Assembly (NCBI RefSeq): GCF_900169565.1 | Contig: NZ_LT828648.1 | Location: forward strand, 434,001-498,000 | Direction of reading: 5' to 3' | DNA: 64,000 nt | DNA from: Nitrospira japonica | Lineage (GTDB): Bacteria > Nitrospirota > Nitrospiria > Nitrospirales > Nitrospiraceae | In this document: one piece after another, positions 1-64,000 of the stretch | Numbering within the stretch: position 1 is the first letter of the stretch | How the letters are laid out: the number at the start of each line of letters is the position of its first letter | Position numbers and translations under genes: made by a program | The notes under the pieces: generated by a model | Databases searched by the model: none | Told to the model about the DNA's origin: nothing | The model's input: the letters and a program-made list of their open reading frames with translations, nothing else

Positions 1-569
1 ACATGCGAAAAAAAGCGGCGATCCTCGACGGAGAGCACCGCGTCGACGAGGGACGGCGGCATGTCCGCGAGCGGCACCCATTCTCGCACCTGCCGGGATC
101 CGCCCCGCAATCCGCTGATCAGCTCTGGTTCCAGATAGACCGGGAAAACGGGCGTCCGATCCGGCATCGAGAGCACTTCCGTGATCGTACCCTGATCCAA
201 CGTCAGCTGGATCATACGGGCCTTCAAAAGGCTCTCGGGCTGTGCGCGCACATAGATCGTCAACGACTCGGGCGCCAGGCGATAGTCTCCGGGGGTGGCG
301 ACGTCGCCGGTCACCGCACGATAGCCCAGCCGCTGCAATCGTTCGGGCAACCGCGCCTCTTTGACCGACAGATCGGCTTTCAACTGAAACGGCGCGGTAT
401 AGAGCCGCAGCGGCGGGTGGTCTTCGCGTTTCGGCAATTCGAGAAACGTTGCGAGGTAGGCTCCGTAGCCGGCCACCGCCAGCAATAGGAGCACTCCAAG
501 GCCTGCCGCGGCCAAGACGCCTCTCATCAGCCAGGGAGAACGCACGATTGTTCGAATCCCTGCACGCAT
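1..569 (-). CDS. mrcB: Penicillin-binding protein 1B-type (partial, C terminus outside window)
   Basis: Class A penicillin-binding protein that would polymerise and cross-link peptidoglycan at the outer face of the inner membrane. Translated from the ATG at 569, the visible 189 residues show a short basic N terminus, one membrane anchor (about residues 17-38), a UB2H-like region (about 58-145) and the start of the GT51 glycosyltransferase domain with the motif EDRRFFSH at 182-189, whose Glu is the family's catalytic residue. The frame stays open to the left edge, so the rest of GT51 and the transpeptidase domain are out of view. A mono-functional GT51 enzyme is less likely because of the long pre-domain. 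Confidence 0.85.
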   Translation of the reverse strand, partial: MRAGIRTIVRSPWLMRGVLAAAGLGVLLLLAVAGYGAYLATFLELPKREDHPPLRLYTAPFQLKADLSVKEARLPERLQRLGYRAVTGDVATPGDYRLAPESLTIYVRAQPESLLKARMIQLTLDQGTITEVLSMPDRTPVFPVYLEPELISGLRGGSRQVREWVPLADMPPSLVDAVLSVEDRRFFSH

Positions 570-658
570 GACGGTTACCAAGACCGGACTTCAAGCCGAG
601 CCCGGATGGACGAGCAACGATCCCAACGCCGGCCGGAGCGCCGACTCACTGCTGCAGC

Positions 659-2164
659 CTAGATCCCGGGCGGCCGTCGGGGAGATTTCGTGACCCGACT
701 TTCGACCATCTCCTGCGTTTCGCCCGTTTCGGCCGAGCCTTCCCGAACCATATCGGCCCTGTCGTAAATCAGATGCGCCTTGGAGCCGATGACCATGCCG
801 ACTCCGGCCATCAACAGGCCGAGAAGCTGGGGCGGCCAGACGGGCTGTTCGGAACTGAGCACTTCCCCCGCGATCCAAGTCGCAAGACCCAGCCCGATGG
901 CACACAGCGCGCCGACGATCGTGGCGCCGCGCCAGTAGAGGCCCGCCGCCAGCGGAACGAACGCCGCCACCAGTGTGACCTTGTAGGTATTCACCACCAG
1001 TTGATAGATGCTGGCGTCCGAGCTGATGGCGATCGCCAGTACGATGACGGCAAATCCCACCAGCACGATCCTCATCATCCTGAGAAGTCCCCGTTCATCC
1101 AGCCCGGGCATCAATCCTTTCAGGACGTTTTCACTCAGGGCCACCGAAGGAGCCAATAACGTCGCGCTCGAACAACTCATCACGGCCGACAGAACGGCGC
1201 CGAAGAACAGAATTTGCGCCACGGCCGGCGTGTATTCGACGATCAATGTCGGCAGCACCAGTTGTGAATCCTCCCGGAGCAGCGTCCCGAACCTGTCCGG
1301 ATCCACGAGCAGGGCCGCATAGGCCAGGAACATCGGAACGAAACAGAAGGAGAAATACAGGGCGGCCCCGGCAAGCGATCCCCGAACGGCCGTCCGCTCG
1401 TCCTTCGCGGACGTGATCCGCTGGAACACGTCCTGCTGCGGAATGGAGCCCAACATCATCGTCACACCCGCGCCGATGAACGGGATCCAGGCGTCGAGCG
1501 ACGCCGCCGGAAAGAATTCCAGTTTGCCCGCTTGCGCCGCGTGGCTGAGGACGGCGCCGGCTCCTCCGGCCAGGTCGCTCACGACCGAAACGATGTACAA
1601 CAATCCTCCGATGATCACCGAGAGCTGCACGAAATCGAGAATCGCCACGGAAAACATGCCGCCGAACGTGGTGTACGTCAGGACGATCGCGGCGCCGATG
1701 ACCATCCCCGCCTGTTGGCTCACTGCACCCTGCGTGACGACGTTCAGGACCAAACCGAGCACCTTGAACTGCGCGGCCACCCAGCCGACATAGGACGCCA
1801 CGATGCAGAGCGTGCACAGGACTTCCACGCGGCGGTCGTAGCGCAACCGGTAATAGTCCCCCACGGTGAGCAAATTCAGCCGGTAGAACCGAGGGGCAAA
1901 AAACAGCCCGGCGAGCACCAAACAGAGGGTCGAACCGAACGGGTCGGCCACCACGCCGCGCAGGCCCTCTTTGACGAAGGTGGCGGACATGCCCATGAGC
2001 GCCTCGGCGCCGAACCAGGTCGCAAACACGGTCGCCGCCACGATCGGGAGCGGCAGAGAACGGCCGGCGACGGCGAAATCCTTGGTGTCGTGCACGCGCC
2101 TGGCGGCGTGGAGTCCGACCCCGACCGAGACCGCCAGATAGAGAATGACGAAGGTAAGAATCAT
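659..2164 (-). CDS. Sodium:solute symporter family protein
   Basis: Inner-membrane secondary transporter of the SSS (PutP-like) family, expected to couple Na+ entry to uptake of an organic solute. The 501-residue protein shows about 12-13 hydrophobic segments, an early FAVAGRSLP segment and the family-typical [13 protein letters not shown] stretch near residue 190. The frame is open upstream to 2242, but the ATG at 2164 puts the first membrane helix ([17 protein letters not shown]) right at the N terminus, as usual in this family. The substrate cannot be told from sequence; no solute-specific enzymes are adjacent. It is divergent from the FKBP gene. Confidence 0.85.
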
Positions 2165-2360
2165 GCAGGCTAGCCTGCGCTCCAGGCTGGACGCGCAGTG
2201 TACCGTTGCATTGAATCCGGCGCAACTATTCCCGCTGATCATCGCCGGACCGGCACGTCCGCCATTGCCGGGGCGGCCATCCGAGAAAAGTATTGAGCTT
2301 GCCCGTCAGGTAGCATATGGTGTGAAGGTTTCTCCTTACTCTCACAAGAAAGGATCTCTC

Positions 2361-3035
2361 ATGCGTCCAGTGACGATCGTGACCATGCTACTGAGTCTGA
2401 TGCTGTCGGCCATACCCGCCGGCGCCGCGGATCCTTCCACCGACGATCAGAAAACCTTTTATGCCTTGGGATTGTTGATCAGCCAGTCCCTGACCCCTTT
2501 TGCGCTCACGGAGTCCGAACTTGACTTCGTGCGATCCGGCATGAGCGATGGTGTCCTCAAGAAAACTCCGAAGGTCGATCTGCAAGCATTCGGTCCGAAA
2601 GTCAATCAGTTGCAGCAGGCCCGCGCCTCCGCTTTGGCCGACACCGAAAAGAAAGCCGGCGCCACGTTCATCGCGAAGGCGGCGGCCGAGTCCGGGGCAA
2701 AAAAGACCGAATCCGGAGCCATCGTGACGACCATCAAGGAAGGCAAGGGCGCGACGCCGACGGCCACCGATACGGTCAAAGTGCACTACCATGGCACGCT
2801 CATCGACGGCACCGTCTTCGACAGCTCGGTGAAGCGCGGCGAGCCAGCCACGTTTCCTTTGAATCAGGTGATCAAGTGCTGGACGGAGGGCGTGCAGCTG
2901 ATCAAGGTCGGCGGCAAGAGCAAGCTGGTCTGCCCCTCGGCGATCGCCTATGGAGACCGGGGCTCACCCCCGACCATCAAGCCGGGCGCCACACTCGTCT
3001 TCGAAGTGGAGCTGCTCGAGATCGTGAAGAAATAA
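2361..3035 (+). CDS. FKBP-type peptidyl-prolyl cis-trans isomerase, exported
   Basis: Periplasmic proline isomerase and probable chaperone of the Mip/FkpA type. The ATG at 2361 is preceded by AGAAAGGATC and starts a clear signal peptide (cleavage after AIPAGA, about residue 23). Residues 30-100 form the helical FKBP N-terminal dimerisation region; residues 120-224 the FK506-binding domain with [16 protein letters not shown] and [17 protein letters not shown]. The frame is open further upstream to 2145, but only this start gives an export signal. Monocistronic, followed by a hairpin at 3046. Confidence 0.92.
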
Positions 3036-3045
3036 CGTCTTCGGC

Positions 3046-3072
3046 GGCGGGCCGATGCCCTATTGGCCCGCC
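3046..3072 (+). terminator. Hairpin after the FKBP gene
   Basis: Perfect 8-bp stem GGCGGGCC/GGCCCGCC with an 11-nt loop, ten bases after the FKBP stop codon. The T-run that follows is weak (AATTT), so it may terminate poorly or act mainly to protect the 3' end. Confidence 0.45.
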
Positions 3073-3258
3073 CCGAATTTCCGCTCGAACGATCCGGCCA
3101 ACGAACCAACATAGTTTTCGCAGCCCGGCTTCGATTCCCGCGCCAGACAGCTTGCCTATCTGATCTGATTCCAGCGAATCCGGCGTTCACTAAACGAGCA
3201 AGACAGATTGGGAATCCTCAGCGTATTGTGTTTGAATAAAGCTGTGGACAGGAATGCC

Positions 3259-3663
3259 ATGGGAAATCAGAAAACAAAAGATATTTCAATGGCGGACAGA
3301 TTAATCGCATATGAACATGAGACATGGAGCTTGATTAAACGGAATGATCTGAATGGGTTTGCAAGCTATCTGTCCGAGGATTTTTATGACATCTTCCCGG
3401 ATGGAAAAGAGAGGACAAAATCGGAACTGTTGGATTTTCTCGGCGACGCGGATCTAAAAGACTATCGACTCGGCAATTTCCGGGTGACCCTGTTGACTCG
3501 GGATGCTGCCATCGTCACGTATCATGTAGACGCTCGCGCCATCATTCAGGGCAAAGAGATTGCGATGAGGAATTCCGTTACATCGGGATGGGCGAAGCGT
3601 GGCGGGAGGTGGTTGAACGTGTCCGCCGTAGCTTCCGCGCAACCTCCGCACAACTCAAATTAA
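3259..3663 (+). CDS. NTF2-like / DUF4440-type protein
   Basis: A 134-residue alpha+beta protein of the SnoaL/DUF4440 (NTF2-like) fold, with no signal peptide, so cytoplasmic. The pattern AYEHETWSLIKRNDLNGFAS, LSEDFYDIFPDG and later VTSGWAKRGGRWLNVSA follows DUF4440 members, which are small cone-shaped proteins used either as enzymes or as ligand-binding domains; the function of this one is unknown. An in-frame TTG lies at 3208; the ATG at 3259 is preferred because ACAGGA precedes it. Its first half is clearly more AT-rich than the neighbours, hinting at acquisition from elsewhere. Confidence 0.75.
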   Translation: MGNQKTKDISMADRLIAYEHETWSLIKRNDLNGFASYLSEDFYDIFPDGKERTKSELLDFLGDADLKDYRLGNFRVTLLTRDAAIVTYHVDARAIIQGKEIAMRNSVTSGWAKRGGRWLNVSAVASAQPPHNSN

Positions 3664-3674
3664 AATGAATCACC

Positions 3675-3827
3675 ATGAAACACCTTCAGGTTCTTATCGT
3701 CCCTGTGGGTCTCTTGTTCGCGATCAATACGACGGCACTAACGAATGCGGTCTCCAAAGTCGAGCCGCTACCGTGCGATTTGTTTCCCGGTTTGGTCTGC
3801 CTACCAGGATCGCCCTCGCCAATCTGA
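3675..3827 (+). CDS. Possible small exported peptide (50 aa)
   Basis: An ATG eleven bases after the preceding gene's stop opens a 50-codon frame: a basic-hydrophobic N terminus (MKHLQVLIVPVGLLFAI), a possible signal cleavage after ALTNA near residue 25, then a short tail rich in Pro with two Cys (PLPCDLFPGLVCLPGSPSP). No convincing ribosome binding site precedes it, so translational coupling would be needed. I do not recognise a family. Two longer overlapping frames here look less protein-like. Confidence 0.35.
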   Translation: MKHLQVLIVPVGLLFAINTTALTNAVSKVEPLPCDLFPGLVCLPGSPSPI

Positions 3828-3925
3828 ACTTACCGTCATCAACGAGGAGACAAATTCCTCCGCACCCATTCAGCTCACAGCCTTGAGCGTCGGTCGGTGG
3901 ATAGATCGGATGGGTCGTTGCTTGG

Positions 3926-4239
3926 TCAGGCCGGATGAGAGACGCGAGAGATTTCTTCGCTCGATGACGGCTGCACCGGAGCCATCGCCGGCGCAGCGAA
4001 CCAGCGATCTTTCGACACGACCTTCGGCGATTCGGGATCGCCTTCGTAGGACGGAGTCATGATCTGCACCGCGTGCTCGTTGCAGCGATCCAGAACGTTG
4101 CGGTGCAAGCGCCGAATAGACCAGGCGCATCGTCGAGGGATCGTCGCAGTAGGCGTAAACGTTGGATGAAGCGGGCGAGGCCGAACCAGGAAAGACAACA
4201 AGAAGGACGACGTACGCGAGGACTGATCCTCAGGGTCAT
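3926..4239 (-). pseudogene. Frameshifted exported protein with MscS C-terminal tail
   Basis: The ATG at 4239 has a strong ribosome binding site (AAAGGAGG), sitting just after the LEA14-like gene. The reading frame is conserved in pieces: MTLRIS, then after one extra base near 4221 a signal-peptide-like LAYVVLLVVFPGSASPASS running into NVYAYCDDPSTMRLVYSA, then after a second extra base near 4108 HRNVLDRCNEHAVQIMTPSY and DPESPKVVSKDRWFAAPA to a stop at 3926. The last parts match the cytoplasmic C-terminal end of small mechanosensitive (MscS) channels; pore helices are absent. Two single-base gains make it a probable pseudogene unless they are sequencing errors. Confidence 0.6.
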
Positions 4240-4254
4240 GGACGGTCGCCTCCT

Positions 4255-4761
4255 TTAGTGTTGAGGCGCCGACCCAAGAGGCAAGTCAATCTCTCCCTTC
4301 TCATCGAACGGCAATTTGAAACTGCTCGGAGACTCGACGAAGGCCGTGCCCTTGAGTCGATAGACAAACTTGTTTCCATCCGGATTTGCCGCATTTCCAG
4401 CTTGACCGAGGTTTTCGACCTGGCGCAGCAGGCTCCCCAGGCTCGTAATGACTTCGACGTTCACCACCTCGGACCCGAACCGCGGGATCTTGACCCGTTC
4501 ACCCGACATGCCGTTGCCAAACTCCTTGCCGTTGAGTTCGATGTCGCACCGCAGCCCGTTGATGCCCAGTTCCTTGTCATTGGGATTCTGAATCCGCAGC
4601 TGGACGTCGAATCGCTGTTCAAAGAGCGCGAAATCTTTTGGCGCGATGTTGGCGATGCTGACCTTGGGCGGCTCCATATCGCTCGGCACCGTCGCGCAGC
4701 CCCAGACGAGCATCGATGCGATCAGCCAGAAGACAGGCCATCGGCTCCGCTTGTTGATCAT
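4255..4761 (-). CDS. LEA14-like lipoprotein (late embryogenesis abundant type 2)
   Basis: A 168-residue lipoprotein: signal peptide with lipobox LVWGC (Cys22) followed by a single beta-sandwich LEA_2/WHy domain (residues 35-165; FDVQLRIQNPNDKELGINGL is the typical core). Such domains are linked to desiccation and stress tolerance in plants and occur as periplasmic lipoproteins in bacteria; the bacterial role is not settled. It stands between the DUF2780 gene and the frameshifted MscS-tail gene, all on the minus strand with 15-83 base gaps, so co-transcription is likely. Confidence 0.85.
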   Translation of the reverse strand: MINKRSRWPVFWLIASMLVWGCATVPSDMEPPKVSIANIAPKDFALFEQRFDVQLRIQNPNDKELGINGLRCDIELNGKEFGNGMSGERVKIPRFGSEVVNVEVITSLGSLLRQVENLGQAGNAANPDGNKFVYRLKGTAFVESPSSFKLPFDEKGEIDLPLGSAPQH

Positions 4762-4844
4762 AGGAAGGTTCCTTCCATTTGCGCTCCTTCACGGAAAAGA
4801 CGGCGGCGCGGATATACCGCGCCGCCCTTCCCACACGTCTTCTG

Positions 4845-5276
4845 TTACTTCATCAGGCTTGTGAGGAAGCTCTGAGCCTGTTCGCCTCCCGACGTGCCGA
4901 CAAAATCTGACAGGACCTTGGAAAACTTTCCCACCTTGTCCCAACTCATGCCCAACTTGGAGTAGGCCGCCTGCAAAGCCGTTGGGTCACTGATCGGACC
5001 CGTCACTGCGCCGAGGTCCTTCGCAGCCTTCATGTAACCTTCCGTTCCAGGCACATATTTCGTCAACGACTCGAAGTCAGGGGGTGGGAGTTTTTCCTTC
5101 GCCATCGTCAGGGTGGACCCGAGGCCTCCCTTGGCCTGGTTGGCCGTCACGTCCAATTGACTGGTCAGGATCTTGACCAATGGGTCCGTCATTCCCTTCG
5201 TATCCATACCGGCACAGCCGGACACCGAGAGGAATGCACAGACCAAGAACCCCGTGAGAATGATCGAACGATGCAT
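4845..5276 (-). CDS. DUF2780 (VcgC/VcgE-like) lipoprotein
   Basis: A 143-residue lipoprotein with lipobox LSVSGC (Cys21) and a helical DUF2780-like domain (residues 35-143): LTSQLDVTANQAKGGLGSTL, then YSKLGMSWDKVGKFSKVLSD and a QAQSFLTSLMK end. The family is common in gammaproteobacteria and Nitrospirota and has no established function. The start is fixed by AAAGGAGGCAGCT just upstream of the ATG. It is the first gene of the small exported-protein run 5276 to 3926. Confidence 0.8.
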   Translation of the reverse strand: MHRSIILTGFLVCAFLSVSGCAGMDTKGMTDPLVKILTSQLDVTANQAKGGLGSTLTMAKEKLPPPDFESLTKYVPGTEGYMKAAKDLGAVTGPISDPTALQAAYSKLGMSWDKVGKFSKVLSDFVGTSGGEQAQSFLTSLMK

Positions 5277-5648
5277 AGCTGCCTCCTTTCAAGTTTTGCC
5301 GGCGTTTCCGTCCGACGCCGGCACGATAGTGGCACGATTGTGACTCGTACACGGCGATTTCCGCCGTCGTTCCGCCGGTCGCAACGGCCTATGCCGTCAC
5401 CTTCGCCTTCGCCGGCTCGAGAGCCGAACCGGCCGACAGCTCCGGCTGCTTGCGCGTTACATTCTCCCAGAAAATCCTCCTTGCGAGCCGCCTCCAGCCG
5501 ACCCTGTTCCTCGGTCATGGCGTCCTCCGCGTCATCGGACAACCTAGCCGTCCCATACCATCGGACGGGATGGTGGTCCAACCACGTTATACAGCGAGCG
5601 CTCAGAACGGCCTACTGTCAAATTTGACAGTGGCCGAACAGGGAGGGG
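5277..5648. other. 372-base intergenic region
   Basis: Holds the promoter region for the DUF2780 operon and a perfect 18-bp palindrome (5614-5631). A minus-strand frame from about 5520 (MTEEQGRLEAARKEDF...) is open but turns low-complexity Gly/Arg-rich and runs into the next gene; in the +1 frame it would end as ELSAGSALEPAKAKVTA at about 5391. I cannot decide whether a small, frameshifted gene lies here. Confidence 0.4.
5614..5631. promoter_or_regulatory. Perfect 18-bp palindrome, operator candidate
   Basis: ACTGTCAAATTTGACAGT is identical on both strands and is flanked on both sides by GGCC. It lies upstream of the DUF2780-LEA14 genes and 17 bases after the stop of the gene at 5649. No T-run follows, so an operator for a dimeric repressor is more likely than a terminator. 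Confidence 0.5.
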
Positions 5649-6041
5649 TCAACAGGGAATATCGACGGCCGGGTCACAAAGGAGCGGCGGGATCGTCTTC
5701 GGGCGCATGCTTGATGTGGACGTGTCACCCACGCCCGGTGTGCCGTTGAGGGGAGGACCGCCGGGGAATCCCGGCAAGCCGCGTCCGACGGTACCGAACG
5801 ACTTTCCGATACTGGAACTTACCGCCGTATTGACTCCCGGCGCGACCTGGGCCGGCGTCACCCCTCCGGCTGCTCCGGCTGTGGTCGTGGTATCGAACGC
5901 CGTCGGCTGTTGCGACAGCGGCACGACGCTCTGGGTGCCGTTCAGAGAAGGTGAGGTGCTCTGTGTGTCGCCGACGGCCGGCAACCCGAGCAGCAGCACC
6001 GTCAACGTCAGCAGAAATACCCGGTTGGTCATACGTGACAT
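5649..6041 (-). CDS. Exported low-complexity protein, unknown function
   Basis: A 130-residue protein with a clean signal peptide (MSRMTNRVFLLTLTVLLLGLPAVGD) and a mature part rich in Ser, Thr, Gly and Pro (GLPGFPGGPPLNGTPGVGD). The end PPLLCDPAVDIPC carries two Cys that may pair. I do not recognise a family; probably periplasmic or secreted. The gene starts four bases after the stop of the haem protein gene upstream, so the two are co-transcribed. A second Met at residue 4 is an equally possible start. Confidence 0.7.
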   Translation of the reverse strand: MSRMTNRVFLLTLTVLLLGLPAVGDTQSTSPSLNGTQSVVPLSQQPTAFDTTTTAGAAGGVTPAQVAPGVNTAVSSSIGKSFGTVGRGLPGFPGGPPLNGTPGVGDTSTSSMRPKTIPPLLCDPAVDIPC

Positions 6042-6045
6042 ACGG

Positions 6046-6693
6046 TTACCTGACCCAAGGCGGCGCCGTCGTCGGTGGCGGCGTCATCCGCTCGAGCGGG
6101 CCCGGCCCTCGTTTCGGCGGTTCCGCCGGAAGCGACAGCCCCTCCGTCATCCCGTCAGGCTTAAAGCGGACGACGAGGGCGCCCATGACGTCCCAACGTT
6201 GAAAATTTCTGCGCGAGGACCGCGGATGCCGGTTGTGACAATCGACGCACGACTGAACCAAGGCCAAATCGGCCGAGAGGGCTTTGAATTGATCGCCGTC
6301 CATAAAACCCACGAACCGCTTGTCCCGGTTCTTTTCCAATTGAATCAGGGCGTTCACTTCCGCCGTGGTCTTGGGACGGTTGGCGGGATTCAGCGGCGCC
6401 AAACCAATGAGGCCGATCTCGAGCCCATCCACTTGATCCGCCGCCCCCTTGACGAATTGGGCCGGAAGGGGCAGGAGATGCGCATTCTTCTCCCAGTCCT
6501 CTTGGACCGACACGCCGGTTCCCTTGATATGTTCGACGACTTGGAGGACGTACGCGGTGCGGAACGCCTTGACGACCTCCAGGATGTAACGGGCGGTGGT
6601 CTCGAATGAAGGGTCCGCGGCATGTGCAGTCCAACCGGCGACCATCAATAGTCCGGCAAAACTGAACCCTGTCGCCCAGTACAACCGTCGCAT
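6046..6693 (-). CDS. Tll0287-like (DUF3365) periplasmic haem protein
   Basis: A 215-residue exported protein with a signal peptide ending at AHA (about residue 25), a helical sensor-like fold of the Tll0287/DUF3365 type, and one c-type haem motif CVDCH at residues 149-153 in the setting SCVDCHNRHP. Haem is expected to attach covalently in the periplasm, giving a redox or gas-sensing domain without a signalling output of its own. The Pro-rich tail (PPPTTAPPWVR) is extra. Co-transcribed with the small exported protein downstream. Confidence 0.82.
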   Translation of the reverse strand: MRRLYWATGFSFAGLLMVAGWTAHAADPSFETTARYILEVVKAFRTAYVLQVVEHIKGTGVSVQEDWEKNAHLLPLPAQFVKGAADQVDGLEIGLIGLAPLNPANRPKTTAEVNALIQLEKNRDKRFVGFMDGDQFKALSADLALVQSCVDCHNRHPRSSRRNFQRWDVMGALVVRFKPDGMTEGLSLPAEPPKRGPGPLERMTPPPTTAPPWVR

Positions 6694-6810
6694 GATCGGA
6701 ATCCTGAGATCGAAGGAACCTTGATCACCGGTGGGCTGGAATCCAACGTGCAGCCTACCCGATCCGGTTGTGACCCGTCAATCTATGAGTGGACCACACG
6801 TCGGATGGCA

Positions 6811-8322
6811 CTATTGCGAAAGCCTCGTCAGCGCATTTTTGGTGATCCGCGAAATCAGAGGATCATCCAATCGCCTGACCCATTCTGTGCAACCCACGGT
6901 CAATACCGTTCCTCCATTCGTCCATATGCCCATGACGGCGGCGCCTTGTCGCAAATCGGCTCCCCAGGGTGTGAACCCGTCATCCCGCCCAAACAGGGCT
7001 CTCGAGTGCACGGTTGCCTCATAATCGGGCATGCGGCCCGGAGCAAGCGCTAGAATCTGAAAGTCCTCAGGGCAGCCGTCGCGGTGACTCGCGGTCGGGA
7101 TTCCCTTGTCCCACTCGATGTCGCATCCATCACACTCGTAGCCGATACAGCCCACATCAGGAAACCGTTCGGGCCTTCCACCTGCAGACCACAGGCCGTC
7201 GAACAGCCAGTGATCGGGTTGATAAATTCTGTACGGAACAGGAAGCGGATTGAGCGCACCGTAGCAGAAACTCACTCCGGTCAGCCGGTGTTCCGGCCGA
7301 TTGGCTCCCTGGAGATGACTCCATAGTGCGGCACCGTCCATTGCGCCGTCCAGGATCATCCGCGAGTCCGACATATCCAAAAGGACCTTTCGATAGGACA
7401 CGTTCCCGCTGAGAAAGACGGCGTTCCCTCCTTGGCGCACATGTCGCTCGACGGCGTTCCTCATCCCCGCAGACCAATATTCATCATGGCCGACGCTGAG
7501 GATCAGCCTGTATGACTCCAAACGCTCTGGTTGCCGCTCCAAATCCTCGTTCGCGGCGTAGTCCAGATCGATGCCGGCTTGCTCCGCCCACTGGACGAAC
7601 GGCCATTCCCATTTGTCCCATCCGGCATAGCGGTGGTGACGACTCGGGATGCCGGTTTTTCGGCAGTCGTAGGGGGAGAGAAAGCCCATTGGCAACGGCC
7701 GGAGAAAGGACGCGACACGCGCCTGATCATAGAAGCTTCCACGGGTCGAGCGAAGTGCGTCCCCCTGAGCAGCACCGTAATTGTTGTAGGCAAAATAGGT
7801 GTTCGTCGACAGGATCAGGAGTATCCCGGGCTTGGGGGCCGAACGTGGCGAGCGCACGATGAAGAAGCCTTCCCCGTCGCCATCGGCAGCGTGCATGGTC
7901 ACGTGATAGAAGCCGGGCTTCCATTCGGCCGGCACGTCAAACGTCAGTCCACTGCCTCCCTCGCCGTCCCACCGGCAGCCGGATTCGGACGCATCGGCCG
8001 GAATGGCCTGTGGCTCCACCCAGACCGGCCCCGACCAGACCATTTCCCTTCTCGCCCCAAGTCGGTTGACTGTAAGCATCGCTCTGATCCGGCTCTGGGA
8101 CGACATGAAGAAGGACACCCGTTCACCGGCTTCATAACTTCTCCGGCCGGCGTACCCCTCGATGAGCGAACGGCCTCCGTCCATCCAGGAGATCGAGGGA
8201 CATGCGGCGGTCTGAGGAGATTCGGAGCAGGCTCCGAAGACCGAAGGTCGCGAGAACGCCAGGCCGGCCAAGCCGAGGCCGGCCGAGAGAAATTGGCGCC
8301 GACTCCACCCCTCGCCGGTCAC
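6811..8322 (-). CDS. Tat-exported N,N-dimethylformamidase beta-subunit-like protein
   Basis: A 503-residue protein starting with a twin-arginine signal (WSRRQFLSAGLGLAGLAF, Arg8-Arg9), so folded before export. From about residue 165 it matches the C-terminal domain of the large subunit of N,N-dimethylformamidase: LSTNTYFAYNNYG, GHDEYWSAGMRNAVERH (278-294) and GGNAVFLSGNVSYRK. Residues 55-155 look like a beta-sandwich domain. Many homologues lack proven amidase activity, so the substrate is open. Eight Cys in the mature part would suit disulfides outside the cytoplasm. Confidence 0.8.
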   Translation of the reverse strand: MTGEGWSRRQFLSAGLGLAGLAFSRPSVFGACSESPQTAACPSISWMDGGRSLIEGYAGRRSYEAGERVSFFMSSQSRIRAMLTVNRLGARREMVWSGPVWVEPQAIPADASESGCRWDGEGGSGLTFDVPAEWKPGFYHVTMHAADGDGEGFFIVRSPRSAPKPGILLILSTNTYFAYNNYGAAQGDALRSTRGSFYDQARVASFLRPLPMGFLSPYDCRKTGIPSRHHRYAGWDKWEWPFVQWAEQAGIDLDYAANEDLERQPERLESYRLILSVGHDEYWSAGMRNAVERHVRQGGNAVFLSGNVSYRKVLLDMSDSRMILDGAMDGAALWSHLQGANRPEHRLTGVSFCYGALNPLPVPYRIYQPDHWLFDGLWSAGGRPERFPDVGCIGYECDGCDIEWDKGIPTASHRDGCPEDFQILALAPGRMPDYEATVHSRALFGRDDGFTPWGADLRQGAAVMGIWTNGGTVLTVGCTEWVRRLDDPLISRITKNALTRLSQ

Positions 8323-8367
8323 GACGGGCGGTGTCCCGATGAAGCGATGGGGATCGAGAGCATCGTC

Positions 8368-9984
8368 TTATGCCTTCCTCCGGTTGATCCGCCGTTCGCC
8401 GACACCCAGATGCACGGCAGCGACGTCGAGTTCCTGTTCCAACTGGTGGAGCACGTCGTCGCTGATCGTCCCGTCGTTGCGCAAATCGATCAGGGCCATT
8501 CGCTCTGCCGTCAGGATTTCATGGTGGAGACGCTGAAAGGATTCGATCGCATCGCCCGCCCCCTCCACGCGTGACGCGCCGAACCGGGAAAATCCCTCCA
8601 ACCGCCGGCTGTACTGATGGCGCAACCGTTCAATTTGATCGTCCGGGATACCCTCCTGCCCGACCAGTTGGTCGAGCCTGGTCAATGCCGCGGTCGCCGC
8701 ATGCTCACGCGCCAGACTCTCTTCATGCTCCAAGCCGTGGTCGTCCTCGAGCTTCAGCAGGCGGATCAGCGGAGGCAGGGACAGGCCTTGGACTACCAGC
8801 GTGGCAAGAATCACCATGAAACTGATCAGGATGATCTCCGTTCGGAACGGAAACGGCGCCCCCGCGGCCGTCGTAACCGGCAACGCCAAGGCGGCGGCGA
8901 GCGTCACGATCCCTCGCATGCCTGTCCAGGAAATCAGAAAGATGCTCGACCGCGGAGGCATCGGATCCCTTGCCCGCAACGCGGGACTCAGCCATCGAGG
9001 AACAATCGCTCCCAAGGGGACCCACAAAATTCGTACCACGATCGCGGTGAGACCGATCACCGCCCCGGCGAGCACAATGGGTCCCAATCGCCCCTCTGGC
9101 AACGTGTCCCGCAGGGGCCCGAGCTCCAATCCGATGAGGATGAAGATAATCCCATTCAGAAGGAACACCAGCAGACTCCAGACGGCCTTTGCCTGAATCC
9201 GAGTCGACGGTGCGACGGCACTGCTGAACTGCTGCCGCATGTAGATGCCCCCCGCAACACAGGCCAGTACCGCCGAGGCATCGACCGATTCACCCAAGAC
9301 CCAGGCGATGTAGGGGGACAGCAACGTGATGGCGATGTGCGTAAAGGCATCTTCCGTGGCGCACAGCGACCAGCGTGCGAGCCAAGCGACGCCGATCCCA
9401 ATGGCGATGCCGGCTATCGCCGCGAAGCAAAATTCCAGGACGGCATGCCCCAGGAGAAACGACCCGCTGACCGCCGCGCCGACGGCGGCCCGATACAACA
9501 CCAGGGCCGTGGCGTCATTCACGAGACTTTCCCCCTCCAGAATGGTGACGACTCGTCGGGGGATTCGCAACCTTCTGCTGATGGCGGTGGCGGATACCGC
9601 GTCCGGCGGAGACACGATGGCGCCCAATGCGATCGCTTCGGCCCATCCGATGCCGGGCAGCAACGCGCGGGCCACCGCCGCGATGGATGCGGTCGTCAGC
9701 AACACCAACACGACGGCTAACAATAAGATCGGACGCAAGTTGAAACGAAAATCCCTCAGCGACGTAAAGTAGGCGGCGGCCCACAGGATCGGGGGTAGGA
9801 ACACGAGGAAGACGAGATCGGGATTGAGCGACACCGTCGGCAGGCCGGGAATGACACCTAGCACAAGACCGCCGATCACGAGCAGGATCGGATAGGGAAC
9901 CAGGATCTTTTCGGCGATCGTCGTCAACGCGAGAACCGCGGCGAGTAGCAAGATGATGACTTCGAGTTGATGAAGACCCTGCAT
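8368..9984 (-). CDS. CPA1-family Na+/H+ antiporter
   Basis: A 538-residue inner-membrane monovalent cation/proton antiporter of the NhaP/CPA1 type, exchanging Na+ (or K+) for H+ and helping pH and salt homeostasis. About 12 membrane helices cover residues 5-410; the ion-site motif GESLVNDATALVLY is near 155 with its key Asp. Residues 420-538 form a cytoplasmic, charged helical tail (EHAATAALTRLDQLVGQEG) of the size found in the bacterial Na+/H+ antiporter group TIGR00831. It stands alone between the Tat protein and the ferritin-like gene. Confidence 0.9.
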   Translation of the reverse strand: MQGLHQLEVIILLLAAVLALTTIAEKILVPYPILLVIGGLVLGVIPGLPTVSLNPDLVFLVFLPPILWAAAYFTSLRDFRFNLRPILLLAVVLVLLTTASIAAVARALLPGIGWAEAIALGAIVSPPDAVSATAISRRLRIPRRVVTILEGESLVNDATALVLYRAAVGAAVSGSFLLGHAVLEFCFAAIAGIAIGIGVAWLARWSLCATEDAFTHIAITLLSPYIAWVLGESVDASAVLACVAGGIYMRQQFSSAVAPSTRIQAKAVWSLLVFLLNGIIFILIGLELGPLRDTLPEGRLGPIVLAGAVIGLTAIVVRILWVPLGAIVPRWLSPALRARDPMPPRSSIFLISWTGMRGIVTLAAALALPVTTAAGAPFPFRTEIILISFMVILATLVVQGLSLPPLIRLLKLEDDHGLEHEESLAREHAATAALTRLDQLVGQEGIPDDQIERLRHQYSRRLEGFSRFGASRVEGAGDAIESFQRLHHEILTAERMALIDLRNDGTISDDVLHQLEQELDVAAVHLGVGERRINRRKA

Positions 9985-10181
9985 CAGAACCCCACACGCA
10001 CGTCCAAACCGGCCTGCGCCGCCCTTCCGGCACGGCCGTGATTAATAAGTCGAAGGAAAGATCTGGACTGGTCGCTGGGCTGCTATAGCAAGGAGGAGGG
10101 AAGGAAGCAAGTTCTCGAGAAAACCGGCGGCAACATCGACGGCACGGGTGCGAACCCAGCCGGCGCTCACCGCCGGCGCAC

Positions 10182-10733
10182 TCAACGTTCGTCGCTGGTT
10201 CGCTTGAGGAAATCCGCCAACTCGCTGGCGTGCGTTTCCGTCTCGGCGAGGATGCCCAACAGCGTTTCGCGAGTCACGAGGTCCTTGTCCCCGATCTCAC
10301 GGATCAAGGCGGTGTACGCTTCGACCTGACGTCGTTCCAGCAAGAGATTCTCGATGACCATTTCCGTCAGGGTGGCGCCCTGTTCCGGATGAATTCCGAT
10401 CGCGGCCGCCTTTCCCGCCAGCTCCTGCAAGTCGAAAATCGGAACACCGCCGAGTTGTTGAATTCTCATGGCCAACTTATCGGCATGAGCCAATTCCTGT
10501 TGGGCGTGAGCTTCGAATTCGCCTTTCAAGCCAGGCGACAGCAGCGACACGGCCATATACCCATGCTGTTTGTACTGCAGATAGCTCGTGATCTCCGTTG
10601 ATCGAAGACGATTGAGCGAACTCACCACGTTCTGGGGATCGGCGAAGTATTGCTTCGTGACCGCCCCCTGGTCCACAGCGTCTTGGATTTCCTGATCAGT
10701 CAAACCACTTTGGCTTGCCAGCGGTCGCTTCAT
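10182..10733 (-). CDS. Ferritin-like di-iron protein (bacterioferritin/Dps-like)
   Basis: A 183-residue four-helix protein with repeated Glu/His metal ligands: STEITSYLQYKQHGYM (first Glu), EFEAHAQQELAHADKLAMRI (Glu and ExxH), ENLLLERRQVEAYTALI and ETETHASELADFL (second ExxH). That layout fits a ferroxidase centre, so iron oxidation/storage or protection from peroxide is likely. No haem-binding Met typical of classical bacterioferritin is obvious. Cytoplasmic. The ATG is preceded by AGAGAGGAATTTTT. Confidence 0.85.
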   Translation of the reverse strand: MKRPLASQSGLTDQEIQDAVDQGAVTKQYFADPQNVVSSLNRLRSTEITSYLQYKQHGYMAVSLLSPGLKGEFEAHAQQELAHADKLAMRIQQLGGVPIFDLQELAGKAAAIGIHPEQGATLTEMVIENLLLERRQVEAYTALIREIGDKDLVTRETLLGILAETETHASELADFLKRTSDER

Positions 10734-10898
10734 AAAAATTCCTCTCTTTGGATTTGTAAATGGGGACGATTGTCCAATTATCCCAGGACTTCCGCGAGCG
10801 CTGAACTAGTGATATCTCGGGGCAGGAATGTCCTCGTTGAGAAACTAGGGTCTGCCCGAGCGGCTTCGAGTGAGCCGCACTGCTACGCTTGATTCATC

Positions 10899-11090
10899 AT
10901 GATGGGCCAATGGCTATTCGATCACTTGCACAGACTGAATCCAGCTCCGGATCCCGGACCGGTTCCGCCGGATCCCGATCCATTTCCGCCTCCACAGCCG
11001 CCTCTGCCTGATCCGCAGCCGACGCCTGCGCCTCCTCCCATACGGCCACCCATCCCGCAACTTGCCAGTTGGGCGGAGATTTGTGTGTAA
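10899..11090 (+). CDS. Possible small proline-rich protein (63 aa)
   Basis: After a short N terminus (MMGQWLFDHLHRLNP) comes a 40-residue run of Pro-Asp/Pro-Pro units (PDPGPVPPDPDPFPPP) ending in WAEICV. Pro-rich linkers often sit in cell-envelope proteins, but there is no signal peptide and no ribosome binding site, so it may not be translated. It lies in the gap before the hairpin repeat. Confidence 0.35.
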   Translation: MMGQWLFDHLHRLNPAPDPGPVPPDPDPFPPPQPPLPDPQPTPAPPPIRPPIPQLASWAEICV

Positions 11091-11193
11091 CCCGGCCTAG
11101 CGGCCCGCTCCCGACTGGCAGGCGTTGAAAAACTTTTCTGGAGCCCGGAAATGCGGAACCGGGTCTGATCGCTGATTGAATCGGAAGAGCTCA

Positions 11194-11360
11194 CAGGATG
11201 GTCAAAAAGGCCGTTTTCTCATCCGCCCACCCCGGCGCGCCAAGACGCGCCGCTCCGCGGGCAAGGCCGCAGCGAGCGAAGAGGCGAATCGTACTCTCTG
11301 CCGTACGCTGAGCCTCTGAGCGATGCGAGAACGCAGCTGGAGGACTTTTTCAACATCCTG
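11194..11360. repeat. 167-bp intergenic element with terminal inverted repeats
   Basis: The ends CAGGATGGTCAAAAAGGCC (11194) and, read from the other strand at 11360, CAGGATGTTGAAAAAGTCC match at 16 of 19 bases. Inside is a nested hairpin: AGAGGC (11280) with GCCTCT (11312) and CGTAC (11290) with GTACG (11303). It abuts the gluconokinase stop codon and has no coding potential. This is the structure of a non-autonomous miniature element or a REP/BIME-like repeat; I see no second full copy in the window. Confidence 0.7.
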
Positions 11361-11864
11361 CTAGAGATGAAGTGCAGTGCGGATATGACCAATCAGCTGC
11401 TCCGGCGTGTCTGCTGCATCGAGAAGAAGGGCATCCTCCGGCTCTTCGAGGGTCTCAAGCTGGCTTTCGAGTAGCGGGGCCTTCATGAAATGGCCGGCGC
11501 GGTGAAGCAGACGCTCGTGCAGCAGCAGTGGGGAAGCTTTCAGATACACCAACTGCACCAGCTGCCGGCGACCATCCAGCACAAAATCCCGATAGGCGGC
11601 TTTCAGCAAGGAACAGGCGAGAACGACCCGTTTCCCCTCGACCCTCCAACCGTCGATAGCGGCCCGTATCCGATCGAGCCAAGGAAACCGGTCGGCATCG
11701 GTCAACGGTTGCCCGATTGCCATCTTCTCGATGCTGGAGCGGGAATGAAAAGAATCGCCGTCGATAAAGGTCCAATTGAGTTCCCGCGCAAGCTTGAGCC
11801 CGACGGTGGTCTTACCCGCTCCGGCGACACCCATCACGATAATGACGCGGCACTCAGTCGGCAT
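11361..11864 (-). CDS. gntK: Gluconokinase
   Basis: Phosphorylates D-gluconate to 6-phosphogluconate with ATP, feeding the pentose phosphate pathway. The 167-residue protein has the usual size and a P-loop GVAGAGKTTVG at residues 12-22, then GDSFHSRSSIEKMAIGQPL and the conserved PLTDADRFPWLDRI, a GntK signature, and VYLKASPLLLHERLLHRAGHF in the lid region. Shikimate kinase is a related fold but lacks these. No gluconate transporter is adjacent; the hairpin repeat begins right after its stop. Confidence 0.92.
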   Translation of the reverse strand: MPTECRVIIVMGVAGAGKTTVGLKLARELNWTFIDGDSFHSRSSIEKMAIGQPLTDADRFPWLDRIRAAIDGWRVEGKRVVLACSLLKAAYRDFVLDGRRQLVQLVYLKASPLLLHERLLHRAGHFMKAPLLESQLETLEEPEDALLLDAADTPEQLIGHIRTALHL

Positions 11865-11894
11865 TGTTCGATGATGCGTTGGTTATCCGGTCAT

Positions 11895-12536
11895 TCATCC
11901 GTTTGCGATGGTTCGACGACCGGCCCGTCGAGCCTCTGGCCCACTCGACCGGGTCGCGACGGCGACGATCAGCATGGTGGCAACCGCCCCGACCAAGGCG
12001 GCCGCCATGTCCTTTTGCGCATCCCACGGATCGCCCTGCATGCCCAAGTACGCGGCCCCAAGATCAGGGCTGACGATCTCCGCGACGATGGCCTCCACGA
12101 CCTCGAAAAACCCGCTTTGCGCCAGCATGCCGCTGACGGGAAGATAGTAAGACCAGACACCGGCGACGCCAGCGAGACGGACGAGCACCTCGCGCAAGGG
12201 GAAGACCAACAAAAGCCCATACGAAAAATGGACGAGCCGATCATAGGGATTGCGGGAAAGACCGAAGACCTGCTGCAGCCAGAATCCGAACGGCACTTCA
12301 GCGTAGGTATAATGCGCGCCAACGGCATGGAGACTGAGGAACGTCGTGATCAGCACATAAGAAAGGGAGGAGAATTGAAATCGCCGATACGTGACGATCA
12401 GCATCGTCACGGCCGTCAGCGCGAGCAGGTTTTCCAGCAGCCAGTCCTGACGGTCGTATGGCGAAACCGCCAGGCCGGTCCACAGGAGGCCGTACCAGAC
12501 AGACAACCATAGGATCACCCTAGGTCTCTTGCCCAC
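11895..12536 (-). CDS. DUF2238 membrane protein, copy 2
   Basis: A 213-residue polytopic membrane protein of the DUF2238 (YjdF-like) family, with about six hydrophobic segments. Family features visible: SYVLITTFLSLHAVGAHYTY, RNPYDRLVHFSYGLLLVFP and the late GDPWDAQKDMAAALVGA. The conserved His and Asp in membrane-edge positions suggest a catalytic or ion-handling role, but none is established. It is a tandem paralogue, same length, of the gene at 12561, 24 bases downstream of it. Confidence 0.85.
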   Translation of the reverse strand: MGKRPRVILWLSVWYGLLWTGLAVSPYDRQDWLLENLLALTAVTMLIVTYRRFQFSSLSYVLITTFLSLHAVGAHYTYAEVPFGFWLQQVFGLSRNPYDRLVHFSYGLLLVFPLREVLVRLAGVAGVWSYYLPVSGMLAQSGFFEVVEAIVAEIVSPDLGAAYLGMQGDPWDAQKDMAAALVGAVATMLIVAVATRSSGPEARRAGRRTIANG

Positions 12537-12560
12537 GATCGCGTCCGATTACGGTCACGG

Positions 12561-13202
12561 TCAGGAGTCGACAAGTGTCTGGCCGTGAGAGAATAACCGT
12601 CCATGTCGATACCAGCGTACCAACATCAGGACCGCCGTGCAGAGGAGCCCCCCATACAGGGCGGCCGCCATGTCCTTCTGCGCGTCCCAGATATCCCCTT
12701 GTGACCCCAGGTAGGATATGCCGAGTTCCGGATGAACTGCTCGGGCCACCCATGACTCGATGATTTCCCAGAGACCGCTAAGACCAAGGATCGTCATGAC
12801 GGGCAAATAGTAGGTCATCCACCCCCTGACCGACGCAGTGAGGCGAAAGAGTTCCTCGATCGGATAGACCAACAAAAATCCGAAACAGAAATGGACAAGT
12901 CGATCATAGTGATTGCGTCCCGTATCGACCGTTACTTCCATCCAGCTTCCAAGTGGAACCTGGGCGTATGTGTAATGAACACCGACGGTGTGAAGACTCA
13001 GAAAGACGGTGATCAGCACATATGACGCGACGGACAGGGGAAGATAGCGGTGCGTGCCGGCCAGCAGGAAGACGAGGAAACCGGGCAGGATGCTGGCTAG
13101 CAGCCAGAATTGCCGATCGACGGGCGCATAGGCGGTCCAGGCGGAAAGGAGCACGTACCAGACGAGCAAGCCGAACAGGATTCTCTTGTTCGTTCGCACC
13201 AC
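12561..13202 (-). CDS. DUF2238 membrane protein, copy 1
   Basis: Paralogue of the next gene: SYVLITVFLSLHTVGVHYTY, RNHYDRLVHFCFGFLLVYP and GDIWDAQKDMAAALYGG align position by position. About six membrane segments. The frame is open to a GTG at 13253, but the GTG at 13202 is preceded by GGAGGCTATAC and gives 213 residues, exactly the length of the paralogue, so it is chosen. Function unknown. The pair probably arose by tandem duplication and has since diverged widely outside the motifs. Confidence 0.85.
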   Translation of the reverse strand: MVRTNKRILFGLLVWYVLLSAWTAYAPVDRQFWLLASILPGFLVFLLAGTHRYLPLSVASYVLITVFLSLHTVGVHYTYAQVPLGSWMEVTVDTGRNHYDRLVHFCFGFLLVYPIEELFRLTASVRGWMTYYLPVMTILGLSGLWEIIESWVARAVHPELGISYLGSQGDIWDAQKDMAAALYGGLLCTAVLMLVRWYRHGRLFSHGQTLVDS

Positions 13203-13317
13203 GTATAGCCTCCGGCGCTCTTTCGCACGACAGTCCCTTGCATCCACCGACACCGTTTACTGTACAGGCCGATCGGCGGCGATGCAACGGCCGGCCTCCT
13301 TCGTCGACCGCGGTCCG

Positions 13318-13899
13318 TCAGCAGCTATGCGTATGGGCTCGCGGTGACAGAAAGCACGGCGCCGCGTGGTCGTTGACCATACCGATCGCCTGCATATATG
13401 CGTAGATGATGGTGCTGCCCACAAAGCGGAACCCCCGGCGCTTCAGATCCTTGGACAAGGCATCGCTTTCCGCCGTGGACGTCGGAATCTTGCGGGGGGA
13501 AGCTCTTCGGTCTTGTTTGGGAGCGCCTCCGACGAAGCGCCAGACGTAGGCGTCGAACGAGCCGAACTCCTTTTGGACCGCCAGAAATGCCCGGGCGTTC
13601 GTGACCGCTGAGTCGATTTTCAGACGGTTGCGGATGATGCGCGGATCTTTGAGAAGCACCGCACGCTTTCGAGCATCGAAGCGCGCCACCCTCGCGGGGT
13701 TGAACCGAGCAAACGCCCGCCGATAGCCCTCACGGCGGAGCAGAATGGTTTCCCAGGACAGGCCGGCTTGCGCCCCCTCCAATTGCAGCATCTCGAAATG
13801 GGTGCGATCATCGTGAACCGGCCTGCCCCACTCTTCGTCATGATAGCGGATCAGATGCGGCTTCTCGCCAACCCATTCGCACCGAACCGGCGCGGCCAT
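13318..13899 (-). CDS. tag: DNA-3-methyladenine glycosylase I
   Basis: Base-excision repair enzyme that removes 3-methyladenine from alkylated DNA. The N terminus RCEWVGEKPHLIRYHDEEWG is the family signature (Cys and His of the zinc site), followed by LEGAQAGLSWETILLRREGY; at the C terminus VNDHAAPCF supplies the second His/Cys zinc pair. The 193-residue size is normal. The ATG at 13899 lacks a good ribosome binding site and lies 7 bases after the stop of the upstream gene, so coupling is likely; a TTG at 13923 is an alternative. Confidence 0.93.
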   Translation of the reverse strand: MAAPVRCEWVGEKPHLIRYHDEEWGRPVHDDRTHFEMLQLEGAQAGLSWETILLRREGYRRAFARFNPARVARFDARKRAVLLKDPRIIRNRLKIDSAVTNARAFLAVQKEFGSFDAYVWRFVGGAPKQDRRASPRKIPTSTAESDALSKDLKRRGFRFVGSTIIYAYMQAIGMVNDHAAPCFLSPRAHTHSC

Positions 13900-13906
13900 C
13901 GGGGGT

Positions 13907-14365
13907 CTAGTCGACGATCTCAACCTTCTTCCCCATCGACTTGGCGCGTCCGAGACAGTCCGTATCCGTCACTGAGCAGCGGAGCGTATCCAGTTCCGCT
14001 TCGTCCACGATTTCAACCTTCTTGCCCTGCGCCTTGGCCTGCTTCAGGCAGCTGGTATCAGTCGCCACGCACTTGACTGAGTCAGCGGGAGGAGTCGCGA
14101 CCACATTGACTTGCTTTCCCTGCTCCTTGGCCCGCTTCAGGCATTCCTGATCCGTCGCCACACATTGAGCGGTCTCCTCCGTCTTGTTGAGCCCCTTATC
14201 GATCGTTTGGTCGATACGCTGATTGACGCGATCCCGTGTCTTGCGTTCTGCGCTGCTTTTGGCTTTGTCGAAGAGTCCCTCAATGATGCCCTCAGCCTGC
14301 GCGGCAGACACCCCACACAACAGGCACAACAACACGAACAATCCCAGTCGACGGCGTGCCATCAT
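13907..14365 (-). CDS. Exported protein with three 31-residue Cys repeats
   Basis: A 152-residue protein: signal peptide ending in AQA (about residue 24), a charged helical stretch, then three tandem repeats beginning at Cys68, Cys99 and Cys130, an exact period of 31. Each has CVATDxxCLKxAKxQGKxVxxV, with two Cys six residues apart (68/75, 99/106, 130/137). The third copy is cut short by the stop. Periplasmic or secreted; the Cys pairs could form disulfides or bind metal. No known family recognised. The ATG at 14365 follows AGAGGAGGGAAC; a second Met follows it. Confidence 0.8.
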   Translation of the reverse strand: MMARRRLGLFVLLCLLCGVSAAQAEGIIEGLFDKAKSSAERKTRDRVNQRIDQTIDKGLNKTEETAQCVATDQECLKRAKEQGKQVNVVATPPADSVKCVATDTSCLKQAKAQGKKVEIVDEAELDTLRCSVTDTDCLGRAKSMGKKVEIVD

Positions 14366-14558
14366 GTTCCCTCCTCTGGCTCCCCGCATACGTGGAGGAA
14401 TCTATCCCGAAAGCGCCACTCTACCATACTCGTTTTAGGCGAGAAACAGGCCGTGGAATAGATCCCGAGGCTATTGAAGTACGGGAATTCTACGGGAGGG
14501 TCGGCGATGGAATGAAGGGACGGTCGGCAGCGTCGAACCCATCGACCCGGAGAGTCGA

Positions 14559-14993
14559 TTAGAACTGAACGTAATGATAGGGACCGAAGGTGCGTCGGCA
14601 ACCCACCAGAAAATACTCGCCGACCGACGGGACTTGAACGGGTTTGACCCAACGCACGTCAAAGACCAGGAGCGTCTTCCGCCCCAGTCCTTGGGACGTA
14701 TGCACTTCCAGCATTTTGGTGGGTATCGGCGCACGGTCCATGAGGAGGAGAATTCCCTCCTGACTGTGATCGAGCGCAACGGTTTCTCCGACTTGAGTGG
14801 TCGACGAAAATTCTCCCGGTGATTCGCTGGCCTCGTACGAACAGGGCTGCCACTGCTCCACGCGAGGCTCCCGGCGACGCTCTCCTTCATCCTTCGGGGC
14901 CGCACTCACGCGCACCGAGCTGTGCCTCAATCCGGGCTGACGAATCGCCTGCTCGATACGTACCCGATGCTGCTCAAAAAAATCGGTGACCAT
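14559..14993 (-). CDS. Conserved hypothetical, possibly PilZ-like
   Basis: A 144-residue cytoplasmic protein. The segment ERRREPRVEQWQPCSYEA resembles the RxxxR start of PilZ domains, and SQEGILLLMDRAPIPTKMLE and VFDVRWVKPV suit the following beta-barrel (the D/NxSxxG motif appears as DHSQEG). If PilZ, it would bind cyclic di-GMP. The match is by eye and the spacing is long, so this is tentative. The ATG at 14993 is chosen over a start at 15032. Confidence 0.5.
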   Translation of the reverse strand: MVTDFFEQHRVRIEQAIRQPGLRHSSVRVSAAPKDEGERRREPRVEQWQPCSYEASESPGEFSSTTQVGETVALDHSQEGILLLMDRAPIPTKMLEVHTSQGLGRKTLLVFDVRWVKPVQVPSVGEYFLVGCRRTFGPYHYVQF

Positions 14994-15346
14994 AGGCGTG
15001 GTACTATCCTTAAGTCGGGCATTATGCCGCATTCATATCTGCCAAGCAACCCTCGCAAACGCGGGGATCATCCAACAAACTCCGCCCGACTATTGGTGCT
15101 ATTGGTACCGAACTATGTCCGACCTTGCCGCCAAATACTCCGTACAAAGGGGGATCATCGCATCGTCTCGACCAATGGACTCGCAGGGAGACATCATTTG
15201 TGGTAGCGTGCCTGCAAGTCTGTACGCTGTGATGCAAGGACAACGGTCATCGATTGTCGCCTCGCCATAAACCTGATATCAAGGAAGACAGTCCATCCTC
15301 GATTCCGCGCCGGTTGCGTAACGCAAATCAAGATTCACGTTGAAAG
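14994..15346. other. 353-base intergenic region
   Basis: Divergent promoters for the genes on either side are expected here. It is less GC-rich than its surroundings. The inverted repeat TTGCGTAACGCAA (15314-15326) lies 20 bases before the next start codon and may be an operator. The sequence GGGGATCATC occurs twice, near 15062 and 15151. A 94-codon plus-strand frame (14986-15270) looks random in composition. Confidence 0.4.
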
Positions 15347-15859
15347 ATGATATCTTCCAAGGTGTACCGGAAGGTTCCCTGGTTGGCCGGCGGGGCGGTC
15401 TCATGGACCCTGTGCCTGCTTGTCGTTATGGCGTGGGCGGCCAACGATCCGGCTCCTTCGGTACTCTGGCGGGAGGTCTCAGATCAGGCATCACCGGGGC
15501 GGCCCTTTCCGCCCAAGAAGCCCTGGGTCATCCGGGAACGGGAGATCGTCTTCGATCCTGAACTCCTGACGCTCCTGAAAAATGCCGCCGCGAGACCCCT
15601 CCCTCCCATCGCAATCGCCCTATTTCATGGCCCTTCCTATGAACTGGATGTCAGTTCGAGTTTGGCGCGTCTCTCGGACGTTTCGACGGTCCGCGGCTCG
15701 CTCAAACATGCACCAAAATCCAGCTGGTCGTTGATCATCAGCGGAAACGTGGTCAACGGCACGGTGCAGGTTGGGGATCGCCTCTACAAGATCGAACATG
15801 TGTTCAACGGACGACATCGGCTGCTGGAGATTGATCCGGCCAAGATGCCCTCTGATTAG
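15347..15859 (+). CDS. Exported protein resembling a metalloprotease propeptide
   Basis: A 170-residue protein with an N-terminal export signal or anchor (WLAGGAVSWTLCLLVVMAWAAND). The mature half has beta-rich segments RPLPPIAIALFHGPSYELDV, SSWSLIISGNVVNGTVQVGD and LYKIEHVFNGRHRLLEID. That order resembles the propeptide region of reprolysin-like (M12B) zinc proteases, but there is no HExxH catalytic domain here or downstream. So it is either an orphan pro-domain or an unrelated beta protein; function unknown. Confidence 0.6.
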   Translation: MISSKVYRKVPWLAGGAVSWTLCLLVVMAWAANDPAPSVLWREVSDQASPGRPFPPKKPWVIREREIVFDPELLTLLKNAAARPLPPIAIALFHGPSYELDVSSSLARLSDVSTVRGSLKHAPKSSWSLIISGNVVNGTVQVGDRLYKIEHVFNGRHRLLEIDPAKMPSD

Positions 15860-15904
15860 GCCAAGACACTCTCCGCCTCCATTCGGCTTGGAGAAGCCTG
15901 TACC

Positions 15905-16461
15905 ATGCCGATACATCCCGTGCTGTGGACGATCGGCCACTCCACCAGACCGAGCGAAACATTCATTGCATCCCTCCACGTTTGGGGGATCGAGCAGCTC
16001 GCCGACGTACGTACAATTCCACGCTCGCGACACAATCCGCAGTTCAACGCGGAGGCCTTGGCCGTCGAGACGACGAGGGCCGGCATGACCTATATCGGAA
16101 TGCCCGGGCTCGGCGGCTTGCGGAAACCGCGGAAAGATTCCCCCAATAAAGGCTGGAGGAATGCAAGCTTTCGTGGGTATGCCGACTACAGCAGACCAGT
16201 CAATTCGCGGCGGCCTTGGAGACGCTCATGAGGGAGGCCGCTCGACGGCGCACGGCCATTATGTGTGCTGAAGCGGTGCCGTGGCGTTGTCATCGTCTCT
16301 TGATCGCCGATGTCCTGCTATCGCTAGGCTGGTCGGTACGCCACATTTTTTCGGACATCGATCTACAGCCGCACAAGCTCACGTCTTTTGCGAGACTTGA
16401 AGCCGGAAGAGTGACCTACCCGGCTCCATCAGATTCCACCGAGACTCCAAATCTTTTCTAG
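15905..16461 (+). pseudogene. DUF488 family protein, broken by a 1-base deletion
   Basis: The first part (MPIHPVLWTIGHSTRPSETF ... GYADY) has the DUF488 signature TIGHST and LADVRTIPRS. At 16190/16191 the expected ATG (GYADY-M-Q) reads AG, so a base is missing; the remainder continues in another frame as QTSQFAAALETLMREAARRR, AVPWRCHRLLIADVLLSLGW and a stop at 16461. Restored, it would be about 185 residues, the family's normal size. Function of DUF488 proteins is poorly known. Because the rest is so well kept, the deletion is very recent or an assembly error. Confidence 0.85.
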
Positions 16462-16706
16462 AGCTTTTTACACCCAACCGGCAAGTGCACTGCCTCGACT
16501 CCGCTCGACCTCGATGCAAGGACAAACGATGAGCGCGAAGTCCGTTGAATGCCTCGCTATCCTTGTTAGGGAGGAACCGAAATCTTCCTGCAGCGGAGGC
16601 CCGGCCCGAACCGTCACTCGATGTATTCTCGTGGCTTGCCCGGACGGCGGCAGGTCTGCTAAGGTGGCGCGCGACGTTAACTTGTGAAAACCTGCTGATA
16701 CCCTGC

Positions 16707-17741
16707 ATGGTGTGGGACCCCAAAGATCCTTGGAGCAAGAGAAGCGACCCGCTTGAGGATGTCCTGCGGCAGGCGCAATCTCAATTTAGGAATTTCCTGC
16801 CCTCCGGCGGCTTTCGGAACATTCTTTTTGCAGCGTTGCTGATCTTCCTGATTTGGCAGAGCGCGTTCATCGTCGGACCCGATGAAGAAGGTGTCGTGAA
16901 GCGTTTCGGCATCCCCGTGCGAGCCCTGGGTCCCGGTCCTCACCTGAAAATTCCCCTGATCGAAACGGTCTTACAGCCCAAAGTGGCAAAACTCCATCGG
17001 GTAGAGATCGGATTCCGGACCGATCGGCAGGCTCGCCAGCAGATGGTACCCCAGGAAGCACTCATGCTGACGGGGGACATGAACATTCTCGCCATCGAGT
17101 TCATCGTGCAATACAAGATCAAGGAAGCCGCCAACTATCTGTTCAACGTGGCGGACATCCATGACACCATCGGCAAAGCAGCGGAAGCTTCGATGCGCGA
17201 AGTGATCGGCAAGAGCAAGATCGATGAGGCGCTGACGACAGGTAAAGCGCAAATTCAGCAGGACACGCAAGATCTGTTGCAGCGGATTTTGGATCAGTAC
17301 CAAACCGGCGTGCAAATCGCCGCAATCCAGCTACAAGACGTGGATCCTCCCGAGGCGGTTGCGGCGGCCTTCAAGGACGTGACCAACGCCAAAGAAGATC
17401 GTGAAAAGTTGATCAATCAGGCGATCGGTTATCGGAACGACATTCTGCCCCGGGCCAAAGGCGAAGCAGCCCAGACGGTCAACCAGGCCAAGGGCTACGC
17501 CCAAGCCCGCCTGAACCGGGCCCAAGGTGAGGCAAACCGGTTCTTGGCGACGCTCAAAGAATACAACCAGGCCAAGGATACGATCAGCAAGCGGATCTAT
17601 ATCGAGACCATGGAAGAGATCCTTCCTAAAGTCGAGAAAATCATTCTCGATGGGAAAGCCGGCGAGCGAGTACTCCCCTATCTGCCGCTCGACCGCCACT
17701 CCAAGAAGATGCCGTCGGCCCCGGAGGGAGCGAAACCGTGA
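16707..17741 (+). CDS. hflK: FtsH protease regulator HflK
   Basis: SPFH/prohibitin-family membrane protein that, with HflC, forms a large periplasmic cage around FtsH protease. The 344-residue protein starts MVWDPKDPWSKRSDP, a typical HflK N terminus, has one membrane helix (about residues 36-56), an SPFH domain and a long coiled coil rich in Ala/Gln (AKGEAAQTVNQAKGYAQARL). A longer frame is open back to 16545, but that extra N terminus is unlike the family. No strong ribosome binding site is visible. Overlaps hflC by 4 bases. Confidence 0.93.
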   Translation: MVWDPKDPWSKRSDPLEDVLRQAQSQFRNFLPSGGFRNILFAALLIFLIWQSAFIVGPDEEGVVKRFGIPVRALGPGPHLKIPLIETVLQPKVAKLHRVEIGFRTDRQARQQMVPQEALMLTGDMNILAIEFIVQYKIKEAANYLFNVADIHDTIGKAAEASMREVIGKSKIDEALTTGKAQIQQDTQDLLQRILDQYQTGVQIAAIQLQDVDPPEAVAAAFKDVTNAKEDREKLINQAIGYRNDILPRAKGEAAQTVNQAKGYAQARLNRAQGEANRFLATLKEYNQAKDTISKRIYIETMEEILPKVEKIILDGKAGERVLPYLPLDRHSKKMPSAPEGAKP

Positions 17742-18598
17742 GCAAGCAAGGCTTGACCATCGCAGTGCTGGCCGTGCTGTTCGCGCTGTTCGTGCTCGGA
17801 GCCTCCCCCTTATTCGTCGTCGACGTCACTCAGACGGCCATCGTGGTCCAGCTTGGAAAGCCCATACGCACCGTGACGGAACCGGGGCTGTACGTGAAGG
17901 TGCCCTTCGCGCAGGAAGTCACCTATTTTGACAAACGGTTGCTGGATTACGATTCCGACGCGCAAGACGTCATCACTCAAGACAAGAAGACGTTGCTCTT
18001 GGATAATTTTGCCAAGTGGCGCATCACCGACCCTCTAAAGGTGTATCAGAATTTCCAAAGCCAGCGCGGGGCGCTCCAACGGTTGCACGACATCATTTAC
18101 TCGGAACTTCGAGTGGAATTGGGCAGGCACGATCTCGCCGAGATCGTCTCGACCGCTCGCGCCGAACTCATGAAGGTAGTGACCCAGCGGGCGAATGAAA
18201 AGGCGTCGGCCTACGGTATTGCGATCCAGGACGTACGAATCAAGCGGGCGGATCTCCCGCAGGAGAATGAGAAGACCGTCTTCCAGCGCATGCAGGCGGA
18301 ACGGGAACAACAGGCCAAGCAATATCGGGCGGAGGGGGCGGAAGAGGCCCAAAAGATCCGCTCCGATGCGGAGAAAGACAAGGAGATTCTGCTTGCCCAG
18401 GCCTATAAGGAATCGGAAGAAATCCGCGGAGAGGGCGATGCCAAAGCTTTCCGTATCTACGCCGATGCGTATCGGCAAGACCCAAAGTTCTTTGACTTTA
18501 CCCGGTCGATGGAAGCCTACAAAAAATCCTTGGACGACAAGACCACTTTGGTTCTAAGTCCCGACTCAGAGTTCTTCCATTATCTCAAACAGCGCTGA
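17738..18598 (+). CDS. hflC: FtsH protease regulator HflC
   Basis: Partner of HflK in the FtsH-regulating complex. The 286-residue protein starts at a GTG inside the hflK stop codon (GTGA overlap), so translation is coupled. One N-terminal membrane helix (LTIAVLAVLFALFVLGASPLF), SPFH domain with VDVTQTAIVVQLGKPIRTVT and YFDKRLLDYDS, then the helical stalk (YRAEGAEEAQKIRSDAEKDK). It converges with fhs, the two stops being 6 bases apart. Confidence 0.94.
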   Translation: MSKQGLTIAVLAVLFALFVLGASPLFVVDVTQTAIVVQLGKPIRTVTEPGLYVKVPFAQEVTYFDKRLLDYDSDAQDVITQDKKTLLLDNFAKWRITDPLKVYQNFQSQRGALQRLHDIIYSELRVELGRHDLAEIVSTARAELMKVVTQRANEKASAYGIAIQDVRIKRADLPQENEKTVFQRMQAEREQQAKQYRAEGAEEAQKIRSDAEKDKEILLAQAYKESEEIRGEGDAKAFRIYADAYRQDPKFFDFTRSMEAYKKSLDDKTTLVLSPDSEFFHYLKQR

Positions 18599-18604
18599 CG
18601 ACGG

Positions 18605-20287
18605 CTACGTGAGCCCCACGATCGTCCCGGTTTTCCCGTCGACGTCGATTCGCTCCCCGGCCGGCTTCTTGGGCAATCCCGGCATCAACTGAATTCCCGA
18701 ACAGACCGCCGTCAGGAATTCTGCGCCTGCAAGCAAGCGCAGTTCCTTGATCGGCAGCGTAAAGCCGGTCGGTCGGCCCTTGAGCGAGGGATCATGGGAG
18801 AGCGACAGCGGAGTTTTCGCCATGCAGATGGGGAGTTGACCGTACCCCAAATCTCCGACAACTCCAATTTGCCGCTCGGCGGAGGGATCATAGGACACCG
18901 CTCCGGCTCCGTACATCGCCATCGCGATCGTCTCGATCTTTTTCTTGATCGGCCAAGTGAGCTCGTACAAATGCGAAAAAGAGGAGGGTTGGCTTGCAGC
19001 TGCGATCACTGCGTGAGCCAAGGCTTCCGCTCCCTTCCCCCCATCGGACCAGTGGGTTGAGACGGCTGCGTCCGTCGCTCCCGCGCTTTTGGCTCGTTCC
19101 CGAACCCATTCCAACTCGGCGTGGGAATCGTCGCTGAACGCATTGACCGCCACGACGACCGGCACGCCGTACCGCTTGACGTTGGCGATGTGTTGCTCCA
19201 AATTGGCGAATCCCTTTTCGAGCGCCTGCATATTGGGTCCCGTCAGCGATGACGGGAGCGGCTGCCCGGATTTGATGCCCTCACCGGTACCGTGCAACTT
19301 GAGGGCCCGTAACGTCGCCACGACGACGGCCGCCGACGGCTTGTGCCCTGAGACCCGGCATTTGATGTTGAAGAACTTTTCCGCACCGAGTTCGCTTCCG
19401 AATCCCGCCTCCGTCACCACATAGTCGGCACACCGCAGCGCGATCGCGTCGGAGAGAACCGAACAATTTCCATGGGCGATGTTTCCGAACGGTCCCGTGT
19501 GGACGAATGCAGGGGTTCCTTCCAACGTTTGCACCACGTTCGGCAGCAATGCATCATTGAGCAGGGCCGCCATGGACCCCACGCAATTCAAATCCCCGGA
19601 GGTCACGGGCTTTCCATCTTTCGTCAACCCCACGATCACCCGGCCGAGCCGATGCCGCAGATCGTCCCGGCCGGTGGCGAGAGCAAGGATCGCCATAACT
19701 TCGGAAGCTTCCGAGATCACGAATTGACCCTTTTGGCCCTGAATCCCCGTGCCTAACATCAACTCCCGCAACGCGCGGTCGCTGATTCCCGACGTGCGAG
19801 GCCATGAAATGCGTTCGGGATCGATGTGTCGTTCGTTCCCGTGAAAGACGTGATTGTCGACGAATGCCGAGAGCAGATTGTGCGCAGCGGAGACCGCATG
19901 GGCATCTCCGGTAAAATGGAGATTGATCTGCTCCATGGGAACGACTTGTGCCCGGCCTCCACCCGTTCCGCCGCCCTTGATCCCGAACACTGGACCAAGA
20001 GAAGGTTCACGAAGTGTTACGATAGCGCGATGACCGAGGCGACAGAGCCCCATGGTTAATCCTATGGAAGTCGTCGTCTTTCCCTCTCCCAGAGGGGTAG
20101 GGTTTATAGCTGTAACCAGCACATATCGAGCTTGAGGTCGATGCTTGAGCCGATCGAGGGCGGTCAGAGAAACTTTGCCCATGTGCCTTCCGTGCGGATG
20201 AATTTCATCCGGAGAAAGTCCCAGGAGCTTGCCGATCTCTTGAATGGGACGAAGGTTGCCTGCCGGACTACGGTCAGCGTCATTCAT
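18605..20287 (-). CDS. fhs: Formate--tetrahydrofolate ligase
   Basis: Activates formate to 10-formyl-tetrahydrofolate using ATP, the entry of C1 units into folate metabolism. The 560-residue protein has the P-loop TPLGEGKTTTSIGL at 64-77, the GIKGGGTGGGRAQVVPMEQI segment, FHFTGD-like HLHFTGDAHAV, and VGDLGYGQLPICMAKTPLSL near the C terminus. Full length and intact. Cytoplasmic. The window also has pabB/pabC for making folate itself, but the genes are not linked. Confidence 0.96.
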   Translation of the reverse strand: MNDADRSPAGNLRPIQEIGKLLGLSPDEIHPHGRHMGKVSLTALDRLKHRPQARYVLVTAINPTPLGEGKTTTSIGLTMGLCRLGHRAIVTLREPSLGPVFGIKGGGTGGGRAQVVPMEQINLHFTGDAHAVSAAHNLLSAFVDNHVFHGNERHIDPERISWPRTSGISDRALRELMLGTGIQGQKGQFVISEASEVMAILALATGRDDLRHRLGRVIVGLTKDGKPVTSGDLNCVGSMAALLNDALLPNVVQTLEGTPAFVHTGPFGNIAHGNCSVLSDAIALRCADYVVTEAGFGSELGAEKFFNIKCRVSGHKPSAAVVVATLRALKLHGTGEGIKSGQPLPSSLTGPNMQALEKGFANLEQHIANVKRYGVPVVVAVNAFSDDSHAELEWVRERAKSAGATDAAVSTHWSDGGKGAEALAHAVIAAASQPSSFSHLYELTWPIKKKIETIAMAMYGAGAVSYDPSAERQIGVVGDLGYGQLPICMAKTPLSLSHDPSLKGRPTGFTLPIKELRLLAGAEFLTAVCSGIQLMPGLPKKPAGERIDVDGKTGTIVGLT

Positions 20288-20347
20288 GAGGTTCTATCCG
20301 TCGTTCTCCGGCGGCGACCCAAGATTCCTCCGGAACCCGATCATTCG

Positions 20348-20392
20348 TCAAAAAATGAGCGCGCTACGAATCTTCCGTATTCGTAGCGCGCT
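20348..20392 (-). terminator. Rho-independent terminator after the M23 peptidase gene
   Basis: Arms 20358-20370 (AGCGCGCTACGAA) and 20380-20392 form a perfect 13-bp stem with a 9-nt loop. Read on the minus strand the stem is followed by CATTTTTTGA, the T-run of an intrinsic terminator. It lies 40 bases past the stop of the M23 gene and just upstream of fhs. Confidence 0.88.
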
Positions 20393-20431
20393 ATATTTGG
20401 AACGAACGCTTCGATCTCTACCTGGCTGGTC

Positions 20432-21457
20432 CTAATCGAGAATATATTTCGTCGGATCGAAGGTTTGACCGTTCACCTTGACCATATAGTGAAGGTGCGG
20501 CCCGGTGGCTAAGCCCGTGCTGCCGACCAACCCCACGACATCACCTCGCTTCACGCGCTGTCCCTCTTTGACAAGAGCCTTCGCAAGGTGACCGTAAAGG
20601 GTTTCGATTCCAAACCCATGATCCAATCTCACAAGGTTCCCGAGTTTCGAGTCAAATCCGACGGTCGTAACCCGTCCCTGAGCAGGAGCTTGAACCGGCG
20701 CATTTGCTGCGGCACCGATATCCAGACCGTCGTGCCAAGCGGGTTTCTCGGTAAATGGAGAAACACGAGGTCCAAACCCGGACGTCACCCACCCCCTGAC
20801 AGGCCAAATAGACGGAGTAGCGGCCCACCGGGATGATTTTTGTTCAGCGGCCAAGGATAACTCCTGAAGGGCGCGTTCTTGAGCACTAGCCTCCCGAGAC
20901 AGCCAGTCAATACCCTGCTTCACAACCGCGAGGAGCTCGTGCTCGTCAAGTTCGGACTGATCCGCAATGTTCCTGGGTTGAGTAGACGCTCCATTCTTAT
21001 CCGACTCGGAGAGCTGAAGGGCGGCATCACCCTTGAGGGAAGCTGAAGGAGACACCGCATTACCGTCTGGTAGCGGGCCATCCTCACCGCCTCGACCGTT
21101 CACTGTATCCCCCGTTTTGGGCGTCTCTATGCCAAGCATCACACGGAGCCGCTGATTCACCTCTTTCATGCTACTCAGTCGCTTCTTAAGGTCGTCAATG
21201 GCGTTTGAGAAGGCGGCGGTTTGTTGACGCGCACTCATAGCCTCGGAACGGAAAGCGGAAAGCTCCCAAACTTCACCTGTTCTAATGACGTAATGAGACA
21301 AGACAAACAGGTCAGCAATGATAAATATTCCACATACTATCAATAGTTTGCGCACAAACTTCCGCGGGAAGCTAAACCGCAGTGGCTTCGCCGTAGACCC
21401 TCGAAAGATCACAACGGTGTAAGAGTCACTATTTTCAGCGCCGGTCGTCTGTCCCAT
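20432..21457 (-). CDS. Membrane-anchored M23 (LytM) peptidase
   Basis: A 341-residue type II membrane protein: cytoplasmic N terminus, one membrane helix (residues 38-57), a coiled-coil and linker region, then an M23 domain (215-341) with zinc ligands His242 and Asp246 (WHDGLDIG), and His290 plus His321/His323 (GPHLHY), all present. It should cut peptide cross-links in the periplasm during cell division or growth. The ATG at 21457 has GGGGTG upstream; a GTG at 21466 is less likely. Ends before a strong terminator. Confidence 0.9.
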   Translation of the reverse strand: MGQTTGAENSDSYTVVIFRGSTAKPLRFSFPRKFVRKLLIVCGIFIIADLFVLSHYVIRTGEVWELSAFRSEAMSARQQTAAFSNAIDDLKKRLSSMKEVNQRLRVMLGIETPKTGDTVNGRGGEDGPLPDGNAVSPSASLKGDAALQLSESDKNGASTQPRNIADQSELDEHELLAVVKQGIDWLSREASAQERALQELSLAAEQKSSRWAATPSIWPVRGWVTSGFGPRVSPFTEKPAWHDGLDIGAAANAPVQAPAQGRVTTVGFDSKLGNLVRLDHGFGIETLYGHLAKALVKEGQRVKRGDVVGLVGSTGLATGPHLHYMVKVNGQTFDPTKYILD

Positions 21458-21543
21458 AAGCGTCACCCCTGGTCCTGAGGGGTCATATCAAAATCCTTAC
21501 AACTCTGTTCGAGTGTACCCATGCGAGCCTCTTCGGTCAACCA

Positions 21544-21888
21544 TCAATTTTGTTTTGACTGATCTACTTGAGTAAAAATCCATGCCAGATAGGGAGCGAA
21601 CCCGCTTTTGACAGATAATCCAATAATTTCAGGAACTTCATATGGGTGGAGCGCTTTGATCGCTCTTTCTAATGCCGGGTAGCGGCGAGCTGTGGTCTTC
21701 ATGATAATCAGTACTTCACTGTCTTGCACCATTTTCCCCTTCCACTCGTAGAAGGATTGAGCCTTCCCTATGATGGTCGCACAGGCCACAAGCCTCTTGC
21801 TGACCAGAGTCTTGGACATTCTAGCTGCGAGCTTCTGATCTGGAACCGTCGTTAAGACGGCTAGATGTGCGAGGGATCGCTTAGTCAT
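21544..21888 (-). CDS. cutA: Divalent-cation tolerance protein CutA
   Basis: A 114-residue trimeric CutA1 family protein. Visible signatures: VLTTVPDQKLAARMSKTLVS, RLVACATIIGKAQSFYEWKG (conserved Cys and Trp) and LHPYEVPEIIGLSVKSGFAPYL is the C-terminal core (HPYEVPE). In E. coli it is tied to copper tolerance; more general roles are likely. Divergent from the rhodanese gene across a 177-base gap. Confidence 0.93.
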   Translation of the reverse strand: MTKRSLAHLAVLTTVPDQKLAARMSKTLVSKRLVACATIIGKAQSFYEWKGKMVQDSEVLIIMKTTARRYPALERAIKALHPYEVPEIIGLSVKSGFAPYLAWIFTQVDQSKQN

Positions 21889-22065
21889 AAGAAATTCGAG
21901 TTTACGAAAGCCTCCGCATTGCCCGATAATGCTACTGATACGATGGCATCGGTGAGGAAGACACTCCTGCTTTAGCGGATGATATCAGAACGTCGTCAGG
22001 TTGACAGGAGCATTTTACCTGTTCCATATGATCCGATCACAACAGAGAGGGAGGCAATCACACCA

Positions 22066-22386
22066 ATGAGCTTCATGATCACGCCGCAGGAGTTGAAGAC
22101 CAGACTGGATAACAAGGATCCGATGGTATTGTTGGATGTCCGTGAGCAGTGGGAATACGACCTGGCCAAAATCAACGGGTCGGTGCTGATTCCTCTTTCC
22201 ACCCTGCCACATTCCCTGTCACGGCTGGACCGAAATTCGGAGATCATTGCAATCTGCCACCATGGAATGCGGAGCGCCGACGCCACGGGTTTTCTTGCGC
22301 AACAGGGATTCACCAAGGTCAAGAACCTTGTCGGAGGCATCGATGCGTGGTCGGCGCAAGTCGACGGAACCGTTCCTCGCTACTGA
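22066..22386 (+). CDS. Rhodanese-like sulfurtransferase domain protein
   Basis: A 106-residue single-domain rhodanese in the cytoplasm. It begins MSFMITPQELKTRLDNKDP, has LLDVREQWEYDLAKINGSV and the active-site loop CHHGMRS with its catalytic Cys, then GFTKVKNLVGGIDAWS, all typical of GlpE/PspE-type proteins. It would carry persulfide sulfur to an unknown acceptor. The ATG at 22066 follows GGGAGGCAATCACACCA; the frame itself is open from 21979. Confidence 0.88.
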   Translation: MSFMITPQELKTRLDNKDPMVLLDVREQWEYDLAKINGSVLIPLSTLPHSLSRLDRNSEIIAICHHGMRSADATGFLAQQGFTKVKNLVGGIDAWSAQVDGTVPRY

Positions 22387-22422
22387 CCCGAGTCGCATGG
22401 CAATGGAATGATCCGGACGGTT

Positions 22423-23346
22423 TCACCCCATCCGCTGTTTGAAATACTCGACCGTTCGCTTGAGGCCGTCGCTTAGGCTCATTTTTGGCTCCCATGAGAG
22501 TTCGTGACGAAGCTTCGTCGCGTCGATGACGCTACGCGCCTGTTCACCCTTCTTTGCGGGGCCGTGCAACTCTTTGCAGGTTGAACCTGTGTGTTGTACC
22601 AGAATCCTGAATAAGTCGTTGACGGACGTTTCAACACCGGTCCCCACGTTATACGTACCGGCCGTTTCCTGCCCCATGACCGCCAAATTGGCTTCCACGA
22701 CGTCTTCCACGAAGACAAAGTCCCGTGTTTGCCGCCCGTTCCCGTTAATCACCGGCTGCTCATTGTTCAGGAGTTTTTGGATGAAGATGGCGACCACCCC
22801 CGCTTCGCCTTCGGGATCCTGACGAGGTCCGTATACGTTGGCATAGCGAAGATTCACGACTTGGACTCCGCCCACGCGCTCGTAATACGACAAGTATTGC
22901 TCTCCACAGAGTTTGCTGAGTCCATACGGCGACAACGGCATGGTCGCATGCGACTCCGGCGCGGGAAACACATCCTGCTCCCCGTAGATGGCTCCCCCTG
23001 ATGACGAAAAGACGACCTTTCTCACCCCGTGCTTGACCGTCTGTTGGAGAATATTAAGCGTTCCCAGGACGTTGACTTGTGCATCAAAAAGGGGATCCTC
23101 GACGGACTTGCGAACGTCCATCTGCGCGGCCAAATGCAGAACGACGTTGGGGCGTTCATTCCGGAATACCCGCTCCAGACGCCAACTCTGGATGTCAGTC
23201 TTGTAAAAGCGTGCGGCCCGGTTGAGGTTGCGCCGTTTTCCACTCGACAGATTGTCGACGACAACGACGTCGTGTCCTTCCTGAACGAGTCGGTCGACTA
23301 TGTGAGATCCAATAAAGCCTGCTCCCCCGGTCACCAGAACCTTCAT
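22423..23346 (-). CDS. NAD-dependent epimerase/dehydratase (UDP-glucose 4-epimerase type)
   Basis: Short-chain dehydrogenase of the extended type acting on a nucleotide sugar. The 307-residue protein has the NAD fold GGAGFIG at 7-13, the catalytic Ser near SSSGG (114-118) and YGLSK at 141-145 (Tyr/Lys). The motifs RYANVYGPRQDP and GRQTRDFVFVEDVVEAN are those of GalE-like epimerases. The sugar cannot be fixed; UDP-glucose or UDP-N-acetylglucosamine are likely. It is last in the minus-strand run that begins at zapB/zapA. Confidence 0.87.
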   Translation of the reverse strand: MKVLVTGGAGFIGSHIVDRLVQEGHDVVVVDNLSSGKRRNLNRAARFYKTDIQSWRLERVFRNERPNVVLHLAAQMDVRKSVEDPLFDAQVNVLGTLNILQQTVKHGVRKVVFSSSGGAIYGEQDVFPAPESHATMPLSPYGLSKLCGEQYLSYYERVGGVQVVNLRYANVYGPRQDPEGEAGVVAIFIQKLLNNEQPVINGNGRQTRDFVFVEDVVEANLAVMGQETAGTYNVGTGVETSVNDLFRILVQHTGSTCKELHGPAKKGEQARSVIDATKLRHELSWEPKMSLSDGLKRTVEYFKQRMG

Positions 23347-23379
23347 GCATCCTCCCCTCGTGCGCACATGATCGTCCGA

Positions 23380-24144
23380 TCAAGCGCTCATCTTACTACG
23401 ATACTCAAAGGCCACAAGAATTTCTCGATTTCCTTTGCGACCCTTCACCGTCGCCTCCTGCATTCCTATAGCAGGAAGCCCCAAGCCGGCCGCGCACGCC
23501 ATCACTTTTTTTGCAGCGTCGGCGCGTTGTCCGTCGTCGCGAACGATTCCCCCCGATCCTACTTCTCCCTTTCCCACCTCAAACTGCGGTTTCACCAGCG
23601 CAACGACGCGCGCGCCGTCTTGAAGAAATCGCACGACGCTCGGCAGAACGAGGCTCAGAGAGATAAACGACACGTCGATCACCGCAAGCTGGATCAACTC
23701 CCGAACCAGCGACGGATCGAGGTATCTGATGTTGGTCCTCTCGAGAAGAACGACCCGCGGATCTTGTCTCAACTTCCAGGCAAGCTGCCCGTATCCGACG
23801 TCCACCGCGTACACTTTGACGGCGCCCCTTTGCAGCAGACAGTCGGTAAATCCTCCCGTCGAGCAACCGACATCGAGACAGATCGCGCCCTTCGGATCGA
23901 TCGAAAACGCCTCCAATGCCGGAGCCAGTTTTTCCCCGGCCCGGCTGACGAAGGGCGCCGGCCGACAGACTTCGACACGAGCGTCACGGGCGACCAGCTT
24001 TGCCGGTTTGTCCACGACGTTGCCGTCGACAAGAACACCGCCGGCCAACACGGTTCTGACCGCGTTTTCGCGGCTGGGAGCCAGTCCCAGGGAGACCAGC
24101 AGGGTGTCTAATCGTTCGCGGGAGGAATGCCTCGGAGAAGTCAT
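23380..24144 (-). CDS. tlyA: TlyA family RNA 2'-O-methyltransferase
   Basis: A 254-residue enzyme with an N-terminal S4 RNA-binding domain (ERLDTLLVSLGLAPSRENAV) and a FtsJ/RrmJ-like methyltransferase domain: SAM site LDVGCSTGGFTDCLLQRGA, then YAVDVGYGQLAWKLR and the catalytic Lys in ALVKPQFEVGKGEVGSGGIV. In mycobacteria TlyA 2'-O-methylates 16S and 23S rRNA; other homologues are called haemolysins historically, without good grounds. Lies 35 bases after xseB. Confidence 0.93.
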   Translation of the reverse strand: MTSPRHSSRERLDTLLVSLGLAPSRENAVRTVLAGGVLVDGNVVDKPAKLVARDARVEVCRPAPFVSRAGEKLAPALEAFSIDPKGAICLDVGCSTGGFTDCLLQRGAVKVYAVDVGYGQLAWKLRQDPRVVLLERTNIRYLDPSLVRELIQLAVIDVSFISLSLVLPSVVRFLQDGARVVALVKPQFEVGKGEVGSGGIVRDDGQRADAAKKVMACAAGLGLPAIGMQEATVKGRKGNREILVAFEYRSKMSA

Positions 24145-24179
24145 TGAACGGCGGGTACACTCAGAAAGACCTGAAACCG

Positions 24180-24434
24180 TTACTGACCGTTGGATCCGGA
24201 CGACGAAGAGCCATCCCCAAGGTCTTGGGTAAAGGCATGGAGCCGTTTCTTTCCGTTCTGCTCTTGCACTAACACTTCGACTTTGCGTTCCGCGTCCTCA
24301 AGAATCTTGAGACAGCTCTTGGAGAGACGAATCCCTTCCTCGAAGATCTTGAGAGATTCGTCAAGCGGGAGATCGCCCTTCTCCAATTCGCCGACGATCG
24401 ACTCCAAACGCGCAATGGCCTGTTCAAACTTCAC
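24180..24434 (-). CDS. xseB: Exodeoxyribonuclease VII small subunit
   Basis: An 84-residue two-helix protein that binds XseA to form exonuclease VII. The family pattern FEQAIARLESIVGELEKGDL, PLDESLKIFEEGIRLSKSCL and the long second helix are all present. The C-terminal Ser/Gly tail (GDGSSSSGSNGQ) is variable in the family. It follows xseA after 58 bases. Confidence 0.94.
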   Translation of the reverse strand: MKFEQAIARLESIVGELEKGDLPLDESLKIFEEGIRLSKSCLKILEDAERKVEVLVQEQNGKKRLHAFTQDLGDGSSSSGSNGQ

Positions 24435-24492
24435 ACTTACGTCCCCCCTGTTCGACGCACAATGCGGTCATTATAGCACTCCGCCGAGGATT

Positions 24493-25866
24493 TCAAACCG
24501 TTCTGTCCGGCAACACGTCCTTTACCAAGCAGTGCAATTTCCCATCCATCAATCGGACGGCAACGGCCTCGCCAACTCGTGCGTCTTGAGCCCGTTTGAG
24601 CACGGAGCCATCCGATATTTTCGTGAGCAGGCCGTACCCGCGGCCAAGAACAGCTAAGGGGCTCAGACTGTTCAAGCGCGCACATGTCGCTTCGATACGT
24701 CGCCTTCTTTGCGCGGCCATCACAGATGTCTGACGTTGCAGCCGTTTGAACAGGAGCGGTATCATGACAAGATGGCGTTTGACGATGACAAATGGACTCA
24801 GTTTGCTTAACTCGCGATCCGCTTGTCGAACCCGGTCGCCCTCCACCCCGGCTCTGGAACGCACTTTCTCGATGAGGCAATCCGTCATGTCGTCCACCTG
24901 CTGAGCCTTTTCTCGAAGGCGAAACTGAATGCAGGATAATCCCTTGGAATTGAAGTCCAGCCGCCGATGTTCCGACAAGCAATGCCTCGCCATGGCCATC
25001 TGAAGCCGTACCGTAAGACCCCGTAGACCCTCCAATACTTCGGAGAGAACGGGCACGACCATTTCTGCCGCGACTGAAGGGGTCGGAGCGCGAAGGTCCG
25101 CGGCGGCGTCCGTCAGCGTCATGTCGATTTCATGACCAACCGCTGAGACAATGGGAATTCTCGATGCCGCGACGGCTCGGACCACGGCTTCTTCGTTGAA
25201 CGTCCACAGATCTTCCAGGGAGCCTCCACCTCGTCCCAGGATAATCACCTCGACCGAACGCTGTGCATTCAGCAAGGTCAAGGCCTCGATGATCTGCTGG
25301 GCCGCCGGTTCGCCCTGAACCTGCACCGGGACGACGATGACATGAAGAGTCGGCCACCGCCGGCCGAGCACCGACAGAATATCTTTGAGGGCCGCTCCGT
25401 TCAGCGAGGTGACCACGCCAACGGTTCGCGGAAACCTTGGAATTTGCTTTTTCCTCAGAGCATCAAAAAGGCCTTCGGCGGACAGACGCGTTCTCAATTG
25501 ATCGAATGCCACTTGAAGCGCGCCGACGCCTTTGGGCTCAACCGCCTCCATGAGGATCTGATATTCCCCCCTCGGCTCGTACACGCTGAGACGACCTCGC
25601 ACAATGACGTGCATTCCATCCTGGAGGGCAAAGCGAATACGCACCGCGCTTGAACGAAACAGTACCGCTCGTATCTGACTCCTCTCATCCTTCAAGGTGC
25701 AGTACACATGACCCGACGCAGGCGTCCGTAAGTTCGAGATCTCACCCTCCATCCACACGTCCTGAAAGGTGCTCTCAAGCGATGCGCGAATGAGGCTTGT
25801 ACACTCTGATACGGTGAGAATGGATCCCGAAGGAAGGAGGTCGGACTTGTAGAGTACGGTCGCCAC
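24493..25866 (-). CDS. xseA: Exodeoxyribonuclease VII large subunit
   Basis: Catalytic subunit of the single-strand-specific exonuclease VII. The 457-residue protein has an N-terminal OB-fold (TVSECTSLIRASLESTFQDV; MEGEISNLRTPASGHVYCTL), the nuclease domain with GVVTSLNGAALKDILSVLGR, RGGGSLEDLWTFNEE and VSAVGHEIDMTLTDAAADLR, then a coiled-coil stretch and the C-terminal segment ARLNSLSPLAVLGRGYGLLT. Complete. It starts 6 bases after the phosphoesterase gene stop, so in one operon with rny. Confidence 0.96.
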   Translation of the reverse strand: MATVLYKSDLLPSGSILTVSECTSLIRASLESTFQDVWMEGEISNLRTPASGHVYCTLKDERSQIRAVLFRSSAVRIRFALQDGMHVIVRGRLSVYEPRGEYQILMEAVEPKGVGALQVAFDQLRTRLSAEGLFDALRKKQIPRFPRTVGVVTSLNGAALKDILSVLGRRWPTLHVIVVPVQVQGEPAAQQIIEALTLLNAQRSVEVIILGRGGGSLEDLWTFNEEAVVRAVAASRIPIVSAVGHEIDMTLTDAAADLRAPTPSVAAEMVVPVLSEVLEGLRGLTVRLQMAMARHCLSEHRRLDFNSKGLSCIQFRLREKAQQVDDMTDCLIEKVRSRAGVEGDRVRQADRELSKLSPFVIVKRHLVMIPLLFKRLQRQTSVMAAQRRRRIEATCARLNSLSPLAVLGRGYGLLTKISDGSVLKRAQDARVGEAVAVRLMDGKLHCLVKDVLPDRTV

Positions 25867-25872
25867 TATCCG

Positions 25873-26652
25873 TCAATCGAGGATACGAATCCGTTCAATA
25901 GAAAGTGCTTTGCCGATGCGTGCGTCCACGTCGATGAGCGCGGCGCAGAAGACAACGGGCCCGCTGGCCACCTCGAAGCGCCGCGGCATGCCGGTCAGAA
26001 ACTTCTCGATCGCCAGTTCTTTCTTCACCCCGATGACTCCGTGAAGCGGCCCCGTCATGCCGATATCGGTCAGATAGGCCGTGCCTCGCGGCAGGATCTG
26101 CTCGTCGGCTGTCTGCACATGCGTATGGGTTCCCACGACGGCTGTCGCTTCGCCGTCCAGGAAATGTCCCATGGCCATTTTCTCCGAGGTCGCCTCAGCG
26201 TGCATATCCACGACGACGGCCGCAACCCGCTTCCTGAGCTTGGCCATCTCGCGCTTGGCCACCTGAAACGGACAATCCAGAGTCGGCATATAGGCCCGCC
26301 CCATCAGTTGCAAGATGCCCAACTCCTCACCGCCGGAGGTTTGGACCACGACGCTCCCCTGCCCTGGCACACCCTCGGGGTAATTGGCGGGCCGTAGGAG
26401 ACGCCGCTCCCGCGGGAAGTAATCAAGAATCTCCCGCTTATCCCACGCATGATTTCCCGTGGTGATGGCGGAAAGACCCGCCTGGAACAGCTCTTCGGCG
26501 AGATCAGGAGTGATCCCAAATCCGCCAGCCACGTTTTCCCCGTTACCAATGACGACGTCGATCCGTCGCTGCGCCACGAGCCGAGGCACCATGCGGGCGA
26601 CGGCGCGGCGTCCAGGCTCTCCCATGATGTCGCCGATATAGAGAATCTTCAC
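25873..26652 (-). CDS. ymdB: YmdB-type metallophosphoesterase (TIGR00282)
   Basis: A 259-residue calcineurin-like phosphodiesterase. Metal-ligand motifs are complete: GDIMGEPGRRAV (N terminus), GNGENVAGGFGI, GNHAWDKREI and GTHTHVQTADEQILP. In Bacillus the homologue cleaves 2',3'-cAMP and affects biofilm gene expression; it is usually, as here, next to rny. Its start overlaps the rny stop by 4 bases (ATGA), so the two are translationally coupled. Confidence 0.92.
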   Translation of the reverse strand: MKILYIGDIMGEPGRRAVARMVPRLVAQRRIDVVIGNGENVAGGFGITPDLAEELFQAGLSAITTGNHAWDKREILDYFPRERRLLRPANYPEGVPGQGSVVVQTSGGEELGILQLMGRAYMPTLDCPFQVAKREMAKLRKRVAAVVVDMHAEATSEKMAMGHFLDGEATAVVGTHTHVQTADEQILPRGTAYLTDIGMTGPLHGVIGVKKELAIEKFLTGMPRRFEVASGPVVFCAALIDVDARIGKALSIERIRILD

Positions 26653-28217
26653 TTGGCGTACTCGATGTACCGGCTTTCGCGAATCACGGTCACCTTGATC
26701 TGACCGGGATAGGTCAGTTCTTGCTCGATTTTTTTCGCCAAATCGCGCGACAACTGGAACGATTCAGTATCAGTCACGTCTTCCTGCCGCACGATCACGC
26801 GGATCTCTCGCCCCGCTTGTATGGCATAAGCCTTTTGCACGCCTTTCTGAGCATGGGCCAGGGATTCCAGTTTCTCCAATCGTTTGACGTACGACTCCAG
26901 AGCTTCGCGCCTCGCGCCGGGCCTGGCCGCAGACAGCGCCTCGGCGGCTGCGACCAGAACCGATTCCGGACAAATCGGCTCAACCTGCTCGTGGTGAGCC
27001 GCGATCGCATTGACGATCTTCTCGCTTTCGCCGTACTTCTTGGCGATTTCGGCTCCTAACATGGCATGAGGCCCTTCTTCTTCGTGGCTGACCGCCTTGC
27101 CGATATCGTGCAGCAGCGCCCCCCGTCTCGCCAAACGGACGTCCAAGCCCAGTTCGGAAGCCATCATGCCGCAGATGTACGCCGCCTCGCGCGCGTGATA
27201 CAGATTGTTTTGCCCATAGCTGGTGCGGTACTTCAGCCGTCCAAGAACTTTGATCAGCTCCGGGTGAAAGTCCGACAGCCCGAGTTCGAAGATGATTTTT
27301 TCCGCTTCCTCGTACATCAGCTTGTCAATCTCGACTTTGACCTTTTCGACGATCTCTTCGATCCTCGTCGGATGAATCCTCCCGTCCTGCATCAATCTTT
27401 CGAGCGATACCTTGGCGATTTCCCGACGCAAGGGATCGAACCCCGAGATGATCACCGCTTCGGGAGTTTCATCGATGATCAGGTCAATCCCCGTCGCGGC
27501 TTCGATCGCCCGGATGTTCCGACCCTCACGCCCGATGATGCGGCCCTTCATGGCATCGTTCGGAATCGGCACGACGGAGATCGTCGATTCCGACACATAA
27601 TCACGAACGACCCTCTGAATCGAACCGGTGATGATCTCCCGAGCCTCTCGCTCCGCATTTTCTCTGGCTTCCTCGAGCGTTCTCTTGGCGATGCCGGCCG
27701 CTTCCAGTCTGGCCTGGCTTTCCATCCCGAGCAGCAATTGTTTCCTCGCTTCATCAGCCGTCAAACCGGCCACACGCTCCAGAGCCTCCCGATGGTCTCT
27801 TTCCGCTTGCGCACAAGCCACTTCCTTGGCGCCGAGCTTTTCTTCGCGCTTCGTGAGATCCAATTCGCGTTTCTGCGCTTCTCCGTCCCGCTTATCGATC
27901 GCCGCGCTTCGCTTATCGATGGTCTCTTCCCGCTGAACCAAGCGCCTTTCCGCCGTAGAAAGCTCCGCCAATCGAGCCTTCTGCTCCTTTTCGAGTTCCG
28001 CTTTTGATTGAAAAACCAAATCCTTGGATTCCAGCTTGGCTTCACGAACGATGTTCTCGGCCTCGCGCTGCGCGTTCTGGGTCAGTTGACGGGCTTGATC
28101 TTCCAACTGTGCCCTCTTGGCCCCGTCGGACATTCTCCGAATCAGTTCATAGACTCCGATTCCTGCTCCGGCACCCACTACTGCCATCAAGATGTACATG
28201 ACCAGTGACGTAGACAT
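26649..28217 (-). CDS. rny: Ribonuclease Y
   Basis: Membrane-anchored endoribonuclease that starts mRNA decay. The 522-residue protein has an N-terminal membrane helix (SLVMYILMAVVGAGAGIGVY), a 170-residue coiled coil full of Glu, Lys, Arg, a KH domain (GRIIGREGRNIRAIEAATGI), and an HD domain with RRGALLHDIGKAVSHEEEGP. The C-terminal RYIEYAK is typical. Full length. First gene of the rny-ymdB-xseA-xseB-tlyA stretch. Confidence 0.96.
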   Translation of the reverse strand: MSTSLVMYILMAVVGAGAGIGVYELIRRMSDGAKRAQLEDQARQLTQNAQREAENIVREAKLESKDLVFQSKAELEKEQKARLAELSTAERRLVQREETIDKRSAAIDKRDGEAQKRELDLTKREEKLGAKEVACAQAERDHREALERVAGLTADEARKQLLLGMESQARLEAAGIAKRTLEEARENAEREAREIITGSIQRVVRDYVSESTISVVPIPNDAMKGRIIGREGRNIRAIEAATGIDLIIDETPEAVIISGFDPLRREIAKVSLERLMQDGRIHPTRIEEIVEKVKVEIDKLMYEEAEKIIFELGLSDFHPELIKVLGRLKYRTSYGQNNLYHAREAAYICGMMASELGLDVRLARRGALLHDIGKAVSHEEEGPHAMLGAEIAKKYGESEKIVNAIAAHHEQVEPICPESVLVAAAEALSAARPGARREALESYVKRLEKLESLAHAQKGVQKAYAIQAGREIRVIVRQEDVTDTESFQLSRDLAKKIEQELTYPGQIKVTVIRESRYIEYAK

Positions 28218-28786
28218 GGAACTAGCCCCTTTCCGGTCGAGGGCGAGCGTTGGTCGCAGCCTCGCATCGTATGTAGATCGCGTCTGAACTGAAGGAGGAC
28301 GAGTGAGAGGTGACTACGAGTGGAGACTGGTGCGAACGGAACGCTGGAACCGATTATTCGGGGTATGAACCCCGCGAGGATGAACGCCCTGCCGGGTTGA
28401 TTCGGACACTTCGTTCCTCGAGAGGAAATCCTCTCGCAGTTCCACCATATCGGCTGGCCTTCCTGACCGGGCGCGAGGTTCGCACCCGAAGCGGCAACGG
28501 AATCAACCTGACTCCATTGCTCACCGTACCAACCGACACAATGAACTCTATGATTCGAGCAAGTATGGCCAGAACATTGGCCAAGAAAGGAACGAGGCTC
28601 CGCACAGCACGACTCTTTTTCAACTCCGCTAGCATGGCAATTCTGACGTCCATTCCTGCGGCATCGATTCGTATCCCCGAGTGCTCCACCGGTTCGAAGT
28701 TCGCCTCAGTCAATACTCCTAATCCCTGATGCCTCCCAACAGTCAACGCCACAATAACAAAGGGTTACAGATTTTTGCAAGCTGAT
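28218..28786 (-). other. 569-base zapA-rny gap with strong hairpins, ncRNA candidate
   Basis: Between zapA and rny lies a long gap without a convincing gene. It has three tight hairpins: GGGCGCG/CGCACCC (28469-28487, one wobble), CGAGAGGA/TCCTCTCG (28419-28436) and CGGGGT/ACCCCG (28359-28374). The second competes with TTCCTC/GAGGAA (28414-28427), so the two cannot form together. In many bacteria 6S RNA is encoded just downstream of zapA, which makes this a good place for an RNA gene, but I could not fit the 6S shape by eye. Frames of 132 and 139 codons on opposite strands look random. Confidence 0.45.
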
Positions 28787-29083
28787 TCATCGGAACAGCG
28801 ACGTGGGAACTTGTTCCTCGATTGACTCCATCAGCGTTATCATACGCCGCTCTACGACTTCCTCGCCTTCCGTCCGCTTCTTCTCAGCCTCAAAGAGCTG
28901 GTGGGCGAGATTGACCGCCGTCAATACGGCCAATTTCGATGGAGTGGTTGTATTCAAACCTTCAGCCAAATGGCGCATTTGCCCATCGACAAAGCTCGCC
29001 AAACGGCGGATATAGTCTTCGTCTGCTTCCCCTCGAATCGCATACCGCTGGCCATAGATCTCGACGTACGTGGTCTTAGTCAA
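28787..29083 (-). CDS. zapA: Cell division protein ZapA
   Basis: A 98-residue Z-ring-associated protein that bundles FtsZ filaments. The head domain TTYVEIYGQRYAIRGEADED and IRRLASFVDGQMRHLAEG is the family pattern; the rest is the dimerising helix and coiled coil (LAHQLFEAEKKRTEGEEVVE). Its start overlaps the upstream coiled-coil gene by 8 bases. Confidence 0.92.
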   Translation of the reverse strand: MTKTTYVEIYGQRYAIRGEADEDYIRRLASFVDGQMRHLAEGLNTTTPSKLAVLTAVNLAHQLFEAEKKRTEGEEVVERRMITLMESIEEQVPTSLFR

Positions 29084-29330
29084 GAGCCACCTCCTTCGGG
29101 TCCTCCATGCATTCCAGCAATTCGATTTCCCCTAATACTTTCTCCACGCGTGCCTTGATATCCAACCGTTCGCGCTCCCACCGTTTATTCGAATCGCTCT
29201 GTTCAGCTAGTCGTTCACGCAACGACTTGAGATCATCTTCAAGCAACGTGTTCCGTTTCTTCAATTCATGGACGAGCCTGACGAGGTCCTTGACACGAGT
29301 TTCAAGCGCATCGAGTCGATCCAGTGCCAT
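29076..29330 (-). CDS. ZapB-like coiled-coil protein
   Basis: An 84-residue protein that is almost all coiled coil (LDALETRVKDLVRLVHELKK then LEDDLKSLRERLAEQSDSNK). Its length and position directly before zapA fit the ZapB-like cell division factors found next to zapA in many phyla; sequence alone is weakly conserved. The ATG at 29330 follows GGGGGGATTG; the open frame extends to 29390 but lacks a better start. Confidence 0.75.
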   Translation of the reverse strand: MALDRLDALETRVKDLVRLVHELKKRNTLLEDDLKSLRERLAEQSDSNKRWERERLDIKARVEKVLGEIELLECMEDPKEVALD

Positions 29331-29386
29331 CAATCCCCCCAACCACAATAAGTTGCGGGGCACTATAGAAACTTGCCCAGATCTTG

Positions 29387-31672
29387 TCAAGAAACCCGTT
29401 CCGAATCCGGTGCTCCTGTGGCACCGGAAAGGCGGATGTACTCCCGATAACTCCGCAGCACGCGCTTCACATACTGTCGGGTTTCCTGGTAGGGAATCAT
29501 TTCGACAAATTCATCCTGGCTATACGTTCCGTGTTGATCGCGCCAGGAATTGACGACTACCGGTCCCGCATTATAGGCCGCAATCGTATAGACCAGATTG
29601 CCTGAAAATTGTTCCAGCAACTGTTCGACGTATCGAACCCCGATTCGAATGTTCGTTTCCTGATCGAAGAGATCGTCACGTCCGACCGGAGGAAGACCGA
29701 TTCGTTGGGCGACCGTATTGGCGGTCGCCGGCATCACCTGCATGAGCCCGATTGCCCCGACCCGTGATACCGCTTTCAAGTCGTACTGACTTTCTTCACG
29801 AATGATCGCGGCGATCAGAAACGGATCAACGCCTTTTGCGTTTTGAAGTTTGATCGTGGGAAGCAATCCGGTGGGATAGGCGACGTCCCAGAGTGCGGGA
29901 GAGAGCACGCCGCCGGTTCGTTCTAATTTCTCCCGGAAGCGGCCCCGGGCCAACCGCAACGCATGGTGATAGGCGCCGACTTCGTTGAGCATGGTCGACA
30001 GGAGCACGAGCGCTTCCGGATCTTTGCTGTACCGGTCGGTCAAAGCCGCTACTTCCCGGGCTGCATCCGCATCGAGCCCCAAAGTCTTGAGCTCAATAGC
30101 GCGTCGATAGGCGTTCTGCTGTCCGATCTCACCACGGTTCGCCGACGCCGGGAGAGAATCGTCACTGTTCGCCGGCGCAGCGTTGTCTCCGACTTCCACC
30201 GCGGCTGACGCATCCGCAACGGGAACGGCCAGACGCACCCGGGCCAGCTGACAATAGTATGTGTAGACATACCGCTGACACAGCTGCCGGTACAGTTCGG
30301 TCGCTTGAGACGGGCCCCCCTGCTCGGCGGCCCGCGCCATCCAATACAGGGCTTGCGGCTCGAACTCCCCGTCGTGCCGCTCCACGATGGACTGTAAGGT
30401 GTCTGTGGCTTCGCGATACTGCCCGGTTCTGTAATGAACCCATCCTATCCGCCAACGAGCTTCGGCTCGTTGTGAGGCAGGCTCTCCGGTTTTTGCGACC
30501 GCGCGATATCGGGCGATCGCATCATTGAACTGCTTTTGATCCTCCAGCCAGATTCCGACCAACAATCCGATCTGTCCCTTCTGTTCCGGGGACAGCGAAC
30601 CGCCCTGCACCGTTTTGGCCAGTTCCTGCAACTTGTCTCCCATGCCTTGGCGCAAATACACGCGGGCCAGCCAGACGGTTGCCTCTTGAGATTCCGCCCC
30701 TCCCTCTTTCAGCACAGTACGGAAGGTTTCCCGGGCCTGATCATACTGTTTGAGTCTCACTTGCGCGACGCCGATCTTGAGCTTCGCTTCGGCCCGTCGA
30801 GGCGATTGCGGATCCAGCGAGAGAAACTTCTTGAGCTCTTCAATGGCCTCGATATGAAACGCTTGGGCCAGGAAGGCCTGCGCCCGGGCAAATCTGTCCG
30901 CGGCCTGGGGGACCCACAGTCCCCCGCCGAGATTGGTCGCCAACAAGCCGCCGGCTTCCTTGGCTTCCGGACTCGCCGGGAATCGCACCCAGAGCTGCCT
31001 GAGAGTTTCCCGGCCGTCCGCCACAGCGCCGTCCCGCAGTTGACAGGCTGCACGCCGGAGAAAGGCAAGCGGGGCACTCGGTTCCTTGTCGCTCAGGGCA
31101 ACGGCCTTGGCAAACCATTCACCGGCTCTTTGACAATCGGAGGCCTGATACCAGGCCTCTCCGGTTCGATATGCCGCCTTTGGCAGGATATTGGAGTCGG
31201 GAGTGGCAAGGGGGATGCTTTCAAGCATGATGGCGGCAGCCGTGTTATCGCCGAGATTCAACGAGGCCTCTCCGATCCAAAGTCGTATGTAATCATCAAG
31301 CACGGCGAAATCACGCTGCCCGCCCCGCAAAAACTGGATCGATACGGCCGGATTCCGGTCCACGAGCAGGACTCCGGACAGCAACCCGGCGCGCTTGGCC
31401 CATATCGTCGCCGGAAACCGCTCCATCAACCGGCGCAACCGTTCGAGCTTGAGCGACAGTACCTGATCTTTCGTGAGGCTCTTTCCCAGACGTTCCTTGG
31501 GCAGGGCGCCCGCCAGAAAGCAGGCTTCCGGGGTGTTACAGGCCTCATTTTCGATGGCGTCAGCGCCCCCGTCCGCACGGGCCGATTGAGCGGGAGTGAA
31601 CACGAAGAGAATGCTGCAAATCGCAGGGAGGATGAAACAAAGCCATGCTCGCGGTCTGATACGATCATGCAC
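29387..31672 (-). CDS. Soluble lytic transglycosylase (Slt70-like) with TPR repeats
   Basis: A periplasmic enzyme that cleaves glycan strands of peptidoglycan to 1,6-anhydro-muropeptides. From the GTG at 31672 (VHDRIRPRAWLCFILP...) it has a signal peptide ending at SARA, a long superhelical TPR region (about 100-560) and an SLT catalytic domain (about 600-740) with IIREESQYDLKAVSRVGAIG (catalytic Glu), LMQVMPATA and IAAYNAGPVVVNSW. The 761-residue size is near Slt70 plus extra TPRs. An upstream frame to 31765 is open but would bury the signal peptide. Confidence 0.88.
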   Translation of the reverse strand: MHDRIRPRAWLCFILPAICSILFVFTPAQSARADGGADAIENEACNTPEACFLAGALPKERLGKSLTKDQVLSLKLERLRRLMERFPATIWAKRAGLLSGVLLVDRNPAVSIQFLRGGQRDFAVLDDYIRLWIGEASLNLGDNTAAAIMLESIPLATPDSNILPKAAYRTGEAWYQASDCQRAGEWFAKAVALSDKEPSAPLAFLRRAACQLRDGAVADGRETLRQLWVRFPASPEAKEAGGLLATNLGGGLWVPQAADRFARAQAFLAQAFHIEAIEELKKFLSLDPQSPRRAEAKLKIGVAQVRLKQYDQARETFRTVLKEGGAESQEATVWLARVYLRQGMGDKLQELAKTVQGGSLSPEQKGQIGLLVGIWLEDQKQFNDAIARYRAVAKTGEPASQRAEARWRIGWVHYRTGQYREATDTLQSIVERHDGEFEPQALYWMARAAEQGGPSQATELYRQLCQRYVYTYYCQLARVRLAVPVADASAAVEVGDNAAPANSDDSLPASANRGEIGQQNAYRRAIELKTLGLDADAAREVAALTDRYSKDPEALVLLSTMLNEVGAYHHALRLARGRFREKLERTGGVLSPALWDVAYPTGLLPTIKLQNAKGVDPFLIAAIIREESQYDLKAVSRVGAIGLMQVMPATANTVAQRIGLPPVGRDDLFDQETNIRIGVRYVEQLLEQFSGNLVYTIAAYNAGPVVVNSWRDQHGTYSQDEFVEMIPYQETRQYVKRVLRSYREYIRLSGATGAPDSERVS

Positions 31673-31801
31673 GGTATGGTCCCCGTATCTCACGGTGCAT
31701 GTACTATATATCAGCGTCTTTATCGTCTTGCCAGCAATGGAGCCATGCCGGCTGACCGCCGTCATCTTGTTCCAGTTTTTGCCGCTATGTTAGCCTGACT
31801 C

Positions 31802-32893
31802 ATGTCTCACGGGTCGAGTCGTCTCCCGATAAATCTCCTGGCCTTGGACGAGGACGGCATGGTTGAAGTGGTCGGCCAATTGGGTTGGCCGGCATACCGT
31901 GCCGGCCAAATCCTGCGTTGGCTCTATCAGCGTCGATCGACATCGGTCGACCAGATGACCGATCTCAGCCGTGCGGATCGATCCACGCTGAGATCGGCCA
32001 CGGTCATCCGGCGAGCGACGGCCTGCACGGTGTTCCGCGCTGCCGATGACACCCGAAAACTGGTGTTGACGCTTGAAGACGGGCTCAACGTCGAAGCCGT
32101 ACTGATCCCCGACGACGATCGACTGACTCTCTGCGTCTCGACCCAGGTGGGATGCACGCTGGACTGCGGCTTTTGCCTGACGGGCACGATGGGCTTGAAG
32201 CGAAATTTGAAGCCCGACGAAATACTCGACCAAGTTCTCACGGCGCAGGATCAACTCGGGAAGAGCGAGCGCATCACGAATCTTGTCTTCATGGGGATGG
32301 GAGAACCCCTGGCGAACTTCGAAAATCTGGCGGACGCCCTTGCGCGGCTGACCAACCGAACGTGGGGTCTGGGTTTCTCGCCGAGACGGATTACGGTCTC
32401 CACGGCCGGCCTCGCGTCGCGCCTCAAAGATCTCGCCCCCCTCGGCGTCAATCTCGCCATATCCCTGAATGCCAGCACGGAGGTTCAACGCCAGCGGTTG
32501 ATGCCCGCGGCAAACGGCATCGCGTCCCTTCGGTCGCTCCTGGCTGCATGTCGCCGCTATCCGTTGCACCCGGGCCGCCTCCTGACGTTTGAATACGTGG
32601 TGCTGGCCGGAGTCAACGATCAGATCGACGACGCACGGAGGCTGACAAAACTGCTCCGCGGGCTGCGCTACAAGATCAATCTGATCCCGTTCAACGAATT
32701 TCCCGGAAGCACCTTTCGCCGGCCGGCGGATGCCACGGTGCTGGCATTTCAGTCCGTTCTGAAGCAGGGGGGAATCGACGTGTTCATCCGCAAAAGCCGA
32801 GGCCGCGACGTGCTCGGAGCCTGCGGGCAACTCGGCAATATACAACCGTCCCGGGGAGAGGCCGCCTTGACACAAATTGAATCGCGTTGCTAG
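31802..32893 (+). CDS. rlmN: 23S rRNA (adenine2503-C2)-methyltransferase RlmN
   Basis: Radical-SAM enzyme that methylates C2 of A2503 in 23S rRNA and A37 in some tRNAs. The 363-residue protein has the 4Fe-4S motif CTLDCGFC with Cys118, Cys122 and Cys125, the GMGEPLANFENL motif, LAISLNAST and a C-terminal RGRDVLGACGQL that holds the methyl-carrying Cys. Full length. Divergent from the transglycosylase gene across a 129-base shared promoter region. Confidence 0.96.
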   Translation: MSHGSSRLPINLLALDEDGMVEVVGQLGWPAYRAGQILRWLYQRRSTSVDQMTDLSRADRSTLRSATVIRRATACTVFRAADDTRKLVLTLEDGLNVEAVLIPDDDRLTLCVSTQVGCTLDCGFCLTGTMGLKRNLKPDEILDQVLTAQDQLGKSERITNLVFMGMGEPLANFENLADALARLTNRTWGLGFSPRRITVSTAGLASRLKDLAPLGVNLAISLNASTEVQRQRLMPAANGIASLRSLLAACRRYPLHPGRLLTFEYVVLAGVNDQIDDARRLTKLLRGLRYKINLIPFNEFPGSTFRRPADATVLAFQSVLKQGGIDVFIRKSRGRDVLGACGQLGNIQPSRGEAALTQIESRC

Positions 32894-32923
32894 CATGCAG
32901 AGGTTCGTTTTTCTCGCCCAATC

Positions 32924-34300
32924 ATGATCGTTCAACTGTCGCGGTTTCTCATAACAGTCCTAGTGCTCGCAGTTGCCGCCTTTGCGTCGGCGCGGCCCGC
33001 CCAGGCCACCGATCCGGCTGAATTTCTCCTCTCGAACGGAATGAAAGTCCTGATCGTCGAAGTTCCTAAAGCCCCGGTCGCGACCGTACAGGTTTGGTAC
33101 AAGGTCGGCTCACGCAATGAGGTGATGGGACGGGCGGGATTGTCGCACATGCTCGAACACATGATGTTCAAAGGCACCAACAAGTATCCCAACGGATCGT
33201 TTTCCCGGCTGATTCGGAAAAACGGGGGAATGGACAACGCCTTTACCAGTCAAGACTTTACCGCTTACTTCGAAAATCTCGCCGCCGACCGCGTGGACCT
33301 TGCGCTGGAATTGGAAGCGGATCGCATGCAGGGTCTCATCTTGGATCAGAACGAGTTGAAGACCGAACGCGAAGTCGTGAAGGAAGAGCGGCGACTCCGC
33401 ACTGAAGATGACCCGCAGGGCGCACTGGTCGAAACCCTCTTCGCCCAGGCCTATATGAGCCATCCCTACCACTGGCCGGTGATCGGCTGGTTCGGCGACC
33501 TGGATGCGATGACCCTCGAAGATCTCCAGCGGCACTACGACACTTATTACTCGCCGAACAATGCGACGTTGCTGGTGGTCGGCGACGTGAAGGCCGACAA
33601 TCTTCTCCCGACGATCAAGCAACTGTTCGAACCCATTCCCCGGGGCCCTGAACCCAAGGCGGTCCTGACGATGGAGGGAGAACAGCGGGGCGAGCGCCGG
33701 TTTCTGCTCAAGCGCGAAGCTCAGGTGCCCTTCGTCATGATGGGCTTCCGGGTTCCGAACTTCTCCAGTGAAGATTCGTACGCCTTGGACATCCTGGAAT
33801 CGATTCTCTCTCGCGGGAAGAGTTCGCGGCTTTATCAAAGCCTCGTCTACGATCAGAAACTTGCGATCGCCGTCGGCGCCGAGTACAGCCTGCTGCAGAC
33901 GGATCCCGGCCTGTTCTATTTCTACTCACTGGTCAGCCCCGGACAAAAAGTCGAGCAGGTCGAGGAGGCGCTGAACCGGGAAATTCACAGGCTCCAGAAT
34001 GAGCCCCCCACCGACCAAGAACTGCAACGGGCCAAGAATCAGGTAGAAGCGATGCACGTGTTCGAACAAGATTCGAATTTTCGTCGCGCCATGCTGCTGG
34101 GCCAGGCCGAATCGATCGGTGCAGGGTGGAAACGAGTCGATCAATTCCTGGAGCGCATTGCGGCCGTCACCCCCAAGGACGTGCAACGAGTCGCCCGCCA
34201 ATACTTGATCGAGGACACTCGCACTGTCGGCACACTGATTCCCGTACCTCCAAAGCAACCTGATCCGGTGCCGGCTGCGGCACAGCCGGGAAAATCTTGA
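32924..34300 (+). CDS. M16 family zinc peptidase, active subunit
   Basis: Exported insulinase-type peptidase: signal peptide ending at AQA (residue 28), then the inverted zinc motif HMLEH (His75, Glu78, His79) in AGLSHMLEHMMFKGT and the distal Glu in the following ELKTEREVVKEE helix. A second half-domain completes the 458 residues, as in processing-peptidase beta-type subunits. The next gene encodes its inactive partner; they probably form a heterodimeric clamp that degrades peptides in the periplasm. Confidence 0.93.
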   Translation: MIVQLSRFLITVLVLAVAAFASARPAQATDPAEFLLSNGMKVLIVEVPKAPVATVQVWYKVGSRNEVMGRAGLSHMLEHMMFKGTNKYPNGSFSRLIRKNGGMDNAFTSQDFTAYFENLAADRVDLALELEADRMQGLILDQNELKTEREVVKEERRLRTEDDPQGALVETLFAQAYMSHPYHWPVIGWFGDLDAMTLEDLQRHYDTYYSPNNATLLVVGDVKADNLLPTIKQLFEPIPRGPEPKAVLTMEGEQRGERRFLLKREAQVPFVMMGFRVPNFSSEDSYALDILESILSRGKSSRLYQSLVYDQKLAIAVGAEYSLLQTDPGLFYFYSLVSPGQKVEQVEEALNREIHRLQNEPPTDQELQRAKNQVEAMHVFEQDSNFRRAMLLGQAESIGAGWKRVDQFLERIAAVTPKDVQRVARQYLIEDTRTVGTLIPVPPKQPDPVPAAAQPGKS

Positions 34301-34320
34301 GCGTGACGGGCGGAACATTG

Positions 34321-35658
34321 ATGGGGATCAAGCATTGGATCGGGCTGGGACTGTGGAGTTGCCTCCTCGTCCTTTCTGCATCCCCCTTGCCGGCTGCGGA
34401 GATCGTGCCGACCAGATTCATCGCGGCGAATGGCATGACCGTCGTGGTCCTCGAACAGCATTTTTTGCCGATCGTTGAAATTCATTCGCTCATCAAGACC
34501 GGCTCGGCGCAGGACCCGCCGGAAAAGGCTGGGCTGGCCAATCTCACGGCGAGTCTCCTCGACGAAGGCACGACCACCCGCACCTCGAAACAGATCGCGG
34601 AACAGATCGACTTCGTCGGCGGATCGCTGGAGGTGAAGGCCTCGGAGGATTTCACGACGGCGTCGGTGAGAGTGCTGAAAAAGGATGCGGAATTGGGCTT
34701 CACCTTGCTCGCCGACATGCTCCAGCATCCGGCGTTCAACAAGCAGGAGTTCGAGCGCATTCGCACCCAGATCCTGGGCGAGATGGCCAGCGACAACGAC
34801 GACCCGGGCCATGTCGCGATGAAGGCGTTCAACCAGTTGGTCTTCCACGGCCATCCGTACCGCTGGCCGCTGAACGGAACGGAGGAAACCCTCGGCAAGA
34901 TCACCGTGGCGGATGTCGCCGCCTTCTATGCCAAAGAATATATTCCGGGACAAGTCATCCTCACCGTGGTCGGCGACGTCACCGTCGACCAGGTGATGGC
35001 ACTGGCGCAAACCCATTTCGGAGGCTGGAAAAAATCGCCGGCTCCCGCCAGGAACGTGCGAAAGCCCGGTGCCCTTGAGAAGAAAACCGTGCAATTGATC
35101 GAGAAGGATCTCACGCAGTCGAGCATCGTACTGGGGCACGGCGGGATCAACCGCACGAACCCGGACTTCTATGCCGTTACCGTTATGAACTACATCCTCG
35201 GAGCCGGAGGGTTCTCTTCCCGTCTGATGGATTCGATCCGGGACAAACAAGGCTTGGCATACGGGATCATGAGCCACTTCGATGCGCGCCTCATGCCGGG
35301 ATCCTTTTGGATCAGCCTGCAGACGCGAAGTGAAACCACCAACCAGGCCATCACGGGCGTCCTCGCAGAACTGAAGGGCATTCGTGACGCGCCGGTCTCC
35401 GATCAAGAATTGGCCGAGGCCAAATCGTTCCTCGTCGGCAGTTTCCCCCTTCGCCTGGACTCCACGGCCAAACTGGCGCAGGTGCTGGCTCAGGTGGAAT
35501 TCTACGGCTTGGGCTTCGAGTATTTCTCCCAGTATCCCAAGTGGATCGAGCGCGTCACCAAGGAGGACGTCCAGCGCGTCGCGAAACACTACCTGGATCC
35601 CCAACGATACGCGCTGGTGGTCGTCGGCAATCTCGCCAAGTCTAGAGTGAAGCACTGA
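34321..35658 (+). CDS. M16 family peptidase-like, inactive partner
   Basis: Paralogue of the preceding gene, with a signal peptide ending at LPAA (residue 26). In the aligned stretch AGLANLTASLLDEGT the zinc residues are replaced (His75 to Asn74, Glu78 to Ala77, His79 to Ser78), so it cannot bind zinc in the usual way, as in processing-peptidase alpha-type subunits. The later GGFSSRLMDSIRDKQGLAYG is the substrate-binding segment of such subunits. The ATG at 34321 sits behind GGGCGGAACATTG; a TTG at 34297 overlapping the first gene is possible. Confidence 0.9.
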   Translation: MGIKHWIGLGLWSCLLVLSASPLPAAEIVPTRFIAANGMTVVVLEQHFLPIVEIHSLIKTGSAQDPPEKAGLANLTASLLDEGTTTRTSKQIAEQIDFVGGSLEVKASEDFTTASVRVLKKDAELGFTLLADMLQHPAFNKQEFERIRTQILGEMASDNDDPGHVAMKAFNQLVFHGHPYRWPLNGTEETLGKITVADVAAFYAKEYIPGQVILTVVGDVTVDQVMALAQTHFGGWKKSPAPARNVRKPGALEKKTVQLIEKDLTQSSIVLGHGGINRTNPDFYAVTVMNYILGAGGFSSRLMDSIRDKQGLAYGIMSHFDARLMPGSFWISLQTRSETTNQAITGVLAELKGIRDAPVSDQELAEAKSFLVGSFPLRLDSTAKLAQVLAQVEFYGLGFEYFSQYPKWIERVTKEDVQRVAKHYLDPQRYALVVVGNLAKSRVKH

Positions 35659-35694
35659 ACGCCCAGACACGGCCCTTGGCGATCACCGGCTGTT

Positions 35695-36510
35695 ATGAAC
35701 ATGTCCCCAGATCATCTAGCCGATAAGCTTGTACGGCTTCGCAGCATCCTCTCGGACATGCAGTCCGTTCTCGTCGCCTTCTCGGGGGGAATCGACAGCA
35801 CGCTCGTGTTGAAGATCGCGCACGAGGAGTTGGGAAGCCGGGCTCTCGGCGTGACAGCCGTCTCCCCGACGTTTCCCCTTCTCGAGCTCGAAACCGCAAC
35901 GCGGGTCGCCCGAGAAATCGGGGCACGGCATGAGATCGTCCGTACCGACCAACTGACTATTTCCGCTTTCGTACAGAACGATGCAACCCGCTGTTTTCAC
36001 TGTAAAACAGACTTGTACCGGTTGATGGATGGCATGAAAGGACCGCGGACCTCCCGTTGGGTCGCGGACGGAACGAATCTCGACGATCTGGGAGACGATC
36101 GGCCAGGGATTACCGCCGCCCGGCAATGGCAGGTTCGGAGCCCGCTCGTCGAAGCGGAACTCTCCAAGTCCGACGTCCGCACCTTGGCGCGAGCCTTCGG
36201 AATCTCGACGTGGGACAAGCCGGCTGCCGCCTGTCTTTCCTCGAGGATTCCGCACGGCACGCCCATCACGGTCGAGAAGCTCGCACGGGTCGAGCAGGCG
36301 GAGGCCATTCTGTCAGCGGAGGGGTTCCGCCACGTTCGCGTGAGGGACCACGGCGAAATCGCCCGGCTTGAAGTAGGAACGGAAGAGTTTTCGAGATTTC
36401 TTGAACCGGACCTTCGCGCGCGGATCGGCGCGCGCTTGCGGGAGACCGGCTTTCGGTTTATCTGCCTGGATGTGGAGGGCTATCGATCGGGCGGAGTGAG
36501 CCTCGGCTGA
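35695..36510 (+). CDS. larE: ATP-dependent sacrificial sulfur transferase LarE
   Basis: Makes the pincer-nickel (NPN) cofactor of lactate racemase-type enzymes by inserting sulfur into pyridinium-bisthiocarboxylic acid. The 271-residue protein has the PP-loop SGGIDST at 30-36, Cys101/Cys104 (CFHC), and Cys181 in AAACLSSRIPHG, the position of the sacrificial Cys (Cys176 in Lactiplantibacillus). This matches the single-turnover LarE type. LarB and LarC genes are not in the window. Homologues such as TtuA-like or GMP synthase PP-loop proteins lack this Cys context. Confidence 0.88.
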   Translation: MNMSPDHLADKLVRLRSILSDMQSVLVAFSGGIDSTLVLKIAHEELGSRALGVTAVSPTFPLLELETATRVAREIGARHEIVRTDQLTISAFVQNDATRCFHCKTDLYRLMDGMKGPRTSRWVADGTNLDDLGDDRPGITAARQWQVRSPLVEAELSKSDVRTLARAFGISTWDKPAAACLSSRIPHGTPITVEKLARVEQAEAILSAEGFRHVRVRDHGEIARLEVGTEEFSRFLEPDLRARIGARLRETGFRFICLDVEGYRSGGVSLG

Positions 36511-36520
36511 CCACGACCGG

Positions 36521-37027
36521 CTATTTCGCCGAAGCCTTGGCCAACGCGTCCAAAGCTTCATCCGCCAGCCGACGATGGTCGGTGTCGTTGAGGCTTCGCT
36601 GAACGACCTTTTCGGCCACCATCAAGGCGATGTCGGTCGTTTGGCTGCGGATCTCCTGAATCGCCTTTCGACGTTCGTGCTCGATTTCACGGGTCGCATC
36701 GCCCTTGATCCGCTCGGCTTCTTGCGTCAGCCGCTGTTCGTTTTCCTCGAGCAGCCGCTGCGCCCGCTCCTTCGCCGCCGCGAGAACACCTTCGGCCTCT
36801 TTGGAGGCGGCGCTCAGCTTGGCTTCATAATCCTTGAGTTTCCGCTCGGCCTCCGACCGGTGCCGTTCAGCCTGATCCAAGCTGTCCCGGATCTTCTTCT
36901 CCCGCTCCTCCAACACCGCAAGGATGCCGGGAAATGCATACTTGTAGAGGATAAAGAAAAGGATCGCGAAAGAAACGATCTCCCAAAAAATCAACGACGA
37001 GAAGAAATGGGACTCAAACTGCGGCAT
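36521..37027 (-). CDS. atpF: ATP synthase F0 subunit b
   Basis: Peripheral stalk of F0F1 ATP synthase. The 168-residue protein has one N-terminal membrane helix (FWEIVSFAILFFILYKYAFP) and a long charged coiled coil (EEREKKIRDSLDQAERHRSE onward). It ends the operon atpI-like, atpB, atpE, atpF. No F1 genes follow: the next gene is larE on the opposite strand, 10 bases past the stop. Confidence 0.94.
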   Translation of the reverse strand: MPQFESHFFSSLIFWEIVSFAILFFILYKYAFPGILAVLEEREKKIRDSLDQAERHRSEAERKLKDYEAKLSAASKEAEGVLAAAKERAQRLLEENEQRLTQEAERIKGDATREIEHERRKAIQEIRSQTTDIALMVAEKVVQRSLNDTDHRRLADEALDALAKASAK

Positions 37028-37112
37028 AGACGTCCTCGCGAAAAGCCAGACGTGACCCGGTCGCTCCTGAAAATTCCGCGAACGCCGGTCGACGAATAGC
37101 GGTCAGCGCTCC

Positions 37113-37343
37113 TTATTTCCGAAGGCCCATAATGATGAACGCGATGACCAGGCCGTACAGGGCGATGGCCTCGACCAACGCAAACCCGATCCACATGTAC
37201 TTTCCGACGCGGCCTTCCGCTTCGGGCTGGCGCGCGACGGCCTCGATCATCTTGCCGAAAATATAGCCGATCCCCACGCCTGCGCCGGCAAATCCCGCGG
37301 CGGCGAGTCCCATACCCAACAAAGCTGCAGCTGCTGAATCCAT
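37113..37343 (-). CDS. atpE: ATP synthase F0 subunit c
   Basis: Rotor ring subunit, 76 residues, two membrane helices. The first has the Gly/Ala helix (GLAAAGFAGAGVGIGYIFG), the polar loop ARQPEAEGRVGKY, and the second the ion-binding Glu in FALVEAIALYG. The residues after Glu (AIALY) are those of H+-type rings, not the Na+ motif with ES...T/Y. An open frame reaches 37376, but the ATG at 37343 is preceded by GGGAGGATC and gives the standard length. Confidence 0.95.
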   Translation of the reverse strand: MDSAAAALLGMGLAAAGFAGAGVGIGYIFGKMIEAVARQPEAEGRVGKYMWIGFALVEAIALYGLVIAFIIMGLRK

Positions 37344-37379
37344 TGTGTCCCGATCCTCCCTTGTCTGTGGCCACACGCG

Positions 37380-38132
37380 TCAGTGCGCGTGATCCTCACT
37401 TCCGTGCAAATGGAACGCATCCCCCAGGTAGACGCAGGTCAACACCGTGAAAATGTACGCCTGGATGAACGCAATACCGACCTCCAACCCATTCATCGCG
37501 ATGGTAAATGCAAAGGGCAGCCAACCGATCAACAATCCTCCGCTGATCGCCAATCCGAACAACACTCCGAGAATCGTGTGGCCCGCCGTCATATTGGCAA
37601 ACAGCCGTACCGCCAGAGACACCGGCCTTGCGACCTGGCTGACGAATTCGATGGGAACCATCAAAGGGATGAGCCACCAGGGTGTCCCCGGAGGAACGAG
37701 AATACCGGGGATGAATTTCACACCGTGAATGAGCAGACCCATCAAAAGACTGAGCGCATAGACAGTGATGGCGAACACCGCCGTGACGACGATCTGACTG
37801 GTGACGGTATAGGTTCCAGGAATCAGCCCGAGCAGGTTGCAGAAAAGGATGAACAAGAACAAGGTGGCGATAAGAGGGAAGAACTTCATGCCCTCTTTTC
37901 CCATCGTGTCGAGAATGATGCCGCGGATAAAATCCACCAGGATCTCTCCCAGACTCTGCAGCTTGCCCGGCACGAGTTGCCGGGCCGAACCGGCCATGAT
38001 CATCAGGAGGGACACCATGGCCACCACGACCCACATCATGATGACGGCCTTGTTGATCGAAATGTCCAACCCGCCGAACTGGACCGGAATGAAGTTGTGG
38101 AGCTCGAATGGATGTAGCGGACTTTCTTCCAT
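37380..38132 (-). CDS. atpB: ATP synthase F0 subunit a
   Basis: Stator channel subunit. The 250-residue protein has about six membrane helices with the essential Arg helix SLAVRLFANMTAGHTILGV and the family end NGLEVGIAFIQAYIFTVLTC. The N terminus (HPFELHNFIPVQFGGLDISI) is in the F0-a family style. Spacing to atpE is 36 bases. Confidence 0.95.
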   Translation of the reverse strand: MEESPLHPFELHNFIPVQFGGLDISINKAVIMMWVVVAMVSLLMIMAGSARQLVPGKLQSLGEILVDFIRGIILDTMGKEGMKFFPLIATLFLFILFCNLLGLIPGTYTVTSQIVVTAVFAITVYALSLLMGLLIHGVKFIPGILVPPGTPWWLIPLMVPIEFVSQVARPVSLAVRLFANMTAGHTILGVLFGLAISGGLLIGWLPFAFTIAMNGLEVGIAFIQAYIFTVLTCVYLGDAFHLHGSEDHAH

Positions 38133-38162
38133 GAAATTTTTTGCCTATCGCTTAATGAACGT

Positions 38163-38384
38163 TCACGACTTGGGCCATCGCTGTGCGGAACGATACGCGT
38201 TTCGAATTCCAGCGATGACGCCCAGAACCAATCCGCTCACCATACCCCAGGGGTTCGTCTCCCACAGATAGGTGTCGGCCGCCCACCCGAGCCCTCCTCC
38301 GACGATCAGCGCAGCAAGCAGTTCCGTTCCCATACGAACGGCCTGGCCGAGCCCCGCATAAAACGGATCCTGTGAAGGGGGCAT
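38163..38384 (-). CDS. AtpZ/AtpI family protein
   Basis: A 73-residue protein with two membrane helices (ELLAALIVGGGLGWAADTYL and WGMVSGLVLGVIAGIRNAY). This is the AtpZ/AtpI type, which precedes F0 genes in many operons and is linked to c-ring assembly and Mg2+ or Ca2+ movement. The ATG at 38384 (MPPSQDPFYAGL) is taken; a GTG at 38405 is possible. It starts the F0 operon, divergent from pabB. Confidence 0.85.
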   Translation of the reverse strand: MPPSQDPFYAGLGQAVRMGTELLAALIVGGGLGWAADTYLWETNPWGMVSGLVLGVIAGIRNAYRSAQRWPKS

Positions 38385-38569
38385 GGTTCGCCTCGGCTGA
38401 CCCACTGAGGCGAGTACTCAACCAGCTGCCTGAGTAAGGACTCTCCCGATGGCGGGCGCGCAATTCAAGCAGAATATCCGTGAACTTGTCAAGCCGACCG
38501 CTGCTGTGAAAGGTCTGGACGGCTGAGGTATAGTGATGAGGCTGGGCCGGTCGCCGGACCGCAGTCGCC

Positions 38570-40057
38570 ATGATCAGACTCTCCCTGCCCTCAAAATCAG
38601 CGTTCCTGAACGGCCCGCCCCAGCCGTTGGTGCTGACACTCGCTTCGCCCCAACCGGTTCGACCGGTGGACCTCTACGCACGCTTGGCCTCGATCTCCGG
38701 TCCCTCGTTCTTGCTCGACAGCGGCAGTCCGCAGCACGGCTCCGGGCGATTCTCCTATATCGGAAGCAGCCCCGTGACCGTCTTCTCGAGCCGCCAAACC
38801 GGCGGTTGTGCGCCGGAACCAGACCCCTTTCACGTCCTGCGCAAGGAAATCGCCGTAGGACCCATTGCAAGAACACCGCACCTGCCTCCATTTTTCGGCG
38901 GGGCGGTCGGATACTTGAGCTATGATTTTGCCCGACGCCTGGAGCATCTGCCGGCGACAGCCCCGGTCGATCTGTCTCTTCCGGATCTGCAGTTCGCCTT
39001 GTTTGATGTGGTGACAGCCGTCGATCATGATCAAAACCGAATCCACATCATGTTCTGTCCTTCGGCCACGCGCTTTCTGGGAGAAGATCGGGCCAAACTC
39101 CTTCAGGAAGGATTGGACAAAATTGCAGGCTGTGAAGCGAGCTACGCCGCCTCGCAGACGGACCCGCCGTCGGATTCGGCCATTCCGTCCGTCTCGTTCG
39201 TTCCCGAGCAATCTCGGGAGGCCTATCTCGACCGCGTCGGCCGATGTCAGCGCTACATTTCCGACGGAGATATCTATCAGGCCAACCTCTCCCATCGTTT
39301 TACCTTTCGCATCCCCGGCTGCCGTACGCGGGCGGAACGTCTCCGATATGAGCAGGCTTTGTATCGGCGGCTCGCGCGCGTGAACCCTTCTCCCTTTTCG
39401 GGTCTGCTACGTTTCGACGACGTGACCCTGATCAGCGCCTCGCCCGAACGCCTCGTCCGAGTCCGCGACGGATGGGCGGACACCAGACCCATCGCCGGCA
39501 CCAGACCGCGCGGTCGGGATTCAGAGGAGGACCGCCGACTGGTTGCCGAACTTCTCGCCACCGAAAAGGAACGAGCTGAGCACGTGATGCTTGTCGACCT
39601 CGAGCGAAATGACCTCGGCCGTGTCTGTGAATTCGGAAGTGTTCGCGTGGACGAGTTCATGGCGGTGGAGCAGTATTCCCATGTGAGCCACATCGTGTCC
39701 AACGTCAGCGGCCGTCTTCAACCGAATGTCGCGCCGTTCGACGTGATCAGGGCCGTGTTTCCCGGCGGGACCGTCACCGGAGTTCCGAAAATTCGCTGCA
39801 TGGAGATCATCGATGAGTTGGAACCCGTCCGCCGAGGACCCTACACCGGGTCGTTCGGCTACATCGGGTGGAACGGGGACGTGGACCTCAACATCATCAT
39901 ACGGACATTGGTCCTGTCGGAACACACCGGATATCTGCAGGTCGGGGCCGGCATCGTCGCCGATTCGGATCCCGCTCTCGAATATGATGAAACGCTTCAC
40001 AAGGCGGAGGCGTTTTTTTCCGCACTGCAACGGGGACATTCATGTGGATCTACTTGA
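38570..40057 (+). CDS. pabB: Aminodeoxychorismate synthase component I (chorismate-binding)
   Basis: Chorismate-using enzyme of the PabB/TrpE family, 495 residues. Catalytic motifs present: GDIYQANLSHRFTF, PIAGTRPRGRD, VDLERNDLGRVC, GGTVTGVPKIRCMEIIDELE and GPYTGSFGYIGWNGD. Linkage by a 16-base overlap to the class IV aminotransferase/lyase (PabC) suggests aminodeoxychorismate synthase for folate. However, the motif PIAGT has Ala where E. coli PabB has the essential Lys274, a feature of anthranilate synthase (TrpE). No glutamine amidotransferase subunit is nearby. Confidence 0.8.
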   Translation: MIRLSLPSKSAFLNGPPQPLVLTLASPQPVRPVDLYARLASISGPSFLLDSGSPQHGSGRFSYIGSSPVTVFSSRQTGGCAPEPDPFHVLRKEIAVGPIARTPHLPPFFGGAVGYLSYDFARRLEHLPATAPVDLSLPDLQFALFDVVTAVDHDQNRIHIMFCPSATRFLGEDRAKLLQEGLDKIAGCEASYAASQTDPPSDSAIPSVSFVPEQSREAYLDRVGRCQRYISDGDIYQANLSHRFTFRIPGCRTRAERLRYEQALYRRLARVNPSPFSGLLRFDDVTLISASPERLVRVRDGWADTRPIAGTRPRGRDSEEDRRLVAELLATEKERAEHVMLVDLERNDLGRVCEFGSVRVDEFMAVEQYSHVSHIVSNVSGRLQPNVAPFDVIRAVFPGGTVTGVPKIRCMEIIDELEPVRRGPYTGSFGYIGWNGDVDLNIIIRTLVLSEHTGYLQVGAGIVADSDPALEYDETLHKAEAFFSALQRGHSCGST

Positions 40058-40917
40058 ACGACCGATTTGTCGATGACGCGAACGCCATGATTTCGGTTTT
40101 TGATCACGGGCTGCTGTACGGTGACGGGGTCTATGAAACCATCCGCTCGTACGGGGACCAGATCTTCATGCGGGACGAGCATCTGGACAGGCTGCGACGT
40201 TCCGCCGACGCCATCGGGTTGCGCGTTCCGGTGGCGGAAGACGATTGGCCCGCGCTATTGAACGAGGCCATGCAACGCAACGACGTCGGGAACGAGCAAA
40301 TCGACGCCTACATTCGAATCACCCTCTCGCGCGGTGTCGGCGACATCGGACTGGATCCGGCCCTTTGTCCGACGCCGACGGTGATCGTCATGACGAAACC
40401 GCTCTCCCCGCCCCCGCCTCATCAATATCAAAGCGGGGTCGATCTCATCGTGGCCAAGACCCGGCGCAATTATCCGGGAGCGCTGGATCCGCAAATCAAA
40501 TCGACGAGCTTTCTCAACAATATTCTGGCCAAGCGTGAGGCCATTGCGGCGCAGGCGTTCGACAGTCTATTGCTGAACTGGGAGTCCCATCTCGCGGAAT
40601 GTACGGTGAGCAATCTCTTCTTTGTGACGAACGGCCGTCTCCGCACACCGTCGCTGGCTTGCGGGATTCTCGACGGCATTACCCGCCGGATTATTTTGTC
40701 ACTGGCCCGAGAGGAAGCGATTCGGGTCGAGGAGGGCGCTTACACCCTCGATCAGCTCGTTCAAGCCGATGAATGTTTCCTGACCAATACCACCATGGAA
40801 GTGATGCCGGTCACGAGCGTGAACCGGGGTCCGCTTGGCACAGGCAAACCGGGTCCACTCACCCGCAGACTGCATCAAATTTTTGTCACCAATCGGCCGA
40901 GATTTTTACAAGCTTGA
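40042..40917 (+). CDS. pabC: Aminodeoxychorismate lyase / class IV aminotransferase
   Basis: PLP-dependent fold-type IV enzyme, 291 residues. The start MWIYLNDRFVDDANAMISVF and DHGLLYGDGVYETIRSYGDQ are those of PabC/IlvE/D-amino acid aminotransferase; the PLP Lys is in PQIKSTSFLNNILAK, and the E of WESHLAECTVSNLFF follows. Next to pabB it should release pyruvate from aminodeoxychorismate, giving p-aminobenzoate. Branched-chain aminotransferase is the main other option. Confidence 0.87.
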   Translation: MWIYLNDRFVDDANAMISVFDHGLLYGDGVYETIRSYGDQIFMRDEHLDRLRRSADAIGLRVPVAEDDWPALLNEAMQRNDVGNEQIDAYIRITLSRGVGDIGLDPALCPTPTVIVMTKPLSPPPPHQYQSGVDLIVAKTRRNYPGALDPQIKSTSFLNNILAKREAIAAQAFDSLLLNWESHLAECTVSNLFFVTNGRLRTPSLACGILDGITRRIILSLAREEAIRVEEGAYTLDQLVQADECFLTNTTMEVMPVTSVNRGPLGTGKPGPLTRRLHQIFVTNRPRFLQA

Positions 40918-40993
40918 TCGCCCGTCGCGCCTCTATCCTCTTGTTCTATCGAGTGCTCCTTCCCAATTTTCCGGGCATGGCTTCTGCATTTTC

Positions 40994-41021
40994 TTGACAG
41001 ACAAGTCAGGGCTGCTATCGT
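40994..41021 (+). promoter_or_regulatory. Sigma70-like promoter before the transglycosylase gene
   Basis: A consensus -35 box TTGACA (40994-40999), 16-nt spacer and -10 box TATCGT (41016-41021), 13 bases before the ATG at 41035. Confidence 0.55.
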
Positions 41022-41034
41022 TTGTGGGCATACC

Positions 41035-41748
41035 ATGAATCAATTCGATCTCGGGCATCATGAACCATGCCGGTACCGGACGCGCCTCCGAGTCGCCGCG
41101 ACGGCGCTCGCGGCTTGTTCCTCCCTGGCCCTATTCGTTCCGAGTCATGCCTCCGCCGAAATCTATCAGTATGTCGGTCCCAACGGATCGATTTCCCTCA
41201 CCAATGTCCCATCGGATTCCCGCTACCGGCGGGTGGACATCGATGCGGCGCAGTTTCACACCGTGCTCCCGGAACACGAATTGGAACCGCTCATCCGGCG
41301 TCATTCGTCTCAGCATCAACTGCACCCCGCACTCATTCGCGCCGTCATTAAGGCAGAGTCGAACTTCGATCCCCGGGCGGTCTCCCGCGCAGGAGCCGTG
41401 GGACTTATGCAATTGATGCCTCAAACCGCCGTGCGGATGGACGTCCGGGACTTGTACGACCCCGAAGAGAACGTGGCGGGAGGCACCAAGTACCTGAGGC
41501 AGCTGCTCGACCGGTTTCACGGAAACTTGCCCCTTGCCTTGGCCGCCTATAACGCCGGGGAGCATGTCGTGGAACGGTATCAGGCATTGCCGCCGATCGA
41601 CGAGACCAGACAATATGTTCGCAAAGTGCTGCGCTACTACCGAACGTTTCTCGTGCGCGACGGCGTGATCACGGAACGTCCGCTCAACCGGTACGCCCCC
41701 CCGAGTTCAGCAGCAACCCCCGAGACTTTCGAGCCTGCTTCCCGCTGA
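41035..41748 (+). CDS. Lytic transglycosylase (DUF4124 + SLT domain)
   Basis: A 237-residue exported murein hydrolase. Signal peptide or anchor (residues 18-41, ending SHASA), then a short DUF4124-like piece (EIYQYVGPNGSISLTNVPSD) and an SLT domain (about 85-200) with IKAESNFDPRAVSRAGAVGL (catalytic Glu), LMQLMPQTA and LALAAYNAGEHVVERY. The 65-base 3' end overlaps the nadB 3' end tail to tail. It belongs to the same class as the large enzyme at 29387, but without TPRs. Confidence 0.9.
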   Translation: MNQFDLGHHEPCRYRTRLRVAATALAACSSLALFVPSHASAEIYQYVGPNGSISLTNVPSDSRYRRVDIDAAQFHTVLPEHELEPLIRRHSSQHQLHPALIRAVIKAESNFDPRAVSRAGAVGLMQLMPQTAVRMDVRDLYDPEENVAGGTKYLRQLLDRFHGNLPLALAAYNAGEHVVERYQALPPIDETRQYVRKVLRYYRTFLVRDGVITERPLNRYAPPSSAATPETFEPASR

Positions 41749-43327
41749 TCCCCTCGGTGATCGACAGGCGGCTGTGGTGCTGCCAGCCGGCCCGTCTTGC
41801 CTGAGGAAAGTCCGACCGGTAATGGGCTCCGATGCTGTTTTCCCGCCACAACGCCGCTTCGGCGATACACTGTGCAACCTGGATCATATTTTTTACTTCC
41901 AGCGAAGCCCGGGTTCCCAACGGCTGTCCCATCATTTGGGCCCACCGCGAAAGCTGCGCGCAAGCCCGGATAAGAGATTCTCCCGAACGGATCACCCCGA
42001 CTTGCCCCCACATCGTCCTTCTGAGCGAACTGCGAAGCTTTTCCGTATCATCGACCGATCCGTCATGCTCGGCGTTCAACGCCGCCTCGTGGGCGCTGAG
42101 GGACGGGACATCGTACCGATCGCCGTAACCGACGGCCGCGATCGCGGCACGTGCGCCGAACACCAACCCTTCCAGCAATGAATTACTGGCCAAACGATTG
42201 GCTCCGTGAACTCCGCTGCAGGCGACTTCACCCGCGGCAAACAACCCCGGCACCGACGTGGCGCCGTTCACATCGGTCCAAACTCCTCCCATCATGTAAT
42301 GCGCGCTGGGAGAAACCGGGATCCATTCCTCGGTGATATCGATGTCATACCGTAGACAGGTCGCATAGATGGTCGGGAAGCGGCGCCGGATAAAGTCCGC
42401 GCCCAGCTGGGTGACGTCGAGATACACATGCCGGGCCTTCGTCGCGGCCATCTCCGCCCAAATGGCGCGAGAGACGATGTCCCTGGGAGCCAACGCTCCC
42501 ATCGGATGATAGCGATGCATGAAGAGTTCGCCTTTCGTGTTGCGCAGCAGGGCGCCCTCTCCACGCATGGCTTCCGACAGTAAAAAGGGGGGGCTCGATG
42601 GAAGGTACAGGGCGGTCGGATGGAACTGCACGAATTCCATGTCTTGCAGGACCGCACCCGCGCGCAGGGCCATGGCCATCCCGTCACCGGTGGCATTGGG
42701 TGGATTGGTCGTGCGGGCATACACTTGGCCGGCTCCGCCGGTCGTCAGAACCACCGACCTGGCCGGCATCAACAGCCGACGCCCCGAGTGCTCATCCAGC
42801 ACCAGCGCACCACAGCATCGCCCGTCTTCGATCACCAGATCCACGGTAAAGTGGTAGTCGAGCCGGCGGATGCGCGGACGCCTGAGGGCCTCGGCCATCA
42901 GGACCCGCACCATTTCGTTGCCCGTCGCGTCCCCTTGAGCGCGTAGAATCCGGCTCCGGCTGTGAGCCGCCTCGCGGGCAAACGCGAATTTCTCTCCCGT
43001 CTTGTCGAACTTCGCGCCCCATTCGATGAGTTCCTGAATCCGGTGAGGCCCTTCTTCGACCAGAACACGCACCGCCTCTTTTCGGCAGAGTCCGTGGCCG
43101 GCCTTGAGCGTGTCGGTCAAGTGGATGGCGACATCGTCTTCCTCGCTCATGGCCACGGCGACTCCTCCCTGCGCATGGATCGAGCTGCTTTGGAGGGGAT
43201 GGCCTTTGGTCAACATGAGGACCCGACCGGCCCGGCTCAGCTCCAGGGCCGCGCGAAGGCCGGCGACCCCGCTGCCGATGACGAGAAAATCAGCCGATGG
43301 TGATGAAGAGGACGGGAGGCGCCGCAT
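41684..43327 (-). CDS. nadB: L-aspartate oxidase
   Basis: FAD enzyme that makes iminoaspartate, the first step of NAD synthesis from aspartate. The 547-residue protein begins with the FAD fold FLVIGSGVAGLRAALELS, has SSIHAQGGVAVAMSEEDD, FVQFHPTALY and GANRLASNSLLEGLVFGARA. It carries the NadB pattern rather than that of succinate dehydrogenase (no Fe-S partner or cytochrome). It starts 3 bases after the stop of the lipoprotein gene upstream. Its stop lies inside the 3' end of the facing transglycosylase gene. Confidence 0.92.
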   Translation of the reverse strand: MRRLPSSSSPSADFLVIGSGVAGLRAALELSRAGRVLMLTKGHPLQSSSIHAQGGVAVAMSEEDDVAIHLTDTLKAGHGLCRKEAVRVLVEEGPHRIQELIEWGAKFDKTGEKFAFAREAAHSRSRILRAQGDATGNEMVRVLMAEALRRPRIRRLDYHFTVDLVIEDGRCCGALVLDEHSGRRLLMPARSVVLTTGGAGQVYARTTNPPNATGDGMAMALRAGAVLQDMEFVQFHPTALYLPSSPPFLLSEAMRGEGALLRNTKGELFMHRYHPMGALAPRDIVSRAIWAEMAATKARHVYLDVTQLGADFIRRRFPTIYATCLRYDIDITEEWIPVSPSAHYMMGGVWTDVNGATSVPGLFAAGEVACSGVHGANRLASNSLLEGLVFGARAAIAAVGYGDRYDVPSLSAHEAALNAEHDGSVDDTEKLRSSLRRTMWGQVGVIRSGESLIRACAQLSRWAQMMGQPLGTRASLEVKNMIQVAQCIAEAALWRENSIGAHYRSDFPQARRAGWQHHSRLSITEGISGKQARKSRGLLLNSGGRTG

Positions 43328-43330
43328 GCG

Positions 43331-43828
43331 TCACCTTTTCGATGGCACGATGGAATCCGCACCGGCCTGGCGCTGGCTCATGCCGAACGGCGAATCGCCT
43401 TGAACCCCTCGAAGCAATACGGATTTTGTCCCTACCCACTGCAGGCGAGTGTGGCCTCGCTGGCGTTGTCCGGGATCCTCGGCGTCCTTTTTCCATACCC
43501 CCTGCCAATGGACGTGCACATCGATGTCGTCTCCCTCGATCATGATCCGCTCCACTCTGAATTCCAGAGCGATGTGATGAAACGCTTCAAAATCGTTCTC
43601 GGCATCCCGCTGGAGCAGCTCCAGCTGATCAGTCGGCACCATCAACGAGGCCATCCCCGAAGCATCCTTCTTCACATAAGCCGAGCGAAGTGATTCTATG
43701 GCTTTGTCAATGCGGAGATAGCGCTCGTGGTCCTCCGGATATTGAGCGGTCTTGCCGCCACATCCGGCTGCCGCAAGAACCGCTGCCAGTGCGCAGATGA
43801 TGACATAACGAATGTGTGTCGAGATCAT
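43331..43828 (-). CDS. Lipoprotein with NTF2-like domain, unknown function
   Basis: A 165-residue lipoprotein: signal peptide ISTHIRYVIICALAAVLAAA followed by lipobox Cys (AAAGC), then an alpha+beta region (RLRSAYVKKDASGMASLM-type helix; RVERIMIEGDDIDVHVHWQG) of the small NTF2-like fold seen in exported proteins. Function unknown. Start 43828 is chosen as the frame upstream to 44026 is basic and unlike an export signal. Co-transcribed with nadB downstream. Confidence 0.72.
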   Translation of the reverse strand: MISTHIRYVIICALAAVLAAAGCGGKTAQYPEDHERYLRIDKAIESLRSAYVKKDASGMASLMVPTDQLELLQRDAENDFEAFHHIALEFRVERIMIEGDDIDVHVHWQGVWKKDAEDPGQRQRGHTRLQWVGTKSVLLRGVQGDSPFGMSQRQAGADSIVPSKR

Positions 43829-43937
43829 CGTCGTGCGGCAGTATAGAAATCGGCGACGAAGGAGGTCAAGCGACGTGCAATGGCTTGCATTTTGAGACCA
43901 AACTCCTTTAGACTCCGCCGCGAAGGAGAGGAACAGA

Positions 43938-44033
43938 ATGGCTAGCGTGCTCAAGAAACGCCGGAAGAAAATGCGCAAGCACAAGTACAAGAAACTGCGC
44001 CGGCGCCAGAAATTCCTTCGACGCAAGAGCTAA
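43938..44033 (+). CDS. AURKAIP1/COX24-type mini-protein (bS22-like ribosomal protein)
   Basis: A 31-residue, extremely basic protein MASVLKKRRKKMRKHKYKKL followed by RRRQKFLRRKS. It matches the AURKAIP1/COX24 domain, known in actinobacteria as small-subunit protein bS22 and in mitochondria as a small-subunit protein (mS38). It probably binds rRNA in the 30S subunit. GAAGGAGAGGAACAG precedes the ATG. So short that automatic gene finding would miss it. The next gene at 44064 is close and may be co-translated. Confidence 0.85.
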   Translation: MASVLKKRRKKMRKHKYKKLRRRQKFLRRKS

Positions 44034-44063
44034 TCCCACCCATCGCACCGGGAGGAGGACGGC

Positions 44064-44282
44064 GTGCCGGAAGGCAAGAAAGTTCGCATCCGCGTTCGCA
44101 CGGTCACCTGTGTGTACGTCGGGGACTTTCTTATTCCCCCGATGCGGCATCGGGTGTCCGACGCCATCAATGAAGAGCAGCGGCTCTTTATCAACCTCAC
44201 CGATGTCGTCATCAACGACAAGGATCGCTCGGAGTTTGTGGCCGTCAATAAGAATCTCATCGAATCCATCGCTCAAATCTGA
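44064..44282 (+). CDS. Small conserved hypothetical (possibly DUF6812)
   Basis: A 72-residue protein starting at a GTG behind GGGAGGAGGACGGC. Pattern: basic start, VRIRVRTVTCVYVGDFLIPP, RVSDAINEEQRLFINLTDVV and a C-terminal helix. The beta-beta-helix-beta character suggests a small barrel. It resembles proteins I associate with DUF6812, whose function is unknown. It lies 30 bases after the bS22-like gene, so a link to translation is possible but unproved. Confidence 0.7.
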   Translation: MPEGKKVRIRVRTVTCVYVGDFLIPPMRHRVSDAINEEQRLFINLTDVVINDKDRSEFVAVNKNLIESIAQI

Positions 44283-44375
44283 CGTTCATCTCCTCGCATC
44301 CGCCGACAGGCCGGCCCCTGCCCATTCCGGCGTTTGCTCGTCGCACCAAGCTGCGTGCCCCTGAGACCGACATCC

Positions 44376-46106
44376 ATGCCTACGCTCGGCAAATTGTTCC
44401 CGTTCGTCAAACCGTATCTTTCCCGCATGGTCGCAGCCGGCCTGCTGGTGATGATCGTGGCCGCGATCAATCTCGCGCTGCTGAGGTTGGCAGGCACCCT
44501 CTGGGACGTGATTACCGTCAGTCACGACGCTGCACGCATGACGCAATTGATCGGAGCGTTTCTGGGACTCGTGCTCGTCCAGGGACTCTGCTCGATGGGA
44601 CACAGCTATTTGACTGCGTGGGTGTCTCAACGCATCGTGGCCGACTTTCGAATCCACGTCTTCGCGCATCTTCAAACGCTTTCCGTGTCCTTCTTCGCCC
44701 GTCGCCGGACGGGCGAGCTCTTGTCGCGCCTCATGAACGACGTGACGCTCATGCAATCCATCGCCACCGAGACGCCTATCGACACGGCCAAACAGCTCGT
44801 CACCTTTGTCGGCGGCATCGTCTTCCTCCTCGTCATGAACTGGCGATTGTGCTTGCTGATTTTGATCCTCCTGCCGCTGCTGGTTCTTGTGGCGCGGTTC
44901 TTCGGCCGGAAGCTCAAATCGCTTTCCACGTCCATCCAAGACCAGACCGCGGCGTTGAGCACGTTAACCGAAGAAGTCATCTCCGGCATCCGGATCGTAA
45001 AATCCTTCGTGCAGACCGACCGGGAAACCGGTCGGTTCTCGGATCAAATCGAGCGAAATCTGTCCCTCGGCATGCGACGAGCCGGCATTATGGCCGTGTT
45101 CATTCCTGTCATCAGTCTCCTGACGTTCTCCGCCGCTGCCGCCGTTCTCTGGTACGGAGGCCGGCAGGTGATCGAGGGATCGGTGTCTCCCGGCGACCTG
45201 TTTGCCTTCGTGCTGTTCGCCGGAATCCTGATCGGTCCGTTCAGTTCGGCCGCCAGGGTGTTCGGGCAAATTCGGGAAGCACAAGGCGCCACGCAGCGCG
45301 TCTTTGAAATTCTGGAGGCGCGACCGGACATCCACGACACCGTGACCGCGTATCCCATCGACCGGATCACGGGCCATCTCCGCATGGAGCAAGTAGGGTT
45401 TGCGTATGACGTCCGGCAACCGGTACTCACGGAATGCTCCTTCGAAGCGCAGCCCGGGCAATTAATCGCGATCGTCGGACCGACGGGAGCGGGGAAAACC
45501 ACTCTCATCAATTTGATCCATCGCTTTTACGATCCGACGGAAGGCCGGATCATGGTCGACGGCATCGAACTCCGGAACATCACCTTGAATAGCTGGTATC
45601 GGCAAGTGTCCCTCGTCCCGCAGGAAACGATCCTGTTCGGCGGGACGATCCTGGACAATATCCGGTACGGCAATCCTCAGGCCGACGACGAATCCGTCCA
45701 TGCCGCCAGTCGCGCGGCCCATGCGCACGATTTCATCGTCGGCCTTCCGGACTCGTACCAGACCGTGGTGGGTGAAAAAGGCGTCAATCTATCGGGCGGG
45801 CAACGGCAGCGCATCGCGATCGCCAGGGCGATTCTGAAAAATCCCCGGATCCTGCTGCTGGATGAAGCGACGTCGTCCCTCGACAGCGAATCCGAGCGGC
45901 TGGTCCAGGAAGCCCTCGAACGGTTGATGACGGGGCGCACGACGTTCGTCGTTGCGCATCGTTTGACGACGATCCAACGGGCCGATCGCATTCTGGTGCT
46001 CAACAAGGGCGTCCTGGTCGAGACCGGCACTCACCATGAATTGATGGATCGCAAAGGACTCTACCAGTACCTCTATTCGTTGCGTCTCTCCGAACTTCCT
46101 CTCTAG
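44376..46106 (+). CDS. ABC exporter, fused permease and ATPase (MsbA-like)
   Basis: A 576-residue half-transporter of the type that forms homodimers and exports lipids, lipooligosaccharide cores or drugs. Residues 1-310 hold six membrane helices; the ATPase has Walker A GPTGAGKTT, Q-loop VPQETILFG, signature LSGGQRQRIAIARAI, Walker B ILLLDEATSSLD and H-loop VVAHRLTTI, all intact. The RRTGELLSRLMNDV segment is the coupling-helix region typical of MsbA relatives. Start at 44376 (MPTLGKLF) chosen over upstream codons because the first helix follows. Confidence 0.92.
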   Translation: MPTLGKLFPFVKPYLSRMVAAGLLVMIVAAINLALLRLAGTLWDVITVSHDAARMTQLIGAFLGLVLVQGLCSMGHSYLTAWVSQRIVADFRIHVFAHLQTLSVSFFARRRTGELLSRLMNDVTLMQSIATETPIDTAKQLVTFVGGIVFLLVMNWRLCLLILILLPLLVLVARFFGRKLKSLSTSIQDQTAALSTLTEEVISGIRIVKSFVQTDRETGRFSDQIERNLSLGMRRAGIMAVFIPVISLLTFSAAAAVLWYGGRQVIEGSVSPGDLFAFVLFAGILIGPFSSAARVFGQIREAQGATQRVFEILEARPDIHDTVTAYPIDRITGHLRMEQVGFAYDVRQPVLTECSFEAQPGQLIAIVGPTGAGKTTLINLIHRFYDPTEGRIMVDGIELRNITLNSWYRQVSLVPQETILFGGTILDNIRYGNPQADDESVHAASRAAHAHDFIVGLPDSYQTVVGEKGVNLSGGQRQRIAIARAILKNPRILLLDEATSSLDSESERLVQEALERLMTGRTTFVVAHRLTTIQRADRILVLNKGVLVETGTHHELMDRKGLYQYLYSLRLSELPL

Positions 46107-46296
46107 CGCTGCGACTCGGATTCAGTCCACAACGGTCGGTGGCAGGTGGCCGCCGCGCCTGGTTTGCCCTATGCCGGCACTCCCCGCCCGTGATTTAACG
46201 GGTCGCTAACGAGGCCGTAACTCCGGCGCAACACCACCTATCTACCATGGCGGAGGCTGTGAGGGTTCCGGCATGGACCGTACCAAGGGGTGATTC

Positions 46297-47001
46297 ATGT
46301 TCGCAGGCAAGAAGATTCTCATCGTCGAGGACGAAAAGGACATCCTTCACCTGGTGAAGCTGTACCTCGACAAAGAAGGATTTCGCACGCTCACGGCGGC
46401 GAACGGAATCGATGCGCTCAGACAAACCAGATCGGAGCATCCCGACCTCGTCATCTTGGATCTCATGCTTCCAGAAATCGACGGACTTGAGGTCTGTAAA
46501 AAGCTCCGGCTGACTCCGCAAACCGCCATGCTGCCCATCATCATGCTCACGGCTAAGAGCGAAGAGTCCGACATGGTCGTCGGGCTTGAACTGGGAGCCG
46601 ATGACTACGTCACGAAACCCTTCAGCCCGCGCGGACTTGTCGCTCGCGTGAAAGCCTTGTTTCGACGCCTTGCGCGGGCCAACGATCGGGAGATCAGCAC
46701 CTACCAATACGGTTCACTCCATCTCAACCTCTCACGCCATGAAGTAACCGTGGACGGGCAGGAAGTGCCGCTGACGGCCAAGGAGTTCGGATTGCTCGAG
46801 CACTTACTGAGAAATCCAGGACGGGTGCTGACCCGGGACGTCCTATTGAACAACGTGTGGGGATATGATTATCACGGAACCACGAGAACCGTGGATGTCC
46901 ACGTCCGGAGAATCAAGCAGAAGCTTCCACTTCTCAATGATGCGATTTTGTCCGTCAAGTCTCTCGGATATAAGCTCAAAGATCTAAGCATGGCCGCATA
47001 G
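46297..47001 (+). CDS. OmpR/PhoB-type response regulator
   Basis: A 234-residue two-domain regulator. Receiver domain complete: acidic pair in IVEDEKD, phospho-acceptor Asp in LVILDLMLPEIDG, Thr in LTAKSEE, Lys in VTKPFSP. C-terminal winged helix with TRDVLLNNVWGYDYHGTTRT and VDVHVRRIKQKL for DNA binding. No sensor kinase gene lies within 15 kb, so the partner is unlinked. AAGGGGTGATTC precedes the ATG. Confidence 0.92.
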   Translation: MFAGKKILIVEDEKDILHLVKLYLDKEGFRTLTAANGIDALRQTRSEHPDLVILDLMLPEIDGLEVCKKLRLTPQTAMLPIIMLTAKSEESDMVVGLELGADDYVTKPFSPRGLVARVKALFRRLARANDREISTYQYGSLHLNLSRHEVTVDGQEVPLTAKEFGLLEHLLRNPGRVLTRDVLLNNVWGYDYHGTTRTVDVHVRRIKQKLPLLNDAILSVKSLGYKLKDLSMAA

Positions 47002-47042
47002 CTGAAGCGCTTCTCCGGCCCGGCCTTCTCACGACAGAAATC

Positions 47043-47426
47043 TTATCTGACTGTTGACGAAGCGGCGGGAATGACACGACGACCGGACGAAGAATCGGGC
47101 TGTTCCTTAATCTGGAGCCCAATCTCCTGTAGCGCTTTGGGATACTGCGCGCAATACTCCTTGGCTCTCATTGGAACTTCTTCATACTTCTCCAGACACG
47201 CACGATAAGACTTCACCAAAAGCGCGGCTTCATTGTAGACCGCGGTAGCGGCCTCGGCCTGGCGAAACGTCTGGCATTGAATGGCGGCCTCGCGGTCGAG
47301 GAGCGTATCGCCGGCCATCTTGGCACAGGTCACATCGATGTACTGATGGGGCTTTGTGCAAGCCATCAGTCCGCAAAACAGAATAATCGCGAGCGCGCGT
47401 CCTTGAATCCGTGGAATAGCCGCCAT
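47043..47426 (-). CDS. Small Cys-rich lipoprotein, unknown function
   Basis: A 127-residue lipoprotein with signal AAIPRIQGRALAIILFCGLM and lipobox LMAC, followed by a helical mature part holding five Cys. Motifs such as DREAAIQCQTFRQAEAATAV and YEEVPMRAKEYCAQYPKALQ recall small periplasmic proteins with helical hairpins. No family recognised. Start at 47426 has GGAG nine bases upstream; starts at 47435 and 47453 are also possible. Confidence 0.68.
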   Translation of the reverse strand: MAAIPRIQGRALAIILFCGLMACTKPHQYIDVTCAKMAGDTLLDREAAIQCQTFRQAEAATAVYNEAALLVKSYRACLEKYEEVPMRAKEYCAQYPKALQEIGLQIKEQPDSSSGRRVIPAASSTVR

Positions 47427-47657
47427 GGACATAATCTCCATGGTGGCGGACACACATTACACCTTCACTAAAGCAGTATTACGGCCCGGTTAAATTTCCA
47501 GAATTCCGCTTGTTCTATGCCACTTACCGCCAGCCGCCTCACGATGGAACGGCTATGCCATGTTAGGATCGAGCTCCTCGGAATATCCGTCGCGCAGCGG
47601 TTCACGCGACCACACAGGGAACTTGATATAATTATTTCGCGCAAGGGAGAGGATCAC

Positions 47658-48770
47658 ATGGGAACCGCGGATCAATCATCGGTCGTCATCACCAAGGGAA
47701 CCTGCTACGCGATATTTGCCTACGACATCGGATCTTCCATCAACCTGGATGAGGCTGACCGCCGTATCACCGCCGGCACCGAGCGGGGACGTCTCCGTCA
47801 CAAGGCCAGGGCCCCGCAGTACTTCGAATATCGCCCGGCTCCCTTGCGCTTGATGCAGGAGGGCGGCACGTTGACCGTCGCCAACTACTCGTCGAGCCCG
47901 ACATTCGAGGTCATGGTCTACGATTTCGGCGCCGTCACCATCACCTACCGATTCGCCTTGGACGGACCGTTCGACAATTTGCTCGAACTCAGCGAGGCGC
48001 TCTACGAGCATGAGCAGCTGTTGACGGAATCACGCGCGCGGGTCGAGCAACTCATCCAGACCATTCATCCGGCTGTCGAACGACCGAGGATCGCCACGGA
48101 AGTGGAAGACTATCTCATCTTCGAAATCAACGCATGCACCTCCCAGGATATTCCTTTGTGGGTATCCCGGGAAGCCGAACTGGCCCGCATCCTTCGCGGA
48201 GAGCGCACGCCCCTGTCGGATCAGGAAATCCACGACGCCGTCTCATGCCGCATTTCGTTTGGGACGGATGACGCCGCCTTGATCGACTGGCATTCCGCCG
48301 TGTTGTTCGGAAGGGATATGGACGACGTGCGCGCCGTGCTGGAGTTTGCGAATGTCGAGTTGATGGAAATGCGGATGTTGGACGAACAGCTGGACCAGTC
48401 GCTCGATCAAGGATACGAGGCGCTTTCCCGGAAGCCGCGCCTGCTATCCCTACCAGGGTCGTACGATAAGGACACCACTCTCATCGCCCAGCTTCAGGTC
48501 GACGGCGCGCTCCTCTTCGAACGAGTCACCAACACGCTGAAGCTGCTGGGAGACCAATATCTCGCACGGGTCTATCGATTGGCCTCTCAACGCTTTCACT
48601 TGGAAGACTGGGACGCGAGTATTTTGAGGAAGCTGGAAACGCTGGAAAGTATTTACGGCAAGATGTCGGACCGGGCCGGGACGAGGCGGATGGAGTTGCT
48701 GGAATGGATCATCATAGTGTTGATCACCGTGTCCATTGCGGTCTCGTTCGTTCCGATCGGCAAACCCTGA
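47658..48770 (+). CDS. RMD1/DUF155 family protein
   Basis: A 370-residue protein of the RMD1 (DUF155) family, with one C-terminal membrane helix (ELLEWIIIVLITVSIAVSFV) that puts the bulk in the cytoplasm. Core motifs include YAIFAYDIGSSINLDEADRR, EVMVYDFGAVTITYRF and DGALLFERVTNTLKLLGDQY. Yeast Rmd1 and human RMND1 relatives anchor or assist mitochondrial ribosomes; bacterial copies are uncharacterised. The frame is open from 47517, but AGGGAGAGGATCAC precedes the ATG at 47658. Confidence 0.83.
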   Translation: MGTADQSSVVITKGTCYAIFAYDIGSSINLDEADRRITAGTERGRLRHKARAPQYFEYRPAPLRLMQEGGTLTVANYSSSPTFEVMVYDFGAVTITYRFALDGPFDNLLELSEALYEHEQLLTESRARVEQLIQTIHPAVERPRIATEVEDYLIFEINACTSQDIPLWVSREAELARILRGERTPLSDQEIHDAVSCRISFGTDDAALIDWHSAVLFGRDMDDVRAVLEFANVELMEMRMLDEQLDQSLDQGYEALSRKPRLLSLPGSYDKDTTLIAQLQVDGALLFERVTNTLKLLGDQYLARVYRLASQRFHLEDWDASILRKLETLESIYGKMSDRAGTRRMELLEWIIIVLITVSIAVSFVPIGKP

Positions 48771-48805
48771 TCAACGCCCTCTTTACTACGCAAGGAGAAC
48801 AACCT

Positions 48806-49222
48806 ATGACCATTTCCTCAGCCAGACTCTCTCTGCACCGCTCACTGCCATACATTGGGATCGTCTGTCTGTTCCTGGCCGGAGGCTGCGCGACGAGCCC
48901 GTCAGAACGGCAAGGGCAGAGGAGCGACATCGAGATCGGCACCACCACCAAGGCCGATGTGCTCAAGCGGTACGGGGCGCCGGACTTGGTGCAAATGCTG
49001 CCGGATGGGGAAATCGCGACCTATCGACCGAGCGCATCGCCGCAAGCCAAACCGACGGTCAGCGTGCCGACTGTTCAGGCAGGGCCGGCAGGAATGATGA
49101 CCACCCAGAATCAAACGGTCGAACCGGGGTTGGGCAAGAATACCCGTTCATCCAACCGTCTCCAAACGGAATTACAGATCCGGTACGATCAACAAGGCGT
49201 CGTCAGGGAACTGATTCAGTGA
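48806..49222 (+). CDS. SmpA/OmlA-like lipoprotein
   Basis: A 138-residue lipoprotein (lipobox LAGGC, signal SLPYIGIVCLFLAG). Its core IEIGTTTKADVLKRYGAPDL is the SmpA/OmlA (BamE-like) pattern of outer-membrane assembly lipoproteins, and the final ELQIRYDQQGVVRELIQ is the last strand. A long Pro/Ser/Thr insert in the middle is unusual for BamE. AAGGAGAACAACCT precedes the ATG; it lies 35 bases after the RMD1 gene. Whether it joins the Bam complex is unknown. Confidence 0.75.
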   Translation: MTISSARLSLHRSLPYIGIVCLFLAGGCATSPSERQGQRSDIEIGTTTKADVLKRYGAPDLVQMLPDGEIATYRPSASPQAKPTVSVPTVQAGPAGMMTTQNQTVEPGLGKNTRSSNRLQTELQIRYDQQGVVRELIQ

Positions 49223-49271
49223 CGATCAGGTCACCGGCAGCGAGTACGCCGTGATTCCACGGGCACTTCGG

Positions 49272-49994
49272 TCAGGAGTTCCCGAGTTCTTTGAGCATCC
49301 GCTCGGCCTCCGCCTTGTACTTACGCTCCCAGGTATAGCGGTAATGCGGCCGATCGAAATGCATGACGGCCTCCAGCTGTCGTTTGGCCTCTTCCCGCCG
49401 GCCTTGCTTCAGATAGAGTTTGGCCAGCATGATGCGCGCATTGGCGAAATTGCCGTCGGCCGCCACCGAGCGCTCGAGATAGTCCTGGGCCTTCTTGTCG
49501 CTTCCCCCCAAGATCCAAGGGATCTCCATCAGCAACCCGCCCATCATCTGAAGCGCTTGGGAATGTTGCGGATCGAGTTCGATGGCGCGCTGCGCGCAGT
49601 ACTTGATTTCTTTCACGGCAAACGCCGCATTCGTGACGCCCCGGAGGCGTGCGGCACTGCCGATGTTCAACGCATGAAAAAAATGGGCGTCCGCCAGGCG
49701 CTCGTCCATTTCAAAGGCCTGTTTGGCTGCTTCCGCACCGGCGTCATAAGCCGCCAGACGCTTCGTCTCGTCCGTCAACATATCGTCCGCCATATCGAAA
49801 TAGGTTTCCGACAACTTCACCAGCAACGACGGAGACGGTTTACCCTTGCGCACCTCTTCGAGTAGCAGTTGAAGCTCCCGCTCGAGCGTCTGCGGATAGC
49901 CGACGGGCATGTCATTTCGCTGAGCGACCGCGTGTCCCGCATCTACAAGCATCCAACTGACGAGTCCGATGATGATCCACTCAAGCCGGTTCAT
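49272..49994 (-). CDS. Exported TPR protein (TatT-like)
   Basis: A 240-residue exported protein with signal MNRLEWIIIGLVSWMLVDAG and a helical TPR region (residues 55-235): LLVKLSETYFDMADDML, AFEMDERLADAHFFHALNIG, AIELDPQHSQALQMMGGLLM and LYLKQGRREEAKRQLEAVMH. It resembles TRAP-transporter T-component proteins in layout. It converges with the SmpA-like gene. Partners unknown. Confidence 0.78.
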   Translation of the reverse strand: MNRLEWIIIGLVSWMLVDAGHAVAQRNDMPVGYPQTLERELQLLLEEVRKGKPSPSLLVKLSETYFDMADDMLTDETKRLAAYDAGAEAAKQAFEMDERLADAHFFHALNIGSAARLRGVTNAAFAVKEIKYCAQRAIELDPQHSQALQMMGGLLMEIPWILGGSDKKAQDYLERSVAADGNFANARIMLAKLYLKQGRREEAKRQLEAVMHFDRPHYRYTWERKYKAEAERMLKELGNS

Positions 49995-50154
49995 TCGCCC
50001 TTATACACTTTCCGAGCGAGGCTCCGTCAAGTGTCACACATCCACATCGTGTTGGTCACGTTGATAGCGGCCTTCGACGGAGATTCGGGAACCATCCCGT
50101 CATCGGAGGCGTTTGCTGGATGGAATGGAGGAAACGTCGCGGTTGCGGCGACTA

Positions 50155-51093
50155 TTAGAGGTAGGGCTCCGCGGCCGCCAAATCGCGCTCCTCGTGCGAT
50201 TCAGCTTGATCGAGGCCGAATGGTTCGCGACGCAATTCGCTGCCGTTGCGCGTCCGATAGACCAATTCGTTTGTCTGGAAATCATATTCGGGGATGTCTT
50301 GATTCTCCCACCGCTTCGTGAAGTATTGATAGAACAGCGTGTAGAGCCCGTGGTGATCCACTTTGTGCTGAAACACGTATTCGGGCATCCATCGAACGTC
50401 CAGTCCGGTGTGGTAGTGCTGGAGCCACAAGTAATCGCCAAGGATGATCATCCGAACGTGTGGCCGATCCGAATACAGTTTCAAACGGATGACCTTTCCG
50501 GCGGCACGCAGTCTCTTGATTAGCGAGATCGTCTCGACCAATTCGTCTCTGAGCCGAGCCGGCGTGACGTCCAAGTGCGAGAGGGACTGGGCCCGGCGCA
50601 CGGCCTCTTCCGAAAAGGGATTCAGAAGAATCAGTTTTGCCTCCAGACACGTTTCGAGTAACGCATGAATCTCCGCTTTGTCGTCGATGACCGTGCCGTG
50701 GCCGGTGACGCCGATCGCCAGCACGGTTCTTCCCAGGCTCTGCTCCTGTTTGAGTCGTCGAATCGCCCGGTCGGCCACCGGATTGTGCGACGAGAAGAAC
50801 GAGATCAGGCCTGCGCCCCTGGCCATGACCGCCTGTCGCCGATCTTGAAAGGCTTGCCACAGATAGCTGGATACCGCGATCAGGCAGAGCGCCACACACA
50901 CCTCCATGGCCAACAGCAACACCTGTTCGTGTTCCACGCGCGACCAGAACGTCAAGAACTGCCGGGCGATGTTCGGCAGCGACCAGGCGATGCCAGCGCT
51001 CAGCACCACGACCAATCCATGAAGGCCGAGCATCCCCGCCTCCCGTCCGACATCCTTTAATTTCGCGATCAATGCTTTGCCCTTGTCCATCAT
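50155..51093 (-). CDS. Two-helix membrane protein with PLD-like fold, unknown function
   Basis: A 312-residue protein: two membrane helices in the first 80 residues (LHGLVVVLSAGIAWSLPNIA and LLLAMEVCVALCLIAVSSYL), then a cytoplasmic alpha/beta domain. Segments AKLILLNPFSEEAVRRAQSL and PHVRMIILGDYLWLQHY have the shape of phospholipase D-like domains, but only one His-x-x-like site (SDRPHVRM) is seen, so a catalytic HKD motif is doubtful. The ATG at 51093 (MMDKGKAL) is taken. Confidence 0.6.
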   Translation of the reverse strand: MMDKGKALIAKLKDVGREAGMLGLHGLVVVLSAGIAWSLPNIARQFLTFWSRVEHEQVLLLAMEVCVALCLIAVSSYLWQAFQDRRQAVMARGAGLISFFSSHNPVADRAIRRLKQEQSLGRTVLAIGVTGHGTVIDDKAEIHALLETCLEAKLILLNPFSEEAVRRAQSLSHLDVTPARLRDELVETISLIKRLRAAGKVIRLKLYSDRPHVRMIILGDYLWLQHYHTGLDVRWMPEYVFQHKVDHHGLYTLFYQYFTKRWENQDIPEYDFQTNELVYRTRNGSELRREPFGLDQAESHEERDLAAAEPYL

Positions 51094-51214
51094 CCTCCTT
51101 CTCGTACACGGCCGATTGAGCTCAAACCCTAGCCTTGTCCGCATAGGATAAGTCTCACCGACCGGGGTTACACCCACGTAACGGGTGGGCCAACGGAAGG
51201 TTAATTGATGCGGC

Positions 51215-53095
51215 TTAACCCTGAGAAGGCTTGGGCCGGGCTAATTGCTCGAGGAGGATGGCGTCCAGGCGGGTTCTGGCTTGCTCATTCAGCCGATGGA
51301 GCTCGTCCCTGGCGGCAAGCGGATCGTCGAAGCTTCGATCGGATGGCGCGATGGGTGCCAGCGTAAATATCTTCAGAAGTGCAGAACGGGGCACGGCGGG
51401 TTTGGCCTTCCACGGGTTGTAGAGCGGATCGCCGAACAGCACCATGCGCCAGCTGACCCATCGGCTGGTCAAGTAATACGCATCGGCCAGGGAGTACTGT
51501 CCGGTCATCATGAGAGAGACGAATTCCAGAGGTTCCGGGAACGAGTCGAGATACGGCTCACCCACGGAGCCGAGCGTGGCGGCAATACCCCGTTCCAGGG
51601 CGTTCTTGCACCATCCCGATTCCGAAGAGTTGTGAATGCTGACGGCTTCAGCGGATGCCATATGGTAACCGATTGCGCCAGGCCGGAAGGCGAATGCATC
51701 CTCGTACTGCCGCAGACGATACCACCCGACGTAAAGGGCCACATCCGGAGCGTCACCCGGACGCTGAAACCTTGCCTCGGTATTCTCCAATACGGAGCGA
51801 TAGGGAGCCTGTCTATCCAGAAAGTCTTTCAGGTCGCGCAGGCTTTGGTCATATCGGCCATAGGTGTCGGTCGGTTCCTTTGCCGGTAACCCGCGGGCAT
51901 CCAGGTAGATGGTCCCGATCAAACCCCGTGCTTCCGCTTCCATGGCTTGATCGACCAATTTCGACGCTTGGCCGGCCGTCGGGGCATCGAGCCGGCTGAC
52001 CATCAAGAGAGGGATCTCACGGCGAGACAGGACAGGCTTGGCGGCGGCATGGTAGTACCGGTTCGGCAGCCGCCAGGCGGCGCCGTAGTCGCCGACGTCG
52101 GACCACAACAGACTCAGCTCGCTGTCCACACTCGCATCGGCAAACTCCGTCGTCAAGCGCTTCAGCTCCAGCGCGGCCAACGCATAGACGCCATAGACCC
52201 CATAGACCTGCTCCACCTGCTGATACAATGCATCCCGGCCGGACGACACCGGAAGTCTCAGTGCTCCCAACAACAGTCGGAGCCCTTCCGCCTGCCGGGC
52301 CAGTCTTGGGCTCGCATGGGCTTCGACCGAGGACTCGGAGCTCTTGGGGAAACCCTGATCCAACTGCGTGACGCCGGCGATGCCCTGGTATTGCCCTACA
52401 ACCTCCTTCAACCGACTGTATGACTGCATGCGTGGGGTGGCATCGAGTGTTTTCACCCGTTTCAACGTCGCTTCGATCACGGTATCGACTTGGGCGAGAA
52501 ACGCAACGTTGCGTTCGAATTCCGGCACTCCCTGATTGCTCCTGTTATTGGACGGGGGCGCTTGGGGCATCCCGGCAATCTGCTGCGCGGCACGCTCCAC
52601 AGAGAGAAGTCGTGATCTGGCTTGCGTCAGCCGATCTCCCGCATCTTGCCTCCAGCGGCGCTCTTCCGTCGTCAGGAGCGGCGCGCTGACCCGCAACGGA
52701 ACCCCGTACACCGTGACGAGTACGCGGACGGACCGCTGAAAACTCTCCGCTTCAAGCATCCGTCGCAGCGGAAGCACCAGCTGTCGCTCGTACGCTTCCC
52801 AGGTCATGGTGTCGTCCTTGGAAAGATCGAGGCCGGCAATATGTTTTACGGGGATACCCCGACGCATGGCATAGTGGCGGGCAACCGCTAAACTGTCCTC
52901 ACTGTTGCGGTTCGCAACGATCACGACTTGGCTCGGGGCAAGTTCACCCCATGCCGGCACAACGGCCATTCCCCAGAGCGCCATACAACAAAGCAGCCAT
53001 CTGAGAACCCCCCGACCGACGGCTTTCTCCTGTTTATCATCGTGCGCGTGAACTCCATCCCGGCCGAAGGTCTCATGAAGCCATGTCTCGATCAT
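51215..53095 (-). CDS. TIGR03790 family protein
   Basis: A 626-residue exported protein with a hydrophobic start (LLCCMALWGMAVVPAWG, about 35-51), so the mature part is periplasmic or outer-surface. Signatures: VVIVANRNSEDSLAVARHYA, RGIPVKHIAGL, VRVLVTVYGVPLRV, and late AIGYHMASAEAVSIHNSS and LTSRWVSWRMVLFGDPLYNP. That is the uncharacterised TIGR03790 family. The N-terminal 34 residues are long and basic; a GTG at 53053 may be the real start. Confidence 0.8.
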   Translation of the reverse strand: MIETWLHETFGRDGVHAHDDKQEKAVGRGVLRWLLCCMALWGMAVVPAWGELAPSQVVIVANRNSEDSLAVARHYAMRRGIPVKHIAGLDLSKDDTMTWEAYERQLVLPLRRMLEAESFQRSVRVLVTVYGVPLRVSAPLLTTEERRWRQDAGDRLTQARSRLLSVERAAQQIAGMPQAPPSNNRSNQGVPEFERNVAFLAQVDTVIEATLKRVKTLDATPRMQSYSRLKEVVGQYQGIAGVTQLDQGFPKSSESSVEAHASPRLARQAEGLRLLLGALRLPVSSGRDALYQQVEQVYGVYGVYALAALELKRLTTEFADASVDSELSLLWSDVGDYGAAWRLPNRYYHAAAKPVLSRREIPLLMVSRLDAPTAGQASKLVDQAMEAEARGLIGTIYLDARGLPAKEPTDTYGRYDQSLRDLKDFLDRQAPYRSVLENTEARFQRPGDAPDVALYVGWYRLRQYEDAFAFRPGAIGYHMASAEAVSIHNSSESGWCKNALERGIAATLGSVGEPYLDSFPEPLEFVSLMMTGQYSLADAYYLTSRWVSWRMVLFGDPLYNPWKAKPAVPRSALLKIFTLAPIAPSDRSFDDPLAARDELHRLNEQARTRLDAILLEQLARPKPSQG

Positions 53096-53192
53096 GTGGG
53101 TTTTACACTCATGTAATCACTGGGTAACCACGAAGCAACATTATAGCGATACAGTTTGTGCAATCACATTATCAATCAAGGAGGAGAGGATC

Positions 53193-53576
53193 ATGGTCAC
53201 CGTTGGACAATTGATGAAGCAGGATCTTGTCACCGTCGACACAGGCACCTCTGTCGTCGAGGCGGCCAAGTTGATGAAGGCTTGCAACGTCGGCAGCGTG
53301 CTCGTCTCTCAAGAGAACCGCATTGTCGGTATCGTCACCGAATCGGACGTCGTCAGAAAATTCGTCGGCGTCGATCGCGTCGCGTACTTCACCCCCGTTG
53401 AGTCGATCATGAGTAGTCCCGTGTTGGGCATCGAAGCACGCAGGCCGATTACGGAGGCGGCCGACCTCATGAACAAGCACCGCACCCGCCATCTGGGCGT
53501 CACGAAGGCCGGCGCCATCGTCGGCGTCGTGTCCGTGCGAGATTTCCTCCAGCCGGTGGCCGTCGACGACTTCTAG
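53193..53576 (+). CDS. Two-CBS-domain protein
   Basis: A 127-residue stand-alone CBS pair: MVTVGQLMKQDLVTVDTGTS with SVLVSQENRIVGIVTESDVV, then SPVLGIEARRPITEAADLMN with HLGVTKAGAIVGVVSVRDFL. Such Bateman modules bind adenine nucleotides and act as energy sensors, usually with a partner protein, unknown here. AAGGAGGAGAGGATC precedes the ATG. An additional CBS protein with PilZ lies at 58939. Confidence 0.9.
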   Translation: MVTVGQLMKQDLVTVDTGTSVVEAAKLMKACNVGSVLVSQENRIVGIVTESDVVRKFVGVDRVAYFTPVESIMSSPVLGIEARRPITEAADLMNKHRTRHLGVTKAGAIVGVVSVRDFLQPVAVDDF

Positions 53577-53690
53577 GACCTCCCTCGGATCGGCGCCCTG
53601 CTCAATCGGCCGGGCCGCCTTCAGGAGGCGTCACAATCCGGTGTGCATTGGCGTTGATTGGATGTCGAGGCGTGACGTGAAGGCGATGAA

Positions 53691-54434
53691 TCAGGTGTCG
53701 GACCGCAGTTTGTATCCTACCCCCCGCACCGTGACGATCAACTTCGGAACGCCGGAATTCTCTTCGATCTTCTGGCGGAGGGAATGGATATGGACGTCGA
53801 GGGCGTGTTCTTCCAGCGCGTAGCCGTCCCCCCAGACACAGTTCAACATTTCTTGCCTGGTAAAGACCCGGCAGGGAGACTCGAGAAAACATCGCAGAAT
53901 GAGAAACTCTTTGGGCGTCAGGTTCACGCTTCGTCCGCTGACCGTGACTTCGTGACGATCAAGGTCCATCTGCAGGATTCCGGCAAAGCTATAGGTCGCG
54001 GGCTTTCTGCCCAACTCCGTGCGGCGCAGGACCGCTCGAACCCTCGCGATCAGTTCCCGGGCGCTTCGACCGCACAAGATGAGATCCGCCCCGCGGTCGA
54101 GATCGTCAAGATACGTTTCCTCTTCAGTGTCGTTGGCGCCGTTGACGCTCTTGACGTCCTGAACGGCGATAATGGGAACGGATCGCAGGTTCGCCTGCAA
54201 CCGAAGCCGGTTAAAGCTGCAGGTCTGACGATCCGCGACGATCAGCGACGGAGTGGCATGTTGCGCAGCCTCGAGCGCGGCCTGCTCGTTGGTGGTCATC
54301 AAGACCCCGTACCCGGCATCCTTGAGACTGGTTTCAAATGCCGATCGGGCCTGTTCGCTATTGGTAATAAGGAGAATCGTATCCTTCGGTGTCGTCATGG
54401 TGGGGACCTGCGATGAGCTCATCATGTCGTGCAA
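53691..54434 (-). CDS. Atypical OmpR-type response regulator
   Basis: A 247-residue regulator with a winged-helix DNA-binding C terminus (LTPKEFLILRCFLESPCRVF; TRQEMLNCVWGDGYALEEHA; DVHIHSLRQKIEE). The receiver keeps Asp68 (LIVADRQ), but the acidic pair that binds Mg2+ reads Thr24-Asn25-Ser26 (ILLITNSEQ) and the conserved Lys near the end is missing (DLILCGRSAREL). It probably works without phosphorylation. Start may instead be the Met at 54398. No kinase is adjacent. Confidence 0.85.
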   Translation of the reverse strand: MHDMMSSSQVPTMTTPKDTILLITNSEQARSAFETSLKDAGYGVLMTTNEQAALEAAQHATPSLIVADRQTCSFNRLRLQANLRSVPIIAVQDVKSVNGANDTEEETYLDDLDRGADLILCGRSARELIARVRAVLRRTELGRKPATYSFAGILQMDLDRHEVTVSGRSVNLTPKEFLILRCFLESPCRVFTRQEMLNCVWGDGYALEEHALDVHIHSLRQKIEENSGVPKLIVTVRGVGYKLRSDT

Positions 54435-54700
54435 GCACTCTAATGCGTTTTCACAAAATCGCGATTAACGCAAACGACCGGAAGATTTGATTATTTGTTA
54501 ACAGCGACTGCACTGCACAGGCGCCCGCCATGAGATCGGACAGCCCGTTTCCTGCCGCTTCGCAGAACAGTACTTCGTAGGATCGAGAGAGTCCGTTATG
54601 GCAAGGATGCGCGAGGCCCGAAGGCCCGCAATGTGGAAAGTAGAAGAACGGATTCCAACGGGGGACAGGAAATGGTCAGACCGACGCTCGACTGCCTGAG

Positions 54701-55354
54701 TTACTTGACCTTGGAGAAGTCTGCGTTGATTTTCGCTTCTTTGCCGTCCTGAAAATTGACGACGAACACCGATACGGCGTTGGGATCGAAACTCTCATAG
54801 GAGAACACGGCGGTAAACCGTGACCGATAGGCGGGACCGCTGCCTTCATTTTTTCTCCCGCGCTCGGCTTTCCCGATATCGATCGGCTTGATTCGTTTCG
54901 TGCCTTGCTGCATCTCGATCAATGCGCCTTCGGCGAAGTATTCGTCGTCGCCGCACAGCTGTACTTCGACTTCCATGTTCGGCATGTCGACGACCTTCTT
55001 GATGAATTCCTCCGGCATGCGGATTTCCGTCTTTCTCTTCTTCGACTCGGATGCCTCCTGGCGGCCGAACGCCTCCAACCGATACCGCTTCGTCCGAAGC
55101 ACCGCGCTCGCTCCGCAGGAATCCTTTTCCGGATCGGCGCCGACCCTGGTCGCCATCGACGCTTGCTGGAGTACTTTTTTGACTTCTTCCGGAGAATTGG
55201 CCTTATCCATTGGCGCGCGGCCCGCTTCCAGAGCCTTTTGGGCATCCTCCATCGACAATTTCACGTCGATGGACCAGGCCGGTATCGCTCCAGCCAAGAC
55301 CATATAGGCGCAGGCGGTCAGTTTCAGCGCGTCTCCCCATCCTCGAACTGCCAT
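54701..55354 (-). CDS. Exported protein, unknown function
   Basis: A 217-residue protein with a signal peptide (MAVRGWGDALKLTACAYMVL, ending at AWS). The middle is helical (MEDAQKALEAGRAPMDKANS; SPEEVKKVLQQASMATRVG), the C-terminal half beta-rich (FTAVFSYESFDPNAVSVFVV). Two Cys in the mature form. No family recognised. The ATG at 55354 follows CTGGAGGACCTC, which decides against the longer frame to 55474. Confidence 0.72.
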   Translation of the reverse strand: MAVRGWGDALKLTACAYMVLAGAIPAWSIDVKLSMEDAQKALEAGRAPMDKANSPEEVKKVLQQASMATRVGADPEKDSCGASAVLRTKRYRLEAFGRQEASESKKRKTEIRMPEEFIKKVVDMPNMEVEVQLCGDDEYFAEGALIEMQQGTKRIKPIDIGKAERGRKNEGSGPAYRSRFTAVFSYESFDPNAVSVFVVNFQDGKEAKINADFSKVK

Positions 55355-55449
55355 GAGGTCCTCCAGAAAGATGGCAAACAAGAGTCGGCATTGTACGGAA
55401 AGCCTTTCATCATTGCAATCCGCTGGCTGCCGATCGTCATCACCGCTGG

Positions 55450-56085
55450 CTAGTCCGGCGACATCCGAGCCCAATTTTCGTATGGCTTCTGCCGATATAT
55501 TTGCACGATATCCGCCGGCATCGGCACACCCGCTTGGCTCAGTAGACCATGGACCACGCGCAACGGCAACCCCACCACCGTGGTGAAGTCGCCGTCAAAC
55601 GATTCGATCAGTTCCACGCCGGGACCCTGAATGGAATAGGATCCGGCCTTACCCAGGCTGTCTCCGGTGGCCAGATATCGTTCGTGCGCATCGGCCTCGT
55701 ACGCTCTCATGCGGACCTGCGTCGTCTCCAGTTTCGTTTTGTCGAATCCTCGCGTCAGCGACACGACTGTCACGGCCGTGTGCACCTCATGCCGGCGTCC
55801 TGCCAACGCGCGCAATGTCCTGCGTGCGTCTTCCAGGTCATACGGCTTGCCCAGTACCGCCCCCTCCAACTCGATCAGCGTATCACTCCCGATGACGACG
55901 GCTTCCGGATCGATCGCCGCTATGGAGTGCGCTTTTCGTTTCGCAAAGAAGGACGCCAGTTCCGGCGCCGTTCGGCCGGCGATGATTTGCTCGTCGCAGA
56001 CGGGAGATCGAACGTCGAAGGTCAGGCCCAGCAAGGAGAGCAGCGTACGGCGCCTGGGCGATGTCGACGCGAGGACTACCCGCAT
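55450..56085 (-). CDS. maf: Maf family nucleoside triphosphate pyrophosphatase
   Basis: House-cleaning enzyme that hydrolyses non-canonical or specific nucleoside triphosphates. The 211-residue protein has the start LASTSPRRRTLLSLLGL, then VIGSDTLIELEGAVLGKPYD and TVVSLTRGF, closely following YhdE/YceF-type proteins; the Asp of SDTL and Lys of LGKP are catalytic in the family. Its start overlaps the dus stop by 10 bases. Confidence 0.9.
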   Translation of the reverse strand: MRVVLASTSPRRRTLLSLLGLTFDVRSPVCDEQIIAGRTAPELASFFAKRKAHSIAAIDPEAVVIGSDTLIELEGAVLGKPYDLEDARRTLRALAGRRHEVHTAVTVVSLTRGFDKTKLETTQVRMRAYEADAHERYLATGDSLGKAGSYSIQGPGVELIESFDGDFTTVVGLPLRVVHGLLSQAGVPMPADIVQIYRQKPYENWARMSPD

Positions 56086-57269
56086 CGGGAAGCCAGAGAA
56101 ACTGCCTCTTCGACTTCCGTATCGTCGGTGAGGACTTCGACACCGGCGGACCGAACGGCGGAAGCCCGGTCCAGGTGGGCCGCAAGCGCGGCCTTGACGT
56201 CGGCAAGGGAAGATACCTGAAACATGGCCGCCCTGAGCGCGGCGGCGCCTGGAAACCCTTTACAATACCAGCCGAGATGTTTGCGCATGTTTCGGAATCG
56301 ATCAGCGCCCCACTGCCGCTCGAACCAGCTCGCATGTTCAAGCATGAGATCGAATCGCACCGAGAAAGGGGGAGTCCATAACTGCGGCGCCGGCTGGGGA
56401 TCAAGACCGGCGACGAGGCTTGCACGACGAACCGCCTCTTTGTCGCGGAAGAGCCAGGGCGCTCCCAATGCGCCCCGGCCGATCAACACGCCGTCCACTC
56501 CCGTCTCCCGAACCCGGCACGCAGCTTCCGCAAGACTGTGAACGTCGCCGTTTCCAAACAAAAGCGTATCGGTACCCCGCACCACCTCGGCGGCCCGTGC
56601 AATGGCATGCCAGTCCGCCTGCCCCCGATACATTTGTTGCAAGGTCCGCCCATGCAGTGAGATTACGGCGGGGCGCTCGAGCAGCAGATGCTCGATCCAG
56701 CGGTCCACGATGACGGCGTCATAGCCAAGCCTGGTCTTGACCGACAACGGAATAGTCCGGCGGTGAATTGTCGAAGCGGATCGACACCGGTCACTCAACC
56801 GGCGAATGATTTCGGCCCGCGCTGACTTGATCCCCGCAGACTCCAGCGATTGGCCGGCCGCCCAATCCTCGATGCCCCGGCGGGCCGCACGCATCACCTG
56901 GCGGGCGAGATCGGGAGTCTTGATCAGGCCGGCGCCCGAACCGGACGACGCGACGTTTCGCGAAGGGCATCCCATGTTGATGTCCAATCCGTCGAATCCC
57001 AGTTCGCAGATCGCATGGGCTGCCTGATAGAACAATTCCGGATCTTTACCATAGAGTTGCGCCACGATCGGCCGCTCCAGCTCGCCGTACATCAGCGAGT
57101 CGAGCAGAAACTCCGGCCCCCGACACACGTCGTGAACGTGTGTAAACTCCGTATAGAGCACGTCCGGTTTTCCGTGAGAGGCGACCATATGACGAAACGC
57201 CGCATCGGTCACGCCGTCCATCGGAGAAAGTCCCAGAATCGGGCGCGGCAGGCTCAGCCAAAAACTCAT
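56076..57269 (-). CDS. dus: tRNA-dihydrouridine synthase
   Basis: FMN enzyme that reduces uridine in tRNA D-loops. The 397-residue protein starts LGLSPMDGVTDAAFRHMVAS, has the catalytic Cys in INMGCPSRNV, then SVKTRLGYD, VISLHGRTLQQMYRGQADW (FMN phosphate-binding His) and FGNGDVHS. The region after the catalytic loop carries a 40-residue insert (DWAAGQSLESAGIKSARAEI onward) compared with typical Dus. Overlaps both the upstream DUF692 gene (4 bases) and maf. Confidence 0.92.
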   Translation of the reverse strand: MSFWLSLPRPILGLSPMDGVTDAAFRHMVASHGKPDVLYTEFTHVHDVCRGPEFLLDSLMYGELERPIVAQLYGKDPELFYQAAHAICELGFDGLDINMGCPSRNVASSGSGAGLIKTPDLARQVMRAARRGIEDWAAGQSLESAGIKSARAEIIRRLSDRCRSASTIHRRTIPLSVKTRLGYDAVIVDRWIEHLLLERPAVISLHGRTLQQMYRGQADWHAIARAAEVVRGTDTLLFGNGDVHSLAEAACRVRETGVDGVLIGRGALGAPWLFRDKEAVRRASLVAGLDPQPAPQLWTPPFSVRFDLMLEHASWFERQWGADRFRNMRKHLGWYCKGFPGAAALRAAMFQVSSLADVKAALAAHLDRASAVRSAGVEVLTDDTEVEEAVSLASRCG

Positions 57270-58765
57270 CGTGTCAACTCTCCGTCCGTCTCGATAGCCG
57301 GCGACCGACGTTCGTTCGCGTCCGCGTAAGCCGATCGCAGCAGCGCGGCTTCGCGATCGGCGAGCGGAGACAACTGCGGCGCCCGCTCACAGACGAACTC
57401 CTGAAATCGCGAGATCTTCAGAAGAAAGAAATCATACGACTCTGATGCGACCCGAACGTCTCGAAACCACCACGGCACGAACTCGTCGAGCACGATGCCG
57501 GCCTCTGCAAGCAGCCGGCACGTGTCCGGGAACATATCCGTCAGTTGCCCGCCCCATCGAAGAATTTCGTTCGGCAAATACCCGGCGGTGTATCGCGCCA
57601 AGCCGGCACCGTCCTCCTGCACGGCTTGCCATTCGGGCCCGGATGGGCTCAGCAGGCCTGATGCCGTCCTCGCGTAGCGGACGTATTGCTTCTCCAATCC
57701 CTTCCGCTCCTGTTGCGTCACGGCCGATTGGCGGACGACCGATTCCGATCCCCCATCGTCCTGCCTCGTACGCCGTGGATCCCGCGTCATTGTGCTGGCG
57801 ACCTGGCCATGAAACCGCCGGTCGGCCAAGCGGAACTCATTGGCAATCAATGCGACGTCCTTGTTGTCCACTTCCAAGGCAACGGCACGAAGATGGCGGA
57901 GCTTGGGATGGGCCAACGTTTGTTCGAGCAGGTCCCACAATACTGACGGAATCTCGGCCTCATGGGCGTCGATCCATGCTGGATGCGCCGCGGCTGCATC
58001 GCTGACAACGTCCGCATCGCGCTCAGCCAGCCCGGCCACATGAATTTCCACTACACGCTCGAGCGGAAATTCATCGAGAAACCGCTCGACGAATTGGTCC
58101 AGCGGCCCATGCTGCCCGACGCTTCCATAACGATACACCGTCCAGAGATGCCCGATGTCCAGGACCAGGCCGCATGCAACACGGTCCGTCACCCTTCGAA
58201 AGAACTGGGGCACAGCCAGATCGCCCGCGGAAAAGTAGGTCAGCGGAGCCATCTCCAGCAGAAATAACGGAGAGCCATGCGGAGTCGTCTCCCAATGCAC
58301 ATCCAGCGCTCGCTGTACGAGGGCGATATTGTCCGCGACGACGTCCGCACTGGTTGCCGTATATAAAGGTGGGAGATAGGTGCCGAATGCGAACCCGCCC
58401 ATCTCTTTAGACGCACACTCATGGTTCAACCAGTGACTCTGAATGCTGTTGAGTTGCCGGACCGTCTCTTCCAGTCGTGTCTTGAGATACGGAGAAACCG
58501 GAAAGTCCGGCTGCGTGACCCAGAGCCCCTCACCGTGATATGCCAACGGCATGGCTGGTAACCGGCGTCGAACCTCTTCGAGCATGCCGGTCGTTGCCTG
58601 AAATAATTCGAGATAGGCCGGGTGGAGATCACAACCTTCCAGCTCGTCGAGGAGTGCAAAGAGATCGGGGCTGTAGCAATCCACTGACAAACCGACACCC
58701 AGGCTCGGTATGCGATCGACGCGGCGTTCAAATGCGCTCTGGGGGGAATGCGTAAGAATCATCAA
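57266..58765 (-). CDS. DUF692 (multinuclear iron oxidase) protein with C-terminal extension
   Basis: Residues 20-305 are a DUF692/MNIO TIM barrel, the family of MbnB and TglH that use two or three iron atoms to modify peptide cysteines. Likely iron ligands are all visible: His77 (AYHGEG), His115 (NHECAS), Glu171 (LEMAP), Asp203 and His206 (LDIGHLW), His242 (EIHVAG), Asp266 and His268 (DAH), Glu298 (ALEVD). Residues 350-490 are a separate helical domain (ARYTAGYLPNEILRWGGQL; WWFRDVRVASESYDFFLLK), perhaps a partner-type (DUF2063/HvfC-like) domain fused on. No short precursor peptide is obvious nearby. Starts the dus-maf operon. Confidence 0.82.
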   Translation of the reverse strand: MMILTHSPQSAFERRVDRIPSLGVGLSVDCYSPDLFALLDELEGCDLHPAYLELFQATTGMLEEVRRRLPAMPLAYHGEGLWVTQPDFPVSPYLKTRLEETVRQLNSIQSHWLNHECASKEMGGFAFGTYLPPLYTATSADVVADNIALVQRALDVHWETTPHGSPLFLLEMAPLTYFSAGDLAVPQFFRRVTDRVACGLVLDIGHLWTVYRYGSVGQHGPLDQFVERFLDEFPLERVVEIHVAGLAERDADVVSDAAAAHPAWIDAHEAEIPSVLWDLLEQTLAHPKLRHLRAVALEVDNKDVALIANEFRLADRRFHGQVASTMTRDPRRTRQDDGGSESVVRQSAVTQQERKGLEKQYVRYARTASGLLSPSGPEWQAVQEDGAGLARYTAGYLPNEILRWGGQLTDMFPDTCRLLAEAGIVLDEFVPWWFRDVRVASESYDFFLLKISRFQEFVCERAPQLSPLADREAALLRSAYADANERRSPAIETDGELTR

Positions 58766-58782
58766 AACCGGTCTTGCCAGTG

Positions 58783-58797
58783 GGACAAATTTTGTCC
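58783..58797. promoter_or_regulatory. 15-bp palindrome, operator candidate
   Basis: GGACAAATTTTGTCC has perfect 7-bp arms around one T. It lies 18 bases before the DUF692 gene start and upstream of the divergent CBS-PilZ gene, a typical place for a repressor or metal regulator site. Confidence 0.45.
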
Positions 58798-58938
58798 TAG
58801 TCTAGTCTCCGAAGCAATTGTTTGACAAGGCAAGTCCGTCAATTCGAGAGGAAGTCCCTGTCTGCTATACTTGGCGTACGCCGACGGGTAGACGCCCTCA
58901 CGAATCGCGTGGAACGGCTCAAGAGAGGGTGGTGGGCG

Positions 58939-59712
58939 ATGCCCGGCCCCGAAGAACGACCCCCGACGACAACATCAACCCAATCAACTGTGGTCGCGCA
59001 TATGATGACACCAGGAGTCGTGCAGGTTCCGGGCGATGTGTCCGTCAGCGAGGCCGCGCTGATGCTGGAGCGCGAACAGGCCCCTTGTCTTCTGGTCAAG
59101 GATACGGATGACCAATTCGGCGTCATGACGCCGCACGATATCGTCAAGAAAGTCGTGGCCCAAGGACTCGAGCCGCATGAGATCGAAGTGCGGACCATCA
59201 TGACCCGTCCGGTTCAATTCATCGAATACGACCAGGCGCTCGAAGAAGCCGCAACCATCATGGTGGCAACCGGAGCCTCACTGTTGATCGTCACGAAGCA
59301 GAACCAGCCGGTAGGAGTATTGACCGCTCATAACCTGATGCTCACACCTCCCCGTCGGGCCACGCAGATTCCGACGGTCATCACCGTGATGGGGGATGAC
59401 CCTTCCCTGCAGCACGCGCACAATGCCGTCATTTCGCAGTTAAGCCACCTCGGTTCCTTGGTGCACTCGAAGACGCATATCGCCACGAAGAGCCGCGTCG
59501 TGCTCGCCTTTTCATTGCCGGGTCAGAATACGCCATTGACCATTCACGGAAAGGTGTTGAGCAGCGGCGCGTCCTCCGTCCCGCCGATCGAGCCTTCTGG
59601 GGAAGGGATGAGCGCATCCGAAATCCAGTTCATTGATCCCTCGGACGCCAACCTTGCCCGCCTGAAAGCGTGGGCGCTCCAGGCCTTGCCGGCCTCCTCA
59701 CAATCCGAATAG
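58939..59712 (+). CDS. CBS pair + PilZ-like domain protein
   Basis: A 257-residue cytoplasmic protein. Residues 20-135 form two CBS domains (MMTPGVVQVPGDVSVSEAAL; TIMTRPVQFIEYDQALEEAA). The C-terminal part (150-250) has strands such as SRVVLAFSLPGQNTPLTIHG and a late IQFIDPSDANLARLKAWA, the end of PilZ domains, but the RxxxR motif is not clear. It may join nucleotide sensing to cyclic di-GMP. Start at 58939 follows GGTGGTGGGCG. Confidence 0.75.
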   Translation: MPGPEERPPTTTSTQSTVVAHMMTPGVVQVPGDVSVSEAALMLEREQAPCLLVKDTDDQFGVMTPHDIVKKVVAQGLEPHEIEVRTIMTRPVQFIEYDQALEEAATIMVATGASLLIVTKQNQPVGVLTAHNLMLTPPRRATQIPTVITVMGDDPSLQHAHNAVISQLSHLGSLVHSKTHIATKSRVVLAFSLPGQNTPLTIHGKVLSSGASSVPPIEPSGEGMSASEIQFIDPSDANLARLKAWALQALPASSQSE

Positions 59713-59805
59713 CGTCGCAAAATACCTCTTGGCTTTGACCAATCGCCCCTCAGTTGATAGAATTTCGCACTGAGCGGTCATGCATTGCACTCCGACGAAA
59801 CGGAC

Positions 59806-60855
59806 ATGCCTGTGAAAGCCACGACCAGCCGTTCTCGCACGGTTCTCTCCAATGATGAGATGATGCGTCAGGTTCGAACGATCCTCGAAAGCCCGGAGGA
59901 CGATCTTCAAGCCGGCCTCGTGAAAGAGTTGTTGAGCGGCGTCCTCCGGTTGCACGATTCCCACCTGGAAGCCCTGGACCTCAAGATCGTCAATCGCACC
60001 ATCAAGGAACTGCGTCACGCATTCCGGGTGTTTCACGACTACCGCGATCGACGGAAAATCAGCATATTCGGATCGGCTCGTACCGCCAACGACGATCCCA
60101 ACTACGGCCTCGCGGTTGAATTCGCCAAGCGAATCGTCCGGGAAGGATTCATGGTCATCACGGGCGGCGCGGACGGCATCATGCGTGCGGCCCAGGAGGG
60201 AGCCGGGCGAGAGAACAGTTTCGGCGTCAACATCATGCTGCCGTTCGAGCAAGGCCCGAACGCAACCATCGCCGACGATCCCAAACTGGTCACCTTCAAG
60301 TACTTCTTCACCCGGAAGCTCATCTTTCAAAAAGAGGCCAACGCGATCGCGCTCTTTCCCGGTGGATTCGGCACGCACGACGAAGGATTTGAGATCCTGA
60401 CTTTGGCGCAAACCGGCAAGAGCGACCCGCAACCAATCGTTTGTCTTCAGGCCCCGGGGTGCGATTACTGGGACGAGTGGCAGGGATTCATCACCAGACA
60501 GCTGTTGTCCCGCCAGCTCATCAGCCCGGAGGACCTGTGTCTCTATAAGATCGTCACGTCGGCCGAGGCGGCAGTGGAGGAAATCAAGACGTTCTATCGG
60601 CGATTCCATTCCATCCGCTATGTCGGCCGGCAATTGGTGATCAGAATGAGCAGCCCGCTCTCACAGGAACAGGTTGAAGCCCTCCATGACCAATTCGGCG
60701 ATTTGCTGTCGGAAGGCACATTCGAATCGCACGGGCACCTTCCGGAGGAGCTTGATGAACCGGAACTGACCGGCCTTCCCCGCCTGATGTTCATGTCCAA
60801 CCGCAAGAGCGCCAGCAGACTGCGCCAATTGATCAACCATCTGAATCATCTATAG
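59806..60855 (+). CDS. LOG family protein (long form)
   Basis: A 349-residue Rossmann-fold protein of the LOG (TIGR00730) family, known for cytokinin-activating or nucleotide-5'-monophosphate phosphoribohydrolase activity. Motifs: SIFGSARTANDDP, GGADGIMRAAQEGAG and PGGFGTHDEGFEILTLAQTG (PGGxGTxxE). Typical LOG proteins have about 200 residues; this one adds an N-terminal helical region (about 85 residues) and a C-terminal region (about 60). AMP nucleosidase-like activity is the other option. Confidence 0.83.
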   Translation: MPVKATTSRSRTVLSNDEMMRQVRTILESPEDDLQAGLVKELLSGVLRLHDSHLEALDLKIVNRTIKELRHAFRVFHDYRDRRKISIFGSARTANDDPNYGLAVEFAKRIVREGFMVITGGADGIMRAAQEGAGRENSFGVNIMLPFEQGPNATIADDPKLVTFKYFFTRKLIFQKEANAIALFPGGFGTHDEGFEILTLAQTGKSDPQPIVCLQAPGCDYWDEWQGFITRQLLSRQLISPEDLCLYKIVTSAEAAVEEIKTFYRRFHSIRYVGRQLVIRMSSPLSQEQVEALHDQFGDLLSEGTFESHGHLPEELDEPELTGLPRLMFMSNRKSASRLRQLINHLNHL

Positions 60856-60897
60856 GCGACACGCCGATTGCGCTTTAGTCCCGCCGAGCGCCATGAT

Positions 60898-61788
60898 ATG
60901 CTCCGCGTCGCTATGGCCGGACCGGGCTCGACACCTCGCGCTTCCTTCGTTCCCACCGCCATCCTGTATCATGCCGAATGCGCCGATGGGTTTGGTGCGG
61001 CGTGGGCGCTGTGGCGCGAGTTTCCGTCCGCCCGCTATCTCCCGGTCAAGCACGGCAACCCGCCCCCCGATGGCCTGAGCGGGCAGCGAGTGGTCATCGT
61101 CGATTTCAGCTACAGCCGCCGTCAGCTCGAGGCCATGGCCGGCACGACCGAATCCCTCCTCGTCCTGGATCATCACGTGACGGCGGAGAAGGCGCTGGAA
61201 GGCTTGCCGTATGCGTATTTCGACCTCACGAAGTCCGGCGCGGTGCTCGCCTGGGAATGGGCCAGTTCCAAGCCAGTTCCATGGCTCTTGGAATACATCC
61301 AGGACAAGGATCTCTGGACTTGGACCTTGCCCGCCAGCCGTGAAATCAATGCCGCGGTGGCGTCCTACCCGTTCGACTTCGAGACCTGGAATCATTTCTC
61401 CCGCAAGGACTTGGAGCATGAGGGTCGCGCCATCCTCCGGTACGAGGGCGAAATCGTCAGCAAACTCTCGGCTCAGGCCGTGATGGTCGCATTTCACGGT
61501 GAGACGGTTCCATCCGTCCAAAGTGCGGTACTGACAAGTCAAATCGGGGAGCGATTGTCCGCGGACCATCCGTTTTGCCTGATCTGGCACGATCGGGACG
61601 GCCGCCGCTATTACAGTATGCGGTCGAAAGAAGACGGGGCGGACGTCGGATCGATTGCCGCGTCGTTCGGCGGCGGAGGCCATACGCATGCCGCGGGCTT
61701 TTCCATCCCGCTCGGCTCCGACGGCTCTCTTCCCGACAACCCTGCCCTGCCTCGCCCGCTCTTGAACCGGCGGCGCGGGGCGCCATGA
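60898..61788 (+). CDS. DHH family phosphoesterase
   Basis: A 296-residue member of the DHH superfamily. ECADGFGAAWALW (metal Asp), VVIVDFSYS and the DHH motif itself at LDHHVTAEK are present; GGGGHTHAAGFSIP is the DHHA1-like substrate loop. Family members hydrolyse oligonucleotides, cyclic dinucleotides or pApA; substrate unknown here. The 5' end could also be the ATG at 60913. Confidence 0.87.
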   Translation: MLRVAMAGPGSTPRASFVPTAILYHAECADGFGAAWALWREFPSARYLPVKHGNPPPDGLSGQRVVIVDFSYSRRQLEAMAGTTESLLVLDHHVTAEKALEGLPYAYFDLTKSGAVLAWEWASSKPVPWLLEYIQDKDLWTWTLPASREINAAVASYPFDFETWNHFSRKDLEHEGRAILRYEGEIVSKLSAQAVMVAFHGETVPSVQSAVLTSQIGERLSADHPFCLIWHDRDGRRYYSMRSKEDGADVGSIAASFGGGGHTHAAGFSIPLGSDGSLPDNPALPRPLLNRRRGAP

Positions 61789-61800
61789 TGTTCCTTCGCG

Positions 61801-62499
61801 ATGATTCCTCTGCATGACGATAATCCGACCGATGGCACACCGGTCGTCACCGTCGCCCTGATCGTTTCCTGCGTGCTCGTCTTCTTGTACCAGTCCAGCC
61901 TTCCCGGCGAACCGGGGGAGCGGTTCGTCTTCGAGTTCGGCGCTATTCCGGCTGTGGTCTTCGGAACGGCACAGATTCCCGCTGTCGTCATTCCTCCGTA
62001 CGCGACCCTCGTGACCTCCATGTTTCTGCACGGCGGGTGGATGCATCTCATCGGAAACATGCTTTATCTCTGGATCTTCGGCAACAATATCGAAGACGTC
62101 ATGGGACACGGACGGTTCATCGTGTTTTATCTGACTTGCGGTATCCTGGCGGCCCTCAGCCACGCACTGACGGATCCGTCTTCCACCGTTCCGATGGTCG
62201 GAGCGAGCGGAGCGATCTCAGGCGTCCTGGGAGCTTATGTGCTGCTCTTTCCCCGCGCCCACGTGCTGGTGTTCATTCCCGGCATCGGAACGACGCGAGT
62301 AGCGGCAGGAGTCGTCCTGGGCATGTGGTTCGCGACACAGCTGTTGAGCGGAGGAATGAGTGCCGGGTCACCGGGTGGAGGCGTCGCGTTCTTCGCTCAC
62401 ATTGGGGGCTTTGTGGCGGGCATGATGCTGATCGGGCTGTTCAAGCGCGCCGACGTCCCGTTTTTCGCGCCGGCACGGCTTCGTCGTTGGGACGTCTAA
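61801..62499 (+). CDS. Rhomboid family intramembrane serine protease
   Basis: A 232-residue membrane protease with about six helices. Catalytic Ser lies in VGASGAISGVLGAY and the partner His in AHIGGFVAG; the loop MFLHGGWMHLIGNMLYLWIF with its HxxxxHLxxN is the L1-TM2 hallmark. It would cleave single-pass membrane proteins within the bilayer. It lies 12 bases after the DHH gene. Confidence 0.93.
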   Translation: MIPLHDDNPTDGTPVVTVALIVSCVLVFLYQSSLPGEPGERFVFEFGAIPAVVFGTAQIPAVVIPPYATLVTSMFLHGGWMHLIGNMLYLWIFGNNIEDVMGHGRFIVFYLTCGILAALSHALTDPSSTVPMVGASGAISGVLGAYVLLFPRAHVLVFIPGIGTTRVAAGVVLGMWFATQLLSGGMSAGSPGGGVAFFAHIGGFVAGMMLIGLFKRADVPFFAPARLRRWDV

Positions 62500-62528
62500 C
62501 GAACACCCACTGCCGCTTGTGCGATCCG

Positions 62529-64000
62529 CTATGTGTCGATCAATTCTCGGACCTTTTCGACCAAACCGGCCTGTCGATACGGTCGCCGCAGGAGAAACCG
62601 CCGGTTGATTCGGTGGGAAAGAATCGCTTCGTCGTCGTAACCGGATACGAAGAGCGCCTTCATCGTCGGAAACTGTTTCAGCAATCGCTTGGCCAGCTCC
62701 CGGCCGGTGATTTCAGGCATGATGAGGCCGCTCACGGCGACGTGCAAGCCTCCCTGGTGTTCATGCGCCAGCATCAATGCTTCTACCGGGGAACTGGCTT
62801 CGAGCACCCGGTATCGGTGACGGCGCAAGGTCGCCAGGGCAAGCTTCCGCTCGATTTCGTGGGGTTCGACCAAGAGAATCGTCTCTTCCCCCCGGGCTGA
62901 TAATGCGGTCGCTGGGGTCTCGGCTCGGGAGCCGGCATCTTCAACCGCAGGCATCGAAATGCGCACTGTGGTTCCGTGACCGGGCTGGCTCATGACGTCA
63001 ACGTGACCGCCGTGTTGCTTGATAATCCCGTATACCGCGGTAAGCCCCAATCCCACGTTCGTTTCCTTTGTCGAGAAGAACGGCTCGAACATTCTTGATT
63101 GCGTATCACGCGTCATACCGCTGCCGCTGTCGCCGACCTGAATCACGGCAGTGCAGGCTCCCCGTCTCATCCCGCTGCCGTTCACTTCTTTCGCCGCCGG
63201 ACCCCGCGTCACATCGATTTTTAAACGGCCGACGCCCGGCATGGCGTCCCGGGCGTTCACGATCACATTGAGCAACGCCTGTTCGAACCCCTCCCGATCG
63301 ATCTCCAGATGCGGAGCGGAGGCGTCGACCGAAATGTGGCACTCGATTCGATTCGGCAACAGATCGCGTATCACGCCGGATAGTTCTTCAATGACGGTCT
63401 TGATCGATAAGACCTGGCGGAAGTGCCTGTTTTCCACGTCAAGCGATGCCAACTGCGCGGCGAGCGCCGCAGCCTGCTCCCCGCGCCGGAACATCTCGTC
63501 GACGGGTCCGTACAGCGGATCGTCCGGCCGAAGACGCGACATGACGATACCGGTCTGCTTTCCGATCACTGAAAAGAGATGACTGAACTCATTGGCGATT
63601 CCCCTGGTCAGCCGTCCGACCGCTTCCATTTTCTGCGCGTCCGTCAATTGGCGTTCGAGTTCCTGTCGCTCCGCGTGCCCTTGCCGGACATGGTCGTTCG
63701 CTTTGGACAAGTCCTCTTTCAACCCCGCGATTCTGGCTTCCAGCTGCGACAGTGACGCCTGCAGTGCACTTTCCGTCCGTTGCAGCTGCCCGATGTTCTC
63801 CAGCAAATGCGCCTTCTGTTGCTGCTCCTTGCCGATCGTCTCCATCGCCATGCCATAGAACGTGGCCATGACCAGCAACACCGGCATGCCGAGCAAGTGC
63901 CCGACTGATATCGCCCCGGTTTGCATGATTCCCTGATACAGCAGGAACCCATAGCCGGCGCAGAGCAACGACGAGAACGCCATGACGAGTGAAAATCGTC
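62529..64000 (-). CDS. Degenerate hybrid histidine kinase/receiver (partial, N terminus outside window)
   Basis: Open to the right edge, so the N terminus is missing; visible are two membrane helices, a coiled coil, a DHp-like region, an intact HATPase domain (NVIVNARDAMPG; GDSGSGM; GLGLTAVYGIIKQHGG) and a C-terminal receiver. In the H-box the phospho-accepting His is Asn (GIANEFSHLF where relatives have GIAHDFNNLL). In the receiver the phospho-acceptor Asp is Gly (VAVSGLIMPEITG) and the late Lys is Arg (FLLRRPYRQ). ATP may bind, but the phosphorelay should be dead. Confidence 0.85.
   Translation of the reverse strand, partial: RFSLVMAFSSLLCAGYGFLLYQGIMQTGAISVGHLLGMPVLLVMATFYGMAMETIGKEQQQKAHLLENIGQLQRTESALQASLSQLEARIAGLKEDLSKANDHVRQGHAERQELERQLTDAQKMEAVGRLTRGIANEFSHLFSVIGKQTGIVMSRLRPDDPLYGPVDEMFRRGEQAAALAAQLASLDVENRHFRQVLSIKTVIEELSGVIRDLLPNRIECHISVDASAPHLEIDREGFEQALLNVIVNARDAMPGVGRLKIDVTRGPAAKEVNGSGMRRGACTAVIQVGDSGSGMTRDTQSRMFEPFFSTKETNVGLGLTAVYGIIKQHGGHVDVMSQPGHGTTVRISMPAVEDAGSRAETPATALSARGEETILLVEPHEIERKLALATLRRHRYRVLEASSPVEALMLAHEHQGGLHVAVSGLIMPEITGRELAKRLLKQFPTMKALFVSGYDDEAILSHRINRRFLLRRPYRQAGLVEKVRELIDT

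Follow-up and report, generated by a model that had tools for sequence, protein, structure and literature searches.

A candidate rod-shaped 5' leader with an embedded reading frame upstream of the RNase Y gene in Nitrospirales

The E. coli rne mRNA carries a feedback leader of about 360 nt that folds into local hairpins, and SecM and MifM are regulatory arrest or leader peptides. The segment between zapA and rny described here resembles the rne leader in that it would be a structured leader of unusual length on the mRNA of a main decay endonuclease, whereas the E. coli leader is shorter, consists of local hairpins and precedes the gene for a different enzyme. It resembles the SecM and MifM systems in having a short candidate ORF whose N-terminal part is a membrane or secretion segment, placed upstream of a presumably regulated gene in an mRNA that folds. 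Unlike SecM and MifM, the candidate peptide has C-termini that vary among genera.

Closer in kind is the rny 5' UTR of B. subtilis. Published work describes RNase Y as the starter of mRNA decay in this organism (PMC11313650) and reports that RNase Y cleavage in the rny leader and early ORF lowers expression of the enzyme itself (PMC10303841). The common point is a 5' leader of the RNase Y gene; the B. subtilis cleavages, however, lie mainly in the 5'-terminal 50 nt according to PMC10303841, whereas a rod of ~525 nt with an internal ORF is predicted here. Bacterial OLE RNA, which belongs to a large RNP associated with the membrane (PMC10898510), is alike in its large size, its structure and its connection to the membrane. 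Our segment differs in having no Rfam match, and its membrane link consists of the embedded peptide frame alone. Our literature search returned nothing on how the level of RNase Y is set in Nitrospira and, judged from search listings, no description of an rny-leader element; the words Nitrospira, rny and zapA are absent from the main text of PMC11109978. As far as the literature was searched, a rod leader of rny is undescribed.

The explanation that we favor, with modest confidence, is that the zapA-rny gap is a ~525-nt 5' leader of the rny mRNA with an embedded ORF, serving as a cis control element for the RNase Y level. With its near-constant length and coevolving arms, such a leader constitutes a defined, testable element across an order that includes nitrifying bacteria, and it may be a means of controlling a main RNA-cutting enzyme in these organisms.

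Locus, predicted promoter and length of the proposed leader

The DNA analysed here, hereafter the window, is a 64,000-nt stretch of the Nitrospira japonica genome. A gap of 569 nt (28218-28786) separates zapA, which ends at 28787, from rny, which starts at 28217, both on the minus strand, exactly where the original prediction had placed it. The upstream neighbor zapA (28787-29083, minus strand) matches the Pfam ZapA model with 65.1 bits, and the nearest of the 32 named relatives found for its product, from Nitrospira sp. CR1.3, is 90% identical. The downstream CDS (26649-28217, minus strand) is taken to be rny (RNase Y), a name given by the original prediction and consistent with its own sequence.

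Homologues of rny were found in 171 of 175 genomes of the family, and 126 of these 171 genomes, representing 14 of 22 genera, contributed one zapA-rny gap each to the family sample. Thirty more gaps were obtained from three further families (f2-f4) of the order Nitrospirales. Both zapA and rny were present on either side at 126 of the 127 family loci and 30 of the 33 order loci fetched; we dropped L060, where the contig ends before zapA, and L139, L159 and L161, which are without zapA. All loci were fetched via rny, and copies of the element away from rny would escape notice. Family gaps are 518-707 nt long (mean 572 nt), and their middle diverges fast, with a mean pairwise identity of 0.52 within the window's own genus.

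Directly behind zapA lies a predicted promoter (28751-28780, minus strand) consisting of a -35 element TTGCAA (28780-28775) and a TG-extended -10 element TATTGT (28756-28751) with an 18-nt spacer, from which we infer a transcription start near 28744. A pattern search for TTGnnn-N16..19-TAnnnT with TG before the -10 element succeeded within the first 200 nt of all 126 family gaps, compared with 19 of 126 for the pattern without the TG demand in a comparison region (gap nt 150-350). The distance from promoter to rny is 523 ± 23 nt in the family (459-596 nt) and 513-552 nt in 18 of 19 f3 loci, the remaining locus, L149, having 856 nt. In those f3 loci with gaps of ~700 nt, a promoter of the same layout lies deeper in the gap, at gap nt 127-148 (11 of 11 tested among 15), and the distance to rny is held at ~535 nt. 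Six f2 loci gave 441-534 nt (378 nt in L162) and three f4 loci 454-513 nt, the f2 and f4 promoter being the best regular-expression match in the first 270 nt with matches uninspected individually; L163 had no match to the promoter pattern in this span. By sequence pattern, then, the proposed leader appears to have a promoter at its 5' end. Uniqueness of the promoter in the window's own genome says little, as a stricter pattern matched once but a reversed control pattern also matched once. The predicted promoter at 28751-28780 was absent from the list produced by a stricter promoter scan.

In several g9 loci (L013-L071) an inverted repeat, CAAAGGG-N5-CCCTTTG, lies between the -35 and -10 elements, with a window counterpart at 28754-28780. 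Its eight pairs are mostly kept in the g9 consensus and partly in g1, and it is possibly an operator. A sigma-70-like site, TTGACA-17-TATAGT (29390-29362, minus strand), was also seen before a ZapB-like gene (11 of 12 matches, with 0.9 sites expected by chance in the scanned stretch), and because of this site rny may in addition be reached from a zapB-zapA promoter. A terminator scan of the window's own genome found one weak site before rny, against 1.1 expected by chance, i.e. no convincing intrinsic terminator.

Predicted folding of the proposed leader and pairing between its ends

In the predicted fold of the window leader, the presumed +1 nucleotide (~28744) pairs with 28287, and nearly continuous helices follow inward. 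The 5' arm (28636-28744, minus strand) starts at the predicted +1 and pairs with the 3' arm (28287-28393, minus strand) with helix probabilities of 0.85-1.00. The middle and tip of the rod (28412-28594, minus strand) include a helix of 28594-28588 with 28418-28412 and a 17-bp helix of 28544-28528 with 28458-28442. In the minimum-energy fold the strong hairpins (28520-28494, 28489-28467 and 28436-28419, minus strand) form the tip of this one long rod spanning ~28744-28287. RNA of the gap in the rny sense (minus strand) had a folding energy of -240.7 kcal/mol (z = -5.36, 100 dinucleotide shuffles), while plus-strand RNA was ordinary (z = -1.31). Strong hairpins and a structured character, as in the original prediction, are thus present in the window, but extreme stability is uncommon among relatives, in which 7 of 29 gaps at chosen loci, window included, had z < -2 on the sense strand (20 shuffles each). 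Since the whole-gap z is mostly ordinary in relatives, we did not use it as support. All 29 gaps had a more stable fold in the sense than in the antisense direction. Family gaps contain 39% C and 15% G at 80-85% of their length, and the f2-f4 gaps are pyrimidine-rich toward the 3' end (L149, with its 1010-nt gap, was left out).

Just upstream of the predicted rny ribosome-binding site AAAGGGG (28226-28232, minus strand), the first six of whose seven bases are invariant in seven g1 loci, a small hairpin is predicted at 28238-28264 (minus strand), with probabilities of 0.75 for its outer and 0.41 for its inner helix in this genome. At the corresponding place g9 has a hairpin that is 98.4% paired and includes 3 pairs in which both bases have changed.

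Pairing between the arms was examined with alignment-free tests, in which A:E stands for leader start against leader end and B:D for the inner arms. These tests used chosen loci: 44 for the segment swap, 31 for the shuffles, 20 for the row/column-corrected test, 19 for the control set and 26, three of them from genus g32, for the promoter-anchored test. When 3' segments were exchanged among genera, co-folding showed the 5' segment to prefer its own 3' segment at all 28 family loci, and a duplex measure did so at 25 of the 28. The fixed-window swap of 16 order loci outside the family gave eight negative and eight positive values, and has been superseded by promoter-anchored windows. In 30 of 31 loci, shuffles of matched composition paired less well than the native A:E arms (mean z = -1.94). 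After correction for row and column effects, in 20 loci of 20 genera, the native partner was favored for A:E in 18 loci (p < 5e-5) and for B:D in 16 (p = 0.00045); A:D, A:C, B:E and C:E showed no own-partner fit, and B:C was marginal (p = 0.036). Promoter-anchored windows favored native A:E pairing in 23 of 26 loci (p < 5e-5), comprising 11 of 14 in the family (p = 0.00025) and 12 of 12 chosen loci outside it; the opposed loci are L026, L045 and L049, all of the family. The same windows gave 19 of 26 loci for B:D (p = 0.00085) and nothing for A:D, B:E or A:C, but C:E reached p = 0.0066, contrary to the expected negative. A control on the zapB-zapA coding stretch showed no own-partner signal (p = 0.999 and 0.53). 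Because the reverse complement gave a coevolution signal as strong as the sense strand did, the choice of strand relies on the promoter and the context.

The evidence is mixed at the level of single pairs. In g9, 44 chosen pairs were 94.5% paired compared with 43-57% when slid, with 34 double-change cells versus 15.7 when shuffled, values to be read with the proviso that the pairs were picked from 89 predicted on the same alignment and that the way such a structure is obtained already tends to favor it over its slid versions. RNAalifold did not return the rod from seven g1 leaders, giving other long pairs instead (columns 172-186 with 591-612), and returned only part of it from g9; a run with gappy columns removed gave long-range pairs. 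Rival partners do exist: in g9 a 5' CGGUU box is joined to one 3' GACCG copy in the consensus structure and to another in the single-sequence fold. The RNAalifold consensus structures disagree with one another on single base pairs. On the covariation that the original prediction proposed to check, the outcome is divided: the arms coevolve (A:E and B:D), but the consensus structures differ in individual pairs. Sequence comparison supports a coevolving end-to-end pairing common to the relatives at the level of arms.

The position of the gap, the conserved promoter, its near-constant distance from rny, the coevolving arms and the lack of a convincing terminator in the window's own genome all favor the rny leader that the original prediction had offered as one of its two readings. 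Several of these features would also suit a stand-alone gene for a large noncoding RNA that acts in trans and is merely located before rny, i.e. the own promoter, the near-constant length, a rod that in the window starts from the predicted +1, and arm pairing that is kept despite fast sequence divergence. We nevertheless consider a separate RNA gene unlikely, because the window's own genome shows no convincing intrinsic terminator after the rod and before rny, the element has its end at the rny ribosome-binding site, and its neighbors are zapA and rny at 126 of 127 family and 30 of 33 order loci, all fetched via rny.

A stop-free reading frame within the gap

The gap had been described as gene-free, a label that does not hold for the greater part of the family sample: 106 of 126 gaps contain a sense frame without stops, in the window at 28635-28354. 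There the candidate ORF (28354-28635, minus strand) would encode 93 aa from an ATG chosen by comparison, with one hydrophobic stretch (Kyte-Doolittle 2.19 over 17 aa) and, by eye, no strong Shine-Dalgarno sequence. In the family the frame occupies gap nt ~110-435 and corresponds to a fast-evolving peptide of ~90 aa. The same frame criteria selected 17 of 126 reverse complements; 17 of the 20 family loci that failed them belong to g5, whose reverse complement passes in 13 of 56. In the window fold the ORF start is preceded by bases (gap nt 135-151) whose partners, nt 394-406, lie close to where the frame ends.

The frame appears to have been kept free of stops beyond neutral expectation. No stops occurred in 2133 codon cells of g9, 2342 of g18 and 354 of g1 (first 51 codons), compared with neutral simulation means of 38, 59 and 8.6, respectively, and g5 had 28 stops compared with 191 simulated. 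None of 300 simulations for each of these four genera had so few stops, the frame and limits having been chosen after the pN/pS results were seen. Protein similarity between frames was rejected as proof of coding, because antisense frames also match between genera, and was replaced by this stop-codon simulation. Values of pN/pS in the frame were 0.38-0.87; among the six frames it ranked lowest for g9 and g1 and did not do so for g18 and g5. GC contents at codon positions 1-3 were 0.64/0.54/0.59 for the g1 frame versus 0.60/0.41/0.69 for zapA. The hydrophobic stretch, in the first part of the peptide, is pronounced in g18 and g1 and weak in g9, and the C-termini differ between genera. An RGRP-type motif near the C-terminus is written with different synonymous codons in nine genera and is absent from the window's own genus. 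Frames of the f3 genera g30 and g32 look similar by eye, no ORF is evident in f2, g24 and g28, and the peptide has no Pfam or NCBIfam match.

These observations bear on whether the gap is mainly an unannotated gene for a small membrane peptide, its RNA structure being secondary. The absence or scarcity of stops where many are expected, synonymous-codon variation under the RGRP motif in nine genera and the hydrophobic stretch early in the frame speak for such a gene. Against it, the arms fit also where no ORF is evident (L136, L150, L154 and L157), codon-position GC is atypical, pN/pS is only mildly below 1 and 20 of 126 loci fail the ORF criteria, and we regard a peptide gene as the main content of the gap as quite improbable. 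A conserved protein ORF in relatives, which the original prediction had counted against a structured RNA, is in part what we found (106 of 126 gaps), but RNA coevolution is present as well, and RNA and ORF hence seem to coexist. It is unusual for a maintained reading frame to overlap a maintained RNA fold.

The gap could also be a degenerate spacer, or an inverted repeat at the level of DNA, with no role for RNA. This would account for complementarity that coevolves equally on both strands, but is very improbable given the conserved promoter, its near-fixed distance to rny and nested coevolution over four families.

Proposed function, the 6S question and distribution

Promoter conservation, near-constant length, coevolving arms and a stop-free frame were established computationally. 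On the leader interpretation, the element probably acts in cis to control the RNase Y level; here we infer transcription, co-transcription with rny and any regulation. Transcription of the leader would start from a TG-extended promoter of its own, right after zapA. The first ~110 nt of the leader would pair with gap nt ~390-500 to form a long rod that ends near the rny ribosome-binding site, with the small hairpin between the two. In most of the family sample the rod would contain a short translated frame, whose peptide has a single hydrophobic segment that probably spans the membrane. RNase Y itself or RNase III could cleave the rod and its flanks. Ribosomes on the short ORF may open the inner rod, which would couple rny expression to translation of the peptide or its membrane insertion. 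A more specific version, which we put forward tentatively and hold to be doubtful, is that these leaders form a class of ~525-nt rod RNAs of the Nitrospirales in which the fold and a nascent membrane peptide make up one switch, peptide translation and membrane insertion opening the inner rod and thereby setting expression of membrane-bound RNase Y from the same transcript.

The original prediction had also raised a divergent 6S RNA, for which an Rfam covariance-model search was the proposed check. Neither 6S nor any other family was matched at gathering level in the window; the region 28000-28950 gave one chance-level match only (Cis8_sRNA, E = 0.94), and nothing reached gathering level in 20 homologous loci. 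Every other Rfam family was rejected on the same grounds. Elsewhere in the genome, at G000:C1:3207345-3207419, a 6S match scored 45.6 bits, against a cut-off of 46.4, over model positions 59-134 only. A stretch of ~157 nt around it (L001 1463-1619; G000:C1:3207307-3207463) is conserved by BLAST in most loci compared and has, by eye, a closing stem of the GTGGGAGGAG/CTCCTCCCAC type. Matches to 6S were found in 36 of 80 related genomes (E <= 0.001), one of them above the cut-off, so that in the other 35 the Rfam 6S model falls short of its own threshold; four genomes (G017, G018, G024 and G198) have two matches each. Some bacteria carry two 6S RNAs, and the second candidate is an argument rather than a strict exclusion. 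The gap shares with 6S RNA (RF00013) a rod shape and the neighborhood of zapA, which 6S RNA adjoins in many bacteria, but with no model match in the window or homologous loci, a conserved 6S-like RNA elsewhere in the genome, and ~525 nt here compared with ~157 nt there, a 6S identity is scarcely credible.

The rny-leader element was followed into the wider phylum at 20 loci of other families. Fifteen were without zapA at this position and two more had weak zapA matches (E = 0.02 and 0.04) that were not accepted, whereas three loci of one family (L231-L233) have zapA, a gap of 721-862 nt and rny. On this basis the element occurs in one order and perhaps one further family. Gaps enlarged for their genus were seen in L114 (707 nt), L124 (704 nt) and L149 (1010 nt). 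In L231-L233, whose element may be the same as the rny-leader element, a promoter-like CTTGCTT...TGATAAAAT or similar sequence follows zapA.

Follow-up and report, generated by a model that had tools for sequence, protein, structure and literature searches.

The gene described here lies on the reverse strand of a 64,000-nucleotide stretch of Nitrospira japonica DNA, which we call the window. Its open reading frame (57266-58765, -), correctly located by the original prediction, begins with TTG, and an ATG stands one codon further in, at 58762. Homologues begin near this ATG and thus favour it as the start, and we number the 498 residues of the protein from its methionine (57266..58762, -). The gene is genuine, and it is present as a single copy in the 4.08 Mb one-contig genome. 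It encodes a MNIO barrel and a putative partner domain on one chain, comprising a MNIO/DUF692 (PF05114) TIM barrel (residues 18-325; 57788..58711, -), a variable linker (residues 326-349; 57716..57787, -) and an all-helical domain (residues 350-486; 57305..57715, -).

The stop codon of the fusion gene is overlapped by 4 nt (ATGA) with the ATG of dus, the tRNA-dihydrouridine synthase gene (56076..57269, -), which in turn overlaps maf, a nucleotide pyrophosphatase gene (55450..56085, -). Matches of the Dus protein to its Pfam and NCBIfam models are interrupted by an insert of about 36 residues (133-169), so that each falls into two stretches. Downstream of maf, the gene at 54701-55369 (-) encodes a secreted protein with a signal peptide and no Pfam or NCBIfam family, and two Cys-Gly motifs (DPCG and CGDD) occur in the sequences of it that were inspected. 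Two genes on the forward strand (53094-53576 and 58822-59712) encode proteins of one BLAST cluster and lie on either side of the dus-maf operon, the second encoding CBS domains; a TIGR03790-family protein (247.7 bits) is encoded at 51215-53095 (-).

In the Pfam search, PF05114 (MbnB_TglH_ChrH) matched residues 46-302 with 67.1 bits against a cut-off of 25 (E 1.9e-18), and the NCBIfam BufB, ApyH and HvfB models matched the protein well under their own cut-offs. A full-length AlphaFold2 model built from a 50-sequence alignment reached a pLDDT of 90.6 and a pTM of 0.91. Comparison of the modelled barrel with the PDB placed it closest to TglH (Z 25.6), MbnB (Z 22-24, up to 24.2) and 3BWW (Z 20.5), ahead of any other family (best Z 16.5); the same barrel fold is seen in this comparison in endonuclease IV and sugar isomerases. 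The barrel profile also aligned with that of BufB (hhalign, E 6e-18). The Pfam match and the modelled helices together bear out the predicted combination of a DUF692 barrel with an extra C-terminal helical domain on one chain.

The iron site of TglH is formed by His71, His107, Glu151, Asp184, His216 and Glu258 for Fe1 and Fe2 and by Asp184, Asn187, Asp229 and His231 for Fe3 (PMC10880893), and the general base of MbnB is Asp240 (PMC8888699). In the alignment, the invariant His76 (58535..58537, -) corresponds to TglH His71, Glu170 (58253..58255, -) to Glu151, Asp202 of an Asp202-Ile-Gly-His205 motif (58148..58159, -) to Asp184, His241 (58040..58042, -) to His216, Asp265-x-His267 (57962..57970, -) to Asp229 and His231, and Glu297-x-Asp299 (57866..57874, -) to Glu258 and the MbnB general base. 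Seven of the nine TglH iron ligands are kept in the fusion protein. At the two remaining positions Glu115, part of a Glu115-Cys116 pair (58415..58420, -) of which both residues are invariant (67/67), takes the place of His107, and His205 that of Asn187, in all 67 fusion homologues, whereas the same two columns hold His and Asn in 33/33 bufferin MNIOs (BufB). The claim that the barrel carries all metal ligands is contradicted by these fixed exchanges. All nine ligand columns and Asp299 are nevertheless invariant within the 67 homologues, which span two classes.

The register of Glu115 follows from an ungapped eight-residue spacing between the ligand and a conserved Gly (SEH-x7-G in BufB, SDH-x7-G in 3BWW and NHE-x7-G in the fusion), whereas the gap introduced by hhalign would set the invariant Cys116 at the TglH His107 position. 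The choice between Glu115 and Cys116 is not beyond doubt, and the alignments indicate that the histidine is lost either way. By its profile match the protein is a PF05114 homologue, but we place it in no characterised MNIO type because it has seven of the nine canonical iron ligands, with Glu115 for His and His205 for Asn. With two ligand exchanges fixed, the enzyme may catalyse something other than thiooxazole formation; a different metal, a different chemistry or the loss of any chemistry could lie behind the exchanges.

Low pLDDT around residues 331-340 marks the linker, after which the AlphaFold2 model is all helical (helices 350-367, 376-384, 386-402, 412-420, 425-432, 445-460 and 462-483); modelled alone, the C-terminal domain reached a pLDDT of 91. 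Pfam and PDB sequence searches with this domain gave no credible match, and PF09836 matched none of 50 C-terminal domain sequences. When 112 chains drawn by Foldseek from a library of 350,542 were re-aligned, the two best PDB matches were the TglI chains 8hi7_A and 8hci_A over TglI residues 1-157, with weak scores (Z 6.0 and 5.5, rmsd 6.0-6.2 over 124-126 residues); for helical domains a Z below about 13 is no proof. In Foldseek itself, with the domain as query, 8hi7_A ranked second (E 3.4). Comparison with known partners by structure prediction, as had been proposed, therefore placed TglI on top and found no unrelated known fold; MbnC and 3DEE were not among the structural matches, which excludes neither. 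The domain profile aligned co-linearly with DUF2063 over its whole length in hhalign (P 0.010 and 0.027, which by usual criteria falls short of significance), and a shallower alignment covered the first third of the domain only (P 0.035).

The structural scores would not suffice by themselves, but the co-linear DUF2063 alignment adds weight to them, and so does the identity of the match: no DALI homologue of the TglI N-terminal domain was reported by the authors of that structure (PMC10880893), which makes it an unlikely fold to meet by chance, and TglI is the very partner of the TglH barrel. The helical domain of TglI docks on TglH and its RRE binds the peptide (PMC10880893); PesI is similar to TglI in behaviour (PMC13060819), and relatives of the TglI N-terminal domain define the PME-type 2 partners, a type already known to include short proteins without an RRE (PMC12452194). 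The C-terminal domain model contains neither an RRE nor beta strands, so the RRE part of TglI is missing. On these models the C-terminal domain is likely, if on weak scores, partner-derived, and by the same weakly scored match the fusion would retain a counterpart of the docking helical domain of TglI and none of the peptide-binding RRE. Of the two readings offered by the original prediction, a self-contained partner is the better supported, with TglI chains as the top two PDB matches, but these scores are weak.

A possible unfused form occurs in a genome of the same class but another family (G317), where a 314-aa barrel ends at the linker position and the domain continues in another frame. 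The domain ORF (L130:8889-9357) has its own ATG behind GGAG and overlaps the end of the barrel ORF by about 31 nt; in fused members, 28-47 residues lie between residues 318 and 356. The two ORFs may go back to an ancestor with separate genes or may have arisen when a fused gene later broke apart, and a frameshift in a MAG could also account for them.

Matches were found in 69 of 100 relatives, and the C-terminal domain in 183 of the 270 genomes of the class, almost always within a frame of about 500 aa and in one copy each among the class genomes listed. Some members of the order, genus g24 for example, are without it. Full-length homologues are also present in a second class (f22). The gene tree holds families together (support 1.0 for f22, 0.89 for f3 and 0.90 for f1-f3), which suggests that the fusion has been inherited vertically, and within the Nitrospira family it ranks as near-core. 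The plasmid collection yielded no full-length fusion; relatives there match in the barrel only, and all six annotated loci among the nine fetched are bufferin clusters. The literature searched contains no description of the fusion, which does not by itself prove novelty, and no paper combining DUF692 with Nitrospira.

Gene order in the Nitrospira family runs fusion, dus, maf and secreted protein, and of 42 loci surveyed, 30 have dus next to the fusion. In f3, a different family of the same order, the fusion gene comes after gltD, and in the second class its neighbours include a lipoprotein gene and chemotaxis genes. The predicted dus-maf operon is thus real as an overlapping run in the window and specific to the Nitrospira family, but absent from these two lineages, and because neighbours differ by lineage the link is not a general one. 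The association with tRNA and nucleotide hygiene is weakened by the same changes.

Across 60 loci, no precursor ORF was conserved within 2.5 kb on either side of the fusion, in agreement with the original prediction that none was to be seen. The small ORFs that cluster around the gene resemble mere shadows of larger conserved genes, in antisense or in a shifted frame. With its signal peptide and two Cys-Gly motifs, the secreted protein encoded after maf was a candidate substrate, but its presence in 91 of 100 relatives, many of them without the fusion, speaks against a dedicated partner. The Nitrospira japonica genome holds no other PF05114 protein, no PF09836 (DUF2063) and no PF10048 (DUF2282). 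Of 296 genomes of the phylum, 22 encode DUF2063 proteins; those loci that were inspected are standard bufferin clusters, and in the surveyed loci they were never beside the fusion; the neighbourhood survey thus found no orthologue next to a standard precursor-partner pair. In some Nitrospira relatives, complete bufferin clusters (DUF2282, MNIO, DUF2063 and DoxX; L091, L094 and L099) lie away from the fusion. The other suggestion, that of a new class acting on a different substrate, agrees with the fixed ligand exchanges and with the lack of both RRE and precursor, although the analysis found no substrate.

The explanation we favour, and hold to be moderately probable, is that a single chain forms a MNIO holoenzyme whose iron site is altered and whose substrate is unlinked. 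The N-terminal DUF692 barrel would be the oxidase, and the C-terminal helical domain would replace the docking half, that is the N-terminal helical domain, of a TglI- or DUF2063-type partner. In known systems such a partner must sit on the barrel for the catalytic cavity to be complete and, in the case of HvfBC, for the irons to attain their active state. HvfC is required for the mixed-valent cluster, and an engineered HvfB-HvfC fusion is highly active, above the co-expressed pair (PMC13419390). The substrate would most likely be a residue, with Cys as the superfamily default, in a peptide or protein that the cavity recognises directly; a target encoded elsewhere is suggested because the RRE is absent, no precursor lies nearby and the neighbourhood is not stable. 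Iron loading, oxidase activity and the unlinked substrate are what we infer, and the target is perhaps a conserved protein. Tentatively, and with rather less than even confidence, we extend this to a housekeeping subfamily of MNIOs, inherited vertically in Nitrospirota and equipped with a built-in partner and a Glu/His-modified iron site, which would oxidise a conserved cellular protein and not a RiPP.

A conventional RiPP maturase with its precursor in trans, a short Cys-containing, possibly metal-binding peptide encoded elsewhere on the chromosome, seems to us rather unlikely. The characterised MNIOs described act on RiPP precursors (PMC12452194, PMC13174530), and the strong conservation of the fusion and its ligands would lead one to expect a dedicated substrate. 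The protein, however, has no RRE, the 60 loci offered no conserved precursor-like ORF within 2.5 kb, the genome is without DUF2282, and the context varies by lineage, unlike that of RiPP clusters. Improbable, in our judgement, is a metal enzyme of the same superfamily that acts together with Dus and Maf on a non-peptide substrate, such as a nucleotide or tRNA component bound by the helical domain: the overlapping dus-maf operon across most of the Nitrospira family and the barrel fold common to endonuclease IV and sugar isomerases speak for it, but the setting is missing in other families and the second class, and fold and ligands are nearest to TglH and MbnB by a clear margin (Z 20-26 versus 16.5). 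A pseudoenzyme or regulator, with a MNIO-like barrel that the ligand exchanges have deprived of oxidase chemistry, would be in keeping with the two positions altered in all members and with the precedent of PesX, which is without iron-binding residues and only competes for a partner (PMC13060819), but it is very doubtful given that two classes share seven ligands and the general-base Asp without variation, that the replacing Glu and His can themselves bind metal, and that the genome has no other MNIO to regulate.

MNIOs are known as tools of clusters that make peptide natural products, and the majority depend on a separate partner. If the favoured one-chain holoenzyme is correct, a near-core single-chain MNIO with a changed iron site would suggest that the docking domain of the partner, and not the peptide-gripping RRE, is the indispensable part. 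It would also hint that chemolithotrophic bacteria use MNIO chemistry outside RiPP clusters and, should the more tentative extension hold as well, that a MNIO can have a core physiological protein as its target. As a single chain, the protein should be convenient for structural and spectroscopic work.

Among characterised systems, TglHI of Pseudomonas syringae (8hi7/8hci) resembles the fusion in the barrel fold (Z 25.6) and in seven of nine ligands, and residues 1-157 of its TglI are the best, though weakly scored, match to the helical domain. It differs in having two chains instead of one, and the fusion lacks the RRE, has Glu for His107 and His for Asn187, and has no tglA-type precursor nearby. 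BufBC, a MNIO with a DUF2063-RRE partner, shares a homologous barrel (hhalign E 6e-18) and is encoded, at loci of its own, by some genomes that also carry the fusion, but BufB keeps the His and Asn ligands (33/33), its separate partner carries both the DUF2063 signature and the RRE, and the DUF2282 precursor and DoxX adjoin. The methanobactin maturase MbnBC has the barrel fold (Z 22-24) and the Glu-x-Asp general-base motif in common with the fusion, whereas MbnC is not among the matches to the helical domain and no MbnA-like peptide was seen near the fusion. Natural MNIO fusions are known in MovX (MNIO and winged helix), which needs no separate partner, and in PflD (MNIO-nitroreductase); descriptions give the fused part as a winged helix in the first and a nitroreductase in the second, and not as a TglI-type helical domain. 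Identical domain order on one chain is found in the engineered HvfB-HvfC fusion (PMC13419390), in which a pre-formed active complex is likewise expected, but that protein is man-made, contains full-length HvfC and has the canonical ligands, unlike the natural fusion.
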